From IMG/VR virus record IMGVR_UViG_3300043313_000488, positions 1-42,629 of that record: a stretch of DNA of 42,629 bases. One strand, given 5' to 3'. Origin of the DNA: a virus. Made by a program: the position numbers and the translations under genes. Positions within the stretch are counted from its first letter, which is position 1. The number at the start of each line of letters is the position of its first letter. This document shows positions 1 through 42,629 of this stretch, one piece after another. The notes beneath the pieces are model-generated. The model was not told the origin of the DNA and did not search any database. It saw nothing but the letters and a program-made list of their open reading frames with translations.

Positions 1-69
1 CGCCAAGGCAAACAGGGCAAGGAAGTCCCGGCCGGCGGCTCGGAGTGGAGCATCAACGAGCCTCCCGGC
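1..69. repeat. Terminal direct repeat, copy 1 (circular overlap)
   Basis: These 69 bases are identical to 42561-42629. They lie inside a reading frame that continues without interruption from the right end into the left end. A biological terminal repeat would not be expected inside a virion gene, so this is best read as the assembly overlap of a circular or circularly permuted molecule. Confidence 0.95.
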
Positions 70-450
70 AGTCAGGTGATCCCGGAGGGCGCGGGCGAAG
101 GCTCGGGCGGCGGTCAGGTCAAGACGCTGCGGCTGGATTCGATCTCGCCCACCGAGACCCAGTTCGTGGAGGGCGTCGATACCGTACGCCTGACCGCGAC
201 CGGTGAAGGCTTCGACGACCAGTGCGTCATCGTGTTCGACAACGAGGATCAGGAGACCGAGTTCGTCAGCGAGACCGAGCTGACGGCGAGTGTGCCCTAC
301 GCCGACGACCCCGGTGAGGTCGACGTGCTGGTCTCCAAAGGCGACGAGGACAGTCAACCCCTCAAGTTCACGTTCAATGATACGGGCGGTTCGCGGAGTG
401 GCAATGACAAGCGCGAGCGTGAGAGCGACAAGTCGCGTCGCCGACGCTAG
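1..450 (+). CDS. IPT/Ig-like virion protein, C-terminal part (gene crosses the window junction)
   Basis: This is the continuation, in the same frame, of the gene starting at 42006; the joined product is about 334 aa. The segment first repeats the short motif SINEPPG already seen near the right end, then has a Gly/Ser linker. A domain of about 85 residues follows, starting near KTLRLDSISPTE, with the features of an IPT/TIG immunoglobulin-like fold (SISPTE at the start, GEGF, FVSETELTASVP). The tail is highly basic (RERESDKSRRRR). An IPT-like domain also ends the preceding gene (41345-41926), so the two look like duplicated modules. Such domains commonly decorate capsids or tails; a decoration or fibre-linked role is inferred. 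The next gene, the tailspike, starts 12 bases downstream. Confidence 0.85.
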   Translation, partial: RQGKQGKEVPAGGSEWSINEPPGSQVIPEGAGEGSGGGQVKTLRLDSISPTETQFVEGVDTVRLTATGEGFDDQCVIVFDNEDQETEFVSETELTASVPYADDPGEVDVLVSKGDEDSQPLKFTFNDTGGSRSGNDKRERESDKSRRRR

Positions 451-461
451 GGAGCACGACC

Positions 462-2408
462 ATGGGTTGGCCGGTTGTCGTCGTCGCCAAGGGCGGCATT
501 CCAGTTTCCGAGGCCGCGAACGGTCTCGGAACCCCGCTGTCGATCGCGGCCAACGGATACGGTACAGCCGTTACCGTAGTCGGCAGCGGCGGCCTTCCCG
601 TGCTCGGCAGTGGCGGTGGCGGAGCCGTCGCCCCCGGACTGCCGGTCACCATTTTCACGCAGGCTCCGGCCATCGCGGGAAGCGACGCCAACCCGAACGT
701 CAACTTCCGCACCATGTGCACTCTCGCGCAGGACATGCAGGGCGAGTTCAGGATCACGCTGCAGCCGGGAGCCAACCTGACCTGCATTGGCCTCGCGGCG
801 GGCGACCATGATGGTGGATTCTTCGCCAGCTCCAAGGTGCCGCTGGTGCTGGTGAAGTTCGCTGGCGCGGCAGGCTTCACCAATCAATCGACGCCGCAGG
901 TCTCCGACTGGACGCCGTCCGGCGCGCTGTCCACCATGAAGGCCGGCAACAAGTTCATCGTGTCGTTCATGACCGGACCGGCCGGACAGGGCCTTTGCGC
1001 CTACACCGCAGGCTCGACCAACTCGACGTGCCAGTGGCAGAGCGACGACGGCACCCTCTGGGACGATCAGACCATTGGCGGCTACAACGACATCGGAGCG
1101 TCGGTCTACGGCGTCGTCAAGGTCGAGACCCGCACGGCCGGCTCTGGCGGCGGCGGCAGTACCGAACCGCCGCCGGTGATAGTCGATAGCCTGATTCCGA
1201 TGAGCTTCAACGACCCGATGTTCACCGGTATGACCGAGCTGACGACCACAGTAACTCTTTTGGATGGGCAGAATCTGACGAGGACCAGTATTCAGGAGCG
1301 CAGTGGCCAGCCAACGCTGACGGTAGCCCCGACATCCGTCGTCACCTACTGTCGCATCAATTCCCGCGAGACTACGAGGATTGGCATCGCCAGCCCGGTG
1401 TTCGATCACTGCTACATGGAGGCGCTGGGCGAGCCGGGTGTCGGGGATCACGCCGATACCGTGCAGCACTTTGTCAGTACGGAGGAAGGCTCGCGCGAGA
1501 CTACCGTGACGTGGAAGAACTCCCACCTCGTCGGGCATCTGGTCGACGCTACCGCGACCTACTTCTGGGCCGACGACTGGGCCGGCAGGCTGGTGCTGGA
1601 GAACGTCATCATCAACGGCGGCCCGATCGGCTGCAAGTTCAACGCCGCACCGGACGCCTACACCTACATCGACTTCAAGAACGTGTTCTTCGTCGGGCCG
1701 TTCGGCAACGTGCCGATTCAGGACAACGCCAGCGGCAACAGCGCGTGGGTGATCGAGCGCTGGCAGAACGTCAAGATGGCGACCATCGTCGGCGGCGCGA
1801 TCGTCCCCGGCGTCGACGCGCCGCAGATGGTCTCGACGCCGCTGCCGACCAACCTCGTGACGCACTCCAGCGCGCTCGACCTGTGGACCGCGGCGGCCGT
1901 CACGGTGACGACGGGCATCGAGAAAGACCCGGTGTTCTGGGAGGCCGGTGCCGCCGATCGTTTCATTGAAACCGCGACTACCGCCGCACACGGCCTGACC
2001 TCGAACAGCATCAGCTTCACCAGCGGCACCGCCTACACCTTCTCGCTCTACGTCAAGAACGAGATCGCCGCCGCCAAGTTCTTGCAACTGGCGCTGCCGA
2101 CCGCCGCGTTCGGGGCCAATGCGTGGGGCAACTACGACATCAGCGCCATGACGGTGCAGACCAAAGGCTCGGCGGCGACCACTACCGTCAGGACGCCGAG
2201 GGTCGGCTCAATTCACGGCTGGTCGCGCGTCACCCTCACGGCCACGGCCACCGCCACGGCGGCGGGGACTGTGGCGATCTACGGGATTCCGGCCGGCACC
2301 TCGACGCGGGCCTTCTCGTATCTGGGAGCAGTCACCAACACCCGGCGGATCTGCAACGCGCAGGTCGAGACCGGGACGATCGACCGCCCTTACGTCAAAA
2401 CGCCATAA
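462..2408 (+). CDS. Tailspike-like protein: beta-helix plus carbohydrate-binding module
   Basis: The product is 648 aa; the ATG follows GGAG with 7-base spacing. Residues 1-60 form a repetitive module (VVVVAKGGIPVSEAANGLG type) often found at the N-terminus of alphaproteobacterial phage fibres. Residues about 60-240 are a beta-rich region closed by a GSGGGGS linker. Residues about 245-455 resemble a pectate-lyase-like right-handed beta-helix (IPMSFNDPMFTGMTE, ENVIINGGP, VFFVGPFGN). Residues about 465-648 resemble the CBM-like domain that ends many tail fibres (YTFSLYVKN, GWSRVTLTATA, AQVETG near the end). The beta-helix is clearly paralogous to the minus-strand protein at 21372-22268. Role: inferred adhesion to, or degradation of, host surface polysaccharide. 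I cannot identify catalytic residues. Its place ahead of the scaffold gene is unusual for a tailspike. Confidence 0.85.
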   Translation: MGWPVVVVAKGGIPVSEAANGLGTPLSIAANGYGTAVTVVGSGGLPVLGSGGGGAVAPGLPVTIFTQAPAIAGSDANPNVNFRTMCTLAQDMQGEFRITLQPGANLTCIGLAAGDHDGGFFASSKVPLVLVKFAGAAGFTNQSTPQVSDWTPSGALSTMKAGNKFIVSFMTGPAGQGLCAYTAGSTNSTCQWQSDDGTLWDDQTIGGYNDIGASVYGVVKVETRTAGSGGGGSTEPPPVIVDSLIPMSFNDPMFTGMTELTTTVTLLDGQNLTRTSIQERSGQPTLTVAPTSVVTYCRINSRETTRIGIASPVFDHCYMEALGEPGVGDHADTVQHFVSTEEGSRETTVTWKNSHLVGHLVDATATYFWADDWAGRLVLENVIINGGPIGCKFNAAPDAYTYIDFKNVFFVGPFGNVPIQDNASGNSAWVIERWQNVKMATIVGGAIVPGVDAPQMVSTPLPTNLVTHSSALDLWTAAAVTVTTGIEKDPVFWEAGAADRFIETATTAAHGLTSNSISFTSGTAYTFSLYVKNEIAAAKFLQLALPTAAFGANAWGNYDISAMTVQTKGSAATTTVRTPRVGSIHGWSRVTLTATATATAAGTVAIYGIPAGTSTRAFSYLGAVTNTRRICNAQVETGTIDRPYVKTP

Positions 2409-2413
2409 GTCAA

Positions 2414-2448
2414 CCGATTTGTACCGAGAGTTTCCGATTTGTACCGAG
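2414..2448. repeat. Two 15-bp direct repeats, 20-bp period
   Basis: CCGATTTGTACCGAG occurs at 2414-2428 and again at 2434-2448. The 20-bp period is close to two helical turns, as expected for paired protein-binding sites, but no binding protein can be named. It lies just after the tailspike stop codon. Confidence 0.7.
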
Positions 2449-2453
2449 CGGAT

Positions 2454-2473
2454 TAATCGAGGTTGCTCGATTA
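2454..2473. promoter_or_regulatory. Perfect 8-bp inverted repeat with 4-base loop
   Basis: TAATCGAG at 2454-2461, loop GTTG, then CTCGATTA at 2466-2473. No T-run follows on the plus strand, so it is not a standard intrinsic terminator. It could be an operator or an RNA hairpin at the end of the tailspike message. Confidence 0.55.
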
Positions 2474-2502
2474 TGGAAAAAGTCAAGTGGGCATCGTGGG
2501 CA

Positions 2503-2538
2503 TGCCCAAAACGCCCAAAATGCCCAAAACGCCCAAAG
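2503..2538. repeat. Four tandem 9-bp repeats
   Basis: Four consecutive units of (T/C)GCCCAAAA occupy 2503-2538, the last ending in G. They are preceded by the 10-bp palindrome GGGCATGCCC at 2498-2507. A small CCCCT-AATTA-AGGGG hairpin follows at 2561-2575. The segment 2409-2594 has no convincing gene. Confidence 0.75.
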
Positions 2539-2594
2539 TCTAAAGCGTCCGTTTAAATACCCCCTAATTAAGGGGACGAAAAAAGAGTCAGGAA

Positions 2595-2900
2595 ATGACC
2601 GTGAAACTGATCGAGGTCGAACCCGGCCGCTGGCGGGTCGACAAGCCGTGCCGCCTCGTGGCGCGCTCGGATCTCCCCCTTCCCCACGTCATCAGCGACC
2701 AGATGGAGCCGACCGAGCAGGTCGACGGCCGCTACTACACCTCCAAGCGCGCCTTCCGGGCGGTTGGCAGGTCGCTGGGCCTCACCGAGGTCGGCAACGA
2801 GCGATTCAAGCCCAAGTCACGCTCGACGGAACTGAAGGAGACGGCGGCCGCAAGGAAGGCCGCCATCCGGCAGGCCGTCATACGGACAAAGCGTCCGTAA
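2595..2900 (+). CDS. Small conserved phage protein upstream of scaffold
   Basis: The product is 101 aa with a basic C-terminus. The central segment (VISDQMEPTEQVDGRYYTSK, then AFRAVGRSLGLTEVGNE) matches, from memory, a small family usually found next to the scaffold or coat genes of short- and long-tailed phages. That family has the pattern ISDxMxP, YYxSKxxFR, GxxEVGNE. The function is unknown; an assembly role is inferred from location only. The ribosome-binding site is weak: AGGA sits nearly against the ATG. A palindromic hairpin (2881-2899) overlaps the final codons, which may link translation of this gene and the scaffold. Confidence 0.75.
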   Translation: MTVKLIEVEPGRWRVDKPCRLVARSDLPLPHVISDQMEPTEQVDGRYYTSKRAFRAVGRSLGLTEVGNERFKPKSRSTELKETAAARKAAIRQAVIRTKRP

Positions 2901-2944
2901 CCAGTCAGTAACTTTAAATCAAAAACAACGGACAAAAAGTCCGT
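2881..2944. repeat. Pair of near-identical ACGGAC...GTCCGT hairpins
   Basis: Hairpin 1 is TACGGAC / loop AAAGC / GTCCGTA at 2881-2899 and includes the stop codon of the preceding gene. Hairpin 2 is ACGGAC / loop AAAAA / GTCCGT at 2928-2944, just before the scaffold ribosome-binding site. The two 17-base units differ at two loop positions. A half copy, AAAGCGTCCGT, also occurs at 2542-2552, on the other side of the small gene. Confidence 0.75.
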
Positions 2945-2955
2945 GAGGAGACCCC

Positions 2956-4278
2956 ATGTCCGAGATTCCCGTCTCGCCCCCGCAGGGCGCAACGCCGCCC
3001 ACGCCAGCGCCCAGCTACCAGACCCCTACCCACGAAGTCCCGATCAACGAATCCCCTGTCGCAACCCCGCAGCCGGTCGGCTCGCAGGCCCCGGAGAAGC
3101 CGCCAGAGGCGCGCCACATGTCGCGCCGGGAATCCATCAGGGCCGCCTTCGAACGCGCCCAGAACCCGCAGAAGGCCAAAGCAGAGGCCGCCGCCAAGCC
3201 TGCCGCCAAGCCGGCCGAGGCCAAGAAGGGCCACAACAACCCTCCTGAGGAGATGGCGGACGAGGACAAGCTCGACCTCAAGAAACGCCCCGGCGACCAG
3301 CCGAGGGGCGAGCGCGGCCAGTTCGCGCCGAAGCAGTCAAGCGAGAACCGTGACCAGACCCCCCAGAATCTCGAGGGGGGGTCTCGCACCCCGCAGGATA
3401 AAATCGGAACCGGAGCAGAGCAGGGCCAAAGTGATCCTCGACAAAACGTCCGCGTCAACCCGTTGCCGGAAACCGCGCCCTACCGCGAACCGCTGCCGCG
3501 AATGTCGGATCGGGCGAGGGAGGAGTGGGCGGCGGCACCGGAATCCGTGCGCGGCGAAGTCCACCGGCTGGCGAAGGAGTACCAGTCCGCCTACGAGCAG
3601 TATCGCGGCGACCACGAGGCGATGCAGCCGATCCGCCACTTCCACGAGATGGCGAAGCAACACGGCACCACGCTCGACAAGGCTTTGACCAACTACGTCA
3701 GCATGGAACAGAAGCTGCGGCAGGACGTGGTCGGCGGCCTCGACATCATCGTCAACAATCTCGGCCTCAAGACCCCTGACGGGCAGCGTCTCGGCCTGCG
3801 CGATGTCGCCTACCACATCCTGAACCAGTCGCCCGAGCAGGCCAAACTCACCCAGCAACAGAACGCGACGCAGGCCGCCAGCCACCAGATCGGGGCGCTG
3901 CATCAGGAAGTTAGCGGCTTGAAAGATGCGCTGATGCAGATGCATAATGCGCAGAGGTACACCTACACCCGCTCGGCGGTCGATCAGTTCGCTGACTCAC
4001 ACCCGAGGTTCGACGAGGTGGCGGACCTGATCGAGGCCGAACTCGACAACGGCTTCGACCTGAATACGGCATACCAGCGAGCCTGCCTGCTACGGCCCGC
4101 AACCCACGCGGCTCAGACCCGCAACCCATCGGCTCAGACCCGGCAAGTTGATCGATCCATTTCCGGCTATCCCGCAGCAAGTTCTCCCTCAAACGGAGCG
4201 GCGAGGAAAAACGGCAAGGCGGTCGGTCGTCGCGAAGCGATCAGCAACGCCATCAGAAGCGTCAACGGTTCGCTTTAG
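2956..4278 (+). CDS. Scaffold-like capsid assembly protein
   Basis: The product is 440 aa, with AGGAG upstream of the ATG. Residues 1-150 are Pro/Ala/Lys-rich and look disordered, with a SRRESIRAAFERA helix and an Ala/Lys repeat. Residues about 175-350 are helical with likely coiled coil (YREPLPRMSDRAREEWAAAP, then a Gln-rich helix). The C-terminus is short and basic (GRREAISNAIRSVNGSL). A charged, low-complexity, helical protein directly before the coat gene is the usual picture for phage scaffolds. The basic C-terminal helix fits the coat-binding end of known scaffolds. The assignment rests on position and composition. Confidence 0.75.
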   Translation: MSEIPVSPPQGATPPTPAPSYQTPTHEVPINESPVATPQPVGSQAPEKPPEARHMSRRESIRAAFERAQNPQKAKAEAAAKPAAKPAEAKKGHNNPPEEMADEDKLDLKKRPGDQPRGERGQFAPKQSSENRDQTPQNLEGGSRTPQDKIGTGAEQGQSDPRQNVRVNPLPETAPYREPLPRMSDRAREEWAAAPESVRGEVHRLAKEYQSAYEQYRGDHEAMQPIRHFHEMAKQHGTTLDKALTNYVSMEQKLRQDVVGGLDIIVNNLGLKTPDGQRLGLRDVAYHILNQSPEQAKLTQQQNATQAASHQIGALHQEVSGLKDALMQMHNAQRYTYTRSAVDQFADSHPRFDEVADLIEAELDNGFDLNTAYQRACLLRPATHAAQTRNPSAQTRQVDRSISGYPAASSPSNGAARKNGKAVGRREAISNAIRSVNGSL

Positions 4279-4307
4279 AAATCTGACGTCAATGGAGAGC
4301 CGCAACA

Positions 4308-5330
4308 ATGGCCAATCTGACAACCAACGCCCAGTATCAGCAGATCCTGAGCATGTCGCTCGAATCTCGCTCCTCGACCTACATCGACCTCGTCTCCAAC
4401 AACAACGCGCTGCTCGCAGTCCTGAAACGTAAGGGCCTGTGGCAGACCTACAGTGGACCGCGAATCCGGCAAACCCTGCAGGTCAGCAAGCAGGTCGCGC
4501 AGTGGTATTCCGGATTCGATCAGCTATTGAATCCGGCGATCGACCTGTTCAACGACGCCTACTTCGAACCCAAGATGGTTGTGGTGCCCATCATCCTGTC
4601 GATGCAGGAGATCCTCAACAACGAGGGCGAGAACCAGCTCGAGGACGTGCTCGACAGCTACATGGAGGCCGCCGAACGCGCGCTGGAAGACGCGATGGAC
4701 GCCGGCCTCTACGGCGACGGCTCCGCCAACGGCGGCAAGCAGATCACCGGCCTCGCCACGGCGGTGCCGATCATCACCAATGCCGGCGTCTATGGCGGCT
4801 TCGATCGCGCCACGGCGACGATCTGGCAAACCAAGACTTACGACGCCAACTCGATGGTCCCGGCGCTCGGCACCCAAGTCAACGCCACCACCATCCGCCC
4901 GATGCTCAACTATATCATGACCAAGCAGTCACGCGGCCGCGACTACGCCGACCTGCTGCTGATGTCGCCCGAGCACTACGCGGCCTACGACGCCGCCACC
5001 GTGGCGATCCAGCGCCAGACCAATGAGACCTCGATGGGCAAGCTCGGCTTCTCGGCGCTGGAGTATATCGGCGGCGGCAAGCGCGCCGAGATCGTGCTCG
5101 ACGGCGGCATCGGCAGCAACATGCCGGCTAACACCACCTTCGGCCTCAACACAGATTCCTTGAGGGTGCGCTATCACCCCGGCCGCAACTTCGACAAGGT
5201 GTTCAAGGGCGACGGCATGATGCCGATCGACAAGGACGCTATTGCGCAGTTCATCGGCTGGATGGGTGAAATCACCATGACCAACCCGATGCTGAACTGG
5301 AGGTTCTACGACTCTAACCCTGCTGCTTAA
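4308..5330 (+). CDS. Major capsid protein
   Basis: The product is 340 aa, with GGAGAG before the ATG. The sequence has the look of an HK97-fold-type coat protein of podoviruses: an N-terminal helix (MANLTTNAQYQQILSMSLES), a long spine helix around residues 115-140 (LEDVLDSYMEAAERALEDAM), and the segment GLYGDGSANGGKQITGLATA. That Gly-rich stretch followed by GL is typical of coat proteins in this group. It lies directly after the scaffold, and a stable hairpin follows the stop codon. No cleaved N-terminal delta-domain is evident, which fits the separate scaffold gene. Confidence 0.9.
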   Translation: MANLTTNAQYQQILSMSLESRSSTYIDLVSNNNALLAVLKRKGLWQTYSGPRIRQTLQVSKQVAQWYSGFDQLLNPAIDLFNDAYFEPKMVVVPIILSMQEILNNEGENQLEDVLDSYMEAAERALEDAMDAGLYGDGSANGGKQITGLATAVPIITNAGVYGGFDRATATIWQTKTYDANSMVPALGTQVNATTIRPMLNYIMTKQSRGRDYADLLLMSPEHYAAYDAATVAIQRQTNETSMGKLGFSALEYIGGGKRAEIVLDGGIGSNMPANTTFGLNTDSLRVRYHPGRNFDKVFKGDGMMPIDKDAIAQFIGWMGEITMTNPMLNWRFYDSNPAA

Positions 5331-5353
5331 AAGACGGGGGTGAGGTGGCGAAG

Positions 5354-5382
5354 CCGGGGACTGTTACCGAGGCGGTCCCCGG
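5354..5382 (+). terminator. Hairpin after the coat gene (attenuator-like)
   Basis: CCGGGGAC at 5354-5361 pairs perfectly with GTCCCCGG at 5375-5382 across a 13-base loop. No U-tract follows, so it may act as an RNA 3' end stabiliser or partial attenuator rather than a full terminator. Its place right after the most highly expressed structural gene supports a role in setting expression of the genes downstream. Confidence 0.55.
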
Positions 5383-5412
5383 TCATCGCCCAATAAACTT
5401 TAAGGAGAGATC

Positions 5413-6138
5413 ATGCCGCAATACGGTCAGGCCACCGTCCACCCGGACGCATCGATTGTCGCCGTTTTCAAGCAGATGGCGTTCAAGAACGAAGCCAAGA
5501 GCGCCAAGGAAGGCCGCCAGATTTATGACGACTGGGAGGTGTGCGAGCTGCGCTATCCCGGATCAAGCAACGTTGGGGTCTATCCCGCCAACGCGGTGTC
5601 GCACTGGGACAAGAACCCGATCACCGGCGAGCAAATGCCGCTGACTTACGCCGAGCGGTTTCCCCACCAGTACAACCAGTTCAAGGCCCACGCCCAGCAG
5701 ACCAAGGAAGGGACGCCACTGGTTTTCATGACGTTCCTGACCGAGGCACGGCGCGCCGAGTTGCGCGCGCTCAACGTCTACACCGTCGAGGCCTTGGCGG
5801 CGATCGACGGCGCGGAGCTGAAGCGGCTGGGCCATAACGGTCGCGACCTCAAGAATCAGGCGATGGAGTTCATCAAGGATTCCGCGGTCAACTCCACCAA
5901 CACCAAACTGATCGCCGAACTGGAAGCGCTGCGCGCCCGCAACGCCATCCTCGAGGAAGACCTTGCCGCCAAGCCGGTCGCCAATCCCGACAGGGTGGAT
6001 GCCGAGTTCGACGGTATGAGTCTGGAGCAGTTGCGCGACTATATCGCCAGCAACACCGGGCAGGCTCCGCACGGCTCCAATACCCGCAAGACCTTGGTCC
6101 GCATGGCGCAGGAAGCTCGACCAAGTCAGGCGGCCTGA
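5413..6138 (+). CDS. Conserved phage protein downstream of coat, with helix-extended-loop-helix-like C-terminus
   Basis: The product is 241 aa, with AAGGAG upstream. The pattern TYAERFPHQYNQFK, TPLVFMTFLTEARRAELRAL and NVYTVEALAAIDGAELKRLG recalls a family regularly encoded after podovirus coat genes. The VEALAAIDGAELKRLG segment resembles a helix-hairpin-helix. Residues about 165-185 are helical. Residues about 200-235 (DGMSLEQLRDYIASNTG, then TRKTLVRMAQEA) look like a LEM/SAP/Rho-N type DNA- or protein-binding helical pair. A minor head protein is likely; the exact role is unknown. One base separates it from the adaptor gene. Confidence 0.75.
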   Translation: MPQYGQATVHPDASIVAVFKQMAFKNEAKSAKEGRQIYDDWEVCELRYPGSSNVGVYPANAVSHWDKNPITGEQMPLTYAERFPHQYNQFKAHAQQTKEGTPLVFMTFLTEARRAELRALNVYTVEALAAIDGAELKRLGHNGRDLKNQAMEFIKDSAVNSTNTKLIAELEALRARNAILEEDLAAKPVANPDRVDAEFDGMSLEQLRDYIASNTGQAPHGSNTRKTLVRMAQEARPSQAA

Positions 6139-6139
6139 G

Positions 6140-6835
6140 ATGTCGTTGTTGTCGGTAGTCAAGGATGTCTGCGCGGTCACCGGCATCCTGTTGCCGACAT
6201 CGGTGTTCAATAACAGCGTCGACAAGCGCACGATGTCGGAGATGGTGACGCTCGCCAACGAGATGGCGCAGCGCATTGCTTACGACAGCTCCGACTGGAC
6301 CTTCTTGCGCAAGGCCGCGACGATTGCGGGCGACGGCGTAACGTCGGCGTTCGACTTGCCTGCCGACTACAAGCGCCTGCTGCTGACGTCGAACCTGTGG
6401 CGCTCGACCTACCAGCAAGCGCCGATGCGGTTCATCTCCGACACCGACGAGTGGCTGCGGCGGCGGGCGCGGGTTTACAACGACGCTCATGGCGAGTGGA
6501 CGAACCTTGGCGGGCGGATTGAAGTCTGGCCGCCGCTGGCGAACGGCGAGAATGCGTTCTTCGCGTACCTCTCCAAGAATTGCGTGGCCTTGGCGGGCGG
6601 CGGCTACGGCGATTCGTTCACCGCCGACACCGACAGCTTCGCGCTCGACGAACGGCTCTTGAAGCTCGGCATGATCTGGCAATGGAAGAGCCAGAAGGGT
6701 TCGCCCTACGCCGAGGATCTCGGCACCTTCACCGACGCCATGGCCTACGCCATGGGAAAGGACCAGCCCGCGCCGATCATGATCAGCAGCCGTCCCGTAG
6801 ACACATGGGGGTATGCCGGTGGTTACGGGTGGTAG
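6140..6835 (+). CDS. Head-tail adaptor-like protein (gp4/gp11 type)
   Basis: The product is 231 aa. The N-terminal helical region (SVVKDVCAVTGI, MVTLANEMAQRIAYDSSDW) is followed by a beta-rich middle with FDLPADYKRLLLTSN and RIEVWPP. The C-terminal half has helices (LDERLLKLGMIWQWKSQKG). This pattern (RIAxxxxDWTFLRK, FxLPADYKRL, IWQWKxxKG) is typical of connectors bridging portal and tail hub in short-tailed phages. They are comparable in role to P22 gp4 or T7 gp11, though direct homology cannot be shown here. The stop overlaps the next start by 23 bases. Confidence 0.7.
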   Translation: MSLLSVVKDVCAVTGILLPTSVFNNSVDKRTMSEMVTLANEMAQRIAYDSSDWTFLRKAATIAGDGVTSAFDLPADYKRLLLTSNLWRSTYQQAPMRFISDTDEWLRRRARVYNDAHGEWTNLGGRIEVWPPLANGENAFFAYLSKNCVALAGGGYGDSFTADTDSFALDERLLKLGMIWQWKSQKGSPYAEDLGTFTDAMAYAMGKDQPAPIMISSRPVDTWGYAGGYGW

Positions 6836-8291
6836 TGGCGCATGGGTGCCGTCAGGCGCGGCCTTCAATGTCGCGATGGAAGGCCCGCAAGGCCAACCGG
6901 GGCCTCCCGGCCCTCCCGGCACAGGCCTGCCCGGTCCCCCCGGACCTCCGGGCGCTGATTCCACTGTCCCCGGCCCTCCGGGCGCGACCGGCCCTCCGGG
7001 GATCGGAATTCAAGGGCCACCCGGCGCGGATTCCACGGTGCCGGGTCCGCCGGGAGCGACAGGGCCTGCAGGACCAACAGGGCCTGCAGGAGCAGCCTCC
7101 ACAGTACCCGGTCCTCCCGGCCCTCAAGGAGAGCAGGGCGAACCCGGCATCGATGGCGGGACCGTGCTCGTTGCGGACACACCGCCTGTTGGCGCGCAAG
7201 ACAACGCGCTGTGGTGGGAGAGCGACAGCGGCCAACTGTATTTTCGCTACAACGACGGCAACTCGACGCAGTGGGTGAGCGCGGTCCCGACAATCGACGA
7301 GGCGGCGCTCAAGGCTTACGCCGACAACACCGCGAAGCTCTACAGTGGCAAGAACTACATCATCAACGGCGCGATGATGATCAGTCAGGAGAACGGTGCG
7401 ACGGCCGGATCGGCGATTTATTATTATGCAGTTGATCAGTTCATGCTGGCGTCCAGTAACGCCGGTACGCAAACTGCCCAGCAGGTCGCAAGCCCGACGC
7501 CGGGAGGATCACTCAATCGTTTGCGGGTCACCGCCACGGTGGCGGACGCCTCGGTGGGAGCGGGCGATTATTCTCAAATCGTTCAGCACATCGAGGGGCT
7601 GCGCTGCGCCGATCTACGCTTCGGATCTTCTGCTGCGAAAACCATTACGGTGCAATTCGGCGTCAAGGCCCCTGCGGGCACCTACTGCGTAACGGTTCAG
7701 AACGTCGCGGGAAATCGCAGTTACGTTGCCGAATACACAATCTCGGCAGGTGAAGCCAACACCGACACGGTCAAGAGAATGACAGTTCCGGGCGACATGG
7801 TCGGGACATGGGCCTCCGACAATACATCCTGCATTTCGATCCACTGGACGCTGATGGTGGGCACGACCTTCCAGCAGGCGGCAGGGTCGTGGGGCACGGT
7901 CCAATATGCGCTCGGCTCCCCCAACCAGTACAACTTCATGTCCGTCGCCAACAGCGTGTTCGAGTTGTTCGACGTCTCGCTCACCGAAGGCGCGGTCGCG
8001 CCGCCGTTCAAGGTGCCGGATTACGCCAGCGAGCTGGCGGCGTGCAAGCGGTATTACACAAAAGATACCACCATTATTCAGGTCCCGGCGAGTGGCGTCA
8101 TGATCTCGTTGTACAACTTGAAAACAGAGATGCGAGCATCGCCTACTGTAGTGTTCAGTAATGTCACGTATACCCTTGCTTCCAGCCTAAATCTTAATTT
8201 CGGAGGGGTGCAAACACTTGGTTTACAACTAACGGCGTCATCCGCCAGCGGTTATGCGTCATTTACACTTGCAGCAAACGCGAGGCTCTGA
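6813..8291 (+). CDS. Tail fibre with collagen-like stalk (fibre A)
   Basis: The product is 492 aa. Residues about 24-112 are Gly-X-Y repeats rich in Pro (GPPGPPGADSTVPGPPGAT), giving a collagen-like triple-helical stalk. A fibre module follows (VGAQDNALWWESDSGQLYFR and QWVSAVPTIDEAA). Residues about 160-492 are a C-terminal receptor-binding-like domain beginning NYIINGAMMISQENG and ending LAANARL. That C-terminal domain is clearly paralogous to the one in fibre B (8571-9830), with INGxMxxSQE, IEGxRxAxLxxG, PGDxxGTWxxDNT, LxxCxRYxxx and a final ARL in common. Trimerisation and host binding are inferred from the family. The GXY repeats give repetitive DNA at about 6884-7155. The start lies inside the preceding gene. 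Confidence 0.85.
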   Translation: MPVVTGGSGAWVPSGAAFNVAMEGPQGQPGPPGPPGTGLPGPPGPPGADSTVPGPPGATGPPGIGIQGPPGADSTVPGPPGATGPAGPTGPAGAASTVPGPPGPQGEQGEPGIDGGTVLVADTPPVGAQDNALWWESDSGQLYFRYNDGNSTQWVSAVPTIDEAALKAYADNTAKLYSGKNYIINGAMMISQENGATAGSAIYYYAVDQFMLASSNAGTQTAQQVASPTPGGSLNRLRVTATVADASVGAGDYSQIVQHIEGLRCADLRFGSSAAKTITVQFGVKAPAGTYCVTVQNVAGNRSYVAEYTISAGEANTDTVKRMTVPGDMVGTWASDNTSCISIHWTLMVGTTFQQAAGSWGTVQYALGSPNQYNFMSVANSVFELFDVSLTEGAVAPPFKVPDYASELAACKRYYTKDTTIIQVPASGVMISLYNLKTEMRASPTVVFSNVTYTLASSLNLNFGGVQTLGLQLTASSASGYASFTLAANARL

Positions 8292-8569
8292 TGGCAGACT
8301 ATCAACTCACCGCAAACGACAGCGTGATCCGCACTGAGGACGGCGCGTGCATCCCCGCCGATCCCGCTAATCGTGATTACGCGGAGTATCTTCAGTGGGT
8401 CGAGGACGGCGGCGTACCCGATCCTTACGTGCCGCCTGAAGAAGTCCCGCAGCAGCCGACGCAAGAGCAAGAACTCTTGTTCGAGCACGAGAACCGCATC
8501 CTCGCGCTGGAAGGCCAGCCGCCGCTGTCACAGGAAGACTTCATCACGTCGCTGACGAAAGGCCGCTGA
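8291..8569 (+). CDS. Small fibre-associated protein
   Basis: The product is 92 aa. The ATG overlaps the stop of fibre A (TGATG), so translation is probably coupled. It carries DPANRDYAEYLQWVEDGGVP followed by PDPYVPPEE, a pattern common in small proteins encoded between phage fibre genes and at the ends of fibre proteins. The second half is acidic and helical. A fibre assembly or accessory role is inferred; no chaperone family can be assigned. Confidence 0.7.
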   Translation: MADYQLTANDSVIRTEDGACIPADPANRDYAEYLQWVEDGGVPDPYVPPEEVPQQPTQEQELLFEHENRILALEGQPPLSQEDFITSLTKGR

Positions 8570-8570
8570 C

Positions 8571-9830
8571 ATGGCCGCGCTCGACTTCCCGGCATCGCCT
8601 GCGGTCAACGACAGGTACCCGCTGCCTGCGGTGGCGGGACAGCCGCAGTATAAATGGGACGGCGAGAAGTGGACCACCGCGTCGCTCGACACCACCGTCG
8701 CGCCGCCGGCCACCGCGCTGCCGTTGATGGACGCCGCCACCGCCGTCGTCGGCGTTGCGACGAAGTACGCGCGCGAGGATCATGTTCATCCGAAAATTTA
8801 CGCCGCACCGTTCGATGCGCTCGCGTATAACGGGATGCAGATCAACGGCTCGATGGAAGTCAGTCAGGAGCTAACGTCCAGAACAACCGACGGCTATTTC
8901 ATTGATGGCTGGCGGGTGGATCATGTTGGCACTCTTGCTTTCGTAGCTGCGACATGGCCTGCGGACTCGACCACACCGGCAGGGTTTACGAAGTTCTTCG
9001 CGTTGAGCGTCACCACTGCGCAAGTGTCGATGGCAGCGGGGGAGTACGCTTGGATCTCTCATCCAATCGAAGGCTATCGTGTAGCGCGATTGGGGTGGGG
9101 CAAGGCCGGGGCGCAACCGATCACTATCGGGTTCTGGTCGATCCATCACAGGACAGGAGTTTATAGCGTTGCGGCGAAAAGCGGCAGCACTCGCTCTTAT
9201 ATCGCCACCTATACGCAAAATGTTGCCGACGTAGCTGAATATAAAACCATCACCATTCCCGGCGACACGACCGGGACATGGCCAAAAGACAACACGACGG
9301 GATTGAGTCTGGTTTTTTCAGTTGCCTGCGGCAGCACGTATACGGCTCCAGCCGCGAACGCTTGGCAAGCGGGTCACTATTTCGCTGCCCCCGGCCAGAT
9401 CAACGGTGTTGCCGCGACATCCGACATCTTCCGTATCACCGGCGTCGTCGTCCTCCCCGGCATCGAGGCTCCGTCCGCCGCGCAGTCGTCACTGATCATG
9501 CGGCCCTACGATCAGGAGCTGCTGACGTGTCAACGGTATTTTTACAATGGCGTGCCGCCTTTGCGGGGGATCGCGCTGTCTACTGTTTCAGCAGGGAGAA
9601 TGGCGGCTCGACATCCGGTTACGATGCGCGCCTCCCCGACGCCGACGCTGACAAGTCCGCTTCCAATATTAACGGGTGTCGGTTCTATTTCGACTATCAC
9701 CGCTCTGAGCAACTATTACGGATCAACGACTACGCTTGAACTCGATTGCACATCGACCGCGCTGGTGACCGGCCCGGCCGTTGTCTATATGGGCGCGGGC
9801 GGCAACGTCAACGTGGACGCGAGGCTGTAG
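8571..9830 (+). CDS. Tail fibre, paralogue of fibre A (fibre B)
   Basis: The product is 419 aa. The N-terminal module ALDFPASPAVNDRYPLPA followed by KWDGEKWTT is a known phage fibre entry module (LDFPxSP...Y.WDG.KW). Residues 70-90 hold an ATKYAREDHVHPK motif, typical of fibre linkers. From INGSMEVSQEL to the end (VNVDARL) the chain matches the C-terminal domain of fibre A. This gene has no collagen stalk, so the pair share a head domain on different stems. It could extend host range or form a branched complex with fibre A. Confidence 0.83.
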   Translation: MAALDFPASPAVNDRYPLPAVAGQPQYKWDGEKWTTASLDTTVAPPATALPLMDAATAVVGVATKYAREDHVHPKIYAAPFDALAYNGMQINGSMEVSQELTSRTTDGYFIDGWRVDHVGTLAFVAATWPADSTTPAGFTKFFALSVTTAQVSMAAGEYAWISHPIEGYRVARLGWGKAGAQPITIGFWSIHHRTGVYSVAAKSGSTRSYIATYTQNVADVAEYKTITIPGDTTGTWPKDNTTGLSLVFSVACGSTYTAPAANAWQAGHYFAAPGQINGVAATSDIFRITGVVVLPGIEAPSAAQSSLIMRPYDQELLTCQRYFYNGVPPLRGIALSTVSAGRMAARHPVTMRASPTPTLTSPLPILTGVGSISTITALSNYYGSTTTLELDCTSTALVTGPAVVYMGAGGNVNVDARL

Positions 9831-11453
9831 ATGAGCAAGTTCGCCGCCTTCAAGCGCCAGCCAGTCCCCGCGCAGGCCGCGCAGCGGATGCAGGCGATCA
9901 CGCTGGCCGCGCCGACGCGCGGGCTGGTCATGAACGAGAACGAGGCCTTCATGCAGCCGGGTGGCTGCGTCGTGCTCGACAACTGGTCGCCGACCATGCG
10001 CGGCCTCAAGCTGCGGGCCGGCTGCATCAAGTGGTGCACGTTGCCGAACCCGACGCCCGTGGTCTCGGCGTTCGAATATGCCTCAGGCAACAACCACGAA
10101 ATGTTCGCGGCGCAGGACACTGCGCTTTACAATGTCTCGTCGAGTGCGCCCGAACTGGTCACCGACATCCAGACCAATGGCAACTACTCCGCCAGCCAGT
10201 TGGCGAACGCGGCCGGCGACTACCTGATTGCCGTCAATGACGGTGGTGACTACCCGATGCGCTACGACGGCATCGCGTGGACCCGACTGGATACCGACCA
10301 GATTCACGGCCCGCCCGACACCACGGTCGAGCACGGCAAGAACCTGATTCATGTCTGCAAGTACCGCAACCGCTGGTTCTTCATCGAAGGCGGCAGCATG
10401 AATGCATGGTACCTGCCGCTCAACGCCATCCAAGGCGCGCTGCTGATGATTCCGCTGTCCGGCGCGGCGACCAAGGGCGGCAAGCTGATGTTCGCCGCAA
10501 CTTGGTCGGTCGATGCCGGCGACGGAATCGACGACAAGCTGGTGTTCGTTACAACTTTAGGCGAGCTGCTGATTTTTACCGGCTCCGACCCCGGCAACGC
10601 CGCGGCGTGGCGTCAGGAAGGCCGCTACCAGATCGGCGCGCCGATGGGCAAGAACGCCCACACCACGATCGGTGGCGATCTCCTGATTGCGACCACGGAC
10701 GGCATCACGCCGGTCTCCGCCGCCATCACCAAGACCGCCGAGCAGCTCGACCTCGCCGCCATCACCCTGCCGATCAAGAACATGTGGCGCGACGAGGTCG
10801 CCGACAAGAATGACCTGCCGTGGACACTGCGGGTGTGGGAGGAATACGGCGCGATGTTCGTGACGTGGCCGGGTGGCAGGCCGGGGCGGCAGTACTGCGC
10901 CATGGTCAACACCGCCACCAGCGCATGGGCGCGGTTCACCGGCTGGGACGCGCTGTGCTGGATCAAGATGCGCAAGGACATGTTCTTCGGCACCCAGCTC
11001 GGCGTCATCATGCAGGCCGACCGCGGCGGCACCGACGACGGCAAGCCCTATACCGCGAGTATGGTCGGCTCGTGGTCGCGGATGACCGGAGGCCCCGAGA
11101 CGATTACTTGGCGGCAGGCGCGGGCCTCCTTCGCCTCCAACTTCGCGGGGAGCTTCCAGCCGCAACTGGCGGCCTGCACCGACTACATCGTCCGCCTGCC
11201 GACACCGCCACCCCCCGCGGAGGCGCAACCCTTGGCCGACGTCTGGGACCAAGGGCTGTGGGACGACGCGCTGTGGGACGCCGACGCGCCGGCGTCGCGC
11301 CCCGACATCCGCAACACCGGCTGGGTCTCGATCGGCGAGACCGGCTACGCCCACGCGCCCGTCGTGCAGGTCAGCGTGGCGCAGGCGGTTCGACCGAACG
11401 TGGAATTGATCAGCTACTCGGTGGTGTACGAGCGCTGCGGCGTCAACGTCTAG
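9831..11453 (+). CDS. Tail hub / DNA stabilisation protein (gp10/gp12-like beta-propeller)
   Basis: The product is 540 aa, with GAGG before the start. Early residues include LAAPTRGLVMNENEAFMQPG, GCVVLDNWSPTMRGLKLRAG; a Gly-rich RGL, a DNW motif and KLRxG are typical of the tail tube / nozzle proteins of short-tailed phages (role of P22 gp10 or T7 gp12). Repeated beta blades follow (AFEYASGNNHEMFAAQDTAL, ELLIFTGSDPGNAAAW, LLIATTDGITPVSAAI). It probably forms the lower tail through which DNA and internal proteins leave. The tandem WDQGLWDDALWDAD near residue 475 is odd and acidic. Confidence 0.8.
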   Translation: MSKFAAFKRQPVPAQAAQRMQAITLAAPTRGLVMNENEAFMQPGGCVVLDNWSPTMRGLKLRAGCIKWCTLPNPTPVVSAFEYASGNNHEMFAAQDTALYNVSSSAPELVTDIQTNGNYSASQLANAAGDYLIAVNDGGDYPMRYDGIAWTRLDTDQIHGPPDTTVEHGKNLIHVCKYRNRWFFIEGGSMNAWYLPLNAIQGALLMIPLSGAATKGGKLMFAATWSVDAGDGIDDKLVFVTTLGELLIFTGSDPGNAAAWRQEGRYQIGAPMGKNAHTTIGGDLLIATTDGITPVSAAITKTAEQLDLAAITLPIKNMWRDEVADKNDLPWTLRVWEEYGAMFVTWPGGRPGRQYCAMVNTATSAWARFTGWDALCWIKMRKDMFFGTQLGVIMQADRGGTDDGKPYTASMVGSWSRMTGGPETITWRQARASFASNFAGSFQPQLAACTDYIVRLPTPPPPAEAQPLADVWDQGLWDDALWDADAPASRPDIRNTGWVSIGETGYAHAPVVQVSVAQAVRPNVELISYSVVYERCGVNV

Positions 11454-11462
11454 GAGACCAGC

Positions 11463-12026
11463 ATGGCAGACGCACCCGTACCGATCGAGGCCTCGGCAAC
11501 CCCTATCGAGGCCGCCGCCCCGCCCAAGACAATGGGCGAGTTGTTCGCGGACTATAACGCGCAAGGCGCGCTCAACGGCCTGTTCGCGCCGGCCTACGTC
11601 AAGGGCTACGCCCCCGCCGAGCAGGCGGTGGCGGACTGGAACGCGCTCAACCACGGCATGAACGCGCAAAGGCTCGAGCAGACCCGGATGCCGGGGGAGT
11701 GGATCAACCCGGACGAACTGCAGGCCGCGGGGCCGAGCTTCGGCAAGGGCACGAAGATGTCGCCGCAAGGCTACGACCAGTACGGCTCGGGGCGAATCCC
11801 GAACCGGATGTCGTTGCTCGACAAGGGCGGCATCGTCGACCCGGAGGCGCTGCGGGTGATGGCGCAGGGCGGCCAGTACGACATGGAGGGCAGGCGCGCG
11901 GCGATCGCGCAACGGCTTGCCGCCAATGCCGGCCAACAGAGCGCCTACGACGCCAACAAGGCCAAGGCCGTTAATCCATATAACCCGTGGGCCGGATTCC
12001 CACCCGATCTGGGATTCGATTTGTGA
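11463..12026 (+). CDS. Uncharacterised virion-module protein
   Basis: The product is 187 aa, with an AGGAG site before the ATG. It is Ala/Pro-rich at the N-terminus, then helical (TMGELFADYNAQGALNGLFA), with a Gly/Tyr-rich segment (KMSPQGYDQYGSGRIPNRMS) and an Ala/Gln-rich helix near the end. I do not recognise a family. Its position between the tail hub and the internal virion proteins suggests a structural or ejected protein. The stop overlaps the next start (TGATG). Confidence 0.7.
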   Translation: MADAPVPIEASATPIEAAAPPKTMGELFADYNAQGALNGLFAPAYVKGYAPAEQAVADWNALNHGMNAQRLEQTRMPGEWINPDELQAAGPSFGKGTKMSPQGYDQYGSGRIPNRMSLLDKGGIVDPEALRVMAQGGQYDMEGRRAAIAQRLAANAGQQSAYDANKAKAVNPYNPWAGFPPDLGFDL

Positions 12027-12508
12027 TGCTGGATTACGTTTACGGACATGACGCGATCGTTGCCGACTTCGTCGCGCAACTGATCCCGCGCTGCCGTGAG
12101 CGAGGCTTCCCGTCGACGGCGAAGGCGATCGGCATCATCGAGGACGGCGCGCTGATCGCGGGCGTCGTCTATCATAATTACGAGCCGGAAGCGCAGGTCA
12201 TCGAGATCTCAGGGGCGGCGCTCCCCGGCAAGTACTGGGTGACGCCGGAAACGCTGAAGCGATCGTACAGCTATCCGTTTATCGATTGCGGCTGCCAGAT
12301 GGTGGTGCAGCGTAATTCAGCGAACGACGAGCGTTTGCTCGGCAACCTCGCCGACCTGAACTATTACTTCATTCCGATTCCGAGGATGCTGGGGCGCGAC
12401 CATGACGGCGTGTTGTGCTGCCTGACCTATGAGAACTGGATCAGCAACCGCTTCAACCAGCGCCTCAAGCGTCAACAAGAAAAACAACAACAGAAAGAGG
12501 CCGCGTAA
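12026..12508 (+). CDS. GNAT-like acetyltransferase-fold phage protein
   Basis: The product is 160 aa when started at the ATG overlapping the previous stop; a longer in-frame form from 11987 would overlap the previous gene by 40 bases. The pattern AIGIIEDGALIAGVVYHNYEPEAQVIEISG resembles the central strands of phage GNAT proteins that sit among podovirus tail genes. The usual acetyl-CoA pyrophosphate loop (Q/RxxGxG/A) is not obvious, so activity is uncertain. The C-terminus is a charged Gln/Lys helix. The role in the virion or during assembly is unknown. Confidence 0.7.
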   Translation: MLDYVYGHDAIVADFVAQLIPRCRERGFPSTAKAIGIIEDGALIAGVVYHNYEPEAQVIEISGAALPGKYWVTPETLKRSYSYPFIDCGCQMVVQRNSANDERLLGNLADLNYYFIPIPRMLGRDHDGVLCCLTYENWISNRFNQRLKRQQEKQQQKEAA

Positions 12509-12873
12509 TGCCCATGCCATATGGCGCAGACCCAACCGCGGGCAATCCGGGACGCGACCGCATCACGCAGGCGCTCCTCAACATCCAGAATCCGCCGCCG
12601 CAAATCGAGATGCCGCAGCCGCCGCCGATGCCGCCGCAAGGGATGCAGGGGCAACAAGGCATGCCGCCTCCCGGTCCTACTCCATCAATGGCCGCCGCCG
12701 GCGCAATGCCGCTGCCACAGCCGATGCCCCCCGGCGCGCAGATGGGCGGCATGATGGGTGGCGCAGGAGGCATACCGCTTCAGGGCATGCCGCCGCCGCA
12801 AGGCGGGCAGCTCCCGCCGCAAGTGCAACAGCAGCTCCAGCAGCCGCAGCAAATACCGCCGACCGGGTACTAG
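12508..12873 (+). CDS. Pro/Met/Gln-rich low-complexity protein
   Basis: The product is 121 aa; its ATG overlaps the stop of the GNAT-like gene (TAATG). After a short N-terminal helix (GRDRITQALLNIQNPPP) the chain is mostly Pro, Gln, Met and Gly repeats and is likely disordered. Small low-complexity proteins next to internal virion genes are common in podoviruses and may be packaged. No functional family is recognisable. Confidence 0.65.
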   Translation: MPMPYGADPTAGNPGRDRITQALLNIQNPPPQIEMPQPPPMPPQGMQGQQGMPPPGPTPSMAAAGAMPLPQPMPPGAQMGGMMGGAGGIPLQGMPPPQGGQLPPQVQQQLQQPQQIPPTGY

Positions 12874-12876
12874 GCC

Positions 12877-14238
12877 ATGTCCAAACCATCCGCCCCCGCG
12901 CCACCGAACCCGGTCGACACCGCGCGCGCCTCGACCTCGACCAATGTCGGCACCGCGATCACCAATGCGTTCCTGAATAACACCAACCAGTACACGCCTG
13001 ACGGATCGCTGCGCTACGACGTCACCGGCTCGCACCAGTGGAACGATCCCTACACCGGGATGACGGTCGACATCCCGACCTTCTCGGCGACGCAGCAATT
13101 GTCGCCGCAGCAGCAGGCGATCAAGGATCAGGGCGACGCCGCCAAGTTCAATCTCGCCGGCATGGCGAACGTGCAGTCGGATCGGCTGTCGCGGCACCTT
13201 GGGCAGGATCTTGATCTCTCCGGCGCGCCGGAAATGGGCGACGCCAACGCCATCGCCAAGATGCAGGGCGCGGCGACGGAGTTCGGCCCGTCGTGGGACA
13301 TCACCAAGACTTACGGCGAGGATGATTTCGGGGCCAGCCGCGACAAGTACGAAAACGCGCTGATGCAGCGCATGAACCCGCAGCTCGCGCGCGAGCGCGG
13401 CAACGTCGAGCAACGGCTGGCCGATCAAGGCATCCGCTACGGCAGTCAGGCCTACTCGTCAGCGATGGACGACTACAACCGGCAGGCCAACGACGCCCGG
13501 TTCGCGGCCGTGGGCGCTGCCGGCGACGAGCAGGCGCGCATGATGCAGATGGCGCAGCAACGCGCCGCGTTCGAGAATCAGGCGCAGTCCCAAGGCTTCC
13601 AGCAGCAGGCAACCCGCGGCGAGTTTCTCAATGCCGGTCTGGCGCAGCAACTGGCGCAGAAGCAGGCCGCCTTCAACGCGCAGAATATGTCGCGCGGCCA
13701 GTGGATGAACGAGAAGTTCGCGGCGCGGAACCAGCCGATCAACGAGATCTCGGCGCTATTGTCTGGTTCGCAAATCTCCAACCCGAATTTCGTCAATACC
13801 CCGAATAATCAAGTCCCGACCACTGACGTCGCAGGCCTGATCAACAGCCGTTTTAATCAGGACATGGACGTCTACAAGCAGGAATCCCAGAACTACAACC
13901 AGTTGATGGGCGGGATTCTCGGCATGGCCGGCGGCATGATGAAGATGGGGATGTCGGATCGCCGCGAGAAGGAAGACATCGTCCGCGTCGGGACGGTGTT
14001 CGCCACCGACGTCGATGAGAACGAGCCGGCGAAGCTCAAGAACGCCGATGGCGACAGCAGTCGTAAAGAACTGCCGATCTACGAATATGCGTTCAAGCGC
14101 GACCCGGACAAGACCCGGCATGTCGGCCCGATGGCGCAGGACGTCGAGAAGATCGACAAGGGCGCGGTCAAGACCAAGGGCGGCATCAAGTACGTCGACC
14201 ATGAACGGGTCATGGGCAACATTCTGAGGGTGGCGTGA
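12877..14238 (+). CDS. Internal virion protein with S74-like chaperone C-terminus
   Basis: The product is 453 aa. Residues 1-120 hold a repeat-like motif (TPDGSLRYDVTGSHQW). Residues 160-345 are long Gln/Ala-rich helices (ARERGNVEQRLADQGIRYGS, RAAFENQAQSQGFQQQA). Residues 358-453 begin SDRREKEDI and continue LPIYEYAFK, VGPMAQDVEKI and YVDHERV. This is the pattern of the intramolecular chaperone / peptidase S74 domain (SDRRLKxxI ... PIYxYxYK ... GxMAQEVE ... VDY). Family knowledge: this domain assists trimerisation and can self-cleave at the Ser of SDRR. Its presence on a helical, internal-type protein rather than a fibre is less usual. Confidence 0.78.
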   Translation: MSKPSAPAPPNPVDTARASTSTNVGTAITNAFLNNTNQYTPDGSLRYDVTGSHQWNDPYTGMTVDIPTFSATQQLSPQQQAIKDQGDAAKFNLAGMANVQSDRLSRHLGQDLDLSGAPEMGDANAIAKMQGAATEFGPSWDITKTYGEDDFGASRDKYENALMQRMNPQLARERGNVEQRLADQGIRYGSQAYSSAMDDYNRQANDARFAAVGAAGDEQARMMQMAQQRAAFENQAQSQGFQQQATRGEFLNAGLAQQLAQKQAAFNAQNMSRGQWMNEKFAARNQPINEISALLSGSQISNPNFVNTPNNQVPTTDVAGLINSRFNQDMDVYKQESQNYNQLMGGILGMAGGMMKMGMSDRREKEDIVRVGTVFATDVDENEPAKLKNADGDSSRKELPIYEYAFKRDPDKTRHVGPMAQDVEKIDKGAVKTKGGIKYVDHERVMGNILRVA

Positions 14239-17024
14239 TGGCAAGGACAGACGACGCGCCGGGGATGTTCTCGTTTTTCGGCAACGATCCCGGCGGCTAC
14301 GGCACCATGGAGATGCGCCGCCGCATCGCCCTGCAGATGATGATGGGCGGCGGCAAGAAGGGCTACCCGAAGACCCTTGGCGAGGGGCTGGCCTCGATCG
14401 GCGACTCGCTCGGCGAGATCGGCATGATGCGGGCATTGCTGGCGGCGCAAGCCAAACAGGACGCCAGCAGCAAGGCTACCGCCGAGAAAATCTACGGCCC
14501 CGGCAGCACCACGGCCCCGACGACAGAATCAGCACCGGTGACGACGCCGCCTGTCCAAACGTCTTCAGTAGACCCGGCAGCAACAGAATCAGCTCCGGTG
14601 GAGACGCCACCGGTCGATACGGCCGCTATCCCGGCGGCTCCGTCAGTGGGGCCGGATACTGCGCACTTCACGCCGCAAAACGAGCCGCTAATCGCCGCAC
14701 CGCCGACCGAGGCCGCCGAGATCGGCTCGGACGCTGGCAGCCGCCTTCCCGCGACGTTTGCCGAGCGTTTCGATGCCGTGAATCCGCAACCGCCAAAACA
14801 AGCGGCCGTCGTTCCGCTGGTCACGGCCAAGGAGCAGCCGGCAGCGGTGCTGGCTCCCAAACCAATGATCGGCGAGCTGGAGGGCGGCGTGGAGACCGGG
14901 CCGGATAATGCGCCGGCATTTGCAAAAACCTCGCGCATCCCTGTTACGCCGGACGTCGCCTCGACGACAAGCCCGCGCGCCGACGCCTCCGTCAGCCAGA
15001 AGGTCGTGGATTCTGAACCGGGTGCCGGATCAGCCCCGATCGACGACCGGCTGATGCATGCCGTGAAGATGATTGAAAGCGGCGGCAAGCCTCACGCGCA
15101 TACCGGCAGCTACAAGGGGCTTTATCAACTCAGTGATTCCGAGTTCTCCAGATACGGCGGTCAGGGGGACATCTACGATCCCGCCGAGAATACCCGCGTG
15201 GCGAAGCTCAAGCTCGCGGACGAGCGCGACGAACTTTCTCGCAAACTGGGGCGGCCGGTTACACCGGAAGAAGTCTACCTCGCGCACCAGCAGGGCGTTG
15301 GCGGCGCGACGGCGCATCTCACCCACCCTGACCAGCCGGCGTGGCAGTCGATGGCCTCGACCGGAGAAGGACGCCAGAAGGGCGAGCGTTGGGCTAGGCA
15401 AGCGATCTGGATCAACGTGCCGGACGACATGAAGTCCAGATTCGGCTCGGTCGACAACATCACCAGCCAGCAATTCGCTGATTTGTGGCGAGAAAAGTAC
15501 AATCGCTATGCCGGGGACGGCACACAAACCGCATCAGCATCGCCGCGTGATTCCGTCGCCGCCAAGATGGTGGCGAACAACGTGCAACCTCCGCAACCTG
15601 ACGCGCAGGACGCGGTGTTGTCCGATGTCCTCGCCGCTCGTGAGGCCAAGGACGCCGTCTACCCGCAGACCGCGTCGCTCGGCCGCGAGGGCGATGTCCA
15701 GTCCGACGCGCCGCCAGTCGGCGGCATGGTCGGTCCAGCGACCGGCAACGCCATTGCCGCCACCGCGGCGGCGCGCCGTAACGGCATCGCCTCGAAGCTG
15801 ATGCAGCAACCGCCCGTTGCTCCCGCGCCACAGGGGGCAGCCACGGGCCTCGATCCGACCCAGACAGATCCGCGGCTGGCGGAGGCGAACCTGCTGTCGC
15901 CGGTGGCGACGGACGTGCCGAAATCGGTGCCGACCCAGCATTTCCGCACCGCCAACGACGCCATTACGTCAGCGCCGCCGGGACCGCCACAAGTCATCAC
16001 GCCACAAGCCGCGCCGACGCAGGCACCGCCCCAGCCCGAGCAATTGCCGCCGGAATTGAGGCAAGGCCCGCCGCCGCCGATTCCGGCACCCGAACCAATG
16101 TCACCGCGTGAGGTCGGCGCACGGCGCGCGCTGGCGGGAGAGGGGAGCCAAGACCCGGTCGTTCGTGGGGCGGCGGATCTGGTGATCAAGGAGGAGACCG
16201 ACCGGCGCAACCGGATCGATGGCATGCGTGGCGCGCAGTATCAGGAAGACAGGAAGCACTACGACGAGATCGCCAAGGAGGCTCTCAAGTGGCAACTCGG
16301 CGCAGAGGAGCGCAATCAGAAGCGGGCCGAGAACCCGCTTAAACTGGAAGAATTGCGGCAGAAGATCAATGAGGGCACCGTCAAGGTTCTTGATGGCCGC
16401 CTGATCGAGCGCGGTAAGGACGGTGTGTGGAAAGACGTCACACCGCCCACACCGGGCACTACCGAAGGTGGCCCGCCATCCCCGAAGATGACGGCCGAGC
16501 AGTCCAAGGCCCTGAAGTTTCACGGCTGGACGTCACTGGCCGAGGAGCAGTTGCGTGGCAAGGACAAGCTCCTCGCCGAGGGGTTGCAGCAGGAGCTGCT
16601 CGGCAAGGTGCCGTTCGTCGGCAACAGGCTGCAGCAAGCCGAGTACCGCCGGGTCAGGGGCGCGGCGGAGCGGTTTGTCCAAGGCTTCTTGCGCGACGTT
16701 TCCGGTGCCGTCATCGGCCCTGAGGAGATGGTCAAGCACCAGAAGAGCTTCCTGCCCGCCTATGGCGACGACGAAGGCACCATCCACGACAAGAAAATCG
16801 CCCGCGACCAGATCATTGGCGGCCTTTATGCCGAGGCGGGGCCGGGTCGCGCCATCGCGGATTGGCAAAAGCAGGACCGCGACAAGAAAGCACTGGCCGA
16901 ACACGCCAGACTCGACAAGGAGATGGACACGCCCAACACGCCCAAGATCGTCGGCAAGATCTACAAGGACACCGAGACCGGCAAGCGGCGGGCTTGGACT
17001 GGCGACCACTGGGAGGAGTTCTAG
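14238..17024 (+). CDS. Large internal virion protein with lytic transglycosylase domain
   Basis: The product is 928 aa; ATG at 14238 overlaps the previous stop (TGATG) and is preferred to the in-frame GTG at 14235. Residues about 70-260 are Thr/Pro/Ala-rich linker. Residues about 270-400 form an SLT-like lysozyme fold: HAVKMIESGGKPHA with probable catalytic Glu280, YKGLYQLSDSEFSRYG and EEVYLAHQQGVGGATAH. The remainder is Pro-rich, then charged helices (GAAERFVQGFLRDVSGAVIG). It most likely opens peptidoglycan during genome ejection. It is the only peptidoglycan-degrading domain I recognise in the genome, so it could also contribute to lysis. Confidence 0.85.
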   Translation: MARTDDAPGMFSFFGNDPGGYGTMEMRRRIALQMMMGGGKKGYPKTLGEGLASIGDSLGEIGMMRALLAAQAKQDASSKATAEKIYGPGSTTAPTTESAPVTTPPVQTSSVDPAATESAPVETPPVDTAAIPAAPSVGPDTAHFTPQNEPLIAAPPTEAAEIGSDAGSRLPATFAERFDAVNPQPPKQAAVVPLVTAKEQPAAVLAPKPMIGELEGGVETGPDNAPAFAKTSRIPVTPDVASTTSPRADASVSQKVVDSEPGAGSAPIDDRLMHAVKMIESGGKPHAHTGSYKGLYQLSDSEFSRYGGQGDIYDPAENTRVAKLKLADERDELSRKLGRPVTPEEVYLAHQQGVGGATAHLTHPDQPAWQSMASTGEGRQKGERWARQAIWINVPDDMKSRFGSVDNITSQQFADLWREKYNRYAGDGTQTASASPRDSVAAKMVANNVQPPQPDAQDAVLSDVLAAREAKDAVYPQTASLGREGDVQSDAPPVGGMVGPATGNAIAATAAARRNGIASKLMQQPPVAPAPQGAATGLDPTQTDPRLAEANLLSPVATDVPKSVPTQHFRTANDAITSAPPGPPQVITPQAAPTQAPPQPEQLPPELRQGPPPPIPAPEPMSPREVGARRALAGEGSQDPVVRGAADLVIKEETDRRNRIDGMRGAQYQEDRKHYDEIAKEALKWQLGAEERNQKRAENPLKLEELRQKINEGTVKVLDGRLIERGKDGVWKDVTPPTPGTTEGGPPSPKMTAEQSKALKFHGWTSLAEEQLRGKDKLLAEGLQQELLGKVPFVGNRLQQAEYRRVRGAAERFVQGFLRDVSGAVIGPEEMVKHQKSFLPAYGDDEGTIHDKKIARDQIIGGLYAEAGPGRAIADWQKQDRDKKALAEHARLDKEMDTPNTPKIVGKIYKDTETGKRRAWTGDHWEEF

Positions 17025-18590
17025 ATGGCGTGGGTCGAGGACAAGGACGAGGTCGCGCAGCCGGCACCGACCGGCGACAAGTGGCAGGAAGAGCAGCCGA
17101 CGACATGGTCGGACACCATCAATGACTTTGGCCGTGCCACCTCGAACGCCGTCACTTTCGGCATGGCCAACCGTGCCAAAGCGGCCATTGATTACGGTTT
17201 GGGGCGGACAGACGCCAAGAGCATCAGCGAGGCTATCGACGAGCAAGCTAAAAAGTCTGACATCGCGCGCGAGCGTAGTCCTGTCGCTTCTACTGTTGGC
17301 GACGTCTATGGCTCGTTGGCGATTCCCGGACTCGGGGCCGAGACGCTGGCGGCCAGACTCGGTAGTCGGGCGCTGGGGCGCGCAATCGGTTACGGCGTCA
17401 CCGGGGCGGCGCAGGGTGCGGTGCAGGGTGCCGGCAATACCTACAGCGGCAATCCGATGGACTACGTCCAGAACGCGGGCGTCGGCGCTGGTCTTGGCGC
17501 TGTGCTTGGTGGCGTTGGCGGCGCGGCGTTCGGGCGTGGGCCGGCAAGGTCGGCGGCGCGAGCGCCTGCCGCGGCCGACCTCGATGCGGCGGCGGATATC
17601 TCCTACGACGCACTGCGCCGGTCCCCGGCGCAATACACGCCCGAATCTTTTTCCGGTCGCGCCTACGACATCGAGAATCAGTTGCGGATGGGGCGCAACG
17701 CCCACGAGGGCACCAGCCCGCAATCCTTCCGCACGGTCGGGCAGATGCACGAACCGCCAACGGCGACCGCCGTCAACCGGCCATACATCACGCCGGCCGA
17801 TGCCGACTATGTCCGCAGGGGCGTCACGGGCGACCAGTATGCAGGCATGACGCCGACCGACCAAGGTAGCGCCAGCGTTGTCAGGCGCGGCATCGACGAC
17901 TTCATCACCAACCCGCCACCGGGTGCCGTCGTCCCCGGCACGGAACACTTCGCAAGAGAGGCGGCCGAGACCGGTACGCGCGCCAGAGACCTGTATGCCG
18001 GGGCCAGACGCACCGAGAAGATGGAAGACCTGATTCATAATGCGGAGAACTCGACAGGCGCGACCTATTCCGGCTTGAACGCGCAAAACCAGCTACGAAG
18101 GGACGTTCGCACCTTCATCAAGCAGAAGGGCGGCGAGAGTCCGGCATCGAAAGAAGGTTACAACGCAGATGAAATCGCGGCCCTGAGACAATTCACGCGC
18201 GGCACGTGGCCAACCAACACGCTGCGCTATGTCAGCAACGCCATGGGCGGCGGTGGGGGGTCGGTCGGAATCGCCGCCGGAGGTATTGTCGGCAGCGGGA
18301 CCGGAGCGGCAGTCGGCAAATACTTAAGCGACGATCCTTCTACGGGGGCTGCCTTCGGCGCGGCCACGCCCGTCGTCGGTCTCGGTTTGCGCATGCTCGG
18401 TAACCGCAGGGCAGGCAACGAAATTAACGCGCTTCGCGACCTGATTGCGCAACGCAATCCGCTCTACCAACACCTTGTCGCCACGTCGCCCATGGTCCCC
18501 GGTGCTGGGTCTCATATCGCCGCCAAAGGGCTTCGGGACTCGATTGCCAATGCGCTGATCCAGCAAAGAGACAAGAAGGAGCGGCGCTAA
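17025..18590 (+). CDS. Ejection/internal virion protein with Gly-rich hydrophobic segments
   Basis: The product is 521 aa; ATG directly follows the preceding stop codon. Amphipathic Gly/Ala-rich stretches occur around residues 125-172 (GYGVTGAAQGAVQGAG and VGAGLGAVLGGVGGAAFG) and 412-430 (VGIAAGGIVGSGTGAAVG). This is the type of membrane-inserting segment found in ejected channel proteins. Other regions are charged helices. Sitting right after the transglycosylase protein, it is a good candidate to form part of the envelope conduit for DNA. The assignment is by composition and context; no specific family is claimed. Confidence 0.72.
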   Translation: MAWVEDKDEVAQPAPTGDKWQEEQPTTWSDTINDFGRATSNAVTFGMANRAKAAIDYGLGRTDAKSISEAIDEQAKKSDIARERSPVASTVGDVYGSLAIPGLGAETLAARLGSRALGRAIGYGVTGAAQGAVQGAGNTYSGNPMDYVQNAGVGAGLGAVLGGVGGAAFGRGPARSAARAPAAADLDAAADISYDALRRSPAQYTPESFSGRAYDIENQLRMGRNAHEGTSPQSFRTVGQMHEPPTATAVNRPYITPADADYVRRGVTGDQYAGMTPTDQGSASVVRRGIDDFITNPPPGAVVPGTEHFAREAAETGTRARDLYAGARRTEKMEDLIHNAENSTGATYSGLNAQNQLRRDVRTFIKQKGGESPASKEGYNADEIAALRQFTRGTWPTNTLRYVSNAMGGGGGSVGIAAGGIVGSGTGAAVGKYLSDDPSTGAAFGAATPVVGLGLRMLGNRRAGNEINALRDLIAQRNPLYQHLVATSPMVPGAGSHIAAKGLRDSIANALIQQRDKKERR

Positions 18591-19729
18591 TGCCTCGCGA
18601 CGGAAGCAGCATCTACTCCTACCCGGTGGGATCAGAGGGCATACCCGACCAGACCATCGAATCCGGCAAGTACAACAACTACATTGCTGACGTCGAGCAG
18701 GATCTGAATTATCCGCGCCCGATCGTGGTCGGCGGCACTGGCGCGAGCAACGCCGAGCAGGCGATGATCAACCTGAAGGGCGAGATCGCCAAGCAGGTCG
18801 TCACCAACTACGATTCCCACCTTTTCCAGAGCGGATCGTTCTATTCCGCGACCACGGCCACCGGCGCACCGGTGGCGTCGCATGCCTTTTCCGGCATCTG
18901 CTACAAGGTCGACGACAACAACCTTGTGCTGGAGGCGCGCGACGGCAGCGACACGTTTGTGCCGGGTCGACCCTACATTCGCGAGAAGAAGGCGGGAATC
19001 TGGTCGGCTTGGGTGACCGACAACTACGTCACCAAGTTCGGCCCCACCACCATGGAGGGGCCGCTCACCATCGACCCGGTCACGGGCGACGCCATCATCA
19101 ATCTGGTCTCGGATACCGGCACCGGGAATTACATTTACGGCTTCAAGAACGCCACGGCGCGCTGGGCCGTGGTGCTCGGCAACAAGACCGCCGAGAGCAC
19201 CGGCAATGTCGGGTCCGATTTCGAGATCTACTCCTACGCCGACGCCGGGACGCTGCTCGATACCGCGCTGAAGTTTACCCGCTCGACCGGGCTGGGCGTG
19301 GTCAAGGGGCCGCCGACAGATGTTCTCGGCATCGCCACCAAGGGCTTCGTCGATACCGCGATCGCCAATGAGGTGACGCGCGCCAATGGCGCGTATCAGC
19401 CCAAAGACCCGCAGATGTTCGCGGGCATCCCGCAAGTCTACTCGGCTGCGAACTACACCACGGTCGCCACCGACGCGCAAAAAATGATCACGTGCTGGGG
19501 TGGCGGCGCGATTGCCGTCAACATCAACGGCGGCCTCTACCCGGTCGGCACCTGCATCAGCTTTCACGCCTATTCTGGCTATATCTCACTTTCCAATACC
19601 GAGGCCATGACGTGGCTGTCGCCAAGCGGCGGCACGTCAGGTACCCGCACCATCGCCCAGTACGGCGTCGCGACGGCAGTGAAGTGGGTCGGCGGCAACT
19701 GGGTCATCAGCGGCAACGGAATCACCTGA
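18590..19729 (+). CDS. Tail fibre (podovirus-type N-terminus)
   Basis: The product is 379 aa; the ATG shares a base with the previous stop. The start MPRDGSSIYSYPVGSEGIPD, then YNNYIADVEQDLN and RPIVVGGTGASNAEQAMINL, is a common podovirus fibre entry module (MPRDGSG... PI..GGTGA...A..NL). The middle has TMEGPLTIDPVTGDAI and FVDTAIANEVTRANGAYQPK, typical of fibre shaft units. The C-terminal region (GGAIAVNINGGLYPVG, WVGGNWVISGNG) looks like a fibre tip domain. The following adhesin gene overlaps its stop, which suggests the two products assemble together. Confidence 0.82.
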   Translation: MPRDGSSIYSYPVGSEGIPDQTIESGKYNNYIADVEQDLNYPRPIVVGGTGASNAEQAMINLKGEIAKQVVTNYDSHLFQSGSFYSATTATGAPVASHAFSGICYKVDDNNLVLEARDGSDTFVPGRPYIREKKAGIWSAWVTDNYVTKFGPTTMEGPLTIDPVTGDAIINLVSDTGTGNYIYGFKNATARWAVVLGNKTAESTGNVGSDFEIYSYADAGTLLDTALKFTRSTGLGVVKGPPTDVLGIATKGFVDTAIANEVTRANGAYQPKDPQMFAGIPQVYSAANYTTVATDAQKMITCWGGGAIAVNINGGLYPVGTCISFHAYSGYISLSNTEAMTWLSPSGGTSGTRTIAQYGVATAVKWVGGNWVISGNGIT

Positions 19730-20577
19730 TGGCGGGCGCATCCTTTCAGGCCCTGCTGATGGTTGGCGGCAAGACCCGCCCCCTCGCCATCGACTGGACC
19801 GTGGTCGCGGGCGGTGGCGGTGGCGGCAACGGGGGCTGGACCGGCGGCAGCCAGTACTATCCGGGAGGCGGCGGCGGCGCGGGCGCGTTCCGCACCGGGT
19901 CGACCGGCAGTCCGGCCAAGACCTATTCGGTCGAGATCGGCGGCGGGGGCGGCGCGCAAAGCAATGGTGGCAACACCTACATCCACGGTCTCGTCGGCGT
20001 CGTCGGTGGCGGCGCAGGCGGCAACGGCTACGGCGGTGCCGGCGTCGCTGGCGGCTCGGGCGGTGGCTGCGGCATGACCGTGTCGGGCGATCTGGCGGGA
20101 GGGACGTGCGTCCCCGGCGAGGGCAATAACGGCGCGGGTGCCGGCTACGGCGGCGGCCTTGGCGGCGGTGGCGGCCGTGGCAGCGGCGGCGAGGCGGGTA
20201 CGCCTTTCGGCCCGCCATACTACGGCGGCCATGGCGGCTACGGCTGGACCGATCCGCTCGCCGGCATCGTGTGCTGCGGCGGCGGCGCCGGTGGCGGTGA
20301 CGCCTTCTGGGGCATCAATCCCGGCAGTGGCAGGGACGGTGGCGGCAATGGCGGTTACGGCGGCAACGGCGGCAACGGCGGCAATAACGGTTGCGGGGGC
20401 GGCGGCGGCGCGGGCGGCAACAACCAGCAGTTCTATGGCGGCAACGGCTCGATCGGAATCGCCATCATCCGCTACGTCTCGCCGATACGGAGGGCGACCG
20501 GCGGCAACGCCTTCCCGTCAGGGGCGTACTGGTATCATATTTTCTATGGCAACGGCACGTTCGACTTCGACGTCTGA
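19729..20577 (+). CDS. Glycine-rich adhesin-like fibre protein
   Basis: The product is 282 aa, started at the ATG that overlaps the previous stop (TGATG). After WTVVAGGGGGGN it consists largely of Gly-rich runs separated by short beta segments (AKTYSVEIGGGGG, IGIAIIRYVSP near residue 250). The VVAGGGGGG...TYSVEIGGGGG pattern matches Gly-rich domain fibre proteins, and the many GGxGG runs resemble the polyglycine-sandwich tips of adhesins such as phage S16 gp38. At least six Cys residues lie in the Gly-rich part, which is unusual for such proteins. It is the last gene of the plus-strand late region. Receptor binding is inferred. Confidence 0.8.
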   Translation: MAGASFQALLMVGGKTRPLAIDWTVVAGGGGGGNGGWTGGSQYYPGGGGGAGAFRTGSTGSPAKTYSVEIGGGGGAQSNGGNTYIHGLVGVVGGGAGGNGYGGAGVAGGSGGGCGMTVSGDLAGGTCVPGEGNNGAGAGYGGGLGGGGGRGSGGEAGTPFGPPYYGGHGGYGWTDPLAGIVCCGGGAGGGDAFWGINPGSGRDGGGNGGYGGNGGNGGNNGCGGGGGAGGNNQQFYGGNGSIGIAIIRYVSPIRRATGGNAFPSGAYWYHIFYGNGTFDFDV

Positions 20578-20653
20578 GTCGTGGTAAAATACGTCTCGTC
20601 TCGCGACGCTGCCGTCAATCCCCTTTGCGCGGTGGTGTTTTGAGCGGTCACTT

Positions 20654-20695
20654 AAAGACGCCACAGGCATTTCCGCGACCCTGTGGCGTCTTTTT
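20654..20695. terminator. Strong bidirectional intrinsic terminator
   Basis: AAAGACGCCACAGG at 20654-20667 pairs perfectly over 14 bp with CCTGTGGCGTCTTT at 20680-20693 (12-base loop). A T-run follows on the plus strand, and the A-run on the other side gives a U-tract on the minus strand. It ends the plus-strand late operon (stop at 20577) and the minus-strand cluster (last stop at 20701). The bases 20578-20653 show nothing else convincing. Confidence 0.93.
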
Positions 20696-20700
20696 GTTGC

Positions 20701-20826
20701 CTATTTACCTTGCCCGCGGTGTCGGTAAGCCTGTCCCTCGCGATAGGCCTCGACCTTGCGGGGGTCGACCTTTTTGTCGTCGGGCATGCCGTAGGTCTCT
20801 TCAGTCGCCCTGTCGTCTTTTTTCAT
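20701..20826 (-). CDS. Small charged protein, unknown
   Basis: The product is 41 aa, very rich in Lys, Asp, Glu and Arg (MKKDDRATEETYGMPDDKK, ending RHRGQGK). The ATG at 20826 overlaps the stop of the upstream minus-strand gene by the ATGA arrangement, so translation is probably coupled; AAGGTG lies about 10 bases upstream. It is the last gene before the shared terminator. An upstream-extended reading exists but lacks coding character. No function is apparent. Confidence 0.6.
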   Translation of the reverse strand: MKKDDRATEETYGMPDDKKVDPRKVEAYREGQAYRHRGQGK

Positions 20827-21257
20827 GGCTGCGTCACCTTGGTTCGGAATGCTTCCGCAGTGGTGCGGAGATCCTTCGACACCGAGCTGGTTTCCTCGAT
20901 CTGGGCGTAGACCAAGTTGCCTTTGTCGCGAATCGTGTGCGCGACCTCCCCGAGCAGTTTCATGTCGCGGTCGCACTCCCGCAGCGCGTTCTCCAGCTTC
21001 TTGATGCGGTCCTGCACCGCCAGCCCCATGTCCTCGACCGCCTTGGCGGCGGCCTCGTACTGCGACTGCACCGCCTCCGCCGAGAGCCTCCCGATGTCGT
21101 TTGATTGAGTTGCGGGTTCGACTGTCGGCGGGTCTTCGTCGATGATGGTGCGGGGGTTGTCCCGGATCTCCTGTTGCAGGCTTTTGACGTCCTCAGTGGC
21201 GACGTTGGCCAGCTTCTGGAGGCTGCTGAAGTCCTTGTCGGTAAATTCCTTATTCAT
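20823..21257 (-). CDS. Coiled-coil protein, unknown
   Basis: The product is 144 aa, acidic and predominantly helical (LQKLANVATEDVKSLQQEIR, YEAAAKAVEDMGLAVQDRIK, KLENALRECDRD). It is likely a coiled coil with no membrane segment. The start at 21257 is set by an AAAGGGAA ribosome-binding site shared with three other genes of this phage. There is no recognised family. It shares the minus-strand cluster with the beta-helix protein just upstream. Confidence 0.75.
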   Translation of the reverse strand: MNKEFTDKDFSSLQKLANVATEDVKSLQQEIRDNPRTIIDEDPPTVEPATQSNDIGRLSAEAVQSQYEAAAKAVEDMGLAVQDRIKKLENALRECDRDMKLLGEVAHTIRDKGNLVYAQIEETSSVSKDLRTTAEAFRTKVTQP

Positions 21258-21262
21258 CACGT

Positions 21263-21272
21263 TTCCCTTTGC
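21263..21272 (-). promoter_or_regulatory. Shared leader motif GCAAAGGGAA (copy 1)
   Basis: The 10-mer GCAAAGGGAA lies 5 bases before the ATG at 21257. Identical copies precede the genes starting at 23423, 33690 and 31112. The AAGGG core can act as a Shine-Dalgarno sequence; the conserved flanks are unexplained. Confidence 0.75.
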
Positions 21273-21371
21273 TGGTTGGATAAAAGCGACCGCCGCCCCA
21301 CGGGTTGGGGGGTGGAGCGACGGCCTACCGTCCGATCTGGGCCGTGAGGGTAGAATCAGACGGGTCTCTCG

Positions 21372-22268
21372 TTACTTCTTTTCTTCCGGTTTCGTTCGTT
21401 CCGGCACCGGGGGAGCCTTCTTCGCCATCTCCTCCAGCTCGACGCCACTCGGCTTGTTGATCACCGCGCCGGGGACCAACTTGCCGTCGACGATGGTGGC
21501 GTGGCGCACGTTCTCCCACTTGGTGATTGTGATGCTGCCGCCGTACTCGCCCAGCAGGAACGGCTCGTAGCCAAACGGGCCGACGAAGAACACGTCCTTC
21601 ATCGATAGATCAATATGGGCACCGGTGTCGGAGTGAACGCGCAGGCCGAACGGGCCGCCGTTAAAAATTACGTTCTCGCAGGAGATGGTGCCGCCCCAGA
21701 AGTCCGCCGAAAAATAACCGGCAGTGGCGGCGGTGTTGAAGGCCCGGACGTGGGTGTTCTTCAGCGTCACCGAACCCTGCGCGTGAGGGGCGTAGGCTTG
21801 CAGCGTGTCGGCGTGATCGTTGCTGGTGCCCTTGGCCTCGAGGTAGCTGTCCTCGATGGTCAGGTTACCGCCGGTGATGCGGACGCACTCGCGCGACTGC
21901 ACCCGGCACGTCGTAATGCGGTTGGTGCCGTTGCAGGTGATCGACGGGTTGCCGCTCTGCTCCTTGATCGAGGTCTTGTTGAGGTTCTGGCCGTTGTTGA
22001 GCGTCAGCGCCGAGGTCTTCTCGGTCATGCCGGTAAAGATCGGATCGTTGAAGCTCATTGGAATCGTGCCGGTCGGCTCAGGCTCGGGCCCCGGCTCGGG
22101 AGTACCGCCGCCTTCGCCGCCCTCCTCGACGGCAGCTAATCTCTTGTCGAGTTCGACCAGCGCATTGACGATACCCTGCGCCAGCTCGTCGACGGCCGTC
22201 GCTCCTTCCGTCAGGCTCGAGGCCAGCTCGTCGGCGGCGTCGGTAATTGGCGTGGTGTTGACAGTCAT
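21372..22268 (-). CDS. Beta-helix (tailspike-like) protein, paralogue of 462-2408
   Basis: The product is 298 aa; the start has GGGAGA upstream. Residues 1-50 are helical and probably trimeric coiled coil (LVELDKRLAAVEEGG). A Gly/Pro/Glu linker (GTPEPGPEPEPTG) precedes residues about 68-270, a right-handed beta-helix-like domain. It shares with the tailspike IPMSFNDPxFTGMTE, GQNLxxTSIxExSG, HADTxQ, ENVIxNGGPxG, FFVGPFG, and WxNVxxATIVxGxxVPG. The phage-specific N-terminal module and the C-terminal CBM are missing. The tail is charged (PVPERTKPEEKK). It is transcribed against the late operon, among small unknown genes, so it may not be a virion part; a free polysaccharide-binding or -degrading protein is one option. 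Confidence 0.8.
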   Translation of the reverse strand: MTVNTTPITDAADELASSLTEGATAVDELAQGIVNALVELDKRLAAVEEGGEGGGTPEPGPEPEPTGTIPMSFNDPIFTGMTEKTSALTLNNGQNLNKTSIKEQSGNPSITCNGTNRITTCRVQSRECVRITGGNLTIEDSYLEAKGTSNDHADTLQAYAPHAQGSVTLKNTHVRAFNTAATAGYFSADFWGGTISCENVIFNGGPFGLRVHSDTGAHIDLSMKDVFFVGPFGYEPFLLGEYGGSITITKWENVRHATIVDGKLVPGAVINKPSGVELEEMAKKAPPVPERTKPEEKK

Positions 22269-22296
22269 TTAAGGGTCTCCCTGTTGATGCAATGTT

Positions 22297-22569
22297 TTAG
22301 TGTAGCGGTTTATCCCTTGGCGGTGGCACGGCCGTTTCCATGGCCTTCGTTATGGTAAAAAAATCCGTGACGTATTCCGCCATCATGCTGGCGACGCCGT
22401 CGCTGTCGCCATAGAGTATCCACAGTTTGGCGTGGGCCAGCATCAGGGCCGCGCAGGCCGCCTCCGGGGATTCCGCATTGTCCTTGAGTACTTTAATGAT
22501 GGCGTCCGCCAGCCGGACATTGTCCTTGCTGACCTTGTAGCCGATGCTTCCGCCGTCATCTTCGCTCAT
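22297..22569 (-). CDS. Small helical protein, unknown
   Basis: The product is 90 aa: a short acidic N-terminus (MSEDDGGSIGYKVSKDN), then helices (VRLADAIIKVLKDN, AACAALMLAHAKLWILYG, VASMMAEYVTDFF). No transmembrane segment is certain, though the middle is hydrophobic. The start overlaps the end of the small gene upstream (22556-22717). No family is recognised. Confidence 0.65.
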   Translation of the reverse strand: MSEDDGGSIGYKVSKDNVRLADAIIKVLKDNAESPEAACAALMLAHAKLWILYGDSDGVASMMAEYVTDFFTITKAMETAVPPPRDKPLH

Positions 22570-22717
22570 GGTTCTCAGCCCTTAATTTTTCAAGGATGCG
22601 GTCGAGCGCGGCCTCAAGCTCGTCTTCCGGCATCAGGTCTCGTAAATCACGCCAGATGGCCAGCACCAGATCAGCGTATTGCTGGGAAGTTAGACCATTC
22701 ATCGCCTGCACCGCCAT
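22556..22717 (-). CDS. Tiny helical protein (53 aa), unknown
   Basis: The product is 53 aa: it begins MAVQAMNGLTSQQYADLVLA and continues with acidic-basic helices (IWRDLRDLM, ALDRILEKLRAENHERR). An excellent ribosome-binding site, GGAGG with six bases to the ATG, supports it. The start overlaps the upstream gene by 19 bases and the stop overlaps the next start by 14, consistent with coupling in this compact operon. Function is unknown. Confidence 0.7.
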   Translation of the reverse strand: MAVQAMNGLTSQQYADLVLAIWRDLRDLMPEDELEAALDRILEKLRAENHERR

Positions 22718-23112
22718 GACCGGCCTCCGTTACTAACAATTTTTCTGAGATGATGACGCTCGCACACGTTACTTGGACGTTCCTCGCGCCGCTCTCGCTC
22801 TTCGACATGGCGACGGTGGCGCTTTATCTCTGGTTCGCCTGCTTGGTCTTGTCTTTCCGGCCTGACGACTGGTGGTGAAGGTTTCTCGAGCGGAATCACC
22901 CGAATTTCTGCCACGGTCGGCATCTTGTCCCAGCGTTCGTCGAACAGCGACAGCCGGTCGGTTTTCGGCGTGACCGATACCGGCTCCGCCGGCATCACCA
23001 CCCGCTTGGGGTGTTGTTCGTTCGGGCTGGAGGGGCGGGTGTACCCTGCCAGCGAGACGAGGCCGAACGAGACGACACCGAGCGTCGTCAGGCTGCGCAG
23101 CAGGATACTCAT
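22699..23112 (-). CDS. Putative exported or membrane-anchored protein with Cys/His C-terminal motif
   Basis: The product is 137 aa. Residues 1-24 look like a signal anchor or signal peptide (MSILLRSLTTLGVVSFGLVS, LAGY); there is no lipobox Cys. The middle is Pro- and charge-rich. The C-terminus VCERHHLRKIVSNGGRSWRC RR matches, from memory, a short motif seen in many small Bradyrhizobium phage and prophage proteins (CxRHxxRK...GxSWRCRR), possibly metal-binding or disulfide-forming. It could face the periplasm, for example as a spanin-like or superinfection-related protein, but nothing proves that. It starts by TAATG overlap with the upstream gene. Confidence 0.68.
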   Translation of the reverse strand: MSILLRSLTTLGVVSFGLVSLAGYTRPSSPNEQHPKRVVMPAEPVSVTPKTDRLSLFDERWDKMPTVAEIRVIPLEKPSPPVVRPERQDQAGEPEIKRHRRHVEERERREERPSNVCERHHLRKIVSNGGRSWRCRR

Positions 23113-23423
23113 TACGCTTTCAGCTTTCTGGATTCCGCAATTCGAATACCCTCACGCACACTGTGCCGCCAGTCCTTCGGGTAGTTATCCTCAAGGTCGT
23201 GGACGACGCCTTCGGCGTCCCTGACGCCGAGCAATTGCAGCGCCGTCCGTATCTTGATGCGCCAGCCGTTGCGAAGGGCGTCTTCCCTCGGCTTCGGGTT
23301 GCCTTCCCACCAGACCCGCCTCGACTTGTCCCAGTAGGCGACCTGATAGAGGCCGTCCCCCATCACCGAGACATGCACCCAGCGCGAGGCGATCCGCACC
23401 GCCTCCTTGACCGACATGTTCAT
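23112..23423 (-). CDS. Small phage protein, unknown
   Basis: The product is 103 aa, beginning MNMSVKEAVRIASRWVHVSV and rich in Trp/Arg (WDKSRRVWWEGNPKPRED, KDWRHSVREG). The start at 23423 is chosen because it follows the GCAAAGGGAA leader by 7 bases; the longer in-frame extension lies on the leader itself. Mixed alpha/beta, basic. No family is recognised, although VKEAVxIAxxWV recurs in small phage proteins. Confidence 0.68.
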   Translation of the reverse strand: MNMSVKEAVRIASRWVHVSVMGDGLYQVAYWDKSRRVWWEGNPKPREDALRNGWRIKIRTALQLLGVRDAEGVVHDLEDNYPKDWRHSVREGIRIAESRKLKA

Positions 23424-23430
23424 GGTCGTT

Positions 23431-23440
23431 TTCCCTTTGC
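23431..23440 (-). promoter_or_regulatory. Shared leader motif GCAAAGGGAA (copy 2)
   Basis: An exact copy of the 10-mer, 7 bases before the ATG at 23423. It identifies the start codon of that gene and links it to the three other genes with the same leader. Confidence 0.75.
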
Positions 23441-23456
23441 TTCGATTCAATTGCGA

Positions 23457-23993
23457 TCAGGCGTTGGCCTCTTCCGGCATCGGAATCGACCACTCGCCTT
23501 TTTTGACGACGGGCCGCGGCCGCTGCGGGACACCGAGGCGGACGATGCGGGGCTTGTTGTTATTGGGGCGTTTCTTGACCGGAGATCCGGCCTTGATCTC
23601 TTCGCGCCGGCGCTTGCCGAGGCGTTCACGCGCGGCCATGGTGCGGCCCGCCGTAGGAGCCGACAGCGTCAGCCACTGGGTCGGCGGCGAGCCTTTCTGG
23701 TCGAACAGGTCGCGAACCCGGCAGGCCTTGGCCTTCATGATGTAGTGCTTGGCGTAAGGCGGGTTGCCGCCCTTGCCACGAAATACAATGTAGGCGTCCT
23801 TGCCGCCGCCGACGAAGGCGTGAAGCACATCCCTGTTATGCTCGATGCCGCGCGCGATGATGCACGACGACGGGTGGCCGAGCACGGACTTGCGGCGGTC
23901 GGTCTTGTAGGCTTGGAAGCTGTAATCCTCAGTGGCTTCTTCGCACGGCCACCGCTCCCCGGTTTCCGGGTTGGTATAGAATCTCTGCATCAT
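23457..23993 (-). CDS. Basic phage protein, unknown (first gene of minus-strand cluster)
   Basis: The product is 178 aa. The N-terminus (MMQRFYTNPETGERWPCEEA) and middle (GHPSSCIIARGIEHNRDV, GGGKDAYIVFRGKGG) look beta-rich. The C-terminal third is very basic (RLGKRRREEIK, VKKRPNNNKPRIVRLG) and could bind nucleic acid. GGAG lies 7 bases before the ATG at 23993. It leads the minus-strand cluster and has a promoter-like sequence just upstream. No family is recognised. Confidence 0.65.
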   Translation of the reverse strand: MMQRFYTNPETGERWPCEEATEDYSFQAYKTDRRKSVLGHPSSCIIARGIEHNRDVLHAFVGGGKDAYIVFRGKGGNPPYAKHYIMKAKACRVRDLFDQKGSPPTQWLTLSAPTAGRTMAARERLGKRRREEIKAGSPVKKRPNNNKPRIVRLGVPQRPRPVVKKGEWSIPMPEEANA

Positions 23994-24024
23994 GTCACGA
24001 CTCCATTTGACTACAGAAGCCGCC

Positions 24025-24053
24025 AGCCTATTTCATGCTTGCCTTCTATTCAA
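24025..24053 (-). promoter_or_regulatory. Candidate leftward promoter
   Basis: Read on the minus strand, TTGAAT (24053-24048) and TAGGCT (24030-24025) are separated by exactly 17 bases. This resembles the TTGACC-17-TAGGGT pair at 33730-33758. It would drive the minus-strand cluster starting at 23993. Confidence 0.45.
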
Positions 24054-24107
24054 GCGGCTTGTACAGATAAGTTGACAGGATCAAACCCCATCAGTCCTTT
24101 TTATAAT
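24037..24107. promoter_or_regulatory. Operator-like inverted repeats and partial rightward promoter elements
   Basis: GCTTG (24037-24041), nine bases, then CAAGC-G-GCTTG (24051-24061) form overlapping inverted repeats across the -35 of the leftward promoter. Further right are a consensus TTGACA (24072-24077) and TATAAT (24102-24107). Their 24-base spacing is too wide for one sigma-70 promoter, so the rightward promoter is not resolved. Confidence 0.4.
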
Positions 24108-24117
24108 GGAGCGTCCC

Positions 24118-24366
24118 GTGAAGACCCTGAAGTCCGTATCTGATGTGATTGACCGGCTCGGCGGCAACGTCGAAGTTGCCGACCTGACCTCGCGCTCGAG
24201 CAACGCCGTCAGCAACTGGCGCGCGTTCGGTAAATTCCCGGCCAATACGTACGTTTTGATCCGGGACGCATTATTGCGGCTGAATTACACCGCCCCGGAA
24301 TCGCTGTGGGCGATGCAGCAGCCGAACCCTGATAGGATCAGGCGCAAGCGGAGTGTTGCCGCCTGA
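24118..24366 (+). CDS. Small HTH regulator (YdaS/Cro-like)
   Basis: The product is 82 aa from GTG at 24118, which has GGAG six bases upstream; an ATG at 24106 in the same frame has no ribosome-binding site and overlaps TATAAT. The sequence LKSVSDVIDRLGGNVEVADL, TSRSSNAVSNWRAFGKFPAN, YVLIRDALLRLNY fits the small Cro/YdaS-like repressors of Rhizobiales phages. In those, GGxxxVAxLTxxxxxAVSNWR is the helix-turn-helix and PANTY follows. The basic tail is IRRKRSVAA. It is divergent from the minus-strand cluster and heads the early region. It probably regulates one or both promoters in the gap. Confidence 0.78.
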   Translation: MKTLKSVSDVIDRLGGNVEVADLTSRSSNAVSNWRAFGKFPANTYVLIRDALLRLNYTAPESLWAMQQPNPDRIRRKRSVAA

Positions 24367-24417
24367 TTCAGGCCGCCGCTATCCAAAAAGATGGCCGGAA
24401 AGGCCACGGGGGTAGTC

Positions 24418-24660
24418 ATGACCAGCGCTTTTCAGGGTCTCCTTGTCGCCAGCAGTTTGGTCGTGTTTCACGCCCCGGACGGCCACGAGGTTTACGTCAA
24501 CCCGGCCGAGATCACGATCCTGCACCAGAAGCTCAATACCAACAGGCAGGGCAACTTCGTCGAGAGCGCGTCCTGCATGATCAATACCAGCGACGGCAAG
24601 TTCGTCACTGTAATCGAAGACTGTATCAAGGTGCTCGACAGCATCAGGGGGGCGCAATGA
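24418..24660 (+). CDS. Small beta-rich protein, unknown
   Basis: The product is 80 aa from ATG 24418, with a G-run a few bases upstream; an in-frame ATG at 24391 lacks a good site. VVFHAPDGHEVYVNPAEITI has the shape of small phage proteins with a DGxxVYVNPxxI hairpin. The rest is FVESASCMINTSDGKFVTVI and EDCIKVLDSIRG. The fold is probably a small beta-barrel like other DG-VYVNP proteins; function unknown. Its stop overlaps the lipoprotein start by ATGA. Confidence 0.62.
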   Translation: MTSAFQGLLVASSLVVFHAPDGHEVYVNPAEITILHQKLNTNRQGNFVESASCMINTSDGKFVTVIEDCIKVLDSIRGAQ

Positions 24661-24830
24661 CAAAACTGGTCCTGTTCATACTTGCAGCCATCGCACTGGG
24701 CGGCTGCATGATCACCGACCGCGAGGCCACCTACTACACCCGGGCCGAGATCGACGCCATGGCGGCGCGTATCGAGTGCAGGACAATGGCGAGGACGATC
24801 GTGCAGATCTACCGCTGCGAGAACCGATGA
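24657..24830 (+). CDS. Small lipoprotein (57 aa)
   Basis: The product begins MTKLVLFILAAIALGGCMIT. A positively charged N-terminus, hydrophobic core and lipobox ALGGC (Cys17) indicate a signal-peptidase-II substrate anchored in the inner or outer membrane. The mature part is about 40 residues with two more Cys (RIECRTMA, IYRCENR). AGGGGG precedes the ATG by about 6 bases. Start and stop overlap the neighbouring genes by ATGA. It could be an outer-membrane spanin (Rz1-like) or a superinfection-exclusion lipoprotein; no inner-membrane spanin partner is adjacent. Confidence 0.75.
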   Translation: MTKLVLFILAAIALGGCMITDREATYYTRAEIDAMAARIECRTMARTIVQIYRCENR

Positions 24831-25321
24831 CCTGCATCCTTGGCATCGATCCCGGCAAGAGCGGCGCGTTCGCGATCATCTGCCTCGACACTCAGGACCG
24901 TGTCATTGTCGAGGACATGCCGCTCGTCGGCGGCGAGATCAATGCTCATGATTTCGCGGCCACCCTGCAAGAATACAAACCGGGCCTCGCCATGATCGAG
25001 AGCGTGGCCTCGATGCCGAAGCAGGGCGTCCGCTCGACGTTCAATTTTGGCGTCAGTTACGGCATGGTGCGCGGCGTCATTGCGGCGCTCAACATTCCAC
25101 TGGCATTCGTCAGCCCCGCCAAGTGGAAGAGGGCCTACGGCCTGTCAGCCGACAAGGAGGAGAGCCGCAAGCGCGCCATCCACGCCTTCCCGTGGAACGC
25201 CGAACTGTTCAAACGCAAGAAGGACCATGGCAGGGCCGAGGCGGCGCTGATCGCGCTGTATTGCCTGCACAGGAAGGTCGAGCGGGAATCACACTACGCA
25301 AGCATGAAAGCCGAAGCATGA
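24827..25321 (+). CDS. ruvC: RuvC-family Holliday junction endonuclease
   Basis: The product is 164 aa from ATG 24827, overlapping the lipoprotein stop. The RNase-H-like active site is complete: ILGIDPGKSGAFA (Asp8), LAMIESVASMPKQGVRSTF (Glu58), and KKDHGRAEAALIALY (Asp133, His134, Glu138). The SPAKWKRAYGL and DKEESRKRAIHAFP segments are typical of phage RuvC-like proteins. It should resolve branched replication and recombination intermediates before packaging. It is clustered with nuclease, methyltransferase and primase genes. Confidence 0.88.
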   Translation: MTCILGIDPGKSGAFAIICLDTQDRVIVEDMPLVGGEINAHDFAATLQEYKPGLAMIESVASMPKQGVRSTFNFGVSYGMVRGVIAALNIPLAFVSPAKWKRAYGLSADKEESRKRAIHAFPWNAELFKRKKDHGRAEAALIALYCLHRKVERESHYASMKAEA

Positions 25322-26049
25322 TCCAGACCTATCCCCGGCATTCGCCCTCGAGCCTGAACATGTTCGCGATGAGTCCCGCGCTTTTTGTCTTGGAGCGCGT
25401 CCTCAACCTCAAGCAGGTGGTGGGCGCACCGGCCCACCGCGGCACCGGCGTCGAGGCCGGCGTCGCAGTCGGCCTCAAAGATCCAAAGGCGTCCGACGAG
25501 GAGTGCATCGACGCCGCCTACATCGCCTACGACACCGCGTCGGCGCTGTCGCCCGACAGTCGCAAGGAAGCGTACCGCGAATCGATTCCCGGCATGGTTC
25601 GCCAAGCGCTCGAGGAGTTGCGGCCCTACGGGATTCCGACTGCGACGCAGGGCCTGATCGAGCAGACGATCGACGGCCTGAGCCTGCCGATCGTCGGCTA
25701 CTTCGACTTCATGTGGGAAAAGGACGGCCTGATTATCGATCTCAAGACCAGCGGAACGATGCCGTCCGCGATCAAGGCCGCACACGCGCGACAGGTGGCG
25801 TTCTACACCACGGACAATCAGGTCGGTTTGCTGACATACGTCACGCCGAAGAAGTGCTGCACCTACCAGCTCGAGCGGGCGCGCGAGCACAAGCAGGCGC
25901 TGATCAGGCTGGCGCGCAACGTCGAGCAGTTTCTCTCGCTGAGCGACGACCCGCTTTATTTTACGAGGATCACCGCGCCGGATCTGGATTCCTACCTGTG
26001 GTCCGCGCCGCACATGCGCGAGCTGGCCTATCAGTACTGGAAGATCTGA
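25318..26049 (+). CDS. PD-(D/E)XK nuclease (RecB/Cas4-like)
   Basis: The product is 243 aa from ATG 25318, overlapping the ruvC stop. The N-terminus has SPSSLNMFAMSPALFVLERV, as in Cas4/RecB-family nucleases (SxSxLxxFxxCPxxF). Active-site residues visible are Glu46 (HRGTGVEAG), Asp130 (VGYFDFMW), and Asp141/Lys143 (IIDLKTSG), followed by HARQVAFY. Two Cys (KKCCTY) occur late, but the four-Cys iron-sulfur set of Cas4 is not evident. It is a likely exonuclease for recombination, replication or host DNA degradation. Confidence 0.85.
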   Translation: MIQTYPRHSPSSLNMFAMSPALFVLERVLNLKQVVGAPAHRGTGVEAGVAVGLKDPKASDEECIDAAYIAYDTASALSPDSRKEAYRESIPGMVRQALEELRPYGIPTATQGLIEQTIDGLSLPIVGYFDFMWEKDGLIIDLKTSGTMPSAIKAAHARQVAFYTTDNQVGLLTYVTPKKCCTYQLERAREHKQALIRLARNVEQFLSLSDDPLYFTRITAPDLDSYLWSAPHMRELAYQYWKI

Positions 26050-26879
26050 TGAGTCATTACCTGCTGCCGGACGGCCACGTCCAGATCGCCTTTAGCGGCG
26101 GGCGCACGTCGGCCTTCATGTTGCACAAGATCCTTGAAGCTAACGGCAACCTGCCGGATCGGGTTGTGGTGTCGTTTCAGAACACCGGGCGGGAAATGCC
26201 GCAGACACTGGACTTCGTGCAGGAGGTCGGGGAGCGGTGGGGCGTCAATATCGTGTGGTTGGAATACCGCGCGACTGCTCCGTTCTATGAGCAAGTCAGC
26301 CACAACAGTGCATCACGCAACGGCGAGCCGTTCGAGGCTATGATTATCAAGAAAAATTACCTGCCAAACCAACAAGCACGTTTTTGCACTATTGAATTGA
26401 AAGTGCGAACTGCGAAGCGGTATTTGATGTCGCTGGGTTGGAAACACTGGACGAACTGTGTTGGTATTCGAGCCGACGAACCACATCGCTTGAACAAGCC
26501 TCCACCAAAGGATCGCTGGACAGTTTGGACACCCTTGGCCGAGGCAGACGTTGGCCGCCAGCATGTCACTGAATTCTGGAGCAGGCAGCCGTTCGATCTC
26601 CGTCTGCCGAATGTGAAAGGCAATTGCTGGCTTGGGAATTGCGACGGCTGTTTTCTCAAGTCCGAGGCCAGTGTTGCGGCCTTCACCCGGGACTACCCGG
26701 AGCGCGCGATCTGGTGGGAGCGCATGGAGGCGCTGATTTCACCGGCGACAGGGTCGGCAAACACGTTCTCGAAACGCTACGCGCGAAGCGACATGCGCCA
26801 GTACATGGAGCGTCAGGGTGATTGGGCGTTGTCGACCGAAGGCAGTCTTTGTCAAAAAGATCATGGGGAGTGTGTCTAA
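26049..26879 (+). CDS. PAPS-reductase-like PP-loop ATPase
   Basis: The product is 276 aa; the start overlaps the nuclease stop (TGATG). VQIAFSGGRTSAFML is a PP-loop (SGGxxS, residues 16-21). FQNTGREMPQTLDFV, QQARFCTIELKVR and CVGIRADEPHRL match the phage PAPS-reductase/alpha-hydrolase family. Cys113, Cys193, Cys198 and Cys201 (NCWLGNCDGCF) could hold an iron-sulfur cluster, as in DndC/APS-reductase relatives. Base composition dips toward AT at about 26280-26480, unlike the neighbours. A role in sulfur transfer to nucleic acid is possible, but no Dnd partner genes are seen; phage members of this family are mostly uncharacterised. Confidence 0.82.
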   Translation: MSHYLLPDGHVQIAFSGGRTSAFMLHKILEANGNLPDRVVVSFQNTGREMPQTLDFVQEVGERWGVNIVWLEYRATAPFYEQVSHNSASRNGEPFEAMIIKKNYLPNQQARFCTIELKVRTAKRYLMSLGWKHWTNCVGIRADEPHRLNKPPPKDRWTVWTPLAEADVGRQHVTEFWSRQPFDLRLPNVKGNCWLGNCDGCFLKSEASVAAFTRDYPERAIWWERMEALISPATGSANTFSKRYARSDMRQYMERQGDWALSTEGSLCQKDHGECV

Positions 26880-27049
26880 TGTCGGATATTCCTACACTCG
26901 AGGAGCGGCTGTCGGCGTGGCTGGTGTTTCTGGAATCGGAAAAAGCCGAAACCACACCCATCAACGCCATCATACTGCCTGACGGCAGCAAGTTGATCGA
27001 CGACGTGCGCTGGATGTTGCGAGTGCTGCGGGAAGAAGATGAAGCCTAA
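26879..27049 (+). CDS. Small acidic protein (56 aa), unknown
   Basis: The product begins MSDIPTLEERLSAWLVFLES and continues with a beta turn (AIILPDGSKLIDDVRWMLRV). The ATG overlaps the previous stop (TAATG) and GGAG is 8 bases upstream. Its end overlaps the methyltransferase start by 11 bases, so the three genes are a translational unit. No family is recognised. Confidence 0.62.
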   Translation: MSDIPTLEERLSAWLVFLESEKAETTPINAIILPDGSKLIDDVRWMLRVLREEDEA

Positions 27050-27674
27050 ACCGCAGAACACCACCCACGCCGTGATGGCGCAGCGCAACCCGGACGACAG
27101 GGACGCGCCCGACGACTTCCCGACGCCGCCTTGGGCAGTGCGGGCGCTGCTCGAGCACGTCATCGGCAAGGACAGCGTGAAAGACCTGAGCTGTCTGGAG
27201 CCGGCCTGCGGGCGCGGCTTTATGGCGTCGGTATTGTCGGAGTATTTCCTGTGCGTCGAGGCGTTCGATATCCATGATTACGGCTCCAATGATATCGCGG
27301 ACTACCTCAGTTATCCCGACGAAGACAGGTGTTACGACTGGGTGATTACCAATCCGCCGTTTCGCCTGACGGAAGAGTTCGTGTTGCGCTCTTTAGCCGT
27401 TGCCAGAATTGGCGTGGCGATGCTGACGCGCACGTCCTTCATCGAGAGCAAGGGGCGCTACAAGCGGCTGTTCAAGCCGTTTCCGCCGTCAGCCGTGGCG
27501 CAATTCACCGAGCGGGTGCCGATGGTCAAGGGCAGGCTCGACGGCAAGGCGTCGACCGCGACCAGCTACTGCTGGATCGTGTGGGACCGGCTGGCAGCGG
27601 GCGGCACGTCGCTGCAGTGGATACCGCCGTGCCGGAAATGGCTCGAGCGCCCGGAAGATTATGTGAATTTGTGA
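27039..27674 (+). CDS. DNA N6-adenine methyltransferase-like protein
   Basis: The product is 211 aa. SAM-binding motif I is CLEPACGRGFMASVL (residues 52-66) and catalytic motif IV is DWVITNPPFRL (residues 100-110; NPPF as in N6-adenine enzymes). The FPTPPWAVRALLEH entry is typical of small phage Dam-type enzymes, and SYCWIVWDR lies near the end. It should methylate phage DNA, protecting it from restriction or marking it for replication. Target sequence is unknown. Two hairpins follow the stop immediately. Confidence 0.85.
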   Translation: MKPKPQNTTHAVMAQRNPDDRDAPDDFPTPPWAVRALLEHVIGKDSVKDLSCLEPACGRGFMASVLSEYFLCVEAFDIHDYGSNDIADYLSYPDEDRCYDWVITNPPFRLTEEFVLRSLAVARIGVAMLTRTSFIESKGRYKRLFKPFPPSAVAQFTERVPMVKGRLDGKASTATSYCWIVWDRLAAGGTSLQWIPPCRKWLERPEDYVNL

Positions 27675-27718
27675 TTCCGGCATCAGCCGGAAGGCGTCGG
27701 CCCCGGCCATACGGGGCC
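27675..27718 (+). promoter_or_regulatory. Tandem hairpins between methyltransferase and SSB-like genes
   Basis: Hairpin 1 is TTCCGGC / ATCA / GCCGGAA at 27675-27692, starting right after the stop codon. Hairpin 2 is GGCCCCG / GCCATA / CGGGGCC at 27699-27718. Both stems are perfect 7-mers. Only ATTGTT follows, so termination would be partial; attenuation or mRNA stabilisation is likely. Confidence 0.65.
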
Positions 27719-27738
27719 ATTGTTGGAAAGTTAAAGCA

Positions 27739-28524
27739 ATGACAAATGGAAATGGTGTCAATCTTTTCGGGTTCTCAACAGAGCCGTCCTCTGGAGGTGA
27801 TTTTACACCAATAATAAAATTCGATTCCCGCGCCGGCCGGGTGTTCCGGATCGACCGGGTGCAGGACTTCAACGGCTACAACAACGAGCAGGTCGACATC
27901 ACGCACAATTTCCGCGCTGTGGTGGATTTTGAAAACGTCGAGGTCGGATGGATTAATTTTCCGATGGGCGGGACGCCGTCGTTCATGCTGGTGCCGATGG
28001 GTCAGCAACTGCCGCCGCGGCCGTCAGTCGACCACAAGAACGGCCTGCGCTTCATGATGAAACTGGACACGGTGTGCGGCGGCGAGAAGAAGGTCCGCGA
28101 GATCGCGAGCAGCGCCAAGGCGTTTCTCGGCGGCGTCGAGCAGATCTATGCCGAGTACCTGCGGCAGAAGGATTCCAATCCCGGCAAGTTGCCGGTGCTG
28201 GCCCTGACCGGGACGATGCCGATCGAAACCGGCACGGGAGCCAAGAAATCCACCAACTACCGGCCGAGCTTTCGCATCGAGGGTTGGGTGACCCGGCCGG
28301 CCGACCTGATTTATGTCCCGAAGGGGATGACTGCGCCGCAGGCCGCCTCGGTTGCACAGATGACGCCACAGAACGGCAACTATCCCCCGCCGCAGCAACA
28401 GGCCCCGCAACAGCCGCCGTGGGAGGGGTTCGCATCTCAGGCTGCGCCGCAGACCGGCGGTCAAGTGGTGAGCACACCTCCTGCCCGTAATCCACAGGCT
28501 AATCTCGACAGCGATTTCGGCTAG
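27739..28524 (+). CDS. Single-stranded DNA-binding-like protein
   Basis: The product is 261 aa. The beta-rich N-terminal two thirds (FDSRAGRVFRIDRVQDFNGY, FRAVVDFENVEVGWINFPMG, PSFMLVPMGQ, YRPSFRIEGWVTRPADLIYV) has an OB-like look. It is followed by a Pro/Gln linker and the acidic, aromatic end NLDSDFG. That architecture, beta domain plus disordered linker plus acidic tip with Phe, is characteristic of phage and bacterial SSBs. Its position just before the primase-helicase supports the call. I do not claim a specific family. Confidence 0.7.
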   Translation: MTNGNGVNLFGFSTEPSSGGDFTPIIKFDSRAGRVFRIDRVQDFNGYNNEQVDITHNFRAVVDFENVEVGWINFPMGGTPSFMLVPMGQQLPPRPSVDHKNGLRFMMKLDTVCGGEKKVREIASSAKAFLGGVEQIYAEYLRQKDSNPGKLPVLALTGTMPIETGTGAKKSTNYRPSFRIEGWVTRPADLIYVPKGMTAPQAASVAQMTPQNGNYPPPQQQAPQQPPWEGFASQAAPQTGGQVVSTPPARNPQANLDSDFG

Positions 28525-28574
28525 GCGAATCCGGAGCCGCGGGTTTAGGTTCAGGCTCGTCGGGTAGCTGACAT

Positions 28575-28613
28575 AAAAAAAGCCGGGGCGGTGCTAGCAC
28601 ACCGCCAACCGGC
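28575..28613 (-). terminator. Intrinsic terminator oriented on the minus strand
   Basis: GCCGG+GGCGGTG (28582-28593), loop CTAGCA, then CACCGCC (28600-28606), AA bulge and CCGGC (28609-28613) form a 12-bp stem. Seven A residues (28575-28581) lie on its left side, so a minus-strand transcript would end in seven U. On the plus strand no T-run follows. There is no minus-strand gene here. Confidence 0.75.
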
Positions 28614-28652
28614 GACCCGTCGTCATGTGTGATGCACTGAAACAGGTGAACT

Positions 28653-30944
28653 GTGGATATAGCCGCAAATAATGGACAAGGCAATGTGGTTAGTCTGCCG
28701 GTTCCAAACGCCGAGGCGATGCGGCAACACCTCGAGCATCTGTTCGGAGGCGACCTCGACGGCCACCACAATGGCCTGATCGAACTGGCGTGGACCGACA
28801 CCTTTCCCGGCAAGGACGGCAAGTACAAGCTCCGTCACGCCCTCATGTTCGGCACCGACCAGTTCGACGAGCTGATCGAGGAGGCCGTCCGCCGCAACAG
28901 TGTTGCATACTGCAACGTCTACATCGGCGCTGCGCTGCGTAAACCCGAGACCCCACCATTTGGCCGCGCCTCCGACGATGATGTTCTGGCGCTGACCTGC
29001 GCCTACGCCGACCTCGACGACGAGGGTGCCGGGGCCAACATGCCGCTGGATTGCAAGCCGACGATGCTGGTGGTCACCGGCCTCGCGCCACATGCCCGCA
29101 TGCAGTGCTGGTGGCGTCTGATCGATCCGGTTACCGACCCGGAGGAACTGAAATCCCTGATCAGGGGGATAGCCGTCACGATAGGCGGCGACGAGAGCGT
29201 CGTGAACCCGTCGCGGGTGATGCGGCTGGCGGGATCGATCGCGTGGGCACAGAAACCCGGCCGGCAGGTCGAGCTGACCAGCATCATGCCGCTTCGCGAC
29301 CCAAGCCAAGTCGTCTACGAGGTTCCCGAGCTGATGCGGCGGTTTCCGGTACCTGATCATAACCTGCTCATAACCGGTTATGAGCAATCAGCTCAAACCG
29401 CTCAAATCCCCCAGATCCCGGTCTCTTCCGGCCAGTTCGTGCAGGGCGAGGTGATTCGCGAGGCGACGGTCGTCGGCCTTCCCGGCAAGGTCGTCGACCA
29501 CCGCGACGTGTACATGCGCGATACGGCAGCGGCGGTGCTGATCCAGCTCATTGGCGAGAGCGGGCGGGTGCCGTCGCCGCAGGAGCTGGTCAATGCCGTC
29601 TGGGTGCAATACTCGGCCCAAGCCGACCTCAACAAGGCCGGCAAGGGCATCGAGGCGGTGATCGAGAAGTGCCGCTACACGCTGCGCAGGTTCGCGCAGG
29701 GGCGAATCAGCGGCTGCCGCAACATGGCGCAGGCGCAGGCGATCTACGCCCGCAAGAAGGCCAACGGCGGAATCCGGCCGTTGGCGATGTTGCCGCCGCC
29801 ATCGCCTCATCAGGGTATCGACCCGAATGAGTTCGGCACCGGCCCAATTGTGGAGATCCTGCCGCCGATCGACTGGCTCGATATGTCTAACTGGGACAAC
29901 GAGTCGGTCCCGGTGCGCAAGTGGGCGATACAGGACCGCGTCCCCCTCAATCAGGTCGGGTTGTTCTCGGGGGAGGGCGGTTCCGGCAAGTCGATCATCG
30001 AGCTGATGAAGAACGTCGCTCACGTCACCGGCACGGAGTGGCTCGGCTCGTTCCCGGAGCAGGGCGGGGCGTTCTATCTGGGAGCCGAGGACGAGGCCGA
30101 CGAGATCCACATCCGGCTGCACGACATCGCCAAGTCGGTGGGGGTGACGTTCAGGGAGCTGACCGAGCGCGGCCTCAAGGTTCTGCCGCTGCTCGGTCAG
30201 GACAGTATGCTCTGCGTCCAGAGCGGGCTGGGCGGCAACCGGGTCGAGGTCACGCCGCTGTACCGGCGGCTGTATCAGGCGGCCGGCGACCTCAAGCCCA
30301 AGAACATCTCGATCGACACCCTGTCGCGGGCGTTTGGCGGCGACGAGATCAACCGGGTGCAGGTCTACGCCTTCGCCATGCATATGCAGGCGCTGGCCAA
30401 GGTGGCGCAGGGTTCGGTGACTATTCTGGCGCATCCCAGCCTGACCGGCATCTCATCCGGCTCAGGGCTGTCCGGTTCGACGGCATGGCACGGCGCATTC
30501 CGGTTCCGGCAGTACCTGAAGGGAATCAGGGATGAGAACGCCGACCCGGCCGACGATGACCTGCGGCAGCTCGAGTTCAAGAAGAACCAGTACGGCCCGC
30601 AGGGGCGGCCGGTGATCCTGCGCTATCAGGATGGGCTGTTCGTCCCGATGGGTGGTGCGACCGACCCGGAGCGGGTGGCGCGCTCGGCCAAGGCCGAGGG
30701 TGTGTTCATGGCCGCAATGCGCAAGACCGCGGCCCGCGGCGACGAGGTCAGCCATAAACCGAAGTCGCAGCATTACGCGCCTAGGTTGTTCGTCGACGAT
30801 CAGGCGGCGCTCGATCTCAAGCTCAGGGAGCAGGAATTGGCGGACGCGATGAAGCGGTTGCTGACTGCTAAACGACTGCAGATCGAGACCTACAGTAAGA
30901 ACTGGAGACCACAAACGAGGCTGATTCTCAATCCGGGTTCCTGA
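28653..30944 (+). CDS. Bifunctional primase-helicase (PrimPol + RepA/DnaB-like ATPase)
   Basis: The product is 763 aa from GTG 28653, with AGGTG upstream. Residues about 40-240 resemble an archaeo-eukaryotic-type primase: catalytic Asp pair in CAYADLDDEG (Asp120, Asp122), MLVVTGLAPHARMQCWWRL, and VNPSRVMRLAGSIAW. Residues about 285-375 are a helical linker (MRDTAAAVLIQLIGE). Residues about 420-660 are a RecA-fold helicase: Walker A GEGGSGKS near residue 440, GAFYLGAEDEADEIHIRLHD, NISIDTLSRAFGGDE as Walker B-like, and SVTILAHPS. The chain ends in a charged helical domain. No replicative polymerase is found, so it must recruit the host enzyme. Confidence 0.85.
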   Translation: MDIAANNGQGNVVSLPVPNAEAMRQHLEHLFGGDLDGHHNGLIELAWTDTFPGKDGKYKLRHALMFGTDQFDELIEEAVRRNSVAYCNVYIGAALRKPETPPFGRASDDDVLALTCAYADLDDEGAGANMPLDCKPTMLVVTGLAPHARMQCWWRLIDPVTDPEELKSLIRGIAVTIGGDESVVNPSRVMRLAGSIAWAQKPGRQVELTSIMPLRDPSQVVYEVPELMRRFPVPDHNLLITGYEQSAQTAQIPQIPVSSGQFVQGEVIREATVVGLPGKVVDHRDVYMRDTAAAVLIQLIGESGRVPSPQELVNAVWVQYSAQADLNKAGKGIEAVIEKCRYTLRRFAQGRISGCRNMAQAQAIYARKKANGGIRPLAMLPPPSPHQGIDPNEFGTGPIVEILPPIDWLDMSNWDNESVPVRKWAIQDRVPLNQVGLFSGEGGSGKSIIELMKNVAHVTGTEWLGSFPEQGGAFYLGAEDEADEIHIRLHDIAKSVGVTFRELTERGLKVLPLLGQDSMLCVQSGLGGNRVEVTPLYRRLYQAAGDLKPKNISIDTLSRAFGGDEINRVQVYAFAMHMQALAKVAQGSVTILAHPSLTGISSGSGLSGSTAWHGAFRFRQYLKGIRDENADPADDDLRQLEFKKNQYGPQGRPVILRYQDGLFVPMGGATDPERVARSAKAEGVFMAAMRKTAARGDEVSHKPKSQHYAPRLFVDDQAALDLKLREQELADAMKRLLTAKRLQIETYSKNWRPQTRLILNPGS

Positions 30945-30977
30945 GGCTCCATATTGCTATGCAACAACAGCAAACCC

Positions 30978-31019
30978 ACCAACACCCACACCAACATGCC
31001 ACCAACATGCACCCCAACA
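30978..31019 (+). repeat. Iteron-like ACCAACA repeats
   Basis: ACCAACA occurs at 30978-30984, 30990-30996 and 31001-31007, and the variant CCCAACA at 31013-31019. Successive spacings are 12, 11 and 12 bases, about one helical turn. The strand here is nearly free of G and T. It lies immediately downstream of the primase-helicase gene. Confidence 0.65.
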
Positions 31020-31023
31020 TGTT

Positions 31024-31078
31024 CCCCCCCCTATAGCCCCCACCTGTTGGTGGTGGGGGCGAAGGTGTTGCGGGGGGG
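31024..31078. promoter_or_regulatory. Nested C/G-tract hairpin, possible origin element
   Basis: The inner stem GCCCCCACC (31036-31044) pairs with GGTGGGGGC (31052-31060). Its 7-base loop, TGTTGGT, is the exact reverse complement of the upstream ACCAACA iterons. An outer C8 tract (31024-31031) can pair with G7 at 31072-31078. No T-run follows, so a simple terminator is unlikely. Confidence 0.6.
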
Positions 31079-31097
31079 TTCGCGATATTGCAGTGCA

Positions 31098-31107
31098 GCA
31101 AAGGGAA
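31098..31107 (+). promoter_or_regulatory. Shared leader motif GCAAAGGGAA (copy 3)
   Basis: An exact copy of the 10-mer on the plus strand, 4 bases before the ATG at 31112. It is the only copy on the plus strand; the other three precede minus-strand genes. Confidence 0.75.
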
Positions 31108-31111
31108 CTAA

Positions 31112-31408
31112 ATGATGTACACTACGGCGAGACGGAATGTCGATACTGCTCTGGTCTGCCCAGACTGCGGCGGGGGGTGCCTTCATCAGGGCGCGGTTGC
31201 TGTCTTCATCAGGGACCATGAGGATGGTGAAGCTACAACCACAAGGATAGCTCCCCAAGCAATCAGCGTCACTCGTGGTGGGGAAGGTAACCCGAGTCGC
31301 CGGCGGGATGGCGTTACGATTGCCTTCTGGTGCGAGAACTGCACCCTCGACCGGGAACTGGCGATCTATCAGCACAAAGGCTCCACCTATCTGGAGTGGT
31401 TGCCATGA
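31112..31408 (+). CDS. Small zinc-ribbon-like protein
   Basis: The product is 98 aa, starting MMYTTARRNVDTALVCPDCG. Cys pairs CPDCGGGC (residues 16-23) and CENC (residues 74-77) form a plausible zinc ribbon around a beta-rich middle (TTTRIAPQAISVTRGGEGNP). This pattern (CPxCG ... RGGEGNPxxRRxG...FxCExC) is common in small proteins of rhizobial and actinobacterial phages. Nucleic-acid binding is possible. The start has the AAGGG site; ATGATG gives two adjacent starts, and the first is used here. Confidence 0.75.
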   Translation: MMYTTARRNVDTALVCPDCGGGCLHQGAVAVFIRDHEDGEATTTRIAPQAISVTRGGEGNPSRRRDGVTIAFWCENCTLDRELAIYQHKGSTYLEWLP

Positions 31409-31623
31409 CCCCTCCCCGCACCCCACCCCCCGACCTCCAGACCCTGATCATGGACCATGGCGGCTACGACCGGATTCCGCAGGATGCGTGGGATGCGTTC
31501 GAGCGGGACATGGAGGAGTGGAGATGCGAGTTGTGTCCTCCCCTTAGCCCGGAGGAGGAGAAACGACTCATCCGGGAGGCTGACAGGAAGGCGAAGCGCC
31601 TGCGCCGGGAGGGGGAGCGATGA
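31405..31623 (+). CDS. Small charged protein, unknown
   Basis: The product is 72 aa from ATG 31405 (ATGA overlap with the zinc-ribbon gene). Core motif PPDLQTLIMDHGGYDRIPQD followed by AWDAFERDMEEWR is common to small rhizobial phage proteins (GGYxxIPxxAWxxFDxxMxxW). The C-terminus is basic (RLIREADRKAKRLRREGER). No function is known. Confidence 0.7.
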   Translation: MTPPRTPPPDLQTLIMDHGGYDRIPQDAWDAFERDMEEWRCELCPPLSPEEEKRLIREADRKAKRLRREGER

Positions 31624-32207
31624 CCGACAAAAAATGGACGTGGTGCAACAGCCACGGCAGCTACATCGCGGGACAGGCCGCGATCGACGGCGCGGACGCC
31701 ACCGCGGTCGACATGGAGGCGAAGTGGGGCTGCGGCCGGTTGAGGCTGCTGGTCGACACCGCATTGCGGGAGAAGTTCGACAGGCAGTGGTTCCTGTTCA
31801 ACACGGCGATCCAGAACGGCGACCTCGAGGCCGTGCGGCGGGAATCGGCCCGCATGGCGACGGCGTGGCGGGCGCTGGACCGGGCGGCGGACGAGGCAGG
31901 CCAGTCCCGCCTCGACCCCTACGTCTGGGAGATCACGCTGGACGACGGCAGCGTGGCGGCGCTGGTGCCGGACATGGCGAACGCCAAGCAGGTCATCGCC
32001 TCAGGCCGCGACGTCAGGGTGTACGACGTCGAGGAGCTGGGCCATATCCTCAGCCACTGGAACGAGATCAATGCCGTGAAAGCGACATGGCCGGGAGCGA
32101 CGGTCGAGAAGGTCCGCCGCCCTACCGAGCCGCTCAACCTGATCGGCAAGGGCGGCGACCTCGACGATCCGATTCCGAATCTCGGCGGGCTGATGTCGGC
32201 CGGGTAA
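31620..32207 (+). CDS. Conserved alphaproteobacterial phage protein, unknown
   Basis: The product is 195 aa; ATGA overlap with the previous gene. The helical N-terminal half (MEAKWGCGRLRLLVDTALRE, KFDRQWFLFNTAIQNGDLEA, VRRESARMATAWRALDRAAD) is followed by a beta-rich half (VWEITLDDGSVAALVPDMAN, VRVYDVEELGHIL, VKATWPGATVEKVRRP). I recognise this two-part pattern from phages and prophages of Rhizobiales, where it is unannotated. Its position, in an early operon just before a small basic protein and the regulatory island, hints at a DNA-processing or takeover role. Confidence 0.75.
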   Translation: MTDKKWTWCNSHGSYIAGQAAIDGADATAVDMEAKWGCGRLRLLVDTALREKFDRQWFLFNTAIQNGDLEAVRRESARMATAWRALDRAADEAGQSRLDPYVWEITLDDGSVAALVPDMANAKQVIASGRDVRVYDVEELGHILSHWNEINAVKATWPGATVEKVRRPTEPLNLIGKGGDLDDPIPNLGGLMSAG

Positions 32208-32240
32208 ACAGTTCGGCGCGGCTAGGGTAGCTCCCGAAAA

Positions 32241-32280
32241 GCAGGTTTCCGCGACCTGCCTGCCGCGTCGTTAGACGACG
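32241..32280 (+). promoter_or_regulatory. Tandem small hairpins in gene gap
   Basis: GCAGGT (32241-32246) pairs with ACCTGC (32254-32259), and CGTCGT (32266-32271) with ACGACG (32275-32280) over a 3-base loop. The gap 32208-32304 has nothing else convincing. A G-run (32285-32290) and two start codons follow. Confidence 0.45.
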
Positions 32281-32304
32281 TGAAGGGGGGAAAGCTGATG
32301 GGGC

Positions 32305-32754
32305 ATGGCGTGGAGGGGGAGGAACCGGGCACCGGGCACAAGGTACGCCTGCGGCAAGCTGAAGCCGAAGCCGAAACCGGTGGAACCGGAACAGCCGCAC
32401 CGCCGCGGCTACGGTTCCAACCCGTTGGCGGAGACCCAGCACGGCCGCTACCTGATGGATGGCCTGATTACGGGGCCACAGCACGTCGCTGGTGAGCTTT
32501 ATCGCAAGGCCCGTCTCAGATACCGGGCCGCGCTCGGCGTCACTGACGGCCTCTCCAGAGGGCACAGGGATGGGGGCGGGCAGGACGGGGAGCGGGACGA
32601 CGCGCAGGCGGTGGCCGAGTTCCTGAAGGCAAGGCAGGCCATGGGCCTGTCGGCGCGGGACGTCGAGTGGGTGGTCGGCAGCGACCGGGCGACGAGCAAT
32701 CCGGACGGCTACCGGCGGGGGCTGGACGCCCTCCGCCGGTTGTGGGGAATCTAG
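32305..32754 (+). CDS. Small basic phage protein, unknown
   Basis: The product is 149 aa from ATG 32305. MAWRGRNRAPGTRYACGKLK, then NPLAETQHGRYLMDGLITGP and ELYRKARLRYRAALGVTDG, resemble a family of small basic proteins near terminase genes in Rhizobiales phages (GKLKP..., GxxPLxxxYxxGLI, AxxYRxxRxxY). The C-terminus contains LSARDVEWVVGSDRATSNPD, YRRGLDALRRLW. The frame is chosen for this content; the best ribosome-binding site (GGGGGG) actually fits an out-of-frame ATG at 32298. DNA binding is inferred from charge only. Confidence 0.65.
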   Translation: MAWRGRNRAPGTRYACGKLKPKPKPVEPEQPHRRGYGSNPLAETQHGRYLMDGLITGPQHVAGELYRKARLRYRAALGVTDGLSRGHRDGGGQDGERDDAQAVAEFLKARQAMGLSARDVEWVVGSDRATSNPDGYRRGLDALRRLWGI

Positions 32755-32766
32755 GTGACAATCCTG

Positions 32767-32874
32767 CTACCATTCCCGATCGACGAGCTTTCTCCATTCG
32801 TATTCATTGATCATCTGGTCAAGTATCGAACCGACGAAAATCACGATCGCCATCAGGCCTAGCAGGTAGATCAT
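32767..32874 (-). CDS. Tiny membrane peptide (35 aa)
   Basis: The product begins MIYLLGLMAIVIFVGSILDQ: one transmembrane helix (residues about 2-18) and a charged tail ending NEYEWRKLVDREW. ATG at 32874 overlaps the upstream stop by ATGA, and GAGG lies about 7 bases before it. It is the last gene of a four-gene minus-strand operon. Small single-span peptides like this are holin, antiholin or exclusion candidates; nothing here decides between them. Confidence 0.62.
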   Translation of the reverse strand: MIYLLGLMAIVIFVGSILDQMINEYEWRKLVDREW

Positions 32875-33137
32875 GACGCCACCTCGCTGTCGCCGTCGCA
32901 CCAGTCACATTCGCCGACGCAGTCATCCAGCCCGCAGTTCATGCGTTCGATGATGTCGTCGTAGTCAGGCTTCCAAGGCTGATAGACAGTCTCGACCAGC
33001 TCGTGAACTCCACCATCGACCCAGACCTTGCGGTGCGGTGCCTCGACCAAGCAGCAGTGGCTGTCGCCGCATTTGTAGTCCTCGACCTTGGCCCCAAGTT
33101 TTTTGGCCAAGGCCTTCATCTGTCGGAGGGTGCTCAT
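32871..33137 (-). CDS. Cys-rich small protein, unknown
   Basis: The product is 88 aa from ATG 33137, overlapping the upstream stop (ATGA), with GAGG about 8 bases upstream. The N-terminal helix (LRQMKALAKKLGAKVEDYKC) is followed by beta segments and an acidic Cys-rich end (MNCGLDDCVGECDWCDGDSE). Eight Cys in total (KCGDSHCCLVEA plus the tail) suggest metal binding. No family is recognised. Confidence 0.66.
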   Translation of the reverse strand: MSTLRQMKALAKKLGAKVEDYKCGDSHCCLVEAPHRKVWVDGGVHELVETVYQPWKPDYDDIIERMNCGLDDCVGECDWCDGDSEVAS

Positions 33138-33340
33138 GCCGGTGTCCTCAGATAGCGCCACTCTGCGATCCACTCCCTGAGCGGAAGGTCGTTGAGGGCG
33201 GAGACGTAGACGGCGCTGGAACGCCATTCGCAGGCATCGCCGTCGACGAAGTAGAAGTAGCCGTCGCCCTTGACGAGGCGCTCGGCCCCGCCAAGTCTGG
33301 CGATCTCGCGGTTGACCGCATTGAGGGTGAGGTGGGTCAT
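33134..33340 (-). CDS. Small phage protein, unknown
   Basis: The product is 68 aa from ATG 33340 (ATGA overlap with the gene before). LNAVNREIARLGGAERLVKG followed by DGYFYFVDGDACEWRSSAVY and LREWIAEW matches, from memory, a small family spread through phages (LNxxIxxLG.ELVKGxGYFYF.....SxSVYVxxLNxLxLxxW). Function is unknown. It is the second gene of the four-gene operon. Confidence 0.72.
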   Translation of the reverse strand: MTHLTLNAVNREIARLGGAERLVKGDGYFYFVDGDACEWRSSAVYVSALNDLPLREWIAEWRYLRTPA

Positions 33341-33690
33341 GCCGTCACCCGCTTGCCGGAACGCGCCGTCACCCGGTGGTTGCGGCACACGGTCTCGCCC
33401 ATGTGGGCCTGCAGGTACTGGCGGGAGAGCGTCGCGCGGTAGTCCTCGACCACCCGCTTGAACTCAGCCTTCAGGATCTCGTCGGGAGCCTCGCGAACGG
33501 ATTCGGAAATGTTGACGCGGAACAGCTCGCCCTCATAAGACCCGACAGCGAGGTCGGCCATCGCGTCCTTCAGCGCCTTCTCCTTGATCGCCAGCTCGGC
33601 CTGCATGGCCTTCAGCTCGCCGAAGGCGTCGATTACGGCGGAGAGGTTCGAGGAGTTCGAGGCGGCGGTCTTGGTTGCGGTCTTGGTCAT
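33337..33690 (-). CDS. Coiled-coil phage protein, first gene of leftward operon
   Basis: The product is 117 aa. A Thr/Ala/Ser-rich start is followed by a helix (LKAMQAELAIKEKALKDAMA), a short beta part (GSYEGELFRVNISESVREAP), and another helix region (KAEFKRVVEDYRATLSRQYL) with a basic end (VCRNHRVTARSGKRVTA). The EKALKDxx...GxYEGxLFRVxISExxR pattern recurs in small phage proteins of unknown role. The start carries the shared GCAAAGGGAA leader, and the promoter/operator region lies directly upstream. Confidence 0.7.
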   Translation of the reverse strand: MTKTATKTAASNSSNLSAVIDAFGELKAMQAELAIKEKALKDAMADLAVGSYEGELFRVNISESVREAPDEILKAEFKRVVEDYRATLSRQYLQAHMGETVCRNHRVTARSGKRVTA

Positions 33691-33696
33691 AGGTGT

Positions 33697-33706
33697 TTCC
33701 CTTTGC
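33697..33706 (-). promoter_or_regulatory. Shared leader motif GCAAAGGGAA (copy 4)
   Basis: An exact copy of the 10-mer, 6 bases before the ATG at 33690. Confidence 0.75.
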
Positions 33707-33729
33707 GTTGGTCGTCTTCAGTGATTGAG

Positions 33730-33758
33730 ACCCTACCCAAATAATTTGGGTGGGTCAA
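33730..33758 (-). promoter_or_regulatory. Leftward promoter with embedded operator
   Basis: On the minus strand, TTGACC (33758-33753) and TAGGGT (33735-33730) are separated by exactly 17 bases. The spacer is filled by the palindrome at 33735-33751, so a bound repressor would block the promoter. It would drive the operon starting at 33690. Confidence 0.65.
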
Positions 33759-33786
33759 CAACTATCTTCAAATAATTTGTGTGGGT
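33735..33786. promoter_or_regulatory. Two palindromic operators, 31-bp period
   Basis: Site 1 is the perfect 17-bp palindrome ACCCAAATAATTTGGGT (33735-33751). Site 2 has the perfect core CAAATAATTTG (33769-33779). Both are followed by a GTGGGT flank, making an 18-bp direct repeat (33738-33755 and 33769-33786) with one mismatch. The centres are 31 bp apart, about three helical turns, placing the sites on the same face. The adjacent HTH protein (33821-34036) is the obvious candidate ligand. Confidence 0.75.
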
Positions 33787-33820
33787 GGACAAAATGTCGC
33801 AAGGCCGCTAGGCTCGGCCG

Positions 33821-34036
33821 ATGAGCTGGCAAACCAAGCGCACGATGACGCCGTACAATTTCAGGACTTCGCTCGAGGCGCTCGGCCTCAGTCAGGCCGC
33901 CTGCGCCAGATTCCTTGGGCTGTCGTCGCGCCAGATCGCGCGCATGCAGCAGGGCGAGGCCACGGTGCCGGTGCCGGTGGCGCTGCTGCTGTCGTCGATG
34001 CTCGAGCACGGCGAGCAGCCGGAATCGCCGCCATGA
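33821..34036 (+). CDS. Small HTH regulator (Cro/XRE-like)
   Basis: The product is 71 aa from ATG 33821; an alternative ATG at 33845 (MTPYNFRTSLEALG) would match the usual start of this family better, and neither has a strong ribosome-binding site. LSQAACARFLGLSSRQIARM is a clear helix-turn-helix, followed by QQGEATVPVPVALLLSSMLE. This compact pattern (LGLSQxxxARFLGVSxRxxxRWxxGxxxVPxxVALLL) is common in Rhizobiales phage and prophage regulators. It lies just right of the paired operators and probably regulates the divergent promoters. Confidence 0.8.
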   Translation: MSWQTKRTMTPYNFRTSLEALGLSQAACARFLGLSSRQIARMQQGEATVPVPVALLLSSMLEHGEQPESPP

Positions 34037-34047
34037 GGGAGGAGCCG

Positions 34048-34203
34048 ATGACCACCACGGTATGGCTCGACGAGGAGACCTTCGCCCTGCTAAGGCGGGT
34101 CATCGATCGTATCGAGGCCATCAAGGCCCAGCGCGTCACATCGGGTCAGGCCGTCGCGTTCGTGCTCGAGGCATGGTTGGATGCCCATGATCCCCTTGAC
34201 TGA
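34048..34203 (+). CDS. Ribbon-helix-helix-like small protein
   Basis: The product is 51 aa from ATG 34048, chosen for the strong GGAGG site 4-5 bases upstream; an in-frame ATG at 34033 overlaps the HTH stop. TTTVWLDEETFALLRRVIDR, IEAIKAQRVTSGQAVAFVLE, AWLDAH has the strand-helix-helix look of CopG/Arc-type DNA-binding proteins. It pairs with the HTH gene as a second candidate regulator. Confidence 0.62.
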   Translation: MTTTVWLDEETFALLRRVIDRIEAIKAQRVTSGQAVAFVLEAWLDAHDPLD

Positions 34204-34260
34204 CTGAAAAAACCGGTTCAGTTTCTTAAATGTAGGTGGCCGGGGCGGTCACCTACATTT
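34203..34260 (+). promoter_or_regulatory. Two hairpins between regulators and packaging genes
   Basis: ACTGAA (34203-34208) pairs with TTCAGT (34217-34222). Then AAATGTAGGTGGCC (34228-34241) pairs with GGTCACCTACATTT (34247-34260): 14 bp including one G-U, loop of 5. No proper T-run follows, so an attenuator, processing site or operator is more likely than a terminator. Confidence 0.6.
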
Positions 34261-34285
34261 ACCCCAACCAGATCAAATCCAGAAC

Positions 34286-34465
34286 ATGGCCGACGCGAAA
34301 ATCATCCTCCTGATCGAGGAGCGGATGAAACACGCGCGCGCGTATACCGACACGACCTTCAATTCCGTCGAGGGCGAGATCTCCGAACTGCGCAGCCGCG
34401 TCGATCAAATGGTGCAGCGCATCGAAGCTCTGGAATTGGGAGAGCAGTCTCCCACAAGTGGTTGA
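34286..34465 (+). CDS. Small coiled-coil protein (59 aa)
   Basis: The product begins MADAKIILLIEERMKHARAY and continues with heptad-like helices (VEGEISELRSRVDQMVQRIE, ALELGEQ). It is likely a short parallel or trimeric coiled coil. There is no good ribosome-binding site, so the call rests on the clean reading frame, helical pattern and position just before the packaging genes. Its stop lies 8 bases before the next ATG. Function is unknown. Confidence 0.55.
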   Translation: MADAKIILLIEERMKHARAYTDTTFNSVEGEISELRSRVDQMVQRIEALELGEQSPTSG

Positions 34466-34473
34466 CAGTACCA

Positions 34474-34698
34474 ATGCCGAGAAAATCAGAGCCGCGCGAC
34501 ATCCGCTCGATGGCGCGGGCGTACAGCGACGGCAACATCAAGGCCTTGGCCGCACTGGCGGCGGAGGGCAACGAGCCTGAGATCCGGCTGCGCGCGATCG
34601 GCATGCTGCTGGAGCGCGGCTGGGGCCGGCCGCAGCAAGAGCTGAAAACGGATTCCGAAATCCGGGTGACGATTCGAAAGATGCTCGGCGATGACTGA
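34474..34698 (+). CDS. Candidate terminase small subunit (short)
   Basis: The product is 74 aa from ATG 34474. It starts with MPRKSEPRDIRSMARAYSDG, then helices (NIKALAALAAEGNEPEIRLR, AIGMLLERGWGRPQQ) and EIRVTIRKMLGDD. This helical pattern (ALxxLAxIA...RxxAxxxLLDRGWGRPxQ) occurs in small proteins immediately before terL in Rhizobiales phages. Its overlap of 8 bases with terL supports a packaging role. It is shorter than classical small terminases, so the call is tentative. Confidence 0.6.
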   Translation: MPRKSEPRDIRSMARAYSDGNIKALAALAAEGNEPEIRLRAIGMLLERGWGRPQQELKTDSEIRVTIRKMLGDD

Positions 34699-36064
34699 TA
34701 TCACCGACATCGACCTGCCCTACAACGGCTGGCAGCCGCGGCCGCATCAGAAGAAGTTATGGCGCTACCTCGCCCGCGGCGGCAAGCGCGCGATGGCGAT
34801 CTGGCACCGCCGCGCCGGCAAGGACGAGGTGCTGCTGCATCACACCAGCGTCTCGATGATGGAGCGACCAGCGAACTTCTGGACCTGCCTCCCGGAGTAC
34901 GCGCAGGCCCGCAAGGCGTTGTGGAGCGCCGTAAACCCGCACACCGGAATCAGGCGCATCGACGAGGTGTTTCCGCGCCAGCTGCGCGCCACCACCGACG
35001 AAGGCATGATGTTCATCCGTTACCACAATGGCGCGACGTGGCAGTGCATCGGCTCGGACACCTACGATTCCACCATGGGATCGAGCTGCGCCGGCCTGAC
35101 CATGAGCGAGGCGGCGCTCTCGAACCCGGCAGCGTGGGCGTATTTCAAACCGATGATCGAGGAAAACAACGGGTGGGCGGCCTTCATCAGTACGCCCCGC
35201 GGTAAAAACCACACCTACGACATGTTCAAGTACGCGCAGCGACAACCGGGCTGGTTCGCCGAGCTGCTCACCGCCGAGCAGACCGGTGCGCTGACCAAGG
35301 ACAAGCTCGACGAGGCGCTGGCCGAGTATCAGGCGCTGTACGGCGAGGCAATGGGGTCGGCGCAGTATCGGCAGGAATATCTCTGCGACTGGAATGCCGG
35401 CGGCAGTATTGGCAGCTTCTATACCGTCGAGATGCTGGCGGTGCGCGACCAAGGCCGGGTGCTCGAGGTCGAGGCGCTCGAGGGCCAGCCGGTGCACCGC
35501 TCTTGGGACATCGGCATGGCCGACGACACCTCCGTGTGGTGGTGGCAGAATCAGGGCGCGCAATGCGTCATCCTCGACTGCTACTCCAACTCGAGCCAAG
35601 GCCTCGAGCACTACGCCGAGCTGATCGAGAACCGCAACCGCGAGCGCGGCTGGATCGGCGGCATCGACTACGTGCCGCACGACGCCAAGGTCAGGGAGTG
35701 GGGCACCGGCAAGACCCGCGTCGAAACCATGCGGCAGCTCGGCCTTAGCCCGATGCTGGTGCAGGACGCGAGTCTGCAGGACGGCATCAACGCCGTGCGG
35801 CAGACGCTGCAGTTCTGCGTCTTTCACCCCCGCTGCGAGAAGGGCATCTCGGCGCTCGAGCAGTACAAGAGGGAATGGGACGATGACCTCAAGACCTTCA
35901 AGAAAACCGCCCTGCATGACTGGACTTCGCATTACGCGGATTCGTTCCGGTATCTCTCGCTCTCTTGGAAGCATGCGCCGCGACGCGAGATCCCGCCTGC
36001 GCCGATGGAGGGCTGGATTATTCCGCCGCCGGAGGAGCCGCGTCGTGGCCGGATTATTCTCTGA
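34691..36064 (+). CDS. terL: Terminase large subunit
   Basis: The product is 457 aa. The ATPase half has AMAIWHRRAGKDEVLLHHTS (Walker A-like HRRAGKD, residues 38-44), TWQCIGSDTYDSTMGSSCAG, LTMSEAAL as Walker B-like, and FISTPRGKNHTYDMF (motif III type). The nuclease half has HRSWDIGMADDTSVWWW (Asp in DIG), IDYVPHDAKVREWGTGKTRV and HYADSFRYLSLSW (Asp) as metal-binding candidates. It packages DNA through the portal. The genome shows no cos or terminal-repeat signature, so headful packaging is plausible but unproven. Confidence 0.92.
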   Translation: MTDITDIDLPYNGWQPRPHQKKLWRYLARGGKRAMAIWHRRAGKDEVLLHHTSVSMMERPANFWTCLPEYAQARKALWSAVNPHTGIRRIDEVFPRQLRATTDEGMMFIRYHNGATWQCIGSDTYDSTMGSSCAGLTMSEAALSNPAAWAYFKPMIEENNGWAAFISTPRGKNHTYDMFKYAQRQPGWFAELLTAEQTGALTKDKLDEALAEYQALYGEAMGSAQYRQEYLCDWNAGGSIGSFYTVEMLAVRDQGRVLEVEALEGQPVHRSWDIGMADDTSVWWWQNQGAQCVILDCYSNSSQGLEHYAELIENRNRERGWIGGIDYVPHDAKVREWGTGKTRVETMRQLGLSPMLVQDASLQDGINAVRQTLQFCVFHPRCEKGISALEQYKREWDDDLKTFKKTALHDWTSHYADSFRYLSLSWKHAPRREIPPAPMEGWIIPPPEEPRRGRIIL

Positions 36065-36076
36065 GACGCGCGGCAG

Positions 36077-36172
36077 ATGAGGCCGTGGCATAATCCGCCA
36101 TACTTGCAGACCGCCATGATCATCGCCGTTATCGCCTTGGCGCTGGGATTGATCGGATTGCTGTCGTACTAA
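36077..36172 (+). CDS. Tiny membrane peptide (31 aa)
   Basis: The product begins MRPWHNPPYLQTAMIIAVIA and ends LALGLIGLLSY: a short polar head and one strongly hydrophobic helix. No good ribosome-binding site is visible, so this is uncertain. It lies just after terL, in the 137-base gap before the next gene. It would be a candidate holin-like or virion membrane peptide, by hydrophobicity only. Confidence 0.42.
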   Translation: MRPWHNPPYLQTAMIIAVIALALGLIGLLSY

Positions 36173-36201
36173 TTGCCCGTCTCATCAAGGGGAGGACGGG
36201 T

Positions 36202-36477
36202 ATGCACGGAAAGATCGCGGGCATCACGGTGCCCGGTGTCTGCAAGGCGATGGGGATTGAGCCGGAAAAATATCTGATGTGGTCGGCCGGCCAGATCGTA
36301 GTCAAGGAGTACATGCGACGCTACGGCGCGCCGCCACCGAAGGACAACCGCCGGAAGACCTACACTGACGGCTTCCACTGCTTTGCAATCTACGAAGAGC
36401 ATATGCGCAACTACATCGAGATGGTGATTCGCGCGCACCTGACCGAGAAGGCGAGGCAGGGCGACCTGTTCGACTGA
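36202..36477 (+). CDS. Small phage protein, unknown
   Basis: The product is 91 aa with a strong GGGGAGG site. MHGKIAGITVPGVCKAMGIE, then MRRYGAPPPKDNRRKTYTDG and FHCFAIYEEHMRNYIEMVIR. It is mixed alpha/beta, with an acidic end (QGDLFD). It lies between terL and portal and may be a minor packaging or head factor. No family is recognised. Confidence 0.65.
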   Translation: MHGKIAGITVPGVCKAMGIEPEKYLMWSAGQIVVKEYMRRYGAPPPKDNRRKTYTDGFHCFAIYEEHMRNYIEMVIRAHLTEKARQGDLFD

Positions 36478-36532
36478 GCTACCCGCGACGGCAACGACCG
36501 CGCGGCGATGATAAGCAAGAGGCAATGTTCAA

Positions 36533-38869
36533 ATGCCCGAATCCGACAAGCCGGTCGACGACGACGTCCGCACGGATGACGAAGAATACAATCCCAGTCT
36601 GGAGCCGAAGAGCGCCAAGGCGTGGCTCAACCTGCTGATCGAATCCGAGAAGGCGTTCGAGTCTTGGAACGACCACTGCGACCGCATCGACAAGCAGTAC
36701 GCATCACTCGACCGGCTCTCCAACCACGCCCGCGACAAAGAGTTCTCGATGTTCTGGGCCAATTGCGAGGTGATCAAGCCGAGCATCTACGCCAAGCCGC
36801 CGCAGCCCGTCGTCGTCCCCAAGTTCAAGGACCGCCGCCCGGTCTACCAGCAGGCCAGCGAGTTGGCCGAGCGCTGCGCCGTGGTGGCGTTCGACCTCGC
36901 CGAGATCGACGAGCTGATGAAGCTGGTGCGCGACGATCTTGCATTGATCGATCGCGGCGTGGCGTGGTGCCGTTACGAATCCGGCAAGGGCAAGGGTTAC
37001 TACAGGCACGAGAAGGTCTGCATCGATTTCAAGGGCCGCAAGGATTTCCTGCACTCGATCGCGCGCAACTGGCGTGAGGTGACGTGGGTGGCCGGCGCGA
37101 GCTACCTGACCCGGTCAGAAGCGCGCAAGCGATTTCGCAAGCACTCCGGCGACGAGTACCAGCAGGCCGAATATCGCGTCGACAAGGACGCCAAGGAAGT
37201 CGGCGGTGCCGACCGACGCGAGCGCGCCGCGTTCTGGGAGATCTGGGACAAGGCCAACCAGCGTGTGCTCTGGGTCGCGCACGGCTGCGACAGGATATTG
37301 GACGAGGACGAGCCGCACCTCGACCTGCGCAACTTCTTCCCGTGCCCGAAGCCGGCCTACGGCACCGTGCAGCGCGGTTCGCTGGTGCCGGTGCCCGACG
37401 TGATGCAGTACCGCGACCAGCTCGAGGAGGTGAACCTGCTGACCTCGCGCATCCACGCGCTGAGTGACGCGCTCGAGGCCAAGGGCTTCTACCCGGCCGG
37501 CGGCGCGGAAATCAGCGACGCGGTGCAGGCCGCCGTGAAAACCCACACGCCGGGAAGGATGCTGATTCCGATCGCCAACTGGGCGCAGTTCGGCGGCTCG
37601 AAAGAAGTCATCATCTGGCTGCCGATCGACATGATCGCACAGACCATCACCGCGCTCGTCGCCCTGCGCAAGGAGATCATCTCCGACATCTACCAGATCA
37701 TGGGACTGAGCGACATCATGCGCGGCGCGACCGACCCGCAGGAGACGCTCGGCGCGCAGCAGCTCAAGACCCAGTACGGCTCGACGCGAATCCGTGACAA
37801 GCAGCAGGAGCTGGTGCGGCTGGCGCGCGACCTCGTCGAGATCACCATCGAGATCATCACCGACAAGTTCGACGAAGTCACCATCATCGAGATGAGCCAA
37901 AGCCAACTGCCGACCGAGAAGATGCAGCGCAAGCAGGTCGCGCAGATCCAGCAGGAGATGCAGAACCAGCAGCTCGCGTTTCAGAAGATGACGCAGTTGC
38001 CGCAGGCGCAGCAGCTCCAGCAGCAGAACCCGGAGCAGGCCCAGCAAGTAATGGCGCAGGCGCAGCAGATGCTGACGCAGGCGCAGACCGCCGGCCAGAC
38101 CTCGATCAAGAAAATCATGGAGAAGCCGAACCTCGATCAGGTGCTGCACTTCCTTAAATCAAACCGCGCCAAGAGCTTCGTGCTCGACATCGAAACCGAC
38201 AGCACGATCATGGCCGACGAGATGGCGGAGAAGCAGAGCCGCACCGAGTTCGTGCAGGTACTCGGCAACATGATGCAGCAGCTCTCGGCGCTGGTGGCGG
38301 CCGAGCCGAAGAGCGCCGACTTCTGCGGCGAGGTGTTGAAGTTCGCCACCGCGCCGTTCCGCGCCGGCCGTTCTCTGGAAGGGTCGATCGACGATCTGGT
38401 CGAGCAGATGAAGATGAAGTCCGACCAGCCCAAGCCGGACGACCCGCTCACCGCCAAGACCAAGGCGGATTCGCAGATCGCGCAGGCCAAGCTCAAGCAG
38501 GATGCCGAGAAGGACAAGGCCGAACTGGCGCTGAAGGCCGAGGAGATCAAGCAGAAGGATCGTCACAAGCAGATGGAGCTGGAGACCACCAAGCAGATCA
38601 AGATGCTTGAGTTGCGCGCCAAGACCGACGACGACCGCATCCGTGCCGACGCGCAGAACCAGAAGGCGATGCACGACCGCGAGAAGCATCAGTCGGACAT
38701 GATCAAGAAGCAGGCCGACGTCGACGCCGCGGCGCAGAAGGCCGAGATTGCGCAGCAGCAGATGGTGATGCGGCGCGACGACATGGCCGCCAAGCAGGCC
38801 GAGCGTCAGGCCGCGCAGCAGTTCAAGCAGACGCAGATGCTCAACAAACCGGGACCGATTGTGCCATGA
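36533..38869 (+). CDS. Portal protein
   Basis: The product is 778 aa, a large podovirus-type portal. The clip/wing core includes EFSMFWANCEVIKPSIYAKP, PQPVVVPKFKDRRPVYQQAS, DLALIDRGVAWCRYESGKGK, FFPCPKPAYGTVQRGSLVPV and IYQIMGLSDIMRGATDPQET. From about residue 460 the chain is Gln-rich and helical, then from about residue 620 a long charged coiled coil (KLKQDAEKDKAELALKAEEI) and MVMRRDDMAAKQAERQAAQQ, which is barrel-like. The QIMGLSDIMRGATD motif is typical of portals in this group. It should form the dodecameric packaging ring at the head vertex. Confidence 0.9.
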   Translation: MPESDKPVDDDVRTDDEEYNPSLEPKSAKAWLNLLIESEKAFESWNDHCDRIDKQYASLDRLSNHARDKEFSMFWANCEVIKPSIYAKPPQPVVVPKFKDRRPVYQQASELAERCAVVAFDLAEIDELMKLVRDDLALIDRGVAWCRYESGKGKGYYRHEKVCIDFKGRKDFLHSIARNWREVTWVAGASYLTRSEARKRFRKHSGDEYQQAEYRVDKDAKEVGGADRRERAAFWEIWDKANQRVLWVAHGCDRILDEDEPHLDLRNFFPCPKPAYGTVQRGSLVPVPDVMQYRDQLEEVNLLTSRIHALSDALEAKGFYPAGGAEISDAVQAAVKTHTPGRMLIPIANWAQFGGSKEVIIWLPIDMIAQTITALVALRKEIISDIYQIMGLSDIMRGATDPQETLGAQQLKTQYGSTRIRDKQQELVRLARDLVEITIEIITDKFDEVTIIEMSQSQLPTEKMQRKQVAQIQQEMQNQQLAFQKMTQLPQAQQLQQQNPEQAQQVMAQAQQMLTQAQTAGQTSIKKIMEKPNLDQVLHFLKSNRAKSFVLDIETDSTIMADEMAEKQSRTEFVQVLGNMMQQLSALVAAEPKSADFCGEVLKFATAPFRAGRSLEGSIDDLVEQMKMKSDQPKPDDPLTAKTKADSQIAQAKLKQDAEKDKAELALKAEEIKQKDRHKQMELETTKQIKMLELRAKTDDDRIRADAQNQKAMHDREKHQSDMIKKQADVDAAAQKAEIAQQQMVMRRDDMAAKQAERQAAQQFKQTQMLNKPGPIVP

Positions 38870-39240
38870 GCGACAGAAACAGCATTGCCATGAAGCTGGC
38901 TGGGATCAGGGAGCCTTACGCGCTCGAGCCTGAAGCCACCATGCCGACTCCGGAGCAGGCCGCCAGAGAGGCGGAGTGGAAGGCGAAGGTACACGCCATG
39001 CCGCCTCCGTCTCCGGGTGGCGCTCCGGTGATCGAGAGGCAGGGTCCGTTGTCGCGGGAGGAGATGCAGATGGAGCAAAACCTCATGGAGTACATGCGGC
39101 AGCTGGAGGAGCAAAAACTGAATACTCCGCAAGGAGTGCCGATGTCGTCCAGCGCCGTGCCGGTGCAGGTGGCGCGGGCAACAGACTACAATCCGGATTG
39201 GGAAGGCCTCGACGTTGTCGGAGGCAGATATGATGGCTGA
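38866..39240 (+). CDS. Uncharacterised protein after portal
   Basis: The product is 124 aa; ATGA overlap with the portal stop. It starts MSDRNSIAMKLAGIREPYAL and is Pro/Met/Glu-rich, with a helix (EEMQMEQNLMEYMRQLEEQK) and a flexible C-terminus ending VVGGRYDG. Probably disordered in large part. A head-associated or chaperone role is possible from position; no family is recognised. Its end overlaps the start of the next gene. Confidence 0.65.
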   Translation: MSDRNSIAMKLAGIREPYALEPEATMPTPEQAAREAEWKAKVHAMPPPSPGGAPVIERQGPLSREEMQMEQNLMEYMRQLEEQKLNTPQGVPMSSSAVPVQVARATDYNPDWEGLDVVGGRYDG

Positions 39241-40546
39241 CGACTGGGTGATGGGCGCACTGGCGGCGCAGGACGCCTACCAGCCGGTCGTGAAGCCGTG
39301 GACAAAATACGACGTCGCCCAACTCCAGAGCGACGACCTCGACCGCATGCCGTTCGGCGTCGGCAGTCCTGCGGAGAGCGCGCATGCGCCATCAGGCATC
39401 GATCAGCTCGTGCGCAGTGCCTACACCGGTCTCGGCGAGACCGCCAAGGGTGCGTTTACCGAATCGGAACGGCTACGATCGGGCGAGGGCTACAATGCCA
39501 AGCCGGCCGTCGAGGCCGCACTAATGACGATGGGCGGACCGCTGGTCGGCGGCACCAAAGCGACCGCCGAGGGCGGCGTGGTGTTGGGGTCTGGACCGAT
39601 CAAGGCCTATCACTCCTCGCCGCACACGTTCGAGAAGTTCGACACTTCGCGGATCGGCACTGGAGAGGGCGCGCAAGTCTATGGTCACGGCCTGTACTTC
39701 GCGGAGAACCCGGCCGTAAGCGGACGGGGCGGAGAATACTGGAATCAATTCCTGCATCGTTTCGAAGGGCCGGAACGCAAAGCCGCGACAGCTCTGCAGC
39801 GCGAGGGATTTGATCGTGAAGCTGTTATGGCTGATCTGCAAAAGAGTCTTGCCGACGTAACCGATCACATGAAGCACCGAAAAATCAGCGATCCTCTGAT
39901 GGCAGAGGCCGATCGCGCTCACTGGCAGAAGCTGAAAGATAATTGGCAGACACAATACGATTTACTGAAGAGCGGCGGCCCGGTCGGCCCGCGCACCTAC
40001 GAGGTCGACATCCACGCCGATCCCAAGCACATGCTGGACTGGGACAAGCCGATAAAGGACCAGCCGGAAGTCTTGGGCAGGATTCGCGACAGCAATGTGA
40101 TTCTGCCATATCTGCGGGACACGTTTGAGAAAAATGCCGAGGCTGGCATCAAGGGAAGCAACGCCTACAAGTCATATATCGGTAGCGGCGATGTCGGGGC
40201 GTCTCAGCTTTTACGCGATCATGCCGGCGTCCCCGGCATCAAGTATCTCGATCAGGGATCGCGCAACCCTGCGAAGATGTCGGAGCTTGCGGCTGATCTG
40301 GCGCAGTATCGCGAAGCCGCAAAGCATTGGGCGGCAACTGGCAACGAGCAAAAACTGGCAATCGCACAAGGCCAAATTAATGCACTCGAAAAGCGGCTGA
40401 ATCAAACCAACAACTACGTCATCTTCGATCCCAAGATTATTGACATCCGCAAGATGTACGGCATCGGCGGCATCGGCGCAGGGGTAGGCACGGCCTACGG
40501 CATGGGTGGTCTCGCCGCGCAGGATCATTACGGAGAGAGGCTGTGA
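39230..40546 (+). CDS. ADP-ribosyltransferase-like (ART-PolyVal type) virion-module protein
   Basis: The product is 438 aa from ATG 39230, which has GGAGG five bases upstream. Residues 1-120 are Ala/Gly-rich. From residue about 124 the sequence IKAYHSSPHTFEKFDTSRIG, TGEGAQVYGHGLYFAENPAV, then TYEVDIHADPKHMLDWDKPI and NNYVIFDPKIIDI at the end, matches the ADP-ribosyltransferase-like domain of phage polyvalent proteins (YHGSPHxFxxFD...GTGEGAQxYGHGLYFAE...VxFDxxxI). His128 and the Tyr of YGHGLYF are candidate NAD-binding residues. The end is Gly-rich and hydrophobic (GIGGIGAGVGTAYGMGG). It could be injected with DNA to modify a host protein. Convergent with the HNH gene; the two ends overlap by 19 bases. 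Confidence 0.78.
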   Translation: MMADDWVMGALAAQDAYQPVVKPWTKYDVAQLQSDDLDRMPFGVGSPAESAHAPSGIDQLVRSAYTGLGETAKGAFTESERLRSGEGYNAKPAVEAALMTMGGPLVGGTKATAEGGVVLGSGPIKAYHSSPHTFEKFDTSRIGTGEGAQVYGHGLYFAENPAVSGRGGEYWNQFLHRFEGPERKAATALQREGFDREAVMADLQKSLADVTDHMKHRKISDPLMAEADRAHWQKLKDNWQTQYDLLKSGGPVGPRTYEVDIHADPKHMLDWDKPIKDQPEVLGRIRDSNVILPYLRDTFEKNAEAGIKGSNAYKSYIGSGDVGASQLLRDHAGVPGIKYLDQGSRNPAKMSELAADLAQYREAAKHWAATGNEQKLAIAQGQINALEKRLNQTNNYVIFDPKIIDIRKMYGIGGIGAGVGTAYGMGGLAAQDHYGERL

Positions 40547-41238
40547 CGAGATTTTGGTCGTCTGTTAGCGGCTTGTTCTTTTCGTGTTACCCACTTGCAA
40601 TTGGCTTTCGAATATCCGCGCGCATTGTTTGTTCGATCAAGCGTAAGACCGGGAGGTCGCTCACCCATATCGACGAGAAAATTCGCAAACTTGCGCCAGC
40701 GTTTGCAGACTGTAATGCCGCGTCCGCCATAGTAGCTGTAATACGTGGCGTTTGGATTACAGCATCGCTGAATCATAGCTTCCCAAGAAGCATAGGTAAG
40801 AGAGTTAGATCCAATGCGAGCGTGTCCATGAATAACACGTCTTTTCAAGCAACCGCATGAAGCGGTGTGGCCGCTTATCAGGTGACCAGATTGGGTAATT
40901 GTTTCTCTGCCGCAATCGCAAAGGCAGCGCCAACGCACTTGGTTATCTTTTGTACGACCGACATCTTTGGTGACTATCAGCATGCCAAAGCGTTGATTGA
41001 GGAGATCAACCTTGTTTGAAGGCGCGCGGCCATATTCGGCATACAAGTCATGGCCGCGCTCAACCCGTAGACAGCCGCATGATTGTGTCTTGCCGCTCTT
41101 TAAACTGGCGGCGTCGACTATGGTTTTGGTCCCACAAGTACAATGGCAATACCAATGAACACGATTCCTGCTCGTGTCACGACGGATGACGATCAAGCGA
41201 CCGTACTGGTGACCGGTGATATCAATGAATGCGGGCAT
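40528..41238 (-). CDS. HNH homing endonuclease with two zinc-ribbon modules
   Basis: The product is 236 aa. Two tandem Cys modules come first: YCHCTCGTKTIVDAASLKSG with TQSCGCL, and RCLCDCGRETITQSGHLISG with TASCGCL. The C-terminal nuclease-like part is YASWEAMIQRCCNPN, YYGGRGITVCKRWRKFANFL, and GLTLDRTNNARGYSKANCKW. This architecture (W.C.CDCG...SCGC; SWxxMxxRCxNPN; YGGRGIxVCxRW; LDRxxNxxGYxxxNCxW) is typical of phage HNH homing endonucleases. The gene is on the opposite strand to its neighbours and visibly lower in GC, so it is a mobile insertion. It separates the ART-like gene from the IPT genes. Confidence 0.88.
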   Translation of the reverse strand: MPAFIDITGHQYGRLIVIRRDTSRNRVHWYCHCTCGTKTIVDAASLKSGKTQSCGCLRVERGHDLYAEYGRAPSNKVDLLNQRFGMLIVTKDVGRTKDNQVRWRCLCDCGRETITQSGHLISGHTASCGCLKRRVIHGHARIGSNSLTYASWEAMIQRCCNPNATYYSYYGGRGITVCKRWRKFANFLVDMGERPPGLTLDRTNNARGYSKANCKWVTRKEQAANRRPKSRHSLSP

Positions 41239-41269
41239 GATGGTCCTCCGACAAGGATTGCTGTGTCAA

Positions 41270-41303
41270 GCGACAGCCGGACTCTGATCAGTCCGGTTGT
41301 CGC
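41270..41303. promoter_or_regulatory. 14-bp hairpin between divergent genes
   Basis: GCGACAGCCGGACT (41270-41283), loop CTGATC, AGTCCGGTTGTCGC (41290-41303): 13 Watson-Crick pairs and one G-U. It sits between the HNH start (41238, minus) and the IPT gene start (41345, plus). No T-run follows on either side. It may be an operator, a 5' leader structure, or a remnant at the insertion edge. Confidence 0.6.
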
Positions 41304-41344
41304 GCCAAGCCTATACAATAAACTCTAAAAGGAGAACAGGAATC

Positions 41345-41926
41345 ATGGGTCAGTCAGCAATTACCGTTACGCCAACGAACCCCTCACCGCCAACGAATTT
41401 TTCATTTCTCGGCACCACGCCGCCGACCGCTCCCGCGCAACCCGTGGCCGACGACGGCGCGGCCGGGACGCTGACGGTGTTCGCCGCCAAGACGGCATCA
41501 AGCGACAACGCCAACTTCCCGAGCCTCGACCACGAGGGCAAGGGCACCGAGACCGTGGTGGTGGCTCCCGGCTCCCGCACCGAGTGCCCGACCGTGGCGT
41601 TCTCGGATCTGGGGAGCTGGACCAACGAGCCGAACCGCACCCACGCCTCGAGTCTGACGCCGGTGACGCAGCCGACGCTGGCCTCGATCACGCCGACGAC
41701 GGCGGTGTCGGGACCGACCGGCACCCAGCTCATTACCTGCACCGGCACCGGATTTACGCAGGGTTGCGACATCTGGTTCAACGGCCGGCAGGTGGACACC
41801 ACCTTCGTGTCCGCTACCTCGCTGACGGCGACGGTGAAGAAGAACCCGACGCCAGCAGTGGTACCGGTCGACGTCAAGCTCGGCGGCACCGCCGTCAACT
41901 CCACCCGCAACTTCACTTGGACCTGA
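41345..41926 (+). CDS. IPT/Ig-like virion protein
   Basis: The product is 193 aa, with AGGAG eleven bases before the ATG. The N-terminal half is Thr/Pro/Ala-rich and beta-like (LTVFAAKTASSDNANFPSLD, VVVAPGSRTECPTVAF). Residues about 108-193 are an IPT-like Ig domain: PTLASITPTTAVSGPTGTQL, CTGTGFTQGCDIWFNGRQVD, TTFVSATSLTATVKKNP, VDVKLGGTAVNSTRNFTWT. The same domain ends the next gene (42006 across the junction). Head decoration or fibre linkage is inferred; such surface Ig domains often bind glycans weakly. Confidence 0.8.
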   Translation: MGQSAITVTPTNPSPPTNFSFLGTTPPTAPAQPVADDGAAGTLTVFAAKTASSDNANFPSLDHEGKGTETVVVAPGSRTECPTVAFSDLGSWTNEPNRTHASSLTPVTQPTLASITPTTAVSGPTGTQLITCTGTGFTQGCDIWFNGRQVDTTFVSATSLTATVKKNPTPAVVPVDVKLGGTAVNSTRNFTWT

Positions 41927-41956
41927 CCGGACCGAACCGGACCGAACCGGACCGAA
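41927..41956. repeat. Three perfect 10-bp tandem repeats
   Basis: CCGGACCGAA occurs three times in a row immediately after the stop codon of the IPT gene. The rest of the gap (41957-42005) holds a second pair, AATGGCCGGG / AATGGCCGAT, and the AAGGA ribosome-binding site of the next gene. Confidence 0.85.
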
Positions 41957-42005
41957 CTACGCTGTCAACCGGAAATGGCCGGGAATGGCCGATAAAGGAA
42001 CCCAG

Positions 42006-42629
42006 ATGCCACAAGCAAGAAACGACCAAGACAACAAGACCGACATCAACCAGCCGCCGCAAGGCCGCCCCCTTAACCAAGTCGGGCAGGGCGGCCAAGG
42101 CCCCGGCCAGTTCGACCAGCACGGCAACCTGACCGGGCAGAGCGAACAGGAGCAGGACAAGCAGGACAAGGGCAAGGCGCTGCGTCCCGGCCAGACCGCG
42201 AGCCTCGCCCAGCAGGAGCAGGAGCAGTCGCAGAAGCGCCAGCAGGACGCTTGGGAGGAAGCCAACCGGCGCGAGAAGGACAACAACCCGGCCACCAAGG
42301 ACCGGCGGGCCGCAGGGTCTTGGTACACCAAGGAGAACCAGCCCGGGCTGCACCCGGCGAACCAGCCGGACCCGGATTCCAAGCTCAACAAGGGCACGAG
42401 GCTCGATCTCGAGGATCTCACCGGCAATCCGGGGCACCGCGGCGTCAATCCCGACGCCCCAGCCAACAGCATCAACCCGCCGACCGACCCGAAAACCGGC
42501 CGCTTGGAATCCATCAACGAGCCTCCCGGCATCGAGCAGAACTGGCCGAAAGCCGGCGAGCGCCAAGGCAAACAGGGCAAGGAAGTCCCGGCCGGCGGCT
42601 CGGAGTGGAGCATCAACGAGCCTCCCGGC
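42006..42629 (+). CDS. IPT/Ig-like virion protein, N-terminal part (continues at position 1)
   Basis: This is the first 208 codons of a gene that continues in frame at base 1 (after removing the 69-base overlap) and ends at 450. MPQARNDQDNKTDINQPPQG is followed by a long Gln/Asn/Gly-rich, probably disordered region with a helical stretch (SLAQQEQEQSQKRQQDAWEE) and Pro/Asn-rich linkers. SINEPPG occurs twice around the junction. The only recognisable domain is the C-terminal IPT-like fold described at 1-450. A long extended or decoration protein is inferred from composition and neighbours. Confidence 0.83.
   Translation, partial: MPQARNDQDNKTDINQPPQGRPLNQVGQGGQGPGQFDQHGNLTGQSEQEQDKQDKGKALRPGQTASLAQQEQEQSQKRQQDAWEEANRREKDNNPATKDRRAAGSWYTKENQPGLHPANQPDPDSKLNKGTRLDLEDLTGNPGHRGVNPDAPANSINPPTDPKTGRLESINEPPGIEQNWPKAGERQGKQGKEVPAGGSEWSINEPPG
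42561..42629. repeat. Terminal direct repeat, copy 2 (circular overlap)
   Basis: Identical to bases 1-69; see that entry. Removing one copy gives a 42,560-bp circle. Confidence 0.95.

Follow-up and report, generated by a model that had tools for sequence, protein, structure and literature searches.

What is a protein with the β-helix of a virion spike doing on the opposite strand of a phage genome, outside the structural genes? The question is raised by a viral stretch of 42,629 nucleotides (IMG/VR record IMGVR_UViG_3300043313_000488; its full length is hereafter referred to as the window), in which an earlier note, made from the letters alone, had singled out the products of two genes:

462–2408, plus strand: P0002, a 648-residue, virion-type spike with a homologous β-helix
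21372–22268, minus strand: P0001, a 298-residue protein composed of a helix and a β-helix

The gene for P0001 and its setting

The β-helix that the note had seen in both proteins is indeed common to them. BLASTP aligned residues 62–267 of P0001 with residues 235–450 of P0002 at 47% identity over 216 residues (172 bits, E 2e-53), in agreement with the intervals proposed in the note (68–270 and 245–455), and it returned no alignment outside the β-helix. P0001 is therefore without both the N-terminal module (residues 1–234) and the C-terminal module (residues 463–647) of P0002, just as the note had it.

The open reading frame for P0001 is a real gene, because it has an ATG start preceded by a Shine-Dalgarno-like GGGAG, is matched by orthologues in two other phage contigs (L003 and L006), and bears the mark of purifying selection. 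The orthologues are 78% (L003) and 68% (L006) identical to P0001 over their full available length, the L003 contig stopping within the gene, and both have the same layout of helix and β-helix. The dN/dS ratio is 0.17–0.26, an approximate figure given that dS is high; it is about 0.1 in the N-terminal 50 codons, where dS is near saturation, and the linker and tail are relaxed.

We predicted the structures of both proteins, and each contained a β-helix. For P0001, AlphaFold2 (with a 25-sequence alignment as input; pLDDT 85.9) yielded a single helix of 43 residues (residues 8–50) and, from residue 82 to residue 269, strands forming a confident right-handed β-helix. For P0002, residues from about 250 to 460 folded as a β-helix (mean pLDDT mostly 74–96 per block), with nearly all of the rest at 55 or lower. 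The parts of P0001 are as follows:

22119–22247, minus strand: N-terminal helix, residues 8–50, a putative oligomerizing coiled coil, kept in L003 and L006
21459–22064, minus strand: section between the N-terminal helix and the C-terminal tail
21798–21818, minus strand: DHADTLQ motif, residues 151–157, possibly forming a catalytic or metal site with R122, E127, and D189
21375–21458, minus strand: charged C-terminal tail with a short helix, residues 271–298

The note had described a coiled-coil stem. A helical stem is what is predicted, and its sequence is about 80–84% identical among the orthologues; that it forms a coiled coil is plausible and no stronger than that, because six of the eight heptad core positions are kept but 6% of shuffles reach the same score, and the call is based on the AlphaFold2 model together with this weak heptad score. 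The N-terminus of P0001 had no counterpart among all the window reading frames compared.

The window begins and ends with an exact 69-base repeat (1–69 and 42561–42629), across which the open-ended frames at 41985–42560 and 1–450 join in frame to give 341 codons, so the assembly is probably circular and complete. The joined 341-residue protein, which is encoded just upstream of P0002, is rich in Gln and Gly and ends in a domain that matches NF058597. The portal protein shares 49% identity with its counterpart in Rhizobium phage RHph_I3_18 and 35% with the one in Bradyrhizobium phage ppBjS10J-1. The structural genes run rightward from 462 to about 20577, with the terminase and portal genes at the right end. 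As the note had claimed, P0001 belongs to a separate transcription unit with small accessory genes, a minus-strand block (20704–23993) that runs head-on toward the structural operon, with a strong hairpin terminator where the two meet:

20654–20698, no strand assigned: 14-pair terminator hairpin separating the two converging operons (z −6.8 on the plus strand, −5.5 on the minus strand)
20704–20826, minus strand: small gene downstream of P0001
20823–21257, minus strand: small gene downstream of P0001, helical product
22297–22569, minus strand: small gene directly upstream of P0001, without a family match
22699–23112, minus strand: protein with a hydrophobic N-terminus and a CERH...GRSWRCRR end
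23112–23450 as listed, with a likely start at about 23423, minus strand: further gene without a convincing family match
23457–23993, minus strand: further gene without a convincing family match

To the right of the block, a small HTH-like gene at 24106 (assigned by eye) opens the rightward early genes. The orthologue in L006 comes after exonuclease and SSB-like genes (also by eye), is preceded by a homologue of the 22699–23112 gene and by a small gene in a position equivalent to that of 22297–22569, and, as in the window, converges on the Gly-rich fiber end of the structural operon; in L003 the homologue of the 22699–23112 gene lies directly upstream of the β-helix gene. Thus, the gene for P0001 is outside the structural operon in three of three phages (the window, L003, and L006), two of which are fragments. 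The corresponding boundary in RHph_I3_18 carries an integrase gene and small genes.

The 22699–23112 protein accompanies the β-helix gene in all three phages; as a means of assigning a host it proved uninformative, with one weak match in 150 genomes. Elsewhere in the window, an HNH endonuclease gene (40528–41238, minus strand) sits on the opposite strand within the structural region, in the kilobase of lowest GC content (0.53), and may be a homing insertion; a related gene is found in L006 at 7302–7838. A PAPS-reductase-like auxiliary gene is located at 25503–26879 (plus strand), and a putative PAPS reductase is annotated in RHph_I3_18 as well.

The β-helix family and its putative active site

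P0001 has no match among the Pfam, NCBIfam, and PHROG models, and a minority of its relatives touch the generic Beta_helix and Pect-lyase_RHGA_epim models. A tblastn search of 50,697 phage records for relatives in cultured phages returned nothing for either P0001 or P0002, and a sequence search of the PDB with P0001, P0002, or the family profile returned nothing convincing. Relatives were found in several IMG/VR fragments and in genomes of Nitrobacteraceae belonging to the genera Bradyrhizobium, Nitrobacter, Rhodopseudomonas, and Tardiphaga. The family is narrow: the domain was present in six of 199 sampled genomes of the host family and in two of 297 genomes sampled from the order, both of which were also among the finds of the family sample.

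The bacterial domains are 41–54% identical to that of P0001 and have the same invariant residues. Most of them make up the N-terminal 210 residues of Ig-repeat proteins of the T1SS type (790–1019 residues), the C-termini of which resemble the ends of secreted glycanases and esterases, and the others are single-domain proteins with signal-like N-termini. The bacterial proteins have signal peptides or else Ig repeats with a T1SS C-terminus, whereas P0001 has a helical stem and no signal peptide or other export signal in its sequence. Among the neighbors of the bacterial genes are glycosyltransferases, a polysaccharide deacetylase, a sugar epimerase, Wzz, and a T1SS ABC/HlyD pair. When such cluster neighbors were used as queries, a non-self neighbor match was found within 8 kb of 16 of the 19 domain loci, as compared with two of 20 equally long control stretches taken from three of the genomes. 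Because of the genomes in which the bacterial relatives reside and their exopolysaccharide-cluster context, we infer that a Nitrobacteraceae exopolysaccharide may be the substrate and that such bacteria may be the hosts. A literature search on this domain in Bradyrhizobium exopolysaccharide found no direct match.

Several genomes harbor two or three copies of the domain, often in one stretch (for example, at 8001–8621 and 13482–14100 in L009 and at 2180835–2217044 in contig C1 of genome G132), and the copies within such genomes differ in architecture, single-domain and Ig-repeat forms both being represented.

The domains of P0001 and P0002 align with the family from end to end, and both keep its invariant residues (R, E, D, H, D, Q, D). 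In the 25-sequence alignment the invariant columns include R122, E127, D151, H152, A153, D154, Q157, N171, and D189. In a second alignment, to which further phage members had been added and from which some near-identical bacterial members had been dropped, R122, E127, D151, H152, D154, Q157, and D189 were still invariant, and the D, H, D, and Q of the DHxDxxQ motif are invariant in 22 family members. Residues E127, Q157, and D189 are separated by intervals of 30 and 32 residues, each about one coil of the β-helix, and could line one of its faces. This conserved patch argues for catalysis or metal binding, as opposed to a decoy, and the decoy that the note had offered as an option is without support because the invariant residues are retained in P0001.

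As judged by Foldseek, PL3 pectate lyases from C. bescii took the first 15 places among the PDB matches of P0001 (best E 5.8e-5, probability 1.00), with a moderate TM score (0.40/0.58) that signifies likeness at the level of the fold only. P0001 is accordingly predicted to have the small right-handed β-helix of the PL3 enzymes (3T9G/4YZ0). Later matches were to the KSM-P15 lyase and, more distantly, to the LKA1 tailspike and AlgE4, and a viral fold library gave nothing better than E 0.003. P0001 folds like a PL3 enzyme and yet is not assigned to PL3, because comparison of the family with a PL3 profile by hhalign gave a probability of 4% (E 0.0098; the profile was built from six PL3 domains fetched from genomes and aligned) and because the DKxxQ motif with the catalytic lysine, present in the fetched PL3 loci, is absent from both family alignments (A3 and A6), which have DHxDxxQ in its place. 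Likewise, PF03211 had no match in the window or among the family members of alignment A3. An alignment by eye had set DHADGIQ on the strand that carries DKVFQ in PL3; hhalign placed it elsewhere, and the alignment by eye is given no weight here.

Two further known systems invite comparison. Phage tailspike depolymerases such as LKA1 gp49 have a polysaccharide-acting β-helix fold like that of P0001, the fold match being weak (E 0.049), but P0001 has no N-terminal segment in common with virion proteins of the window, as an anchor would be, and its gene lies outside the tail genes. The other is TspA of RcGTA, a β-helix enzyme that acts on biofilm polysaccharide and is a detachable tailspike encoded, like P0001, outside the particle gene cluster; its authors hypothesize that it may also be freed at lysis (PMC13420450). 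The likeness between TspA and P0001 is one of description; TspA has a β-sandwich N-terminus, a cap, a C-terminal trimer domain, and baseplate binding (PMC13420450), whereas P0001 consists of the helix and the β-helix only.

Elsewhere in phages, the gene with this domain usually sits amid virion genes (L004, L008, L045–L047, and L050). Two adjacent genes of L008 (1020–3375) have a common N-terminal peptide, MSFYLSKRPEGAP, ahead of different β-helices, an arrangement that suggests a common particle anchor to which different heads can be fitted. In L045 (7625–10630 of IMGVR_UViG_3300046665_000548, a very long contig of 607,744 bases that is classed as viral), the domain forms the C-terminal part of a 1001-residue protein; its gene adjoins DnaJ-like and ClpB-like genes (by eye), and neighboring large genes have an N-terminal segment in common, as if one anchor served several proteins. 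The N-terminus of P0001 is unlike this arrangement of L008 and L045.

P0002 and the history of the domain

Just downstream of the gene for P0002 come those for a virion structural protein, placed as a scaffold gene would be (at 2956), and for the major head protein (at 4308). Two of its domains can be delimited:

1194–1811, plus strand: β-helix domain, residues 245–450, with the invariant residues retained
1848–2402, plus strand: GTA_spike_fiber domain (NF048003), residues 463–647

The second of these is the part that the note had called a CBM. It matches the NCBIfam GTA_spike_fiber model with scores of 65.5 and 69.7 bits against a cut-off of 36, and no such domain was found in P0001, which had no NCBIfam match. 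RcGTA head spike fibers bind capsule (PMC10218006). P0002 resembles them in its C-terminal 185 residues and in the position of its gene next to head genes, and differs from them in having a β-helix in addition. Because of the domain match and the gene's place beside scaffold and capsid genes, P0002 is more likely to be a head spike fiber than the tailspike envisaged in the note; the name of the model is not in itself proof of a head position, because the model also matches in five of 14 control genomes and so is not exclusive to head spikes. In L004 and L050, a stand-alone version of the β-helix domain precedes scaffold-like and capsid-like genes (by eye), making these the positional equivalents of P0002.

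Are P0001 and P0002 paralogues, as the note had supposed? Their domains are homologous, and duplication within this phage is a possible origin. In a tree of 29 domains, P0001 grouped with its L003 and L006 orthologues, and P0002 adjoined them weakly (support 76/65) on a long branch; in a tree of a reduced set, the support for joining P0001 and P0002 was 73/41. Over the domain, moreover, P0001 is nearer to a Bradyrhizobium homologue (54% identity) than to P0002 (48%). A grouping of P0002 with L004, L008, and L050 was not rejected (AU p 0.13), whereas a single clade of all phage members was (AU p 0.0024), a rejection in keeping with the domain having passed more than once between phages and the exopolysaccharide clusters of hosts.

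A role for P0001

Among the three options of the note, the free depolymerase is the best supported because of the exopolysaccharide-cluster relatives, the intact putative active site, and the location outside the structural operon. With the homology, fold, conserved residues, host context, and separate, conserved gene location computed, we infer catalysis, the substrate, the oligomeric state, release at lysis, and absence from virions, and we favor, tentatively and at slightly less than even likelihood, the view that P0001 is a small oligomeric enzyme that cleaves or modifies exopolysaccharide outside virions after its release at lysis. The N-terminal helix would bundle the subunits, and the β-helix would bear the conserved acidic site (R122, E127, DHAD..Q at 151–157, and D189). 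Made from the accessory operon outside the structural genes, the protein would accumulate in the cytoplasm and, once freed at lysis, would cut or modify the host exopolysaccharide around the burst cell, whereby progeny could escape the slime and reach new cells. For its part P0002, probably a head spike fiber, would target that polymer from the virion during entry.

The main rival, on account of the virion-gene location of most other phage members, would make P0001 a further spike of the virion, its helix docking on the head or tail and its β-helix binding or cutting exopolysaccharide at entry. We consider this rather unlikely. That P0002 bears the same domain in a spike speaks for it, and the conservation of the helix would fit a virion anchor too; yet P0001 is on the opposite strand, converging on the structural operon, its orthologue has the same early-type position in L006 and lies outside the structural genes in L003, and no N-terminal segment is common to P0001 and any protein of the window. 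The argument from strand and location is an indirect one, drawn from three genomes of which two are fragments. Nor need a β-helix be an enzyme, as such domains are able to bind without cutting. Like the capsule-binding fiber of RcGTA, P0001 might be a noncatalytic glycan binder, a lectin or decoy that keeps progeny from being trapped by covering exopolysaccharide or debris, or that blocks rival phages, but an invariant set such as R, E, D, H, D, Q, D usually marks an active or metal site and the host relatives resemble secreted enzymes, and we regard this reading as improbable.

More improbable still is that P0001 acts within the infected or lysogenic cell as the product of a moron gene that alters the host exopolysaccharide and excludes other phages. 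The block lies at the boundary where the temperate relative RHph_I3_18 has its integrase gene and small genes, and P0001 has as a neighbor the protein with a hydrophobic N-terminus; against this, P0001 has no signal peptide, whereas its single-domain bacterial relatives do, and no integrase was noticed in the part of the window reading frames that was scanned. Finally, the lack of both flanking modules of P0002 could be taken to mean that P0001 is a decaying, functionless duplicate of the spike gene, but this scarcely credible idea is already contradicted by orthologues of identical layout in two other phages and by a dN/dS ratio well below 1.

If P0001 is indeed a free enzyme, the two proteins could constitute a paired set, with the head-spike copy acting on slime at entry and a dedicated soluble copy clearing slime at exit, a more doubtful proposal than that of the free enzyme itself. 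Were it correct, P0001 would be a phage-encoded soluble enzyme of the biofilm matrix, from an enzyme family that has no curated name. The case is of interest because recent authors have stated that, to their knowledge, phages do not have soluble biofilm-matrix enzymes, to which a soluble P0001 would be a counter-example. P0001 is a short, foldable, testable protein whose family is unnamed by curated libraries in the members scanned and whose likely substrate is tied to the exopolysaccharide of Bradyrhizobium, Nitrobacter, Rhodopseudomonas, and Tardiphaga. It thus provides a way to find out whether phages make soluble matrix enzymes that are distinct from their particles.
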